Shown here one piece after another: positions 1 to 33,321 of a DNA stretch of 33,321 nt. Each line of letters begins with the position of its first letter. Position 1 is the first letter of the stretch. Both the position numbers and the translations under genes were made by a program. The notes under the pieces are model-generated. The model had not been told where the DNA came from. It searched no databases and was given only the letters and a program-made list of their open reading frames with translations. Source of the stretch: Candidatus Zhuqueibacterota bacterium (GTDB lineage: Bacteria; Zhuqueibacterota; Zhuqueibacteria; Oceanimicrobiales; Oceanimicrobiaceae). The stretch is taken from assembly GCA_029262035.1 (NCBI GenBank), contig JAJDAE010000104.1, positions 1-33,321 of the forward strand, written 5' to 3'.

Positions 1-110
1 CCGACAAATACTGTAAATAAAAACCAGTATGGGTTTACAAAGTGACCTAGAGCCAGGCTGATTAATATAAAGCTGCCGGCAAATGCGCGAATTGTGTTTT
101 CCATTGTCAT
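1..110 (-). CDS. DUF2892-type small inner-membrane protein, N-terminal part (cut by window edge)
   Basis: Reading leftwards from an ATG at 110, 36 codons are open to the window edge. They include a hydrophobic stretch with the segments SFILISLALG and NPYWFLFTVFVG, which match the first half of DUF2892 proteins (small two-helix membrane proteins, YgaP-tail-like). An AAAGGA site lies about 8 bases before ATG 110, so I prefer that start to the in-frame ATG at 104. The family is thought to sit in the inner membrane and is often found with rhodanese or sulfur genes; its biochemical role is unclear. It is divergent from hutU, so the 219-bp gap must hold both promoters. The C-terminal half lies outside the window. 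Confidence 0.7.
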   Translation of the reverse strand, partial: MTMENTIRAFAGSFILISLALGHFVNPYWFLFTVFV

Positions 111-329
111 AATTATATCCTTTTAGTTTGTTTGATTTTTGGAGTTGGATGCAGGAGATTGCAAAAGGATGCAAAAATTGTTGAAGGGCAAGGCAATATT
201 TAGATGGCCTTGATTACTTTTGAGAAACATGAATTTAGTATTTGAAGTTTTGTAAAAAGTTTAGTTCCTTGCAAAGTGACTATGTGTACTCGAACCCTTG
301 AACTCAATCGTCAATGGAGACGTTAAAAA

Positions 330-2000
330 ATGAATGCTTCAGATTTTATCCAGCAATATGCAAATCATCCTAATTGCAAAGCGCCGACCGGTGATCAGCT
401 ACATGCCAAATCCTGGCAAACGGAAGCCCCGTTGCGGATGCTTCTTAATAATCTTGATGCAGAAGTGGCAGAGGACCCGAGCAAATTAGTCGTTTATGGC
501 GGCACCGGACAAGCGGCACGTAATCCCGAAGCTCTAAAAAAAATCATTGAGTTATTACTGGAACTGGCAGACGATCAGAGTCTCCTGGTACAGTCGGGGA
601 AACCGGTTGGAATTATTCCCACGCATCCGGAAGCGCCGCGTGTGCTCATCGCCAATAGCAACCTGGTACCCAATTGGGCAAACTGGGAACACTTTAACGA
701 GTTGCAGGAAAAAGGCCTGATGATGTACGGCCAGATGACCGCCGGCAGTTGGATTTACATTGGCAGCCAGGGAATTTTGCAAGGCACTTATGAAACTTTT
801 GCTGCCTGCGGTGATAAACATTTTGGTGGGAATTTACAGCACAAATTACTGGTTAGCGGCGGACTCGGCGGCATGGGTGGCGCACAACCCCTTGCGGCCA
901 CCATGGCAGGCGCTACATTTCTTGGAGTGGATGTCGACCCCGTTCGCATACAAAAAAGACTCGCCACCCGGTATATTGATAAAATAACGGACTCCTACGA
1001 AGAAGCCAGAGATTGGGCTCTACGCGCGAAAGAACAAGGCGAGGCGATTTCCATTGGGTTGGTTGCGGATATTGGCGATATTTTGAAGCGGCTTTTGGAA
1101 GATGAAATCATTCCCGATATTTTAACGGATCAGACTTCTGCGCACGATCCGATAAACGGCTACGTCCCAAATGGCCTGAGCCTGCAAGAAGCTGAAGAGC
1201 TCAGACAAACCAATCCACAGGATTACAAACAAAGATCGCTAAAAAGTATGGCGCGCCACGTAAGCCTTATGCTGGAAATGCAAAAACGCGGCAGCGTGAC
1301 GTTTGATTATGGCAACAATCTCCGCGAGTTTGCCAAACAAGGCGGCGAACAAAATGCTTTCGATTTTCCCGGATTTGTACCGGCCTATGTCCGTCCTTTA
1401 TTTTGTGAAGGGAAAGGCCCTTTTCGCTGGGCCGCGCTTTCGGGTAAACCTGAAGATATTTACGTAACCGATGAAGCCCTGAAAGAAGCCTTCCCGGAAA
1501 ATAAACGCTTGCTCAACTGGTTAAACGAGGCGCGTGCAAAAGTTGCTTTTCAAGGTCTGCCATGCAGAATTTGTTGGCTGGGTTTGGGCGAACGCCAGAA
1601 AGCCGGGTTGATTTTCAATGATTTAGTCCGAACAGGCAAAGTCAGCGCTCCGATTGTGATAGGCCGCGATCATCTCGACTGCGGCTCGGTGGCCTCCCCC
1701 AATCGCGAAACCGAAGGCATGAAAGACGGCAGCGATGCAGTCTCCGATTGGCCGCTGTTAAATTTAATGGGAAATGCCAGCGGCGGCGCCACCTGGATAT
1801 CCTTTCACCACGGTGGTGGCGTGGGCATGGGGTATTCGCAACATGCCGGCATGGTGGTTCTCGCCGATGGCACAGACCGTGCGGAAAGATGCCTGAAGCG
1901 GGTGCTGCACATCGATCCGGCGCTGGGCGTAATCCGGCACCAGGACGCGGGCTACGATATTGCCATTGAGAAAAGTAAAGAGTTTGGACTTGGGATTTAA
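330..2000 (+). CDS. hutU: Urocanate hydratase (HutU)
   Basis: Converts urocanate to 4-imidazolone-5-propionate, the second step of histidine breakdown, in the cytoplasm with tightly bound NAD+. The 556-aa length is normal for the family. The glycine-rich NAD-binding motif [13 protein letters not shown] lies near residue 177, and the conserved [10 protein letters not shown] segment carries Cys415, equivalent to the catalytic cysteine of characterised urocanases. The C-terminal block with GNASGGATW and [15 protein letters not shown] is also family-typical. The ATG at 330 follows a GGAGA about 9 bases upstream. It is the first gene of a hut cluster with hutI and hutG downstream, but a toxin-antitoxin pair and a decayed gene fragment separate it from hutI. 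No frameshift or missing key residue was seen. Confidence 0.97.
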
Positions 2001-2041
2001 AATTTTTTGCAAATTCAATTATTGCGAAATGAATTAATTAC

Positions 2042-2087
2042 TTGAAAGTTAAGATAGTTTGTAGTATTCTGTAATACAATAAATTAC
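2042..2087 (+). promoter_or_regulatory. Likely promoter and operator of the RHH/RelE toxin-antitoxin pair
   Basis: TTGAAA at 2042-2047 and TATTCT at 2065-2070 are spaced by 17 bases and fit a sigma70-like promoter. The -10 region lies within a small palindrome, GTATT-CTGT-AATAC (2064-2077), followed by an overlapping GTAAT/ATTAC pair (2071-2075 and 2083-2087). Palindromes overlapping the -10 box upstream of an antitoxin gene fit autorepression by the ribbon-helix-helix antitoxin. A strong AAGGAG Shine-Dalgarno site follows at 2088-2093. Confidence 0.4.
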
Positions 2088-2099
2088 AAGGAGATACAG

Positions 2100-2318
2100 A
2101 TGAGTACAGCGCTTTCGGTACGTTTGCCTGAAAAGCTTGCAAAGGAACTTGAGCAATTATCAGGTGAAACGGAAAGACCAAAATCTTTCCATATTCAAAA
2201 AGCATTGGAAATGTACTTAGAGGGACGTGCAGACATGCAAATTGCCTTGGACAGATTAAATGATCCAACGGATTCAATTATCACAGCGGATGATATGAGA
2301 AAGCAACTTGGACTATAA
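2100..2318 (+). CDS. Ribbon-helix-helix (CopG/RelB-like) antitoxin
   Basis: A 72-aa protein beginning MSTALSVRLPEKLAKELEQL, the N-terminal beta strand plus helix of a ribbon-helix-helix DNA-binding domain. The segment RPKSFHIQKALEMYLE forms the second helix, and the acidic C-terminal tail (residues about 45-72) is where such antitoxins grip the toxin. It probably binds its own promoter as a dimer and neutralises the toxin encoded next. Strong AAGGAG site 6-7 bases before the ATG. The toxin start overlaps the last codons of this gene by 11 bases, so translation is coupled. It lies between hutU and hutI on the same strand. Confidence 0.85.
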   Translation: MSTALSVRLPEKLAKELEQLSGETERPKSFHIQKALEMYLEGRADMQIALDRLNDPTDSIITADDMRKQLGL

Positions 2319-2565
2319 AATTAGTTTTAAAAACTCTGTATCAAAAGATTTAAAAAAAATAAATAAGTCTACGACCAAAAATTTATTAGATCGAATTGAT
2401 ACGGAGCTTTCAATGAATGCGGAGAAAAATCCCATATTAAAAGGAAAGTTCGCAGGTTTAAGAAAATTTCGTGCGGGAGATTACCGTATAATTTATTCTA
2501 TTATAAAACCAGACACTGTTCTTATCTTACGTATTGCCCATCGAAAAGAAGTATATCGAAAGTAA
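2308..2565 (+). CDS. RelE/ParE-superfamily toxin (probable mRNA interferase)
   Basis: An 85-aa basic protein with the RelE/ParE pattern: an N-terminal strand (YKISFKNSVSKDLKKI), two helices, then LKGKFAGLRKFRAGDYRIIYSI and a last strand ending VLILRIAHRKEVYRK. The R-x-G-D-Y-R-I-I-Y block and the C-terminal IAHRK are typical of RelE-type ribosome-dependent endoribonucleases. The start must be the TTG at 2308, because an in-frame stop at 2296-2298 leaves no ATG upstream and the homology begins at once. It overlaps the antitoxin end by 11 bases. The pair interrupts the hut cluster and looks like an acquired module. Substrate preference cannot be read from sequence. Confidence 0.85.
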   Translation: MDYKISFKNSVSKDLKKINKSTTKNLLDRIDTELSMNAEKNPILKGKFAGLRKFRAGDYRIIYSIIKPDTVLILRIAHRKEVYRK

Positions 2566-2582
2566 ATGCATGCAAATCCTAA

Positions 2583-2740
2583 GAAAAAATCATACAATGC
2601 TACAATGAAGTGGCAGAAAGTTATGCCGCTGAGCTTTCAAAGAAATTTACTGGGTTCTGAAACCAAGCGGATAGTTTTTGTTTTCCATCTATTTCAGAGA
2701 CGAAACAATTCCTACCGAAAACCGACAATAATAAAAAAGT
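2583..2740 (+). pseudogene. Decayed N-terminal fragment of a class I SAM-dependent methyltransferase
   Basis: Codons from about 2583 to 2660 read EKIIQCYNEVAESYAAELSK, then KKFTGF and a stop. This closely resembles the opening helix of small class I methyltransferases (typically II-x-YYNEVAE-x-YA). There is no start codon in this frame after the TAA at 2580-2582. Downstream, conserved-looking pieces continue only by switching frame (about 2655-2710), and no SAM-binding glycine motif follows. I read it as a remnant in the 183-bp gap between the toxin gene and hutI. The assignment rests on pattern memory, so confidence is moderate. Confidence 0.4.
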
Positions 2741-2748
2741 AGTAAACC

Positions 2749-3996
2749 ATGACCCAACCTCAACACAAACTCATCGGCCCATTCAAACAAGTTGTAACAA
2801 TGGCCGGGCTGCCATTAAAAGGCGCACTGTCTGATGAAACGCTTCCAATAATCGAAGGTGAAACTGGAATTCTTGTAAGCGGACAACACATCGCACAAAT
2901 TGGAAAATACTCAGACTTGCGAAAGGAAGCTGGTGCCCTAAAAGCAGAAATCCATCATCTTGATGGCGATTACGTTTGCCTGCCGGGTTTTATCGACGCG
3001 CATACACATATCTGTTTTCACGGTTCGAGAGCCAGAGATTACGCATCACGAAACGCCGGTAAAGCCTATTTAGAAATTGCAAAAGCCGGTGGCGGTATCT
3101 GGGAATCTGTTACTAAAACCCGTAAAGCCAGCCAGCAAATCCTGGAAGCAGGAATTATTCAACGAGCGGGTCGGCATCTAAAAGAAGGCGTGACCACCAT
3201 CGAAATAAAAAGTGGTTACGGCCTGTCAGTCACAGACGAGTTGAAAATGCTGCGGGCGATTAAGGCCGCCGATAAATCGCACCCTGTGGATTTCGTTGCA
3301 ACCTGCCTTGCCGCCCACGTTAAGCCGCGAGATTTTGATGGCGAACAGGAAGTCTACCTCGAGCATATTTGTGAAAAGTTATTGCCGCTGGTGAAAAAAG
3401 AAAATCTGGCAAACCGGATAGATATTTTTATTGAGGACAGCGCGTTTTCGGTGGATGCCGCCAGAACATATCTCGCCAAAACAATAGAAATGGATTTTGA
3501 AATTACCATCCACGCCGACCAGTTTAATCCCGGCGGCAGTGCTTTGGCTGTGGAATTGGGTGCGGTCAGCGCCGATCATCTGGAGGCTAGCACTGAAAAG
3601 GAAATAACTATGTTGGCTAAAAGTGATGTCATTCCGGTAGCTTTACCCGGGGCATCAATCGGCATCGGTTGTGCCTTTACGCCCGGCAGAAAACTGTTAG
3701 ATGCGGGTGCCTCCCTCGCCATTGCCAGCGACTGGAATCCGGGCTCTGCGCCAATGGGCGATTTGATGGTGCAAGCAGCTATTTTAGGAGCCAGTGAAAA
3801 ACTGAGCAATGCCGAAGTTCTGGCTGGAATCACCTGCCGTGCCGCCGCCACCCTGCAACTGACCGATCGTGGAAAACTGGAATCTGGGGCGCTCGGTGAC
3901 CTGCTGGCTTTCCCCTGCGACCATTACAATGAAATATTCTGGCATCAGGGTAAACTCAGGCCTGAGAAAGTCTGGAAGAATGGCATGGTGGTCTGA
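2749..3996 (+). CDS. hutI: Imidazolonepropionase (HutI)
   Basis: Hydrolyses 4-imidazolone-5-propionate to N-formimino-L-glutamate, the third step of histidine degradation. It is a metal-dependent amidohydrolase of the TIM-barrel superfamily. The metal-binding DAHTH motif carries His85 and His87. The downstream blocks TTIEIKSGYGL, ITIHADQFNPGG, GAVSADHLE and ASDWNPGSAP correspond to the conserved substrate- and metal-binding segments of HutI. The 415-aa length is normal. The ATG at 2749 has only a weak upstream site. The next gene starts 28 bp later behind a good AAGGAG, so hutI and that gene are probably co-transcribed. Confidence 0.96.
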   Translation: MTQPQHKLIGPFKQVVTMAGLPLKGALSDETLPIIEGETGILVSGQHIAQIGKYSDLRKEAGALKAEIHHLDGDYVCLPGFIDAHTHICFHGSRARDYASRNAGKAYLEIAKAGGGIWESVTKTRKASQQILEAGIIQRAGRHLKEGVTTIEIKSGYGLSVTDELKMLRAIKAADKSHPVDFVATCLAAHVKPRDFDGEQEVYLEHICEKLLPLVKKENLANRIDIFIEDSAFSVDAARTYLAKTIEMDFEITIHADQFNPGGSALAVELGAVSADHLEASTEKEITMLAKSDVIPVALPGASIGIGCAFTPGRKLLDAGASLAIASDWNPGSAPMGDLMVQAAILGASEKLSNAEVLAGITCRAAATLQLTDRGKLESGALGDLLAFPCDHYNEIFWHQGKLRPEKVWKNGMVV

Positions 3997-4024
3997 CATT
4001 TCAAGATAAAAAAGGAGTTTTTGT

Positions 4025-4648
4025 ATGGGAGTTACAATCCATTTTCAGGGCACATTAAAAGATTCTAATCTTTTTGATCCACTCATTGAAGAACTGGTTG
4101 ATATTTCCGACACAATGAAATGGGAGTGGGAGGTTTTGGAGGAAGGATGGCCAAAACGTTCAACCGCAAAATTAAAAGATAAGATGCCTGCATTTGCCTT
4201 AAGAGGTATAAACATCAATTTACATCCGGATAGCGAAGAACTCTCGCTTTTTTTCGATACTACGGGAAGAATAAGCACCGCCATGAACCTGATTTTAGTG
4301 CGGGAGGGAAAAATTAAAGGGGAGGATTGCGGCAGTTTTGTCAAAACACAATTTGCGCCGCCCGATGTTCATATTTCCATCATAAAACTATTAAAATATT
4401 TGAAGAAGAGATATATCCCTGATTTGAAAGTGGTCGATGAAGGAGAATATTGGGAGACCGAAGACAGGGAACATTTGATTCGGAAGATGAATTTTCTCGA
4501 CGGAAAGATGGATATATTGGAAGGCGCTCTCTCAAATATTGAAATAGAAAATACTGAGGAGCTTTCCCGTGAACAACTGGCTGTTCGCCTGGCTCAAATA
4601 CTAAAAAGTAGATTGAAGGGGGGCGAGGGTCAGCAGCCAAAAGACTGA
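4025..4648 (+). CDS. Conserved-looking hypothetical protein within the hut cluster
   Basis: A 207-aa soluble, acidic protein beginning MGVTIHFQGTLKD, with no signal peptide or membrane segment. I do not recognise the family. It appears to have an N-terminal alpha/beta part (residues 1-120, with ALRGININLHPDSEELSLFFD looking like paired strands) and a helical, charged C-terminal half (about 120-200) that may form a coiled coil. AAGGAG 8 bases before the ATG is one of the best ribosome sites in this cluster. It lies 28 bp after hutI and 10 bp before hutG, so it is almost certainly in their operon. A role in histidine catabolism is suggested only by position. Confidence 0.8.
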   Translation: MGVTIHFQGTLKDSNLFDPLIEELVDISDTMKWEWEVLEEGWPKRSTAKLKDKMPAFALRGININLHPDSEELSLFFDTTGRISTAMNLILVREGKIKGEDCGSFVKTQFAPPDVHISIIKLLKYLKKRYIPDLKVVDEGEYWETEDREHLIRKMNFLDGKMDILEGALSNIEIENTEELSREQLAVRLAQILKSRLKGGEGQQPKD

Positions 4649-4658
4649 CCTGAAAACT

Positions 4659-5648
4659 ATGATGAAAGTACAGAAGGACTTTTACAAAAAGTCCGATCCG
4701 AATCTGTGGACAGGCCGTGCCGATAATGAGCCGAGCTATTGGCACCAAATCATCCGGTGCGTGGATTTGGCAAAAGAAGATTTTGGTTCGAATAAAACCG
4801 CTGAGAATAAATTCGCGCTTCTCGGCTATTACTGCGATGAAGGCGTAGCCAGAAACCAGGGACGACCCGGCGCGGCAAAAGGCCCGGATGCAATCCGAAA
4901 AATGTTAGGTCCTTTGCCGAACCACTTCCCCGGGGCGACAACTCTAATTGATGCTGGAAATATTTACTGCGTCGATCGTGATTTGGAAGGCGCGCATTCG
5001 GCGCTATCTGCCCGCGTAACCGGGTTACTGAACAAAGGCTTTTTCCCATTGCTCCTTGGCGGCGGCCATGATATTGCCTACGCCCATTACGCCGGAATTA
5101 AAAAACATGTGGGGTCTTCAAAAAAAATAGGCATCATTAATTTTGATGCTCATTTTGATATTCGCCCCGATGAAAATGGCAGAAACTCGGGAACGCCATT
5201 TTATCAGATTGCGCAGGAATGCAAGTCGAACGCCGAGCCGTTCAATTATTTTTGTCTCGGCATCCAGGGGCAATCCAATACAAAAGCACTGTTCAGCACG
5301 GCAAAAGAGCTTGGTGTGCACTATCTTAAAAATCACGATTTCGTGATGAGTAACTTCGGGGAAATACAGGAGCAGCTTGCTGTATTTCTTGAGCAGGTTG
5401 ATCATGTTTATCTCACCATCGACCTGGATGGCTTTTCCTCCGCTTATGCGCCGGGTGTGAGCGCCCCCTCGCCGTTCGGGTTCCAGCCGGATGTCGCTTG
5501 CGAAGTCACCAAATTACTTTGTAATTCCGGTAAACTCATCAGCGCGGATGTTGTTGAACTTAATCCGAATTTTGATTTGGATAATTGTACGGCAAGATTG
5601 GCAGCACGGTTGATTCATTTGGTTTCTTATCATTTGAGTACGAAGTGA
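4659..5648 (+). CDS. hutG: Formimidoylglutamase (HutG), arginase/ureohydrolase family
   Basis: Hydrolyses N-formimino-L-glutamate to glutamate and formamide, the last step of this hut route. The manganese ligands of the ureohydrolase fold are visible: His137 in GGGHDIAYAHYAG; Asp163, His165 and Asp167 in NFDAHFDIRP; and Asp255 and Asp257 in TIDLDGF. The following YAPGVSAPSPFG is typical of HutG. 329 aa is a normal length. The start is one of two adjacent ATGs (4659 or 4662). There is no clear Shine-Dalgarno site, and the gene follows the previous stop by 10 bp, which fits translational coupling. A diverged second copy of its last 68 codons lies at 7041-7250, so the 3' end may have been exchanged. 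Confidence 0.95.
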   Translation: MMKVQKDFYKKSDPNLWTGRADNEPSYWHQIIRCVDLAKEDFGSNKTAENKFALLGYYCDEGVARNQGRPGAAKGPDAIRKMLGPLPNHFPGATTLIDAGNIYCVDRDLEGAHSALSARVTGLLNKGFFPLLLGGGHDIAYAHYAGIKKHVGSSKKIGIINFDAHFDIRPDENGRNSGTPFYQIAQECKSNAEPFNYFCLGIQGQSNTKALFSTAKELGVHYLKNHDFVMSNFGEIQEQLAVFLEQVDHVYLTIDLDGFSSAYAPGVSAPSPFGFQPDVACEVTKLLCNSGKLISADVVELNPNFDLDNCTARLAARLIHLVSYHLSTK

Positions 5649-5736
5649 TTTTACTTTTAAGTTGAAGGTTCTGATGGTTTTGGAGAATAGGGGAGGAAGT
5701 GAAACCCTAAATCTGGTTTCGCTTACGATTGTATTT

Positions 5737-5755
5737 GGTGCGGTATGACCGCACC
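5737..5755. repeat. REP-like palindrome, copy 1 (GGTGCGGT-ATG-ACCGCACC)
   Basis: A perfect 8-bp-arm palindrome with a 3-base loop, followed by TAC. The reverse complement of this site plus its TAC flank matches the site at 6222-6244 apart from one extra base, so the two are inverted copies of one element. They flank a small membrane-protein gene. No T-run follows, so it is a repeat rather than an intrinsic terminator. Confidence 0.7.
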
Positions 5756-5891
5756 TACCCTGACTAATCCACAAAGCTCCTCTTCATCGTCGCTCGGTAA
5801 TACTGCTTCTAGTGATAATACAAATGTAAAAACAAATTTATGGAATATAAGATTTGGAAGAGGTGACAAATATGAAGTAGACAGTAAGTGA
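5745..5891 (+). CDS. Possible short ORF (48 aa) or C-terminal remnant beginning inside a palindromic repeat
   Basis: From the ATG in the loop of the palindrome at 5737-5755, the frame stays open for 48 codons. It gives a serine-rich start (NPQSSSSSSLGNTASSD) and a well-mixed, protein-like end (NLWNIRFGRGDKYEVDSK). The stop is 6 bp before the ATG of the next small gene, whose GAGGA site overlaps this gene's end, as in an operon. No ribosome site precedes the ATG. It may be the tail of a longer gene whose front was lost when the repeat inserted. I do not recognise a family. Confidence 0.3.
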   Translation: MTAPTLTNPQSSSSSSLGNTASSDNTNVKTNLWNIRFGRGDKYEVDSK

Positions 5892-5897
5892 GGAACA

Positions 5898-6113
5898 ATG
5901 AATATATCCGAAAAAGAAGTCTTTTATATCTGTATAAGCTTTGCTTGTGGGATGATTTTGTTATTATTTCGTGACAAGATTTTGCACTTTATTAACTCTG
6001 AAGCAACAGATACTCAAAATGAGGAAAGTAGTAATTCATTATTTCATGTCGGACTTATGTTTCTTTTTATATGCATAGTTGTTATCCTGCGATGGTTGTT
6101 TGGAGCTGAGTGA
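5898..6113 (+). CDS. Small two-helix membrane protein, unknown function
   Basis: A 71-aa protein with two hydrophobic segments, about residues 7-24 (VFYICISFACGMILLLF) and 48-67 (LFHVGLMFLFICIVVILRWL), joined by an acidic, glutamate- and serine-rich loop. Both helices are long enough to span the membrane. GAGGAACA precedes the ATG. It sits between two inverted copies of a palindromic repeat and near two toxin-antitoxin modules. No family is recognised. A type I toxin-like or holin-like peptide is conceivable, but nothing specific supports it. Confidence 0.55.
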   Translation: MNISEKEVFYICISFACGMILLLFRDKILHFINSEATDTQNEESSNSLFHVGLMFLFICIVVILRWLFGAE

Positions 6114-6221
6114 TTTACGTATTATATTTAGTTGAAGATTTGGAATTCCGGCGGAAATTTTAAAATTTATTGCTACTATTTTAATTTTTATTAAATTAAT
6201 TTGATAATTAAAAACAAAGAC

Positions 6222-6244
6222 AGTAGGATGCGGTCATACCGCAC
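6222..6244. repeat. REP-like palindrome, copy 2, inverted relative to copy 1
   Basis: Reads GTAGGATGCGGTCATACCGCACC, which is the reverse complement of copy 1 with its TAC flank plus one extra A. The core is TGCGGTCATACCGCA. Together the copies bracket about 470 bp holding the 5745-5891 ORF and the small membrane-protein gene. The rest of the 6114-6330 gap is very AT-rich, and I see no gene in it. Confidence 0.65.
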
Positions 6245-6330
6245 CAACTATAAACCTGTTCATTTTTTTGATTAGTTAGCCTGTTATTTTTAATTGTAAA
6301 ATTGGTTATAAACAATTATGTTTAGATGAC

Positions 6331-6462
6331 TAATTAATGTCTATCCGGAAAGTGCCTTCCTTTGTCATTCCCGCACGCTCTTAGCGGGAATCCACGCACG
6401 AAAAATGAATGGATTCCCGATGAAAACATTCGGGAATGACGATTGCGGATGGACACTAATTA
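6331..6462. mobile_element. MITE-like element with 17-bp terminal inverted repeats and nested hairpins
   Basis: The left end TAATTAATGTCTATCCG (6331-6347) pairs with the right end at 6446-6462, whose reverse complement is TAATTAGTGTCCATCCG: 15 of 17 match. Inside lie nested inverted repeats: GTCATTCCCG (6364-6373) with CGGGAATGAC (6431-6440), and GCGGGAATCCA (6384-6394) with TGGATTCCCG (6410-6419). At 132 bp with no coding capacity it fits a miniature inverted-repeat element. TA dinucleotides at both ends are compatible with a TA target duplication (IS630/mariner-type), which is inference. It ends 15 bp before the antitoxin start at 6478. Confidence 0.65.
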
Positions 6463-6477
6463 TAGTGGTTAAAAATT

Positions 6478-6720
6478 ATGAATTCCATAGAACTCAAAAA
6501 AAACTTCCATGACCTTATTGACAGTATAGACAATGAGAATCTGTTAGAAAACTTTTATGATCTTTTAAAAAACAGAACCTCGACCAATGAAGGAAAATTG
6601 TGGAAAAGGTTAACTCAACAAGATCAGGAAGAGTTGTTGCTGGCTCTGGAAGAAAGTGACAATCCTGAAAATTTGATAAGCCAGGATGAAATTAAAAATA
6701 AACATCAGAAATGGCTTTAA
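6478..6720 (+). CDS. Antitoxin-like protein of a ParE/RelE module
   Basis: An 80-aa, strongly acidic, helical protein (MNSIELKKNFHDLIDSI ... KNKHQKWL). It resembles the small addiction-module component proteins that precede ParE/RelE toxins: an N-terminal helix pair, then LTQQDQEELLLALEES and a short tail ending in KW. No DNA-binding domain is obvious. No clear ribosome site; the MITE-like element ends 15 bp upstream, so its transcription must start in or before that element. Its stop overlaps the toxin start by 10 bases (6711-6720). Confidence 0.65.
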   Translation: MNSIELKKNFHDLIDSIDNENLLENFYDLLKNRTSTNEGKLWKRLTQQDQEELLLALEESDNPENLISQDEIKNKHQKWL

Positions 6721-7006
6721 AAATATACTGGACTAAGCGGGCGGATAGAAAAGTTGATAGAATTATTGAGTATTTAACGGCAGAATGGGCGAAAGAGTCG
6801 CAACGCTATTCGTCAGGAAAGCTCATGATTTTCTGGATATTTTGTCAGACTTTCCAGAGATTGGAACAATCGAAAACAAAGAGAAGGGAATAAGAGGTTT
6901 TACAATCGTTAGGCAAGTAAATGTGTTTTATAAAATTAAAAACGACCATATTGTTTTGCTCGATTTTTTTGACAATCGTCAAAAACCAAAGAAGAAAAGA
7001 TTTTAG
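6711..7006 (+). pseudogene. ParE/RelE-type toxin gene broken by a one-base frameshift
   Basis: The first frame (from ATG 6711) gives MALKIYWTKRADRKVDRI and IEYLTAEW. The continuation, GERVATLFVRKAHDFLDILS, then FPEIGTI, GIRGFTIVRQVNVFYKI and HIVLLDFFDNRQKP, is in another frame (from about 6788 to the stop at 7006). Joined, they make a complete toxin of about 98 aa with the ParE layout. The break is at the GGG in AATGGGCGA (6784-6792); one extra G restores the frame. It is either a real disabling deletion or a homopolymer base-calling error. It overlaps the antitoxin gene by 10 bases. Confidence 0.75.
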
Positions 7007-7040
7007 ATGTTACCTGTCCGCTCATATTATTTGAGCTTGT

Positions 7041-7250
7041 TATGCGCCGGGCGTAAGCGCGCCCTCGCCGTTTGGGTTCCAACCGGATATCGCTTGCGAA
7101 GTCATCAAATTACTTTGTAATTCCGGCAATCTCATCAGCATGGATGTTGCTGAACTTAACCCAAAGTATGATTTGGATAATTGCACAGCACGGTTAGCGG
7201 CGCGGTTGGTGCATTTTGTGTCTCTTGAATTAATGAACAAGGCAACTTAA
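7041..7250 (+). pseudogene. Orphan second copy of the 3' end of hutG
   Basis: Codons 7041-7250 start at YAPGVSAPSPFGFQPD and run to a stop. By hand alignment, 54 of the first 67 residues equal the C-terminus of the HutG at 4659-5648 (from its Tyr263). Homology starts abruptly at 7041 with no start codon, catalytic residues or ribosome site, so it cannot encode an enzyme. Differences include many conservative changes (V/I, F/Y, I/V), as between two functional orthologues rather than random decay. This suggests either a tail left behind by recombination with another hutG or an old partial duplication. Confidence 0.88.
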
Positions 7251-7276
7251 TACTAGAATGGAAAAAGGAATATTGA

Positions 7277-7495
7277 ATGGTTCGATTTAACACCGAGTAT
7301 ATAGAAGGTTACGTAATTGAACCGCTTGCCCGGAAAATGCTAAAAGATAATCCTCAATTGCAAAAAGAGTTTGAAGAGGCATTGAGCAATAAAGGTTTTG
7401 CTAATAATCCCCAAGCTCGTTTGTCTTGGTTCTATAAACGCAGCCCTTATTTTGACCCGAATTATTTGCTTTATCCGGTAGGGAGAGAATTGTAA
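7277..7495 (+). CDS. Small protein resembling the C-terminal tail of M14 carboxypeptidase-like proteins
   Basis: A 72-aa protein (MVRFNTEYIEGYVIEPLARK ... SWFYKRSPYFDPNYLLYPVG). The pattern 'PLA-x(n)-P-x-L-x-x-EFEE ... NP-x-ARL-x-WFY-x-RSPY-D ... LYPVGR' recalls the end of a group of M14 zinc carboxypeptidases, but no zinc-binding part is present. AAAGGA lies about 8 bases before the ATG, so it may be expressed on its own. A terminator hairpin follows. It is either a gene remnant or an independent small protein; the family link is from memory and uncertain. Confidence 0.5.
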   Translation: MVRFNTEYIEGYVIEPLARKMLKDNPQLQKEFEEALSNKGFANNPQARLSWFYKRSPYFDPNYLLYPVGREL

Positions 7496-7500
7496 TAACT

Positions 7501-7550
7501 GCCGGAGTAATTAACAACTGGTTTATACTCCGGCTCTTTAATATTTTATT
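7501..7550 (+). terminator. Intrinsic terminator between convergent genes
   Basis: GCCGGAGTA (7501-7509) pairs perfectly with TACTCCGGC (7527-7535), leaving a 17-base loop, and is followed by a T-rich stretch (TCTTTAATATTTTATTTT). It sits just after the stop at 7495 and just before the end of the minus-strand giant gene. The T-run suits plus-strand termination best. Confidence 0.7.
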
Positions 7551-10500
7551 TTATTAAAACCATTTTCCCTGTCAGCTGCGAGCCATCTACTTTTAATTTA
7601 TAAAAATATGAACCGCTGGCAACCTGTGCACCGGCATCATTACGTCCATTCCAGGAAACAGTGTATGCACCCGCTGTTTTGCGTTCGCTGATCAACTCAC
7701 GTATTTTCCGTCCCAAAATATCATAGATGTGTAATTCAACCTGGCCGGTATTTTCCAGTGAGTAGGCTATAGTTGTACTTGGGTTGAAAGGATTCGGGTA
7801 ATTTTGGTGCAGCTGGAATGTTGTGACAATTATGGCTTTCTCCGAAACACCGGTTACTGTCTCCTCGCCTTCTCCCAGCATCATAATTTTTGCAACCGAA
7901 TCCAGGTTTGTAGCATTATGTGTAATCCACAATGTATCGATGTAGCTGCCATTAAATCCGGGGGTAAAAGCAATCGCCACTTTGTAGCTGTCGCCAGGGG
8001 CAATGCTGAAAGTGCTGTCGGCCACATCAAAATAGCCGCTGTTTTCGGTGAACGTGCCAACTAAATGTTGGGTAGAAAGCGCTGCGTTGTAAATTGTCAG
8101 TGTGTCCGTCACGGTTGAGTCAATCCTTGCTTCACCCAAATCGACCAGGGTGGTATCAAAGGTCATTTCGATGATGGCTGCTATCTCGGTGACGCCTTCA
8201 CCCTGCAGGGGAATTTCCAGGGGCGAAGCGAGATTGGTTGCATTGTGCGCAATTTCCATAAGTGCACTTTTACTGCCCATGGAACCTGGAACAAAAGTAA
8301 CGGTCATCTCGTGAGTATCGCCGGGAGCAATATCAAAACTGCTGCCGGTTACATCAAAATTCCCACTGTTTTCCGAAATCACTCCGGTTAAATTTTCCGT
8401 TGAGTTGGCTGCGTTGATAATTGTTAATGTTTTGCTCTTGGATTCACCAACGAAAACATTACCGAAATCCACGACACTTGTATCCATACGCATGGCGATG
8501 ATGGTGGCAGCGCTTTTACCTGCCAACGGAACGGCTACCGGTGAACTCAGATTCAGAGCATTGTGCACGATTTCCAATGTGTCGGCCTTTGCTCCCTCCG
8601 AATCCGGCGTGAAAGCTATAGCCACTTTGTGACTGTCTCCCGGCGCTATATCAAAACTACCGTCGGTAATTTCAAACTCTGCAGTGCTATTGGAAACTGA
8701 ACCGGTCAGAGCCGCAATGGATTTCGTTGAGTTATGGATAGTCAGCGTATCCTGTGCCGAGCTATTAGGTAAAATTTCGCCAAAGTTAAATTCGAATGCA
8801 TCCAAGCTCATGCTAACGCCTGCACCTCTACCTTGCATTGGCAGCTCCGCGGGTGAATTTGTATTGGTAGCGTTGTGCATAATTTCCAGCAATGCGCTTT
8901 GGATACCGAGTGTATCCGCATTAAACGTGATGGTCACTTCGTGGCTACCTCCGGGTGAAATGTCAAAGCTACCATCGGTTACGTTGAATACATCGCTGTC
9001 TTCAGAAACCTCACCTGTCAAATTCGCCGCCGAACCCGGCGCGTTGGAGATGGTTACAACTTGCTGCGCCGACTCCCCGACGGCTACATCGCCAAAGTCG
9101 AGCTGGATCTTATCAACGCTCATGTCTATGTCTTGGTTGGTACCTTCGCCTTGCATAGGGATTTCGGCCGGACTGCTTTGATTGCTGGCGTTGTGCGCAA
9201 TCGCCAGCGTGGCAGTTTTGGTATCTGCACTGTTAGGCGTAAACGTAACAGTTACTTCATGGTTGCCACCTGGGGCAATATCAAAGCTGTCGTCTGAAAC
9301 ATCGAAATCCGAGCCGTCGTCACTGACTGACCCAGTTAAATTATCGGTTGAAGCTGCGGCATTCGAGATGATTAATGTTTTCATCCTGGAATTACCAATT
9401 TTTACATTGCCGAAGTTCAAGCCTGTTTTGTTCACACTCAAGTAAACGCTGGTGGCAACGCTTTGCCCGCCAACGGGTATTTCAGCAGGAGAATTGATAT
9501 TGGTGGCATTGTGGGTAACTTCTAGTGAAGCGGTGTTATTGCCGGCTTCACCGGCCTCGAAGGTGAGGGTTGCCTGGTGGCTGGCACCCGGCGCAATGTT
9601 AAAACTTGCCCCGGAGATATTCATGCTTGAACCTTCGGTCAAAGCGCTGTTTTTGAATGCCACGCTACCGGTTAAATTCCCCGTGGAAGCGGCATCGTTG
9701 AAAACAGTCAAAACCTCTTGAGTCGTTTCTCCTGACAAAACATTCCCGAAGTTGATTTCAGTTTTATCCACGCTGATATCGATGTTGTTGGGTTGTGAGC
9801 CAATGCCTTCCATCGGTATTTCTGTTGGGGAACTGTAGTTGATGGCATTGTGCTCAATAAAAAGTAAAGCTGTTCTATCACCCGCAGCTTGCGGTCTAAA
9901 CCGGATGGTTACCGTGTGCCCTAATTGCTGGGTTTCAGAAGTTTCTGCCTCATGCCCTGGCTGGGCACCAGTTATCGGGGCAATGTCAAACGTCGCACCA
10001 TCGATAATCTCAAAATCATCGCTGCTTTCCGAAACCGTACCGACCAGATTAAAAGGGCCGTTCACTTTTCCTTCTCTGTTAGGAGTGTGTGTGCCATATA
10101 GGTTGGTAATTGTAATGGTCGCAATTTCCGACTCACCCAAAGCGGCCAAGCCAAAATCCAGTTCGGTTTTGTCAATGCCCATCAGGATTTCCGGCGGGGT
10201 GACATTAACGGTCATAGGAACATCCGTTGGTGTAGGTTTGTTGCCGGCGTTATGCTGAATTAGCAGGGCTGCATTTGTAATACCCTGAACCTCACCACCG
10301 AACCTGATTCTTACCGTATGATCCTGTCCGAATGGAATATCGAACGCGTTGCTATCAAGAATTTCAAATTGATTTTTTCTTGCATCGGGACCGACTATTG
10401 AAAGCCGGCCACGCAAGTTACTGCTGGTTTGGTCAATTTTTTCGGGAGTGCTTCCGTCATTAGGCCTATTCGTTATTACCAGATCTAAAACTTTGGCGCT

Positions 10501-12900
10501 TCCCAGTGGCACATCGCCAAAGTCAAGCTCCGACGCGCTTAAGTCCAGGGAGGCATCGGTCTCCTGTACAAAACCAATACCTGATAACGGTACATTATCT
10601 ATAGGTGAAGCAATATTGATCGCATCATGCTCGATGCTCAACACAGCGGTTTTGTTACCGGCTGAAGTCGGCGCGAACCGGATGGTAACCTCCTGCGTTT
10701 CATTTCGCGAAAGATTAAAGCTGCCGTTAAGTACGCTGAAATCCGGACTATCTAACGAAACGGTTCCAGTCAAATTAGTGTTTGAGCCTTCCTGGTTATG
10801 TATGTGCATGATAATATCCTTTGACAACCCAACTTCCACACTATCGAAAACGAGCGGATCGCCGCCCACTGTCATCATAGCTCCGAGTCCGACACCAGCC
10901 ATTAGTATTTCCACAGGAGATGTTTCATTAGCGGCATTATGAGCTATATTCAGTGCACCGTTTTTGCTACCTATAGAAGTTGGGGCTAATTGTACGGTTA
11001 CCTCATGGCTGCCGCTAGGAGCAATATCAAAACTGCTACCGCTGACAATGCTGTATTCATCGTCATTTTCAGTAACTGTGCCGGTTAAGTTTGCTGATGC
11101 ACCGGCATCATTAAAAATAGTTAAAACCTCCTGGCGTGTTTCCCCAATCCTGACCACTGAAAAACCAAGGTCGGTTTTATCAAAAGAAATCAAACTTCCT
11201 GCGGTAATATTGGCATCTATACCAATGTAGACTTGGGGAGCCGTATTGCGGCCATTGTGGATAAATCCCAAAGAAGCATTTTCAGGGCCTGGCATTTGCC
11301 CGGCATCAAAGCGAACGGCAACTTCATGTGCCGTGCCAGCAGGAATATCAAATTCCGCTCCACCAATAATGGTAAAAGTACCATTGTTGTCGTCAGAGTC
11401 GACTATTGAAACAGAGCCTTGCAGGTTGTCCCACTGTACCCCGGCAAAATTTACATCCGGATTGAGGTTTTGTATCAGCAACGTACCCATTTGTGAACCA
11501 CCCGGCTCTACGTCACCAAAGTTAATGCCTGAAAAATCCGTGTTGAAAAAAGGATAAGCTGTGGCTTCTAAACCAACTCCTTCCATTGATAAGTCGAAAG
11601 GTGAACTGGTGTTGGTCGCATTGTGCTCAATACGCACCTTGCCGCTTTTCGTACCTGTGGAAGTTGGTTCGAAAAGCACCTGCACGTCATGGCTGGAGCC
11701 AGGGGCAATGTCAAAACTACTTCCAGTGAGAATTCTAAATTCTTCGCGATTATCATCCACGGTGCCAGTTAAGTTTTCAGTTGAATTAGCATCGTTAGAA
11801 ATAGTAAACCAAGCGTAGTGAGATTCCCCGACGGTGACGCCACCCAAATCCAGGCTTGCAGGCGAGACTTCCATGTTGACAACTGTTTGAATTCCTGTCC
11901 CCGAAAGCGGAACCTCTTCCGGTGAAGAAGTATTAGTAGCATTATGCTCAACCCTCAGCGTACCGCTCTCACTGCTTCCTGAAGTTGGAGAGAAGGTCAC
12001 ATTTATCGAATGACTACCGCCCGGCGCAATATCAAAACTGGTATTGCCGGTAGCATTTCTAAAAACCGCACCGTCTACAGAAAAAGTTCCGGTTAAATTT
12101 GTAGTGGAGCTGTTATCATTAGAAACTATGAGTGTTAGCACTGCGGTCGAACCGACGGGAATAAGGGTACCAAAATCAAGGTTTGTGTGGCTTAATTCCA
12201 TATTGCGCATGTGAATACCCGTTCCTGTCATGTTGAGGTCTGTAGGCGAAGAAGTATTGGTTGCATCGTGCCCAATACGCAGGGTACCATTCTTATTGCC
12301 TTCGGAACCTGGCGCAAACTGAACGGTTACAGTATGACTGCCGCCGGGAGCAATATCAAAATTACCGCCACTGACAACACTGAACCCGGACGTGTTTGTG
12401 GCAACGGTTCCTTGTATATTGTCGCTATTATTTGATGCTGCCTTCAACTGGAAGGTTTTTTGCCCGGTTTCACCGACCAGAACATCACCAAAATCTATAT
12501 CTCCGGGATTTCCGTCAAAGTCTCTGCGGTCTAAGGCTTCTCCCGCCATGGGAATTGTAGCAGGCGACCCGACATTTGTAGCATTGTGTTGGATGCTTAA
12601 TGTGGCGCTCTTATTGCCTCCCGAATTGGGTGCAAATTTTATGGTTACCGTGTGACTACCGCCCGGAGCAATATTAAAACTACTATTACTGACATTGAAA
12701 TCGCCGCTGTTAGATGAAGCAGAGCCAACCAAGTTTGCAGCTCCGCCATTTGAAATAGTTAATTGTTTTTCATTGGACCCGCCAACGTAAACCTGTCCAA
12801 AATCAATACTGGTTGAACTCACACTTATTTTCTGCGCAAAAGCAGAACTAGCGCCACAAAATAAAAGTAAAGTTGTAATTAAATTTATGTAGTGTTTCAT
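7546..12900 (-). CDS. Giant secreted protein of 15 tandem choice-of-anchor-D Ig-like domains with a T9SS type A sorting domain
   Basis: 1784 aa. A signal peptide (residues 1-22) has a likely cleavage AFA|Q. Residues about 23-1680 are 15 successive domains of mostly 100-110 aa, longer in 5, 8 and 9. Each has the pattern 'DFG-x-V-x-x-G' near its start, 'NLTGTV' in the middle, 'SFDIAPGGSHEVTVTFAP' and a closing 'HNATN-x-x-SP-x-E-x-P-x-x-G'. This is the ASPM/SPD-2/Hydin-like (choice-of-anchor D) fold. The last 90 residues (1695-1784) are a T9SS type A/FlgD-like sorting domain with QNYPNPFNPST and SWNGRNDAGAQVASG. The protein is therefore expected to cross the outer membrane and be displayed or released. 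GAGGAG precedes the ATG. It is the last of three same-strand exported-protein genes below a hybrid sensor gene. An adhesin or structural fibre is plausible; the ligand is unknown. Confidence 0.93.
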   Translation of the reverse strand: MKHYINLITTLLLFCGASSAFAQKISVSSTSIDFGQVYVGGSNEKQLTISNGGAANLVGSASSNSGDFNVSNSSFNIAPGGSHTVTIKFAPNSGGNKSATLSIQHNATNVGSPATIPMAGEALDRRDFDGNPGDIDFGDVLVGETGQKTFQLKAASNNSDNIQGTVATNTSGFSVVSGGNFDIAPGGSHTVTVQFAPGSEGNKNGTLRIGHDATNTSSPTDLNMTGTGIHMRNMELSHTNLDFGTLIPVGSTAVLTLIVSNDNSSTTNLTGTFSVDGAVFRNATGNTSFDIAPGGSHSINVTFSPTSGSSESGTLRVEHNATNTSSPEEVPLSGTGIQTVVNMEVSPASLDLGGVTVGESHYAWFTISNDANSTENLTGTVDDNREEFRILTGSSFDIAPGSSHDVQVLFEPTSTGTKSGKVRIEHNATNTSSPFDLSMEGVGLEATAYPFFNTDFSGINFGDVEPGGSQMGTLLIQNLNPDVNFAGVQWDNLQGSVSIVDSDDNNGTFTIIGGAEFDIPAGTAHEVAVRFDAGQMPGPENASLGFIHNGRNTAPQVYIGIDANITAGSLISFDKTDLGFSVVRIGETRQEVLTIFNDAGASANLTGTVTENDDEYSIVSGSSFDIAPSGSHEVTVQLAPTSIGSKNGALNIAHNAANETSPVEILMAGVGLGAMMTVGGDPLVFDSVEVGLSKDIIMHIHNQEGSNTNLTGTVSLDSPDFSVLNGSFNLSRNETQEVTIRFAPTSAGNKTAVLSIEHDAINIASPIDNVPLSGIGFVQETDASLDLSASELDFGDVPLGSAKVLDLVITNRPNDGSTPEKIDQTSSNLRGRLSIVGPDARKNQFEILDSNAFDIPFGQDHTVRIRFGGEVQGITNAALLIQHNAGNKPTPTDVPMTVNVTPPEILMGIDKTELDFGLAALGESEIATITITNLYGTHTPNREGKVNGPFNLVGTVSESSDDFEIIDGATFDIAPITGAQPGHEAETSETQQLGHTVTIRFRPQAAGDRTALLFIEHNAINYSSPTEIPMEGIGSQPNNIDISVDKTEINFGNVLSGETTQEVLTVFNDAASTGNLTGSVAFKNSALTEGSSMNISGASFNIAPGASHQATLTFEAGEAGNNTASLEVTHNATNINSPAEIPVGGQSVATSVYLSVNKTGLNFGNVKIGNSRMKTLIISNAAASTDNLTGSVSDDGSDFDVSDDSFDIAPGGNHEVTVTFTPNSADTKTATLAIAHNASNQSSPAEIPMQGEGTNQDIDMSVDKIQLDFGDVAVGESAQQVVTISNAPGSAANLTGEVSEDSDVFNVTDGSFDISPGGSHEVTITFNADTLGIQSALLEIMHNATNTNSPAELPMQGRGAGVSMSLDAFEFNFGEILPNSSAQDTLTIHNSTKSIAALTGSVSNSTAEFEITDGSFDIAPGDSHKVAIAFTPDSEGAKADTLEIVHNALNLSSPVAVPLAGKSAATIIAMRMDTSVVDFGNVFVGESKSKTLTIINAANSTENLTGVISENSGNFDVTGSSFDIAPGDTHEMTVTFVPGSMGSKSALMEIAHNATNLASPLEIPLQGEGVTEIAAIIEMTFDTTLVDLGEARIDSTVTDTLTIYNAALSTQHLVGTFTENSGYFDVADSTFSIAPGDSYKVAIAFTPGFNGSYIDTLWITHNATNLDSVAKIMMLGEGEETVTGVSEKAIIVTTFQLHQNYPNPFNPSTTIAYSLENTGQVELHIYDILGRKIRELISERKTAGAYTVSWNGRNDAGAQVASGSYFYKLKVDGSQLTGKMVLIK
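7857..12834 (-). repeat. Tandem array of about 15 coding repeats, unit near 315 bp
   Basis: The array encodes the 15 Ig-like domains. The most conserved stretch encodes FDIAPGGSH and appears on the plus strand as variants of GCCCGGAGCAATATCAAAACT, about once per 315-390 bp. A second conserved stretch encodes HNATN (plus-strand GCATTGTG/GCATTATG). Units are diverged at the DNA level, so this is an old expansion kept by selection rather than a recent slip-strand array. The long plus-strand open frames inside are shadows of these repeats. Confidence 0.85.
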
Positions 12901-12990
12901 TTTCTCCTCTTTTTTTTCTGTGTGATTTCAATTTCTGCAAGCTGAAGCCTGCACTCTGGATATGTGAATTGAAGAATTCCTCCAGAGAAT

Positions 12991-14352
12991 CTATTTCATC
13001 AAAATCATTTTCCCGTTAAGCTGCGAACCATCCACATTTAACTTGTAGAAGTATGTACCGCTCGCGACCTGCGCTCCTGCATCATTACGACCGTTCCAGG
13101 AAATTGTGTATTCACCCGCAGATTTCGCTTCGTTAACCAATTCGCGTACTTGCTGCCCAAGTGTGTTAAAAATTCGCAATTCAACCCTTCCTGATTTTTC
13201 AAGGGAATAGGCAATGTTTGTATTTGGGTTGAACGGATTTGGGTAGTTTTGTCGTAGTTGGAAGCCTGCCACAGATAAATCATCTAAAGAAACACTGGTT
13301 GGATTTGCTGCGCTGCCCCAAACCTGTACTGTTCTTGCCACAACATCGCGCCCAATCAATTCCGGGAAAGAATCGCCGTCCAAATCGTAAATGGCAAGAA
13401 GTTCAAAATTTGCATCAAGGGAGTGTAAAGCTTTATCCAATGTTACAATGCTGCGTGAGCCAAAAATCGCTTCTTTCTGACCATCAGCGTTTACATCAAA
13501 AAAGCCGTGAAAGTAGCTGCGAATATCATCTTGGTCATCTCCGGACTCCGGGAATGGATAGTTCCAGCTTTGGCTGGAATTAACGCCATTGAATACACGT
13601 ATACCTATGGCATTGCCATCACCATCTTCTACCAAGGTCACAATTTCCATGGTACCATCGCCATTAAAATCCAAATCTCGTGTATGAGAAAAAAGGTCAC
13701 GGTTAACTGCCAGGCGCTGATTCGGCTCGGATTCATATTTTAAAGTTAGCTCGTAAGTCTGATTGCTTTTGGATAGGCCACTGTATTGAGCTTGATTGAA
13801 GTCGCTGCGAATTGGAGCGTTTCCGTTGCCTTGCCAGCTAATTATAAAAACCTGTTTATTTTCAATATCATAAATGGCAATATCAGGGAAACCGCTGTTG
13901 TCAAAATCGTCAATGGCTACTGCTTTTGCGTTTTGCATCTCAAAATCGCTTTCACCGGTTTCCATATTAATGAGCATCAAAGCATTCCCAGCCAATTCAG
14001 CCAGCATATGCGTGGCCATAAAGTCATCGCTTTTATGGTCAACCACGGCAAGGCCTATTAGAGAGACTATAGTTGCACCCGACGGTATTTCCTGTATATA
14101 GACATTATTTTTATTTAAGCCATCAATAACTCGTATCGAATCACCGTGCATCGCAAAAAAATCCAAAGAGCCGTTGTTGTTGAAGTCCTCAATGATATTT
14201 TCATTGTTGGTTAAGATAGCGGTCTCTCCGGTCGGAAGAAAACCTTGAGCCGGGCGCTGTCCGGCTTCGGAACGGTAGATTTCAACAAACTGGGCTAAAG
14301 CTGCGCTGTTTATGAGAAACAGCATTGTGAATATTTTTATCGTATTTTTCAT
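12991..14352 (-). CDS. Secreted FG-GAP/VCBS-like repeat protein with T9SS type A sorting domain
   Basis: 453 aa. A signal peptide ends ALA|Q near residue 20. The body contains repeated Asp-rich loops of the calcium-binding FG-GAP/VCBS type: DFNNNGSLD, DFDNSGFPD, DFNGDGTMEIV, DVNADGQKE and DLDGDSFPE. These indicate a beta-propeller-like surface domain. Residues 364-453 are a sorting domain (QNYPNPFNPNT, SWNGRNDAGAQVASG) very similar to that of the neighbouring giant protein, so both should leave by the same type IX system. A GAGGA site precedes the ATG. The giant gene begins 90 bp downstream, and a shorter relative lies 67 bp upstream; all three are probably one transcript. Function beyond a surface or extracellular role is unknown. 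Confidence 0.9.
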   Translation of the reverse strand: MKNTIKIFTMLFLINSAALAQFVEIYRSEAGQRPAQGFLPTGETAILTNNENIIEDFNNNGSLDFFAMHGDSIRVIDGLNKNNVYIQEIPSGATIVSLIGLAVVDHKSDDFMATHMLAELAGNALMLINMETGESDFEMQNAKAVAIDDFDNSGFPDIAIYDIENKQVFIISWQGNGNAPIRSDFNQAQYSGLSKSNQTYELTLKYESEPNQRLAVNRDLFSHTRDLDFNGDGTMEIVTLVEDGDGNAIGIRVFNGVNSSQSWNYPFPESGDDQDDIRSYFHGFFDVNADGQKEAIFGSRSIVTLDKALHSLDANFELLAIYDLDGDSFPELIGRDVVARTVQVWGSAANPTSVSLDDLSVAGFQLRQNYPNPFNPNTNIAYSLEKSGRVELRIFNTLGQQVRELVNEAKSAGEYTISWNGRNDAGAQVASGTYFYKLNVDGSQLNGKMILMK

Positions 14353-14419
14353 TGTTATCCTCTTTATTGTAATTACTTAAAAATTCATGTCAGAGTAATT
14401 GAAATCCAGGACATTCCCA

Positions 14420-14965
14420 TCAGTCTGATTTACCCCACAACTCCAATTGTTTCGTGCTGCGATTGTAGAGCAACATTTCGCTCAAACCATCATTGTCATA
14501 ATCACGTATATTCACCATTCGGTATTTGCTGTTAAATGCGGCAACGCCCTCATTGTAAACCACTGCATTAACATTTGGCAGCCCGTGAACCCTGTTACCA
14601 ATTTTCCGGCCAACCACCATAGTCTTCAGGTCTCCGGATTCAGAGCTTTGATTGAAAAATTTAAAGAATCCAACCACCAGCATTGTATCATTCCACACTC
14701 CCTCCAGGGGTAAGGGATAGCCCCAGAGCTCGTTCTGGTTCGTGCCGTTGACAACTTCTAAATTTGCTTGACCTTCTTTCACTAATACTAGGTCCTTGAC
14801 GCCATCAAAGTTAGCATCCAAAGAATCCAAAAGCATAGTTGAACCACCGCTCATCACAACATTGTCTCCGGCAGGAGATTTCCACACCATTTCAAGCTGC
14901 TGTGCGTTAAGTGCTGTTGTGGCAATAGCCAGGAAGCTATATATGGTAAATAGAATTGTTTTCAT
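14420..14965 (-). CDS. Short exported FG-GAP-like protein without a sorting domain
   Basis: 181 aa with a signal peptide (cleavage near LNA|Q, residue 21). Asp-rich loops DANFDGVKD and DYDNDGLSE resemble FG-GAP/VCBS units. Layout and ending (LELWGKSD) parallel the next gene up to its VQVWGSAANP, just before that protein's linker and sorting domain, so this looks like a shorter paralogue that never had, or has lost, the sorting domain. I found no sorting-domain fragment in other frames of the 67-bp gap. A GGAGG site precedes the ATG. Without the sorting domain it should stay in the periplasm or rely on a partner. Confidence 0.8.
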   Translation of the reverse strand: MKTILFTIYSFLAIATTALNAQQLEMVWKSPAGDNVVMSGGSTMLLDSLDANFDGVKDLVLVKEGQANLEVVNGTNQNELWGYPLPLEGVWNDTMLVVGFFKFFNQSSESGDLKTMVVGRKIGNRVHGLPNVNAVVYNEGVAAFNSKYRMVNIRDYDNDGLSEMLLYNRSTKQLELWGKSD

Positions 14966-15193
14966 TACGGTCCTCCATAAAAGTTAGAATTAATTTAATT
15001 TGCTTTGTGTGGTTAGAAAATAAAACTATTGAGGCAAACCCGCTTGCTCTGAGGGGACATTCTTTAGCTCATTGCGGACTTTGGAGGGAAATTTGGAAAA
15101 AAATTATCGCGATTTTCTAAAAAAATAGCGCTGTAGGTTTTATTTAAAGAATGGGGACAATGTTAGTGCAATCATTGTTTCTGAATTGAAAAA

Positions 15194-18100
15194 TTACTCA
15201 TTTAATTCCGAGGGCAACATCCCAAATTGTTTTTGAAATGCTTTTGAAAAATAAGAGAGACTGTTAAAGCCGGTTTGAAAAGCTATTTCGGAGACAGTAC
15301 CAGCTTCTTGTTCCAATAGTTGGCGTGCTCGCTGCAATCGGACGCTACGAATAAAACCAGTGGGTGAAAGATTTGTAATGGCACTTATTTTACGGTGTAA
15401 TTGCCGTCTGCCAATATTCATTTCCAGGCTTAACATTTCAACGCCGAATTCTTCTTCTTCCATGTGTTCTTCAATCACTGATATTATTTTTTCAAAAAAG
15501 GCCTTATCTACGGATGTAACCGTGACTTCACTGGGTTGTATGAGACCGCCCTCGTGCATAAAACGCTGCCTTAGTTTTCGTCGTTGTTCGATTAAATTCG
15601 ACACCCGTACCAGCATTTCTTTAGAGCTAAACGGCTTAGTCAGGTAATCATCAGCGCCTGTTTCCAAACCCGCGAGTTTGTCTTTTTCACCTGCCCTAGC
15701 TGTGAGCAAAATTACCGGAATGTGGCTGGTTTTTTCATCAGTTTTCAGGGCAGCACAAAACTCATAGCCATTCATTTTCGGCATCATAACATCGCTTATA
15801 ACCAAATCCGGAACAAGCTCGCTTGCTTTTTCAAGACCATCTGCACCATTATCAGATTCAACAATTTTATAATGCTCTTCCAAATGTTTACGAATATAGT
15901 GTCGAACATCCTTATGGTCGTCTACAATCAGGATGATATTTTCATTTTCAGAATCCTGGAGCGCTGCGGGTAATGATTCCACTTCTGCTTCAGAATCAAC
16001 TTCCGGGATAAATATTTTCGGCTCCGTTTTTTCAATTTCGATAGAGTCCTCTATGATTTCTTCTTCAGTAAGATGCGCGTTGCCCTTAGGCAACCAAACG
16101 GTAAACTCGGCACCTATGCCCATTTCACTTTGCACTTCTATTTTGCCTTTATGAAGTTCTACAAGTTCTTTGGTTAAAGCCAGACCAATGCCGCTACCGC
16201 TGTGCTCGCGTGTGCTGCTGCCATCTACCTGGAAGAAGCGGTCGAAAACATGGGGTAACTGCCCTGATGGGATACCGATACCGGTGTCTTTAACTGAAAT
16301 TTTTAAATTGCCAGGCACTTTAGAAGTGCCTGGCAATTCATCAGCTTGAAACGAAATTGATACCGTTATTGCCCCACCTGCTGATGTAAATTTAAAAGCA
16401 TTGGAAAGCAGGTTGAAGAAGATTTTCTCAATTTTGTCCGAATCGAAGTAAATCTCAGACTGTTCCGGTGAAGTCTTGAAATCATCACAAGCTTCAAAAT
16501 TCAATGCAATATTTTTTTGTTCCGCCAGCGATGCAAACGCCATCACCAGCCCCCTTAAAAACTCGACTATGTTTTCTTTTTTTGCGTTTAGCATCATTTT
16601 GCCCGACTCAAGCCGGGAAAGATCGAGTAATTGATTTATTAGACTCAAAACCCGTTTAGCATTGCGTTGAATCAAGTTTAGGGATTCTTTACTGTCTTTA
16701 TTCTTGGTTTTTTCAAGAAGATCCTCTAACGGCCCTATAATTAAAGTGAGCGGCGTACGGAATTCGTGGGAAATATTGGCAAAAAAACGCGACTTTAACT
16801 GATCAACTTCCAGGAGTTTTTGGGCTTTGAACTCTTTTTTTTCCAATTCACCGCGCATTTTCAAACGACTAATTTCCATCCTTCGAGCAGCATAAAGCAG
16901 GCAGACCAAAACGACAGCATAAACAAAATATGCCCAGGTCGTTCGCCACCAAGGCGGCAATATTGTTATCTTAACCGATGTACCGGTTTCATTCCAAACG
17001 CCATCATTATTTGAGCCTTTAACCCGAAATATATATTGCCCTGGATTGAGGTTGGTATAACTAGCGAATTTTGTCCGACTTTGTATCCAATCTTTGTCGA
17101 AACCTACCATCTTATGAGCATACTTATTCTTTTCAGGATTGGTAAAATCAAGGGCAGCAAAATCAAAAGAAAAAAAGTTTTCATCGTAGGTTAACTCAAT
17201 ATTTCTAATTTCTGAAATGACTGTATCCAGTTGAGCCGGTTTATTAAACTTTCGAAAACCTGTCAAGACCACTTTAGGTTTGGAGGGATTGTCAATTACC
17301 TGATCCGGAGAGAAGGCGTTAAATCCATTAATGCCACCCAAAAATAACTGCCCCGTCTCACTTTTATAAAATGCGCCATTGCTAAATTCGTTACTTTGCA
17401 AACCGTCACTGACTTCGTAATTTCTAAAATTAATCCCCTCAAGTCCTTCGGTGTACTTTGAAAGTCCTTTATTCGTGCTTAGCCAAAGGCTGCCGTTATC
17501 ATCTTCAAGAATACCCATAATAACGTTATTGGGTAATCCATCCTGTTCAAAGAAATAGATGAATTTTGACGAAGCATAATCAAATTTATTCAAACCGTTC
17601 TTCGTACCAACCCAAAGGTTTTCCGCGATATCTTTGTGAATGGCGAGGACACCATTGTCGCTTAAACTACCAGGAATCTCTGGGTTATGTTTATACGATT
17701 TAAACTTACCTGTTTCGATGTCAAATTCATTTAAGCCACCGCCCATGGTCCCAATCCACAACGTTCCGTCTTGAATCTCGTAAATATCCATTATAAAATT
17801 GTGGCTGATAGATTCTGTATTTTCCGGGTCATGTTTATAATGCGAAAAGGTCTGCGTTTTAGGATCAAATTTATTCAATCCGCCCTGCCTTGTGCCAATC
17901 CAGAGAATCCCGTTCTTGTCCCGTAAAAAGGTCATAATAAAATCGTCATTCAGGCTATTGGCGATATCCGGATTATGTTTATAATGCACAAACTTTCCGG
18001 TTGAAGGTGTGAACTTATTCAAACCGCCGCCCCAGGTACCAAGCCACAAATTGCCGGCTTTATCATTATCAATCGCCATTACTGCGTTTGCGCTCAGGCT

Positions 18101-19423
18101 GTTATTTTCATCGGGATTATGTAAATAATGAGTTACATTATTTGTTTGCCTGTCAAATTTATTCAAACCGCCACCCCAGGTGCCAACCCACAGCGCTTCC
18201 TTTTGATCTACATAAAAAGATTGAATACTATTATGGTTAAGACCATTTTGTTTTCCCGGAATAACCTTAACAGGATTAAATTTTGGCGGATTCTTTTCGC
18301 TCTTACTAATCCCGCCACCAAATGTGCCGATCCAGAGCCGTTCGGAGCTGTCCGTAAAAAATGTTAGAATCGAATTATTTGCTATACTATTTTTAATTTG
18401 GGGATCATGTACGACATGTCTAAACTTCTCCGTTTTCGGATCAAAGATATTTAAACCGCCATCAAGCGTGCCGACCAAAAGGTTACCGAAAGAATCCTCA
18501 TATATTGACCAGACCTCGTTTGAATTAATTGATGAGTTATTATTCACATCGCGCTGAAAGCGTTTAAATCTTTGAGTTTGTTGATCGAACCTATTTAGAC
18601 CACCGCCATGCGTACCAATCCACAGATTGTTTTCGCTATCTTCGGCGATAGCCCAAACACTATTATTGCTCAAACTATTCGGATTTTTTGGCTTGTTTTT
18701 AAAATGCTGAAATTGGTATTCCCGATTCTGGATTACCGAGTCTTCATCAGTCCGAATGCAGTTAAGCTTATTTAGACCATCTTCAGTGCCAATCCATAAA
18801 TCCCCTTTACTATCCTGAAAAATGGAGCGCACATAATCATTACTAAGACTATTCAATTTATTAGGATTATGCCGAAATTGATTAAACTTTTTTTCCTCAG
18901 GGTCAAATGAAATGAGTCCTCCCCCTTCGGAGGCAATCCAAAATACCCCTGCATTGTCAACAATGAATTTCCAGACATTATTATCGGGAAGGCTGTTCTC
19001 ATCATCTCGGTCGTGCTTAAAATGTACTATTTCCCCGGTTAATAAATTAAGTCGGTTTATTCCACCAGCATAAATTCCTATCCATAAGTTTTTGTGTTCA
19101 TCCAAATAAAATACCCGAATATCATTACCTGAAATTGAATTGGAATCAAGCGGATTGTGTTTGTAAATAGAAACTGTATGGCCATCATATTTGTTCAAAC
19201 CATCCTGGGTTCCAAACCACATAAATCCATTATGATCCTGAATAATTGCATTTACAACGCTTTGAGACAAACCATCATCAATTGAAATATTTTGAAATTC
19301 ACTGAACCGAGAGCTTACTGTGGTTTTCAGAGTCTGGGCTAAAAGGCTGGTGGTCATTTCAAATAAAAACCAAACCACGATACCACCTGTTTTGGAAATT
19401 GAACTTATCATGTTGCGATACAT
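15194..19423 (-). CDS. Hybrid two-component system sensor-regulator (reg_prop/Y_Y_Y/HisKA/HATPase/REC/HTH-AraC)
   Basis: 1409 aa. An N-terminal signal/anchor segment is followed by about 14 reg_prop repeats (residues about 40-710; pattern 'D-x-x-G-x-LWIGT-x-GGLNKFD'), enough for two seven-bladed periplasmic propellers. Next come a Y_Y_Y domain (about 715-830, ending NLNPGQYIFRVKGSN), one membrane helix (about 835-855, WAYFVYAVVLVCLLYAA), HisKA with His886 in NISHEFRTPLT, HATPase (FNLLSNAFKFT, DTGIGI, GSGIGLAL), a receiver with Asp1211 in VISDVMMPKMNG, and a C-terminal AraC-type HTH (FQTGFNSLSYFSKAFQKQFG). The whole signal path, from periplasmic ligand to DNA binding, lies in one protein. Family members often sense glycans and control nearby genes; here the neighbours are exported T9SS-type proteins. 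A perfect palindrome is built into the ATPase coding region (16306-16338). Confidence 0.96.
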   Translation of the reverse strand: MYRNMISSISKTGGIVVWFLFEMTTSLLAQTLKTTVSSRFSEFQNISIDDGLSQSVVNAIIQDHNGFMWFGTQDGLNKYDGHTVSIYKHNPLDSNSISGNDIRVFYLDEHKNLWIGIYAGGINRLNLLTGEIVHFKHDRDDENSLPDNNVWKFIVDNAGVFWIASEGGGLISFDPEEKKFNQFRHNPNKLNSLSNDYVRSIFQDSKGDLWIGTEDGLNKLNCIRTDEDSVIQNREYQFQHFKNKPKNPNSLSNNSVWAIAEDSENNLWIGTHGGGLNRFDQQTQRFKRFQRDVNNNSSINSNEVWSIYEDSFGNLLVGTLDGGLNIFDPKTEKFRHVVHDPQIKNSIANNSILTFFTDSSERLWIGTFGGGISKSEKNPPKFNPVKVIPGKQNGLNHNSIQSFYVDQKEALWVGTWGGGLNKFDRQTNNVTHYLHNPDENNSLSANAVMAIDNDKAGNLWLGTWGGGLNKFTPSTGKFVHYKHNPDIANSLNDDFIMTFLRDKNGILWIGTRQGGLNKFDPKTQTFSHYKHDPENTESISHNFIMDIYEIQDGTLWIGTMGGGLNEFDIETGKFKSYKHNPEIPGSLSDNGVLAIHKDIAENLWVGTKNGLNKFDYASSKFIYFFEQDGLPNNVIMGILEDDNGSLWLSTNKGLSKYTEGLEGINFRNYEVSDGLQSNEFSNGAFYKSETGQLFLGGINGFNAFSPDQVIDNPSKPKVVLTGFRKFNKPAQLDTVISEIRNIELTYDENFFSFDFAALDFTNPEKNKYAHKMVGFDKDWIQSRTKFASYTNLNPGQYIFRVKGSNNDGVWNETGTSVKITILPPWWRTTWAYFVYAVVLVCLLYAARRMEISRLKMRGELEKKEFKAQKLLEVDQLKSRFFANISHEFRTPLTLIIGPLEDLLEKTKNKDSKESLNLIQRNAKRVLSLINQLLDLSRLESGKMMLNAKKENIVEFLRGLVMAFASLAEQKNIALNFEACDDFKTSPEQSEIYFDSDKIEKIFFNLLSNAFKFTSAGGAITVSISFQADELPGTSKVPGNLKISVKDTGIGIPSGQLPHVFDRFFQVDGSSTREHSGSGIGLALTKELVELHKGKIEVQSEMGIGAEFTVWLPKGNAHLTEEEIIEDSIEIEKTEPKIFIPEVDSEAEVESLPAALQDSENENIILIVDDHKDVRHYIRKHLEEHYKIVESDNGADGLEKASELVPDLVISDVMMPKMNGYEFCAALKTDEKTSHIPVILLTARAGEKDKLAGLETGADDYLTKPFSSKEMLVRVSNLIEQRRKLRQRFMHEGGLIQPSEVTVTSVDKAFFEKIISVIEEHMEEEEFGVEMLSLEMNIGRRQLHRKISAITNLSPTGFIRSVRLQRARQLLEQEAGTVSEIAFQTGFNSLSYFSKAFQKQFGMLPSELNE
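16306..16338. repeat. Perfect palindrome (15-bp arms, 3-base loop) inside the sensor kinase coding sequence
   Basis: AATTGCCAGGCACTT, then TAG, then AAGTGCCTGGCAATT. In the kinase frame it encodes LPGTSKVPGN and flanking residues, in a loop of the HATPase domain between the strand ITVSISF and the DTGIGI box, where family members usually have a short turn. The in-frame, stop-free insertion resembles known protein-coding palindromic elements such as Rickettsia RPE. No second copy was seen in this window. Confidence 0.8.
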
Positions 19424-19573
19424 AATACAAACTTTTCTTTAACGCAAGAGTTAGATTTAAAATAAACATTTTTTTAATAACTGCTAACTATTATCTTGAT
19501 GATAAATAACCATAGGAAATATATTTAATGATCTACCCAACTTTTCAGAAAAACTGTGGGTACTGGGCAACCA

Positions 19574-19830
19574 TTATTGCTTAACGGGTTCTTGCACTAA
19601 CATATCCGCATACACCCTGGAAACAAGCTGTGTATCTTTAATTTTCAGTTTTTTGCATCATAATCACGGCAATTTTATGGTCTTCCTTTGGAGACTGGCC
19701 ATTTTTTAGGACAACCTCCAATTCCATAAATGTGCCGATTCCTTCAATCCGGTACAGGTGAATACAGGTTTGGTGAGAGATATTCCATCCTGGTAAGGCC
19801 GTTGTTCGTAGATAACCAAAGACTTTTGAG
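19574..19830 (-). pseudogene. Decayed CYTH-domain (class IV adenylate cyclase/thiTPase-like) gene, C-terminal part
   Basis: On the minus strand, HQTCIHLYRIEGIGTFMELE, VVLKNGQSPKEDHKIAVIMM and, one frame over, QKLKIKDTQLVSRVYADMLV reproduce the end of a CYTH protein ('R-IHLD-x-VEGLG-x-F-x-E-x-E-x-VL ... A-x-x-LM-x-x-LGI ... L-x-x-x-AY-x-DLL'). The frames join if the A-run at ATGCAAAAAACTG loses one A. Upstream, a third frame gives LVIYEQRPYQDG, so a second shift exists. The N-terminal EXEXK signature is not found. Multiple shifts plus a missing front make this a real pseudogene. It lies in the 640-bp gap between the hybrid sensor and the VPS10-like gene; the rest of that gap shows no other gene. 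Confidence 0.65.
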
Positions 19831-20060
19831 ATTAGTGGCATGATAGAGTGGTTGAAAAAGCAATGTTGATTTTAAAAATTTTTTACAGAGCTCAGGTCTT
19901 AGCTGCTGGAACGATAAGACGTCCTCCAAGGATGCCTCTTGCTTCCCGGTCTGTCTTAATTTTTCCTCGACAAAGCCTGAAAAAATGTTATATTATTTCT
20001 TGAATTCTTAATCAATTCAAAATATAAACCAATGAATTAACCAACCAAACCGGAGGAAAA

Positions 20061-23000
20061 ATGTCACGAATCACTCTCTGTTTGTTGCTGTGTTTTTGTG
20101 TTAACCCCGCACTTTCCGTTGAAAAAAAATCCAATGAATCAGATATTTTTAAGGCCGCAACCTTCAATGGTTTAAAGTTCAGAAGTGTCGGCCCTGCGCT
20201 GATGTCGGGGCGTATTGGCGATATTGCCGTACATCCTGAAAACCGGCATGTTTACTACGTCGCCGTGGCTTCGGGCGGCGTTTGGAAAACAAAAAACAAC
20301 GGTACCACCTGGCAGCCAATTTTTGATGGCGAAGGTTCATATTCCATCGGCTGCGTAACCATCGACCCGAACAACCCGTTTGTGGTTTGGGTTGGCACCG
20401 GCGAAAACAACAGTCAGCGCAGTGTGGCCTACGGCGACGGCGTGTACAAATCCATCGATGGCGGCCAAACCTGGAAAAACCTCGGCCTCAAAAATTCTGA
20501 ACACATCGGCAAAATCGTGGTTGATCCGCGTGACTCCGATATTGTTTACGTGGCCGCACAAGGCCCGCTCTGGAATGCCGGCGGCGACCGCGGCCTGTAC
20601 AAAACCACCGATGGAGGTGAGACTTGGAACAAAGTTCTTGAAATCAGCGAGAACACCGGCGTCACCGATCTTGTTTACGACCCGCGTGATCCCGATGTGC
20701 TGATAGCTGCTTCTTACCAACGCCGCCGCCGCGTCTGGGCGCTGATTAATGGCGGCCCGGAATCGGCGCTTCACAAATCTACAGATGGTGGTAAAACCTG
20801 GCGCAAGATCGAAGCCGGTTTACCAAAAGAGGACATGGGACGTATCGGGCTGGCAATTTCTCCTGCCAACCCGGATGTGCTGTATACAATTATTGAGGCA
20901 GCCAACAAGGAAAGCGGTTTTTTCCGTTCCACCAATCGCGGTGAAAGCTGGGAAAAAATGAGCAGCCATGTGAGCGGCAGCCCGCAGTACTACAATGAAA
21001 TTGTCGCCGACCCGCAAAATGTCGATCGGGTGTATTCTTTGGAAACCTGGCTGTCGGTGACCCACGACGGCGGAAAGTCGTTTGAAAAAGTCGGTGAAGA
21101 CTATAAACATATTGACAATCACGCTTTATGGATCGACCCAACCGACAATAATTACCTGCTGGCCGGTAGTGATGGCGGCGTTTACGAAAGCTACGATCGC
21201 GGCGCATATTGGCATTTTAAAAGCAATATGCCCATCACTCAATTTTACCGGGTGGCGGTGGACAACGATTTTCCGTTCTACAATATTTACGGCGGCACTC
21301 AGGACAACCTAACGCTTGGTGGCCCTTCCCGCACAACCAACAATAACGGCATCACCAATCGCGACTGGTTTGTCACTCTCGCCGGAGATGGGTTTGAAAC
21401 GGTGATTGACCCGGAGGACCCAAATATTGTTTATTCGCAATACCAATATGGCGGGTTAATTCGTTTTGACAAGCGCAGCGGAGAGCAGCTTTTTATCCGA
21501 CCCATGCCAGGTAAAGATGAAGCGCCTTTACGATGGAATTGGGATTCGGCGCTGATCATCAGTCCGCATTTACATACCCGGCTTTATTTTGCAGCACAGA
21601 AGATTTTCCGCAGTGACGATCGTGGCAATACCTGGCAGGCCATCAGCCCGGATTTAACCCGGAACCTCGATCGTAACAAGTTGACCGTGATGGGGAAAGT
21701 CCAGAAGGTCGATGCAGTTGCAAAAAATAAATCGACCTCACCGTTCGGCACCATTATTTCGCTGGATGAATCGTCTCTAAAAGAGGGACTGATTTACGCG
21801 GGCACCGATGACGGCCTGATCCAGGTGACGGAAGACGGCGGCCAGAACTGGCGTAAAATTACCAAGTTTTCGGGAGTACCGGACATGACCTACGTCAGTG
21901 ATGTCCTGACTTCACAGCATGCAGAAGGCACAGTTTACGCGACCTTTGATGCGCACAAAGATGGCGATTTTAAGCCATACGTTTTGAAAAGCGTAAATCA
22001 TGGCAAGAGCTGGAAATCCATCGCCGGCAATCTTCCTGAACGCGGTACGGTTTACACAATTGTAGAGGACCATGAAAATTCTAATCTACTTTTTGTGGGT
22101 ACTGAATTTGGCGCCTTTTTTACTGTGGACGGCGGCACAAACTGGGTACAGCTAAAAGGCGGTATTCCGGTGATAGCTGTGCGCGATTTAGAAATTCAGC
22201 AGCGTGAAAACGATCTGGTGGCCGGTACATTTGGCCGTAGTTTTTATGTGCTGGATGATTATTCCCCTCTTAGAAATATCAATTCTGCAACGTTGAAAAA
22301 AGAGGCCACTCTGTTTTCAGTTAAGAAAACCTGGATGTATATGCAGGATTCTCCGCTGGGTTTGCGCGGGAAATCCATGCAAGGCGATTCTTACTACACC
22401 GCACCTAACCCGCCGTTTGGCGCTATTTTTACTTATTATTTGAAAGATGAAATTACGAACCTGAAGAAGAAGCGCCAGGCTGCTGAGAAAAAAGGCAGCA
22501 CGAGTTATCCGGGCTGGGACCAACTTCGCAGAGAAGCACGCGAAGAAGCGCCGGAAATAATTTTAACTGTTACGGATGAATCAGGCAATGTCATTCGCCG
22601 TATCACCGGACCGACCACTGCCGGGTTTCACCGTGTGGCCTGGGACTTGCGTTTTCCGCCTGTTGAGCCGGTGAATCTCAGCCCCCCCACAGATTACAAC
22701 GCATGGCGCGGCGAACCGCTGGGACAGATGGCCGTTCCTGGCACTTATACCGTCACACTCAGCAACCGGGTAAATGGCGTTGAAACCGCGCTTGGCGAGC
22801 CGCAAAAATTTGAAACGGTTGCACTCGGCACAGCCACCTTGCCAGCCGAAGATCGTGAAGCCCTTCTCGCATTTCAGAAAAAAGCCGCCAGTTTGCAGCG
22901 TGCCGTACTGGCCGCCAGTGAAGCAGCCGGTGAAATCCAGAACCGGATTAACCACATCAAACAGGCGATTCTCGTTGCCCCTAAAGCTGAAGTCGAGTGG

Positions 23001-23321
23001 AAAAATGCTATCCTCAAAATCGAGAATGATTTAAAGGATATTTTGATCCAACTGGAAGGCGATCCGGTTATTCGCGCACACTCTGAACCCAGGCAGGATT
23101 CTATCTCAGACCGCATTGGTTATGTGGTTGGAACTCAGTGGACGTCATCCTCAGTGCCAACACAAACCAGCCTTGATTCTTATAAAATTGCCGCCGAAGA
23201 ATTTGCAATAACTTTGCAAAGCTTGCGGACTTTAGCTGAGGTTGATTTGAAAAATCTTGAAGCACAGTTGGAGGTAGCCGAAGCGCCTTTTACACCAGGA
23301 AGATTGCCGGACTGGAAGTAA
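20061..23321 (+). CDS. Secreted VPS10/sortilin-like BNR-repeat beta-propeller protein
   Basis: 1086 aa with a signal peptide (residues 1-19; LLLCFCVNPALS). Residues about 30-720 hold repeated BNR/Asp-box blocks, such as GGVWKTKNNGTTWQPI, GVYKSIDGGQTWKNLG, GLYKTTDGGETWNKV, IFRSDDRGNTWQAI and AFFTVDGGTNWVQLKGG. They form one or two large propellers of the 'WD40/YVTN/BNR-like' group, related to sortilin VPS10 domains. The C-terminal region has an Ig-like part (VIRRITGPTTAGFHRVAWDLR) and a helical, coiled-coil-like segment (about 930-1070). Members are common in FCB and Acidobacteria genomes and lack a proven function; some are annotated as glycosyl hydrolases, but no sialidase catalytic set is evident here. 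GGAGG lies 5-6 bases before the ATG. Two hairpins follow the gene. Confidence 0.9.
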   Translation: MSRITLCLLLCFCVNPALSVEKKSNESDIFKAATFNGLKFRSVGPALMSGRIGDIAVHPENRHVYYVAVASGGVWKTKNNGTTWQPIFDGEGSYSIGCVTIDPNNPFVVWVGTGENNSQRSVAYGDGVYKSIDGGQTWKNLGLKNSEHIGKIVVDPRDSDIVYVAAQGPLWNAGGDRGLYKTTDGGETWNKVLEISENTGVTDLVYDPRDPDVLIAASYQRRRRVWALINGGPESALHKSTDGGKTWRKIEAGLPKEDMGRIGLAISPANPDVLYTIIEAANKESGFFRSTNRGESWEKMSSHVSGSPQYYNEIVADPQNVDRVYSLETWLSVTHDGGKSFEKVGEDYKHIDNHALWIDPTDNNYLLAGSDGGVYESYDRGAYWHFKSNMPITQFYRVAVDNDFPFYNIYGGTQDNLTLGGPSRTTNNNGITNRDWFVTLAGDGFETVIDPEDPNIVYSQYQYGGLIRFDKRSGEQLFIRPMPGKDEAPLRWNWDSALIISPHLHTRLYFAAQKIFRSDDRGNTWQAISPDLTRNLDRNKLTVMGKVQKVDAVAKNKSTSPFGTIISLDESSLKEGLIYAGTDDGLIQVTEDGGQNWRKITKFSGVPDMTYVSDVLTSQHAEGTVYATFDAHKDGDFKPYVLKSVNHGKSWKSIAGNLPERGTVYTIVEDHENSNLLFVGTEFGAFFTVDGGTNWVQLKGGIPVIAVRDLEIQQRENDLVAGTFGRSFYVLDDYSPLRNINSATLKKEATLFSVKKTWMYMQDSPLGLRGKSMQGDSYYTAPNPPFGAIFTYYLKDEITNLKKKRQAAEKKGSTSYPGWDQLRREAREEAPEIILTVTDESGNVIRRITGPTTAGFHRVAWDLRFPPVEPVNLSPPTDYNAWRGEPLGQMAVPGTYTVTLSNRVNGVETALGEPQKFETVALGTATLPAEDREALLAFQKKAASLQRAVLAASEAAGEIQNRINHIKQAILVAPKAEVEWKNAILKIENDLKDILIQLEGDPVIRAHSEPRQDSISDRIGYVVGTQWTSSSVPTQTSLDSYKIAAEEFAITLQSLRTLAEVDLKNLEAQLEVAEAPFTPGRLPDWK

Positions 23322-23332
23322 TTGGATTAAAA

Positions 23333-23380
23333 GTCTCTCTTTGAAGGGAGACAGTTTTTCACTCATCCAGAGTGAAAAAC
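23333..23380 (+). terminator. Two tandem hairpins after the VPS10-like gene
   Basis: GTCTCTCTT (23333-23341) pairs with AAGGGAGAC (23344-23352), with one G-T pair, and is followed by AGTTTTTC, an intrinsic-terminator shape. Directly after, GTTTTTCACTC (23354-23364) and GAGTGAAAAAC (23370-23380) form a perfect 11-bp stem with a 5-base loop. The T-run of the first hairpin is the left arm of the second. They lie between the stop at 23321 and the hydrolase start at 23431. Confidence 0.65.
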
Positions 23381-23430
23381 AGAGGGATGTTATAAGCAGC
23401 GATGATTAATTGAAACCGAAAGAAGGGGAT

Positions 23431-24948
23431 ATGAAAGTAGTACTAAACTTTAAAATATTTGTTGTTCTTTTATGTAGCTGCCTTACCTCAGCAGCTTTTT
23501 CTCAAAACGATTCTTTTGATAATTTAGACAATTTTGTTGGACAGGCGATGCAAGACTGGGGAACTCCCGGCGTTGCCATTGGCATTGTCCGGAATGATTC
23601 GGTTTTGTTGGCCAAAGGCTTCGGTGTTAAGAAGCTGGGCAGTAATAACAAGGTGGATGCCCACACATTGTTTGCGGTCGCCTCAAACAGTAAAGCGTTT
23701 ACGGCAGCCTTAATCGGTACCATGGTAGATAATGGCAAGTTGAGATGGGATGATCGCGTTGTTGACCACTTATCTGATTTTCAGATGTTCGATCCTTACG
23801 TGACGCGTGAGCTTAACCTCAAAGATTTGATGACGCATCGCTCCGGTCTGCCATTATATGGCGGCGATCGGCTTTGGATTGGCGGCGGCAAAAGCCGGGA
23901 GCATATCGTCCACCAAGTGCGCTACCTGCAGCCTAATGCGCCGTTCCGTACAAAATTCCAGTACAATAATTTGATGTGGCTGGTGGCCGGTCAGGTTTAT
24001 GCGGCAGTTGCCGGGCATTCCTGGGATGATGGCATCAAAAGCCGTATTTTTCAACCCCTGGGTATGGGTGAGAGTTTAACCAGTATTACAGAGTTGGCTG
24101 GAAAGAATTACGCCACACCGCATGAAGCCATGAATGGCAAAGTCCGCCCAATCGATTACGATAATGTGGATTCAGTCGGCCCCGCTGCCGGTATTAATTC
24201 AAACGTCCTGGATATGATCAAATGGATGCGACTTAATTTGGGCAACGGTACTTTTGAAGGCAAACAAATTTTGAGCCGTCTGGTTTCTGCAGAAATTCAC
24301 ACTGCGCAGATTCCGACCAGAATTACAAATTTTAACAAAGAAAAGCTGAATATGCGCTTTGCCAGCTACGGTTTGGGTTATGGCATTCAGGAGTTTAAGG
24401 GCTATAAAATGGTACGGCATAGTGGAGGACTTTCAGGCATGATTTCACTGCAAGTTCTCATCCCTGAAAAAAATATTGGAGTAGTTGTTTTGACCAACCG
24501 TGCCCCGAACACGCTGCCGTGGGTTATCGCCTACACCATTCTGGAGCAAATGCTGGGCTTTTCGCAAACAGACTGGAATGCAGAGTTTCTGGCGTTGAGA
24601 GAAAAAGGTGGAATGGCCAAAGAAGCCAAAGCGCAAAAATTATTGTCCGAAAGAAGCCGGGGTACAAAACCGTCTTTAAGTCTGTCGGCATATACCGGAG
24701 ACTATTTTGAAGATTTTTCAGGTCCGGCCAAAATGAAAATAAAGGACGGCAAGCTGGTCTTTAACTACAAACCACGTTATGTGGCCGACCTGGAACACTG
24801 GCATTTTGATACGTTCAGAGTAATGTGGCGTAATCCAATTTACGACATGCCGGCAGAGTCATTTGCTAATTTTCAATTGAATGAAAATGGCAATGTTTCG
24901 AAAGTGACCATTACTTTTTATGAGCCGGTTACATTTGTGAAGAAATAA
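23431..24948 (+). CDS. Exported serine hydrolase of the class C beta-lactamase/penicillin-binding-protein fold
   Basis: 505 aa from the ATG at 23431. I choose this rather than the in-frame TTG at 23410 because the ATG follows AGAAGGGG and the signal peptide (IFVVLLCSCLTSAAFS|Q) then sits correctly. The catalytic SxxK is Ser85-Asn-Ser-Lys88 in FAVASNSKAFT. The Tyr-x-Asn motif is in FQYNNLMW, and the third motif is HSG in MVRHSGGLSGM. The C-terminal 100 residues match the DUF3471-type beta domain often found in such hydrolases (YTGDYFEDFSGPAKMKI). It probably acts in the periplasm as a peptidase or esterase; beta-lactam resistance should not be assumed. It may share an operon with the VPS10-like gene, but the hairpins argue for at least partial separation. 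Confidence 0.92.
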   Translation: MKVVLNFKIFVVLLCSCLTSAAFSQNDSFDNLDNFVGQAMQDWGTPGVAIGIVRNDSVLLAKGFGVKKLGSNNKVDAHTLFAVASNSKAFTAALIGTMVDNGKLRWDDRVVDHLSDFQMFDPYVTRELNLKDLMTHRSGLPLYGGDRLWIGGGKSREHIVHQVRYLQPNAPFRTKFQYNNLMWLVAGQVYAAVAGHSWDDGIKSRIFQPLGMGESLTSITELAGKNYATPHEAMNGKVRPIDYDNVDSVGPAAGINSNVLDMIKWMRLNLGNGTFEGKQILSRLVSAEIHTAQIPTRITNFNKEKLNMRFASYGLGYGIQEFKGYKMVRHSGGLSGMISLQVLIPEKNIGVVVLTNRAPNTLPWVIAYTILEQMLGFSQTDWNAEFLALREKGGMAKEAKAQKLLSERSRGTKPSLSLSAYTGDYFEDFSGPAKMKIKDGKLVFNYKPRYVADLEHWHFDTFRVMWRNPIYDMPAESFANFQLNENGNVSKVTITFYEPVTFVKK

Positions 24949-24969
24949 TCTTACGCACCATTAGGAGAC

Positions 24970-25013
24970 AGTAACACGGCTTCTAGCCGTGCCCGTGTGA
25001 ACCGCGGGTTACT
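24970..25013. repeat. REP-like composite palindrome between hydrolase and methyltransferase genes
   Basis: The outer ends AGTAAC (24970-24975) and GTTACT (25008-25013) pair. Inside, CACGGCT-TCT-AGCCGTG (24975-24991) is a perfect hairpin, followed by CCCGTGTGAACCGCGGG. There is no T-run after the stem, so it looks like a dispersed palindromic repeat that may also slow transcription. It is unrelated to the repeats near 5740 and 6230. Confidence 0.55.
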
Positions 25014-25061
25014 ATTTAACCCAACGAGCCTTTCACAATTAATAAATAGACTTTTGTTGCC

Positions 25062-25817
25062 ATGCAGTTTAAAGATCATTTTTCAGGGCACGCTTCGGAT
25101 TACGCCAAATACCGGCCAACTTACCCGGAAGAATTGTACCGATTTCTGGCTAAGATTTCGCCTGATACAAAACAAGTTTGGGATTGCGCCACAGGCAACG
25201 GTCAGGCTGCCCTCGCCCTGACAAAATATTTCAATCGTGTTATCGCAACTGATGCCAGCCAACAGCAAATTCAAAATGCTGTTCCACATGAGGAAATTGA
25301 TTACAGGATTGCCCCGGCGGAGAAGACAAATATTGAAGCTCATTCTTGCGATCTGGTTGTGGTGGCACAGGCGCTGCATTGGTTCGACTTCAACCGCTTT
25401 TTTTCTGAGTGCCAACGAGTCCTCAAACCGGATGGAATTCTCGCCATCTGGGGATATAATTTGCTGAAAACCAATGTTGAAATTGACAGAGTCCTCGACC
25501 TTTTTTATGTTGAAACCATCGGAGATTTTTGGCTTCCTGAACGAAAATGGCTTGAAGCTGAATACAGAGATATTCCATTTCCAGTTCAGGAAATACCTTG
25601 TCCGGTTTTTGAAATGAGTTTGGAGTGGACTTTGTATGATTTATGCGGTTATTTGAACACCTGGTCTGCGGTTAAGAAATTTATAAAAAAATATGAAAAA
25701 AATCCGGTTGTAGAATTAGCAAAACTTTTGGAGCCACATTGGGGAGAGCCAGAACTGCGCAGGTTAATTAAATATCCCCTATTTTTAAAAGTAGGGAAAC
25801 TTACGAATGAGTATTGA
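25062..25817 (+). CDS. Class I SAM-dependent methyltransferase (Methyltransf_11 type)
   Basis: 251 aa. The N-terminus FKDHFSGHASDYAKYRPTYP is typical of the trans-aconitate-methyltransferase-like branch. Motif I is VWDCATGNGQAALAL (residues about 39-53), the acidic residue after beta2 is in VIATDASQQQI, and the post-motif segments VVVAQALHWFDFNRFFSE and RVLKPDGILAIWGYN follow. The substrate is probably a small carboxylic acid or metabolite but cannot be fixed. No clear Shine-Dalgarno site precedes the ATG. The stop overlaps the start of the HD-domain gene by 11 bases, so the two are translated from one message. Confidence 0.9.
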   Translation: MQFKDHFSGHASDYAKYRPTYPEELYRFLAKISPDTKQVWDCATGNGQAALALTKYFNRVIATDASQQQIQNAVPHEEIDYRIAPAEKTNIEAHSCDLVVVAQALHWFDFNRFFSECQRVLKPDGILAIWGYNLLKTNVEIDRVLDLFYVETIGDFWLPERKWLEAEYRDIPFPVQEIPCPVFEMSLEWTLYDLCGYLNTWSAVKKFIKKYEKNPVVELAKLLEPHWGEPELRRLIKYPLFLKVGKLTNEY

Positions 25818-26358
25818 ACCGCTTGAAATCATAAAAAAATTCTATAACCCCAAATCCCAAAGTTACAAAATTCTTGTTGTCCATAGTGAAATGGTAACTC
25901 AAAAAGCGCTGCAAATCGCCCAAAAAGTGAAACATTTAAACCCTGATTTAAAATTCATTGAAGAGGCCGCTATGCTGCACGATATTGGAATTTTTATGAC
26001 AAATGCGCCCACTATTGGTTGCACCGGGCAAGCTCATTATTTAGCACACGGCACGCTCGGCAGAAGTATTCTTGAAAAGGAAGGGCTGTTCAAACATGCC
26101 CTCGTGTGCGAGCGGCACACCGGTGTTGGCCTTAGCAAAAAAGATATCAAAAAACAAAAGTTGCCTATCCCAGCCAGAGATATGCTGCCTGTTTCCCTGG
26201 GTGAGAAAATTATTTGTTTCGCAGATCTGTTCTATGGCAAAAATCCGGAGAAGTTGCGAGAAGAGAACTCTATCGATAAAATAAAAGAAAAGATCATCAA
26301 GTATGGGGTCGACCACGAAAAACGGTTTATAGAATTCCGACAGTTTTTTAATGTTTAA
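25807..26358 (+). CDS. HD-domain phosphohydrolase-like protein
   Basis: 183 aa. His20 or its neighbour in VVHSEMVTQKAL and the HD pair in EAAMLHDIGIFM (residues about 57-68) form the metal-binding HD signature. Further conserved His residues are in HYLAHGTLG and CERHTGVGL, and a late Asp is in CFADLFYGK. This is a small single-domain member of the HDIG-like group, whose members hydrolyse phosphate esters of nucleotides or similar compounds. Its start lies within the last codons of the methyltransferase gene, suggesting coupled translation and a shared pathway. The substrate is unknown. Confidence 0.85.
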   Translation: MSIEPLEIIKKFYNPKSQSYKILVVHSEMVTQKALQIAQKVKHLNPDLKFIEEAAMLHDIGIFMTNAPTIGCTGQAHYLAHGTLGRSILEKEGLFKHALVCERHTGVGLSKKDIKKQKLPIPARDMLPVSLGEKIICFADLFYGKNPEKLREENSIDKIKEKIIKYGVDHEKRFIEFRQFFNV

Positions 26359-26513
26359 TAAATTTTAAGTTTTTACTTTCGTGCAAGGAATATTTTTTTA
26401 TATTAAGTCATCCACATGGTTAAAAAATAATCCAGCTAATTGATTCATCACAGTCTGGGGACGCCCACTTCCAACCATTTAAAACTAAAAGCTTGGGGAA
26501 AGCAAATTTAGTT

Positions 26514-28991
26514 ATGTTGATTAAGACTGTCAGATTTCTTGTTGCCTTGGTAATAGGGTTTGGTTGTTTGAGTTGTAATTTAGCCAAACCAGGTATTTCT
26601 GATAATGAAGACAGAGGTAGTCTCGATCTAACGAGTTGGGACTTTGACGACCTCATTGAGCTGTCTGGAGAGTACGAGTTCTACTGGATGCAACATATCG
26701 ATCCTCGCTCTTTTCATTCCCAAAACCCACCCGAACCCGATAGCTATGTTTCTATCCCAAAAATTTGGAATAATCAAGAGCTGAATGGCCGGAAATTACC
26801 CGGACATGGCTATGCCACCTACCACCTTCACGTTTCAACAGACGAGATTGTAGATTTGTCCTTAAAGATACTCGATATGGGGACTGCTTTCAAAGTGTTT
26901 GTTGATGATAAAGAGCTGCTTGCTGTTGGGGTTCCCGGAGAGAATAAGCAAACAACAGTACCTAAATATGATCCAGCTATAGTAGATTTTACGCCGGATA
27001 GTACTCATTTTGATTTAACTTTTTGGGTGTCAAATTTTCATCACAGAAAGGGAGGCGCCTGGGAAGTTATAAAACTTGGTTCTCAGAATGATGTCCATGA
27101 AGCGATGAAAAAACAGATGTATCGTGATTTATTTTTGCTCATTAGTGTTTTTGTTATGGGATTTTATCACGTCGGTTTATTTTTTCTTCGCACAAAGGAT
27201 CGTCATTCACTTTATTTTGGTCTTTTTTGCTTGCTTTTTGCTATCAGATTCACAACCCAGAGAGAGATTTATGCCATAAAATTCATGCCGAATATGAGTT
27301 GGGAGAATTTAGTCCGGTTGGAATATCTTAGCCTCTATTTGGCCCCTATTACTTTTGCTATGTTTCTTTACACTTTGTATAAACATGATGTTCCCCGTTT
27401 CGTATTGCGCTCGGTGCAATATCTAACCGTGCCTTTTGTAGCAATTATTTTAGCAGCACCGCCCAATATTTTTTCATATACAATTTATCCTTTTCAAGTC
27501 TTTGCGGTTCTTTGCTGCTGCTTTAGTATTTATATATTATTTGTCGCCTCGCTTAAAGAGCGCGAGGGTGCTCGAATTATTTTAGCGGGCTTTTTGGTTT
27601 TGGCAATAACAGTTGTTCATGATATTCTGGAATTTTGGAAGATAATTGAAGGCCCCGAAATTATTTTGTTTGGGCTGCTCGGGTTTATTTTTTTCTTAAC
27701 AATTCTGATTGCCTATCGTTGGTCACGTGCATTTAACACAGTGGAAATACAAAGCCGTGAATTAGAAATAGCAAATATTAAGTATAAAAGAGAACTTTCC
27801 GAGCGTAAAAAAGCAGAGAAGGCATCGCGTGAATTACAGGAAAAGCTTAGCCGCTCCCATAAAATGGAAGCCATTGGCGTGCTTGCCGGCGGCATTGCGC
27901 ATGATTTGAATAATATTCTGACAGGCATCGTTACTTATCCTGATTTGCTGTTGTCGGATATGGATGAAGGCAGCGAGTTTAAAGAGCCCCTTGAGACAAT
28001 TAAATCCGCAGGATTTAGGGCTGCTGCGGTTGTACAGGATCTCTTGACTTTATCACGGCGAAGTATCATGCATTTTGAAGCGCTGAATCTAAATGAAGTC
28101 ATAACTGAATATTTAAGCTCTCCTGAATACAAGAATTTGGAGCTTGATTACCCCGATGTTGAAATCGATATGAATTTGACAGTGAGTTTACAAAATATAA
28201 GCGGTTCAATTATACATTTGCGCAAAGCTATCATGAACCTGGTTTCCAATGCAGCAGAAGCCCAGCCATCGGGCGGAGAAATTGCACTTTCCACTTTTAA
28301 TTGTTCATTATCGAAGCTCTTAAAAGGGTACGAGGATATTGATGCCGGTGAGTATGTTGTTTTCCAAATTGAAGACCATGGGCAGGGCATTAATAAGAAC
28401 GATCTTAAAAAAATATTTGAACCGTTTTATTCTACAAAACTAACAGGTAGAAGCGGCGCCGGTTTGGGAATGGCCGTTGTTTGGGGAGCCGTGCAAGATC
28501 ATCATGGCTATATTGATATTCACACAAGTGACAAAGGTACTAAACTTGAGCTTTATTTCCCCGCAACCAGTGAAAATATTTTGGAGAAAAAAGCGGATAT
28601 TTCTGTCGATCAATATCGTGGGAAATATGAGTCGGTGTTGGTTGTGGATGACGTGGATGAGCAACGTTACGTGGCTGAACGTATTTTGAAAAAACTGGGG
28701 TACTCAGTTTCGGTTGTTAGTAGCGGAGAGGATGCTGTTGAGCATATAAAAAGCAATTCGATTGACTTGGTGGTAATGGATATGATTCTTGATACCGGAA
28801 TGGACGGCTATCAAACATACCGTGAAATGAAAAATATCAGTCCGGATATTAAGGCTGTAATTGTTAGCGGTTATTCCGAGACAGCGGAAGTAAAAGAGTC
28901 ACAAGATATTGGTGCGGGACAGTATATCAGAAAACCGTACGCTTTGCAGACATTGGGTTTGGCCGTGAGGAAAGAGCTGGACAAGGAGTAA
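26514..28991 (+). CDS. 7TMR-DISM hybrid sensor histidine kinase with C-terminal receiver domain
   Basis: About 825 aa from the ATG at 26514 (a TTG at 26493 would add 7 residues; neither has a clear ribosome site). An N-terminal signal/lipoprotein-like segment (FLVALVIGFGCLSC) precedes a periplasmic jelly-roll domain (about 25-190; LSGEYEFYWMQHI, GYATYHLHV) and seven membrane helices (about 200-415), the 7TMR-DISM arrangement. A short coiled coil leads to HisKA with His463 in GGIAHDLNNILTG, HATPase (NLVSNAAEAQPSGGE, EDHGQGINKND, SGAGLGMAVVWG) and a receiver with Asp756 in VVMDMILDTGMDG. No DNA-binding output domain is present, so phosphate probably passes to a partner or the receiver tunes the kinase. 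The gene stands alone, facing rocD. Confidence 0.92.
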   Translation: MLIKTVRFLVALVIGFGCLSCNLAKPGISDNEDRGSLDLTSWDFDDLIELSGEYEFYWMQHIDPRSFHSQNPPEPDSYVSIPKIWNNQELNGRKLPGHGYATYHLHVSTDEIVDLSLKILDMGTAFKVFVDDKELLAVGVPGENKQTTVPKYDPAIVDFTPDSTHFDLTFWVSNFHHRKGGAWEVIKLGSQNDVHEAMKKQMYRDLFLLISVFVMGFYHVGLFFLRTKDRHSLYFGLFCLLFAIRFTTQREIYAIKFMPNMSWENLVRLEYLSLYLAPITFAMFLYTLYKHDVPRFVLRSVQYLTVPFVAIILAAPPNIFSYTIYPFQVFAVLCCCFSIYILFVASLKEREGARIILAGFLVLAITVVHDILEFWKIIEGPEIILFGLLGFIFFLTILIAYRWSRAFNTVEIQSRELEIANIKYKRELSERKKAEKASRELQEKLSRSHKMEAIGVLAGGIAHDLNNILTGIVTYPDLLLSDMDEGSEFKEPLETIKSAGFRAAAVVQDLLTLSRRSIMHFEALNLNEVITEYLSSPEYKNLELDYPDVEIDMNLTVSLQNISGSIIHLRKAIMNLVSNAAEAQPSGGEIALSTFNCSLSKLLKGYEDIDAGEYVVFQIEDHGQGINKNDLKKIFEPFYSTKLTGRSGAGLGMAVVWGAVQDHHGYIDIHTSDKGTKLELYFPATSENILEKKADISVDQYRGKYESVLVVDDVDEQRYVAERILKKLGYSVSVVSSGEDAVEHIKSNSIDLVVMDMILDTGMDGYQTYREMKNISPDIKAVIVSGYSETAEVKESQDIGAGQYIRKPYALQTLGLAVRKELDKE

Positions 28992-29011
28992 TTTAAAAGA
29001 AAGAAAAACGG

Positions 29012-29056
29012 TAGAGAGAGGAGAGTAATTGGCTGCCCATTTACTCTCTTCCCTCT
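29012..29056. terminator. Probable bidirectional terminator between convergent genes
   Basis: GAGAGTAA (29021-29028) pairs with TTACTCTC (29041-29048), and purine-rich and pyrimidine-rich flanks (TAGAGAGAG, TTCCCTCTTC) could extend the stem imperfectly. It sits between the kinase stop at 28991 and the rocD stop at 29065. T-runs are weak, so it may be a poor intrinsic terminator. Confidence 0.4.
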
Positions 29057-29064
29057 TCTAAGTA

Positions 29065-30282
29065 TTAAGCTGCTACCAACTCGGATTCATGTTCCATCAC
29101 AACCTTTATTCGATCGAATGCCCACTCAATTTCTTCTTCAGTAATAATCAGGGGCGGTGCAAACCGGATTACATTTTCATGCGTTTCCTTACACAGTAAC
29201 CCTTCTTCTTTTAGCGTTTCGCAGAATGGCCGTGCTGAGGTATCCAGTTCAACACCAATAAAAAGTCCTTTGCCGCGGATATTTTTAATTCTCGGACAAT
29301 CAATGGTTTTGAGCAGTGCCATAAATTTTTTGCCTAAATTATAAGATTTTTCAACCAGGTTTTCTTCAATAATTACATCGAGTGCGGCAATGGCAACAGC
29401 ACAAGCAAGCGGATTGCCGCCAAAGGTGCTGCCGTGGTCACCGGGTTTGAAAACTCCCAGTACCTCTTTGTTTGCCAAAACTGCTGATACCGGCATAAAA
29501 CCACCAGAGAGCGCCTTGCCTACAATAATTGCGTCGGGTTGGACATTTTCATATTCATAAGCAAATAATTTCCCCGATCTTCCCAAGCCACTTTGGATTT
29601 CATCAACCATAAACAGGATATTGTTTTCCCGGCAAACTTGTTCTACATTTTTTAAGTAGCCGTCCGGCGGAATCAATATTCCGGCTTCTCCTTGAATTGG
29701 CTCGATCATAATTGCGCAGGTGTTGGCTGAAACTGCATTTTCGAGTGCCTCAATGTCGCCAAATTCTACAACTTTGAAGCCCGGTGTAAAGGGGCCAAAT
29801 CCATCTTTATATTGATCTTCTGTGGAAAAGCCAACAATCGTCGTTGTTCTGCCGTGAAAGTTGTTGCTGAAAACGATTATTTCTGCCTGACCGGCGGGTA
29901 TGCCTTTTGATTGATAGCCCCATTTGCGGGCTGCTTTAACCGCAGTTTCAACGGCCTCGGCGCCAGAGTTCATTGGCAGCACCATGTCCATCCCGGAAAG
30001 CTTTGCCAGTTTTTCGCAGAACAAAGGGAGCTTGTCATTTCGGAATGCGCGGGAAGTCAGAGGTACTCGTCTGACCTGGTCTTCGAATGCCGCCATGATT
30101 TTTGGGTGACAGTGTCCCTGGTTCACAGCGGAGTAAGCGCTCAGACAGTCCATATATTGATTGCCGTCAACGTCGTAAACCCAGACGCCTTCTGCGCGGT
30201 TTATTACAATATCCAACGGGTGATAATTGTGTGCACCATATTTGTCCTCAAGTGCGATATAATCTTGTGTGGTTTTTAACAC
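29065..30282 (-). CDS. rocD: Ornithine aminotransferase
   Basis: Transfers the delta-amino group of ornithine to 2-oxoglutarate, giving glutamate-5-semialdehyde; a PLP enzyme of the class III aminotransferases. The 405-aa length is normal. Typical blocks are the N-terminal [34 protein letters not shown] (phosphate cup), [32 protein letters not shown], the PLP lysine in IVGKALSGG, and [14 protein letters not shown]. The start is GTG at 30282, placed by a near-perfect AAAGGAGGT about 5 bases upstream. Like the hut genes it feeds amino-acid nitrogen to glutamate, but it is 23 kb away and monocistronic-looking. Confidence 0.95.
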
Positions 30283-30490
30283 AAATACCTCCTTTAAACT
30301 TCAGATAATTCAATATTGTTGTTTGTCAACATTAAGGTTTTAAATATATCTTGTCAATATCTAAGACAAAAATTTTATCATTACTTTGTTTTCGGGAAGG
30401 CTTTTTAAAAGCTGTAGATGGAAATATGGAGTATCCGGAACAGATTTGGCATGTCTGTGAAAATGAGGAGTAAAACATTTTTGGAAATAC

Positions 30491-31015
30491 CTAAACAGCA
30501 GCTTCTCCTATGTCTTCCGGCGTATTTTTATCCTGGCGATTGGTAAAACTGAAAATCACAATCAGCCCCATACCAACCATAATAACGACATCTGCCCAGT
30601 TAAAAATGCCGGTACGCAAGCTGCCAATGCCCATATTCATAAAGTCGATGACTCTGCCGTCATTCACAACACGGTCGAAAAGATTACTGCACCCGCCGCC
30701 AAGTATTAAAGAAAAAGCGTAAATCGTTTTTCGATCGAGCTCTCGATTTATCAAAATGTAAAAAAACAACGCAATAAGAAGAAACCCGCTTAAAATAGTA
30801 AATAGCCAGGTACGCAAAATTTTGGGCAGCTTTGAACCAAGGCTTAAAAAAGCGCCCCGGTTTTCTGCGTATTGGAATCTGAAAGTTTCCCCCCAATATG
30901 AAATAGAAGGCTGCGCTCTCAGGTTTTCTTTGGCTATTTGTTTGCTGACCTGGTCGCACCCAAGGCAACTAAACAAAATTAGTGCGATAATATAAAATTT
31001 TTGTAGTTTTGGCAT
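30491..31015 (-). CDS. lspA: Lipoprotein signal peptidase (signal peptidase II)
   Basis: Inner-membrane aspartyl protease that removes the signal peptide from diacylglyceryl-modified prolipoproteins. The four membrane helices and the conserved boxes are present: CDQVSKQIAK near the N-terminus, ENRGAFLSLG, LGGGCSNLFDRVVNDGRVIDF with the first catalytic Asp, and FNWADVVIMVG with the second. The ATG at 31015 is preferred to the in-frame TTG at 31021. The product is about 174 aa, slightly long because of the C-terminal tail. It is followed by rocD after 208 bp and preceded by the acyltransferase gene; no strong operon link. The 208-bp gap downstream shows no gene. Confidence 0.95.
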   Translation of the reverse strand: MPKLQKFYIIALILFSCLGCDQVSKQIAKENLRAQPSISYWGETFRFQYAENRGAFLSLGSKLPKILRTWLFTILSGFLLIALFFYILINRELDRKTIYAFSLILGGGCSNLFDRVVNDGRVIDFMNMGIGSLRTGIFNWADVVIMVGMGLIVIFSFTNRQDKNTPEDIGEAAV

Positions 31016-31102
31016 AATCAAATTTGGTTAATTAAAATTTAATATACTTAAGAATGTCATATTAATGCAAACAAAATTTTGCAGGAAATTAGTCCTTCTG
31101 AC

Positions 31103-31939
31103 CTAGTCAGAGGTTTCATATTTTTTTCGGATTGTAATTTCATCCTTTGAAAGCCGCGCTATATGCCGCATAGCTTTTTGGGCAATTGTAAGATAAGTCT
31201 TTTTATTTTCTTCCATGGCTAATTCTTCTGAAAAATCTATTGGCTCACCCATGACCATATGTACGTATGGCCGCCGTGGGTTTTTTCGATAAGAACTACA
31301 GCGCAGCATATGAGCCGGGTTGTCGGGAAACCCTTCTAAAAATACAGGGATTACATTTGGATTAGTCCTGTAAATTATTTCACCGCACCCGGGTTTCGCA
31401 GACAAAAATTCATACGGATCCGGTCCTAGATTCCTGGTGCCTTCCGGGTGGTAACCAACCATGTTTTCCGGATTTCTTAGCAAATTTATAAGGATTTCGG
31501 TTGCTTCTTTATTCCAACGCAGACGCTTTCTATCCCGAACGAACGGCGGGTACATTACTCCGTTTGCAATGAACAAATTAACGAAAAGCCCGCTTAATCT
31601 ATCGTAAAAATAATTTGCTCTTACCGGAAAATAAATATTGTGATGTCTGCCGTAAATTTTGAATAATCTGGCAGCTATGGCAAATTGGTCGAAAAATGTA
31701 CGATGGTTTGGGACGAGAAGTACTGCTCTTTTAGGGTCGATTTTTTTGAAATTTTTGAAGCCATGAGCGACCACCGCACCTTCAATGAACAACTCAACCC
31801 ACGTCTTGCCGATTGTAGCGCCAATGGTGGTTAAAATTTTTCTAAATACCGGAGAAGAGTTGAGACGGTTGAGTACTGTGAAGTTAAACCGTTCGATTTT
31901 GTTTAGATAAGTTAAATCTATTTTGGAAGTCTGGCTCAT
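31103..31939 (-). CDS. PlsC-like 1-acylglycerol-3-phosphate acyltransferase family protein
   Basis: 278 aa. The acyltransferase motif I HX4D is NHRTFFDQFA, motif II is YFPVRANYFYDR, and motif III is GYHPEGTRN; a proline-containing motif IV (NVIPVFLEGFPDN) follows. This is the PlsC/LPLAT superfamily, which transfers fatty acyl chains to lysophospholipid-type acceptors at the membrane. The exact acceptor is not determined; it is a little larger than the minimal PlsC and may not be the housekeeping enzyme. It is divergent from alkA, with a 122-bp AT-rich spacer, and precedes lspA on the same strand with an 81-bp gap. Confidence 0.88.
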   Translation of the reverse strand: MSQTSKIDLTYLNKIERFNFTVLNRLNSSPVFRKILTTIGATIGKTWVELFIEGAVVAHGFKNFKKIDPKRAVLLVPNHRTFFDQFAIAARLFKIYGRHHNIYFPVRANYFYDRLSGLFVNLFIANGVMYPPFVRDRKRLRWNKEATEILINLLRNPENMVGYHPEGTRNLGPDPYEFLSAKPGCGEIIYRTNPNVIPVFLEGFPDNPAHMLRCSSYRKNPRRPYVHMVMGEPIDFSEELAMEENKKTYLTIAQKAMRHIARLSKDEITIRKKYETSD

Positions 31940-31980
31940 GCACTTTTGATGTTAAAAAAATTTCTAAAATATAATATATA

Positions 31981-32008
31981 TTGATAAATATGCAATTAAA
32001 TTTATGAC
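31981..32008 (+). promoter_or_regulatory. Candidate promoter for the alkA-ogt pair
   Basis: TTGATA (31981-31986) and TATGAC (32003-32008) are spaced by 16 bases, about 54 bases before the alkA ATG. The region is AT-rich, so chance matches are likely, and no Ada-box-like element was recognised. Confidence 0.25.
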
Positions 32009-32061
32009 AATGGAGCAAGATTCGGATTGAAGTTTAACGCTAAATAAATTAAATTTCTATC

Positions 32062-32958
32062 ATGAAAAATATTTCGGCTGTAAAAGTTCAAACACCGGAA
32101 CCTTTCAATTTCAAAGAATGTCTGGTTTACTTGAGTCGTTCTCCACTGGAGAGATTGCATAGCGTTGAGAATGGTTGCGTCACAAAACTGCTGTATTTTG
32201 ATGATGAGAAAATTCTGATTCAAATTAATGCACTGCAAGGTGACCTTGAAGTTAAATTCTTAAATTGTAAACCCTCGGACGAAATCAAACTATTTATTCA
32301 AAATTACATTGCCGGGTGGTTCGATTTTAAGGTAGATTTGAATCGGTTTTATAACCTTGCGGAAAAAGTTGATGCAGTCGACCGGCTTGTTTGCAATTTC
32401 CGGGGTCTGCGAATCGTAAAAATACAGTGCCTGCTCCAGGCGCTTTGTTGGGCGATAATGGGGCAGCAGGTTAACATAACTTTTGCTTATACTTTGTTTG
32501 GCAGGTTTATTGAAACCTATGGCGAGTCTGCTTTATTCCAAAATAAAAAGTATTGGCTGTTTCCTAAAGCTGAAACTATTGCCGGAATCAAGCCCGAAGA
32601 TTTACGGCACTTGCAATTTACGCGCATGAAAGCCGAATATATAATTCAAATTGCCACACTAATTTCATCGGATGAATTATCCCGGGACGAATTGATCAAA
32701 ACTGGCGATTTTGAGATGGCGAGAAAGCGGCTGGTAAGCATTCGCGGTGTCGGACCATGGACAGCAAATTATGTTTTAATGCGCTGCCTCGGCGCCCCTG
32801 ATGCTTTTCCACTCGAAGATGTTGGGTTGCATAAGGCCATTAAAGCTTTGCTTAGGTTGAAAGAAAAACCAGATCACAAAACAATTGAGCACATCGCAAA
32901 ATCGGTTCCGGGATGGGGTTCATATTTAGCCTTTTATCTTTACAGGTCATTATTATGA
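32062..32958 (+). CDS. alkA: DNA-3-methyladenine glycosylase II (AlkA-like)
   Basis: 298 aa. It removes alkylated bases (3-methyladenine and others) from DNA in base-excision repair. The helix-hairpin-helix is in LVSIRGVGPWTANYVLMRCL. The catalytic Asp253 follows in FPLEDVGLHKAI, aligning with Asp238 of the E. coli enzyme's FLPDD. The N-terminal part (residues 1-110) resembles the TBP-like AlkA_N domain. The preceding GQQVNITFAYTLFGRFIETYG is typical of the family. Its TGA overlaps the next ATG (ATGA at 32955-32958), so it is translated with the O6-methylguanine methyltransferase gene. Confidence 0.92.
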   Translation: MKNISAVKVQTPEPFNFKECLVYLSRSPLERLHSVENGCVTKLLYFDDEKILIQINALQGDLEVKFLNCKPSDEIKLFIQNYIAGWFDFKVDLNRFYNLAEKVDAVDRLVCNFRGLRIVKIQCLLQALCWAIMGQQVNITFAYTLFGRFIETYGESALFQNKKYWLFPKAETIAGIKPEDLRHLQFTRMKAEYIIQIATLISSDELSRDELIKTGDFEMARKRLVSIRGVGPWTANYVLMRCLGAPDAFPLEDVGLHKAIKALLRLKEKPDHKTIEHIAKSVPGWGSYLAFYLYRSLL

Positions 32959-33321
32959 AAGAAGAATATACAGCGTTTTATCAGTCTCCGGTAGGTTATT
33001 TTAAAATTGTTGGTGCGGAAAATAGCATTCGGCAAGTGCATTTTACAGAACTGAAATCAGCGCCGGAATCAGCCGTTCCGGCTTGTCTCAAAAATTGCTT
33101 TCAGCAGTTTGATGAATATTTTGCCGGAAGCCGAGAAAATTTTGACTTGCCGCTTGAACCGGAAGGAACCGAGTTTCAGCAATCTGTCTGGCAAGAACTG
33201 CTGAAAATTCCATACGGTAAAACCGTGACTTATTTAGATATCGCGAACCAACTGAATAATCCGAAAGCCATTCGCGCTGTTGGCGCGGCAAATGGCCGAA
33301 ATCCCATCCCGGTTATTATTC
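32955..33321 (+). CDS. ogt: Methylated-DNA--[protein]-cysteine S-methyltransferase (partial, cut at right edge)
   Basis: 122 codons are visible from the ATG at 32955. The sequence SPVGYFKIVGAENSIRQVHF is the usual N-terminal domain. FQQSVWQELLKIPYGKTVTY, then LDIA and AIRAVGAANGRNPIPVII, are the DNA-binding helix-turn-helix and arginine-finger segments of the Ogt/MGMT fold. The window ends just before the PCHR motif, so the suicide cysteine that accepts the methyl group from O6-methylguanine is not seen. The ATGA overlap with alkA makes the pair a direct-reversal plus base-excision alkylation-repair unit. No Ada-type regulatory domain precedes it. Confidence 0.93.
   Translation, partial: MKEEYTAFYQSPVGYFKIVGAENSIRQVHFTELKSAPESAVPACLKNCFQQFDEYFAGSRENFDLPLEPEGTEFQQSVWQELLKIPYGKTVTYLDIANQLNNPKAIRAVGAANGRNPIPVII

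Follow-up and report, generated by a model that had tools for sequence, protein, structure and literature searches.

Two diverged copies of a hutG gene end around an accessory island, and similar brackets at other genes, in a Zhuqueibacterota genome

Homology-anchored gene capture in described systems

The entry of small accessory genes without an integrase into chromosomes has mostly been inferred from the comparison of strains. The classical attachment site of integrative elements is the end of a gene whose reading frame stays intact. Homology-facilitated illegitimate recombination has been described for Acinetobacter, Streptococcus pneumoniae, Pseudomonas stutzeri and E. coli conjugation (PMC3240628, PMC2884548). 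The mechanism has been demonstrated both in bacteria capable of transformation and during conjugation of E. coli (PMC3240628), and it has been invoked for small variable segments (PMC2884548). In Vibrio cholerae, the same mechanism has been proposed for the displaced 3' ends of T6SS effectors and for immunity arrays (PMC5361080).

The hutG locus analysed here resembles the products of homology-facilitated illegitimate recombination in having a homologous anchor on one side, a non-homologous junction on the other, and foreign DNA without an integrase. It differs from them in that the recombination was followed there in the laboratory with marked DNA, whereas the hutG case is known from its product only, and in that the non-homologous end at hutG appears to have fallen back into the anchor gene itself, giving rise to a displaced gene end. 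With the T6SS effector/immunity arrays of V. cholerae and with orphan Rhs/CDI tails, the locus shares a new gene end accompanied by cargo, an old 3' end pushed downstream, and remnants stacked one behind the other. Those genes, however, encode toxins under diversifying selection, whereas the genes concerned here are housekeeping genes. The e14 element at icd in E. coli K-12 likewise supplies a foreign tail to a working gene and leaves the old tail as a fragment (icdC) with silent-site divergence, yet it measures 15 kb and carries an integrase, in contrast to 1.4 kb without one at hutG. In Helicobacter pylori, long target duplication at restriction-modification genes also places short addiction-type cargo between long direct repeats; there, however, the repeat is the target duplication, whereas the hutG copies had diverged under selection.

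The mechanism is already known and is seldom this clear at ordinary metabolic genes; new here are the orphan tail of an M14 carboxypeptidase behind hutG and the recurrence of the scar in the same genome. A scar composed of an intact gene, cargo, an orphan end and silent-site divergence can be read in a single genome, which makes such events countable without close relatives. It also lets the distance of the donor be estimated, and it separates these events from tandem duplication, target duplication and prophage scars. Several scars of this kind lie here at ordinary metabolic and repair genes.

The hutG tails and the island between them

The window, by which we mean the whole stretch of DNA that was analysed, is one entire contig (C7) of 33,321 bases. 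It belongs to a 5.3 Mb genome in 372 contigs, which is probably metagenome-assembled and has a contamination estimate of 0.37%. As the initial annotation had claimed, the tail of hutG is present twice (Table 1). Positions 5444-5627 and 7040-7223 align without gaps (blastn E 5e-55), and codon-by-codon comparison of the last 67 codons of hutG with the orphan gives 54 of 67 identical residues, exactly the figure that had been counted by hand. The orphan copy, which lies 1.6 kb downstream of the copy in use, encodes the C-terminus of the arginase family only (PF00491 profile positions 218-275, E 3e-14) and is the sole other close hutG-like stretch in the genome. The hutG tails provide, at one end, the homology to the resident locus. 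At the other, similarity ends abruptly upstream of 7040, with 4/10, 6/20 and 13/40 bases identical, indicative of a non-homologous junction.

Table 1 Features of the hutG region in the window and paired gene ends on other contigs
Feature	Location	Strand	Remarks
hutU	330-2000		hut cluster member
RHH-ParE toxin-antitoxin pair, separate, between hutU and hutI	2100-2565	+	PF01402/PF05016
hutI	2749-3996		hut cluster member
hutG, formimidoylglutamase, intact	4659-5648	+	TIGR01227 295 bits (cut-off 229), PF00491; includes tail copy 1 (codons 263-329)
Tail copy 1, in use, stop codon included	5445-5648	+	85.3% identical to copy 2 over 184 nt
Palindrome GGTGCGGTATGACCGCACC	5737-5755		inverted pair with 6227-6245 (arms 5729-5753 / 6229-6253)
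71-aa ORF, hydrophobic segments	5898-6113	+	no family match
Second palindrome copy, inverted	6227-6245
MITE-like element, 132 bp, 17-bp terminal inverted repeats	6331-6462		dispersed family in own genome
Putative antitoxin, 80 aa, by position only	6478-6720	+	no Pfam or NCBIfam match
ParE/RelE-type toxin gene, frameshift near 6785	6711-7006	+	PF05016 E 3.5e-9 read across break
Orphan tail copy 2, from hutG codon 263 through the stop codon	7040-7250	+	no start codon, no hutG sequence upstream
Orphan C-terminal tail, M14 zinc carboxypeptidase	7293-7495 (ORF 7277-7495)	+	directly behind hutG orphan
uvrA head, twice	L112 (contig C9) 3-233 / 1789-2016		275 bp, 87%; cargo PorV-like gene
Amino-acid permease head, twice	L190 (contig C321) 9438-9515 / 10427-10504		78 bp; cargo glyoxalase-family gene
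T9SS-sorted protein tail, twice	L187 (contig C214) 4685-4855 / 5551-5721		171 bp, 92%; cargo RHH/ParE pair
Cys/Met PLP-enzyme tail, twice	L141 (contig C245) 773-1053 / 9100-9347		about 250 bp, 82%, frameshifted; cargo 8 kb two-component genes

The two tails diverged under purifying selection. The pair has a dS of 0.54 (interval 0.28-1.0) and a dN of 0.08 (0.079), giving a ratio of 0.15, and none of 5000 neutral simulations with an equal number of changes reached so few amino-acid changes. For a phylogenetic placing of both tails against the hutG body the sequence is too short and saturated, and amino-acid polarity was used instead. Where the outgroups allow a difference to be polarised, our reading of the alignment assigns about five derived residues to the used tail and one to the orphan. 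The orphan's distance to 28 outgroup HutG proteins is the same as that of the used tail or slightly smaller, which argues that it is not a long-decayed duplicate. Taken together, the substitution pattern and the polarity indicate that the orphan belonged to a functioning hutG during almost the whole divergence and became detached recently; an old decaying duplicate is thereby excluded, and a target duplication becomes unlikely. The view put forward in the initial annotation, that the copies differ like orthologues and not like a decaying duplicate, thus agrees with both the polarised changes and the dN/dS that it had proposed to compute, which is far from neutral. A tandem duplication of the tail together with its downstream DNA was rejected, since the island is not repeated behind the orphan and the substitutions are orthologue-like.

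The island has a GC content of 34% versus 48-50% in both tails. Its palindrome is confined to it, with two copies there and none elsewhere in the genome. The MITE-like element, whose ends read TAATTA[A/G]TGTC[T/C]ATCCG, has 52 matching stretches in the genome, at more than 30 other places. Neither half of the toxin gene matches ParE_toxin (PF05016) alone; the match appears only across the frameshift, and the toxin-antitoxin pair of the island is therefore probably dead. For the putative antitoxin, the ORF upstream of the toxin gene, our search of Pfam and NCBIfam matched no known family. No integrase, excisionase or phage gene was found in the 1.4 kb of 5649-7040, no match to 5445-7250 was found among phage and plasmid records, and neither the putative antitoxin nor hutG matched viral contigs; a known mobile element or phage was rejected on these grounds. 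Palindromes, a MITE-like element, tiny ORFs and a toxin-antitoxin pair had been listed beforehand; the dead state of the toxin had been missed and the M14 tail had been overlooked.

This second orphan tail encodes the last 67 residues of an M14 carboxypeptidase; its closest full-length relatives, M14 proteins of 600-618 aa in three genomes of another family of the class, have C-termini with 72-76% identity to it, while the full-length M14 homologue of the genome itself is only 38% identical to it. Two gene ends, each without its 5' part, are thus stacked behind hutG. The M14 tail may have been left by a truncating event that came earlier, possibly when the hut genes themselves arrived, an idea suggested by the lack of such a hutG in all seven family relatives and by the similarity of HutU to its Roseivirga counterpart.

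We searched for hutG in 84,980 species genomes, in the family (seven relatives) and in the phylum. A hutG of the window's kind was not found in the seven family members, and the nearest relatives, in Bacteroidota at about 55% identity and in one genome of the same class at 45%, are too distant for an empty-site comparison. HutU and HutI are 85% and 65% identical, respectively, to Roseivirga (Bacteroidota) proteins. Judged by these identities and by the absence of hutG from the seven family relatives, the hut genes (330-5648) look horizontally acquired. Between them lie an RHH/ParE pair and a 207-aa ORF that has no relatives; around this pair (2100-2565) we found no gene-end bracket or flanking repeat.

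Paired gene ends elsewhere in the genome

We scanned 1.43 Mb of the genome (about 27%), partly picked as MITE-bearing contigs, for orphan gene ends no more than 12 kb away from the parent gene, leaving tandem paralogues out of the count. Besides the window, four further clear brackets were found, all of the same strand and geometry and all around accessory genes (Table 1). Geometry of this kind alone would also be expected from tandem duplication; the single copy of the cargo and the silent-site pattern argue against it. In the uvrA pair, 24 silent changes stand against 3 amino-acid changes in 77 codons (dS 0.67, interval 0.37-1.24; dN 0.02); its orphan has one stop, and the case touches a contig edge. 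The permease pair shows 10 silent and no amino-acid changes (dS 0.78, interval 0.31-3.1). These intervals overlap with that of hutG and are compatible with donors at a similar distance, being too wide for proof. In the family relatives, the cargo was not found in the uvrA and permease neighbourhoods, where local gene order differs too. The T9SS bracket is the weakest case, as sorting domains recur in many genes; 11 of its 13 differences fall in the first 45 bases (p 8e-6), a clustering that suggests later gene conversion. Across the brackets, the orphans show graded decay, being intact, interrupted by one stop or frameshifted.

Several candidates were rejected. A fragment in L196 (33 residues, 51%) has the right geometry, but the match is too weak for inclusion; L125 begins with a tail piece, truncated by the contig edge, whose arrangement departs from the bracket geometry; and the repeat in L150 lies outside the listed coding ORFs. 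The direct repeats L117 1118-2119 and L122 2323-3300, which flank ORFs resembling REP-associated tyrosine transposases by eye, were set aside. As a control, we scanned 400 kb from a genome of the same class (5 contigs), which returned mostly tandem paralogues, together with one doubtful head bracket beside ORFs looking like transposase remnants.

Origin of the brackets

We favour, with moderate confidence, the reading of the hutG structure as the scar of an additive, one-sided, homology-anchored and integrase-free integration of DNA from a diverged relative, which displaced the old gene end. The incoming DNA would have carried the relative's hutG end (about 85% DNA identity) and the DNA downstream of it, with the toxin-antitoxin pair and small ORFs. 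The incoming end would have paired with the resident hutG, and homologous recombination there would have yielded an intact enzyme gene with resident body and incoming tail, while at its other end the incoming DNA would have re-entered the resident hutG near codon 262 through a junction lacking homology, the old tail being kept and displaced to 7040-7250. We infer entry as linear DNA, by natural transformation, and not as a circle, and likewise the direction of the exchange. A ComEC homologue in the genome is a weak pointer, since one is also present in control genomes, that of E. coli among them. The integrase-free route is favoured because the window contains no integrase, the cargo elsewhere consists of ordinary chromosomal genes, and the scar recurs at other genes. 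Counting against it, the incoming and the resident DNA cannot be told apart, and RecA works poorly on brackets of 78-275 bp with 85-87% identity, although the original anchor may have been longer. The initial annotation had proposed that a foreign hutG 3' end recombined in and pushed the native tail downstream. The orthologue-like tails and the recurrence of the scar support the exchange by homology, with the displaced tail as the candidate native one. Its further proposal, integration without a visible integrase, accords with the island's gene content and with the recurrence, tempered by the chance that an integrase has been lost and by the fact that the mechanism was known before.

An element with an integrase that was later deleted does produce the same anatomy; it would have attached at the hutG 3' end and supplied the gene with a new tail, as e14 did at icd. 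The e14 scar, measured alike, spans 165 bp with 153/165 identical bases, dS 0.36 and dN 0.016, and the hutG copies likewise differ mainly at silent sites. The 1.4 kb, however, hold none of the genes expected of such an element and show no phage or plasmid similarity, and the other brackets lie at unrelated genes, two of them enclosing ordinary cargo at 5' ends, a distribution that a single integrase would fail to account for; we regard this origin as possible but unlikely. Two full-length hutG genes in tandem, paralogues or xenologues, of which later insertions and deletions left only the tail of the second, would also show low dN/dS as expected between two working genes, and the adjoining M14 gene has likewise lost its 5' part. 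Yet a separate full duplication and truncation would be needed for each bracketed gene, with the cargo-facing end alone surviving every time, and our searches of the 84,980 species genomes, the family and the phylum gave no relative that carries a pair of such hutG genes. Such a history seems quite unlikely.

Insertion of a toxin-antitoxin unit with a long target duplication, whose copies were identical at first and diverged afterwards, would suit the toxin-antitoxin pairs enclosed by two of the five clear brackets, although the brackets amount to 0.9% of the scanned sequence (post hoc p ~8e-4); of the five ParE loci in that sequence, two lie inside brackets where 0.04 would be expected (post hoc). 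The other three brackets lack such a pair, however, and a freed tail should gather amino-acid changes and stops, of which the hutG orphan has neither; the uvrA and permease orphans, too, differ almost only at silent sites, making this explanation hardly credible. The probably metagenomic assembly in 372 contigs, with the uvrA case at a contig edge, could suggest a chimera in which contigs of two related organisms meet at one gene. Had shared words caused a false join, however, the sequence would run straight from gene to gene and not through 1.4 kb of cargo and a junction sharing no sequence. The window contains no N runs, the contamination estimate is low, and the orphan decay is graded, and an artefact is thus very improbable.

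Beyond hutG, the integrase-free, homology-anchored reading could be extended to the proposal that in this lineage accessory genes, toxin-antitoxin pairs included, regularly become established at housekeeping-gene ends through one-sided homologous capture of DNA from a sister species, which we offer tentatively and consider doubtful. If true, the brackets would serve as recorders, with silent-site divergence giving donor distance and orphan decay the age of the event.

Follow-up and report, generated by a model that had tools for sequence, protein, structure and literature searches.

A 33-bp palindrome in frame in a hybrid histidine kinase gene of Candidatus Zhuqueibacterota belongs to a dispersed hairpin family also found beside Y1 transposase genes

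The window analyzed here, a 33,321-nucleotide stretch from a Candidatus Zhuqueibacterota genome (contig JAJDAE010000104.1), carries a hybrid histidine kinase gene whose Pfam matches follow the order Reg_prop repeats (a propeller), Y_Y_Y, HisKA, HATPase_c, Response_reg, and HTH_18. At 16306-16338, the window reads AATTGCCAGGCACTT-TAG-AAGTGCCTGGCAATT, a perfect palindrome with 15-bp arms and a 3-nt loop, and the peptide LPGTSKVPGN that it adds to HATPase_c lies a few residues upstream of DTGIGI. An earlier note on this DNA had described a 33-base palindrome of 15 matched pairs in a coding region and an in-frame extra loop before the DTGIGI box, and both are present exactly as described (Table 1). 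Elsewhere in the window, the reverse strand encodes a 1784-aa protein with many similar repeats (7546-12900) and a neighbor (12991-14352); the ends of the two genes are 75% identical in DNA, and both proteins close with what we take to be an NPFNP-type sorting-like stretch.

Table 1. Features of the kinase gene and of the palindrome within it.
Feature	Positions in window	Strand	Basis and remarks
Hybrid histidine kinase, host gene, 1409 aa	15194..19423	-	ORF and Pfam
HATPase_c domain, holds the palindrome, directly before the DTGIGI box	16085..16444	-	Pfam match, residues 994-1113
Codons of the extra loop LPGTSKVPGN, kinase residues 1030-1039	16307..16336	-	ORF translation and homologue alignment
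Left arm, 15 nt	16306..16320	.	Sequence; pairs 12-14 covary, pair 15 near-constant A-T
3-nt loop, TAG on + / CTA on coding strand	16321..16323	.	Sequence; loop variable among copies
Right arm, 15 nt	16324..16338	.	Sequence and pair covariation

Loop-3 palindromes with arms of at least 15 bp are expected 4 × 10⁻⁵ times per window and 0.006 times per 5.3 Mb. The second-longest loop-3 arm of the window measures 8 bp, and the palindrome sequence had no match in 100 shuffles of the window. The expected number makes a chance palindrome very unlikely, as the earlier note had surmised. The 65 nt around the palindrome fold as RNA at -31.1 kcal/mol (z -7.2). A short, G+C-rich hairpin of this kind might be taken for a transcription terminator or attenuator lying in a gene by accident, and most copies found in the window's class do lie outside long ORFs; however, no terminator was called at the site, where a hairpin with a T run is absent, and beyond the hairpin the reading frame continues for 371 residues without a stop. 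No Rfam family reached its gathering score within 15800-16800, which counts against a terminator and also discards a known structured RNA. We regard the terminator or attenuator as the least probable of the readings considered.

We aligned the kinase with its homologues, collected at 30 loci including the window itself, and LPGTSKVPGN occurred in none of the 25 others that gave alignment rows. Among these homologues, the loop before the DTGIGI box ranges from a few to more than 30 residues, and against three solved kinases, 6 loop residues of the element region are unmatched and face a gap. A search for an empty-site allele of the kinase in 60 genomes (the window's own and 59 relatives) recovered only distant homologues, those listed being at most 55% identical. 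As a flexible stretch with Pro and Gly in the ATPase domain, the extra loop probably has a neutral effect. Three homologues (L062, L326, and L357) carry long, odd loops before their DTGIGI or DSGIGI boxes, such as SVCSGQWSAVSKQSQ and KYEVRSPKCEVCAN, which resemble translated dispersed repeats and sit roughly at the position of the window's element.

The palindrome belongs to a repeat family. In the window's genome (5.3 Mb, 372 contigs), the pattern GCCAGGCACTT-N3-AAGTGCCTGGC with up to 3 mismatches matched 8 copies, a count of 3-nt-loop copies that leaves outside it those with other loop lengths, such as the ones on C203 and C289; the reversed-pattern control gave 0 matches. The genome search for further copies proposed in the earlier note thus returned several instead of none. 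Several of these copies have changed on both arms with pairing preserved. Across the 60 genomes, 18 (own included) hold copies, 102 in total, and all controls gave 0. A scan of GTDB contigs recovered at least 117 stretches with at least 122 exact-core sites, and the hosts among the matches listed are mostly Chloroflexi, together with Calditrichaeota/KSB1, Planctomycetota, Neomarinimicrobiota, Fodinibius, and Lewinella. These counts bear on the reading that the loop is an old and ordinary part of the kinase, its palindrome having arisen by chance or through template-switch perfection of a quasi-palindrome. The highly variable loop length among homologues would suit such an origin, but the same core recurs at many unlinked sites with a reversed control of zero, and the chance expectation for the window is as low as given above; we consider an old loop highly unlikely.

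The extent of the unit was read from stem positions 12, 13, 14, and 15, which the search pattern left unfixed. In 119 distinct listed GTDB sites, these positions are Watson-Crick paired in 118, 115, 113, and 110 cases, against shuffle means of 99.6, 106.4, 52.0, and 108.3, and all four Watson-Crick pairs occur at position 14. Position 15 does not covary because it is a near-constant A-T, and pairing at positions 16-19 is near the shuffle mean in the same listed sites; of the 122 listed sites, 73 have arms that pair over exactly 15 bp. For the window's class, 77 distinct copies of the 102 counted (leaving out most of those of G021 and G054) are paired at positions 12-15 in 71, 65, 58, and 62 cases, with shuffle means of 57.5, 31.1, 21.5, and 63.0. 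Since pairs 12-14 covary, pair 15 is conserved, and pairing beyond is at chance level, the unit is 15 + 3 + 15 = 33 bp, or 11 codons. No target-site motif stood out around the copies; the one departure noted was a scarcity of A at the base immediately flanking the stem in the listed GTDB set.

A longer element was also seen in the window's genome: two 90-bp copies (C1:3364-3453 and C88:45056-45145) have 15-bp inverted ends set 60 bp apart instead of 3. The ends resemble the arms of the 33-bp hairpin with A/T exchanged within the core, and further pairs are similarly spaced. The 90-bp element looks like a MITE or a REPIN-like relative of the hairpin.

Hairpins of the family also stand beside transposase genes. 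In two genomes of the window's class (L091 and L092), they lie on both sides of a single Y1_Tnp gene (PF01797; E 2.5 × 10⁻¹⁴ and 1.6 × 10⁻¹³), with hairpin starts 641 and 668 bp apart. A similar layout with hairpins of 33-35 nt was found in two Chloroflexi genomes (L241 and L243) and in one of Planctomycetota (L236, where the hairpins are imperfect), and a genome of the window's own family has a Y1 gene between GCCACG-variant hairpins (L076). The window's genome holds 5 Y1 genes, none of them flanked by the exact hairpin of the window. One (L010) lies between perfect 33-bp hairpins of a second family, AACCTTGCGAAGGTT-N3-AACCTTCGCAAGGTT, another (L009) between two unlike imperfect hairpins; a third (L012) has one short hairpin, a fourth (L013) two 24-nt hairpins on the same side, and beside the fifth (L011) no hairpin was seen. 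At a further locus (L334), 33-bp AACCTTGCGAAGGTT hairpins occupy both sides. The two flanks of the Y1 element of L092 (G046, C187) share a repeat of ~50 bp of host DNA (~968-1020 and 1731-1783), as if the insertion had come with a duplication.

A tree was built from the 18 of 28 Y1 genes that passed the profile, with the remaining 10, such as L009, left out. The nine rows that carry one or the other of these two hairpin types form one group (90/93, unstarred by the tool), and three rows with AACCTTGCG hairpins form a subclade (98/99); the outer tree is unsure owing to long branches. The profile was seeded with four hairpin-flanked proteins, making L241, L076, L236, L334, and L354 its only independent finds. 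Eight of the nine grouped rows are flanked left and right by hairpins of their own type; L354 has one on a single side. The adjoining row, L240, has two hairpins of other sequences, so hairpins beside Y1 genes are not unique to the nine-row group. With four Y1 queries, a match was obtained in 1 of the 117 listed GTDB stretches, and solo copies are mostly without a nearby Y1 gene. Because hairpins of the same type flank one group of Y1 genes (IS200-like, RAYT-type), the best interpretation of the window's copy is a solo terminal hairpin.

We then consider the copies that lie inside genes. By codon usage over up to 60 codons per side, the element is flanked left and right by coding sequence in a single frame at 26 of 116 testable listed GTDB sites (6 of the 122 listed are near contig ends and fall outside the testable set). 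These intragenic copies come from seven Chloroflexi genomes, 15 from one of them, and 25 of the 26 read VPGTxxVPGT (binomial 2 × 10⁻¹¹), the exception, L159, reading RARHFRSAWH. Of 2278 random positions in the same loci, 923 fell in genes, distributed over the frames as 286/312/325, so that copies are rarer in genes than random positions are (odds ratio 0.42, p 8 × 10⁻⁵). Since the listed sites are not all independent lineages, these p values are indicative. The codon-usage model had been trained on 12 of the tested ORFs; retrained on 10 ORFs with their loci excluded, it placed 16 of 17 copies in the VPGT frame (2.7 × 10⁻⁷). Being Chloroflexi-trained, the model may overlook genes of other phyla, and it missed the Pfam-supported L204. 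One further listed GTDB site is coding on both sides in different frames, and four more have a single best frame interrupted by a stop, three of them in the VPGT frame and one in another. The bias could reflect target choice instead of selection, but since copies are under-represented in genes, selection is the simpler explanation.

Of 37 ORFs in which the element has 100 or more residues on each side, 28 were searched with Pfam, and 11 of the 28 have domain matches on both sides of it or spanning it: L159 and ten proteins in the VPGT frame. The ten are A2M, a MalT-like protein (whose upstream matches fall under the Pfam cut-offs), GH38, an Mrp/Mbh antiporter, PheT, an ABC transporter, Wzy, E2, DUF6206, and AroC. 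When AroC, E2, and PheT are compared with solved homologues, the element is unmatched, partly or wholly; the alignment of the ABC transporter skips the element stretch and thus gives no evidence for an insert. In the window's class, 1 of 77 copies has at least 100 open residues on both sides, namely the window's own, the next best having 73. One point has to be added to the earlier note's comparison with protein-coding palindromic elements: in the window's own class a gene copy is exceptional, and the evidence for a gene-insertion habit of this first family comes from the Chloroflexi copies.

Sites with and without the element were compared in one Chloroflexi family of 10 genomes, eight of which hold 204 copies. 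In aroC, the element is present in two genomes and a different, C-rich/G-rich insert in two, five are uninserted, and one gene is cut off at the loop; the net gain is 9 codons against four of the empty relatives and 10 against the fifth, not 11. The element occurs in 2 of the 9 pheT rows that cover the site and, for the E2 gene, only in the query genome among 10 aligned rows, some of them paralogues. Loop lengths in pheT and E2 are inconsistent among relatives, and with loops that vary in length, the aroC, pheT, and E2 rows do not fix the exact inserted length. The AroC loop (L248, L249, and L255) holds the VPGT element in two genomes and the unlike insert in two others, and a third aroC gene breaks off in a stretch that begins alike; unlike inserts have thus used one AroC loop.

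Between the query aroC and its closest listed relative (L246 and L247, from two related genomes), an A/T exchange is compensated on both arms and leaves the peptide unchanged, through either template-switch repair or two separate insertions. This exchange, together with the perfect and strong stem in the window, would be expected if an mRNA stem-loop were functional in the kinase message, for example in translation pausing or mRNA decay, with the peptide incidental. Most copies, however, lie outside genes and some flank transposase genes, which explains the conservation of the stem without any role in the kinase; a recent insertion or template-switch repair would likewise leave the arms perfect, and template switching may polish them. 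A functional stem-loop in the message seems to us improbable, less so than the old loop or the terminator.

The second hairpin family provides a separate view of the kinases. Its copies number 17 in the window's genome and 43 across the 8 genomes that have any among 11 searched; the control gave 0. We examined 32 of the 43, from eight genomes, and 5 of them sit in long ORFs; all five read xPxxGxxPSQG(L/F) in one frame, a coincidence with a probability of 0.004. By eye from their translations, the five ORFs are hybrid kinases like that of the window, and a homologue search matched the kinase on C346 of the window's genome to the window's kinase. This paralogue contains two in-frame copies with mismatches (G000 C346:7137-7165 and 8424-8452; L339:2638 and 3925), and the others lie in kinases of G002 (one) and G003 (two). 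Placed by eye, the sites are in a Y_Y_Y loop, in an ATPase-domain loop, and in the linker before the receiver. With both hairpin families found in hybrid kinases of the window's own class, this kinase family is a repeated place of in-frame hairpin survival.

The earlier note had likened the palindrome to the Rickettsia palindromic elements (RPEs). In the accessible parts of two sources, RPEs are palindromic Rickettsia repeats of ~105-150 bp that occur in frame within numerous unrelated genes as well as between genes (PMC2229807, PMC10969869). The present family works in the same manner, with palindromes in frame in loops of unrelated protein-coding genes and copies between genes; but it is not an RPE as so described, being 33 bp long, hosted by other phyla, and associated with Y1 transposase genes that carry the same hairpin on their flanks. 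Counterparts of the Rickettsia elements have reportedly been found in Wolbachia.

REPs, as far as the accessible text of one source goes, include GTAG- and CGTC-tagged palindromes of 20-40 bp in many copies, some intragenic, the GTAG type occurring with RAYT transposases; its authors suggest that intragenic REPs are neutral in flexible linkers or loops (PMC3733652). GTAG/GTGG foot motifs of REP hairpins are likewise described in part of another (PMC6006769). The present family is similar in being short, palindromic, multicopy, and sometimes intragenic, and in having its palindrome next to a gene for a Y1 tyrosine transposase. It differs in its 15-bp stem, compared with 5-13 and 8-9 bp (Table 1 of PMC3733652), and in its strong single-frame bias, of which we found no statement for GTAG/CGTC REPs in the accessible text of that paper. 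A consistent GTAG or CGTC foot tag is absent: raw counts at the stem foot are 2/120 and 2/76 for GTAG and 10/120 and 1/76 for CGTC.

TIRtrons (TIRYT), in the portion of the same source available to us, consist of a RAYT-like gene between inverted repeats, some self-complementary and also found solo in the genome, and are described for, e.g., Stenotrophomonas and Acidobacteria (PMC3733652). Likened by these descriptions, they are probably the nearest published architecture: here too, a Y1/RAYT-like gene has the repeat on both sides and solo repeats are dispersed elsewhere. The present family differs from them in its organisms, and we found no mention of solo TIRs inside genes in the accessible text (PMC3733652). 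With Y1 elements of the IS200/IS605 type, the family shares PF01797 and hairpins near both ends, but here solo hairpins far outnumber hairpin-bearing Y1 genes, and the hairpins are long, near-perfect, and symmetric. Intragenic REPs, RPEs, and RAYT-like genes between TIRs have thus been published, as far as the accessible parts of these sources go, whereas the present family and its frame bias were not found there. In open-access literature (subscription papers being outside the scope), we recognized no report of this hairpin family or its frame bias, and nothing relevant appeared for the peptide VPGTSEVPGT or the hairpin DNA core.

We consider it very likely that the palindrome in the kinase is a solo copy of a 33-bp hairpin of the kind that flanks one group of Y1 genes in this class and in other phyla, once mobilized, whose in-frame insertion into a loop was tolerated and is probably neutral. 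Judging from the flanking arrangement, the Y1 protein would recognize the hairpin and would once have moved solo hairpins as non-autonomous elements. Where a 33-bp, 11-codon insertion entered a surface loop in the VPGTxxVPGT frame, the protein would still work and the copy could survive; most other insertions in genes would have been purged. The kinase, for its part, would tolerate a turn-rich insert in a variable surface loop.

More tentatively, and with somewhat more doubt than belief, we suggest that a transposase-linked hairpin lineage has become fitted to life in genes: a length of 33 nt, a nearly constant reading as the hydrophilic turn (V/L)PGTxxVPGT, occurrence across phyla, sites in loops of housekeeping enzymes and kinases, and two hairpin families in kinases are the features that point this way. 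If true, this would give a protein-coding palindromic element whose mobilizing enzyme can be identified. The accessible part of a 2007 review presents transposase-driven movement of small mobile sequences as a hypothesis lacking experimental support (PMC2229807), and this hairpin family bears on how RPE-like protein-coding palindromes move. Here one hairpin family both occurs within genes in a constant frame and flanks a small transposase gene whose own frame is open, which brings binding, cleavage, and the phase of insertion within reach of direct tests. The family may also offer a concrete route by which mobile DNA becomes loops in AroC, PheT, E2, and signalling kinases.
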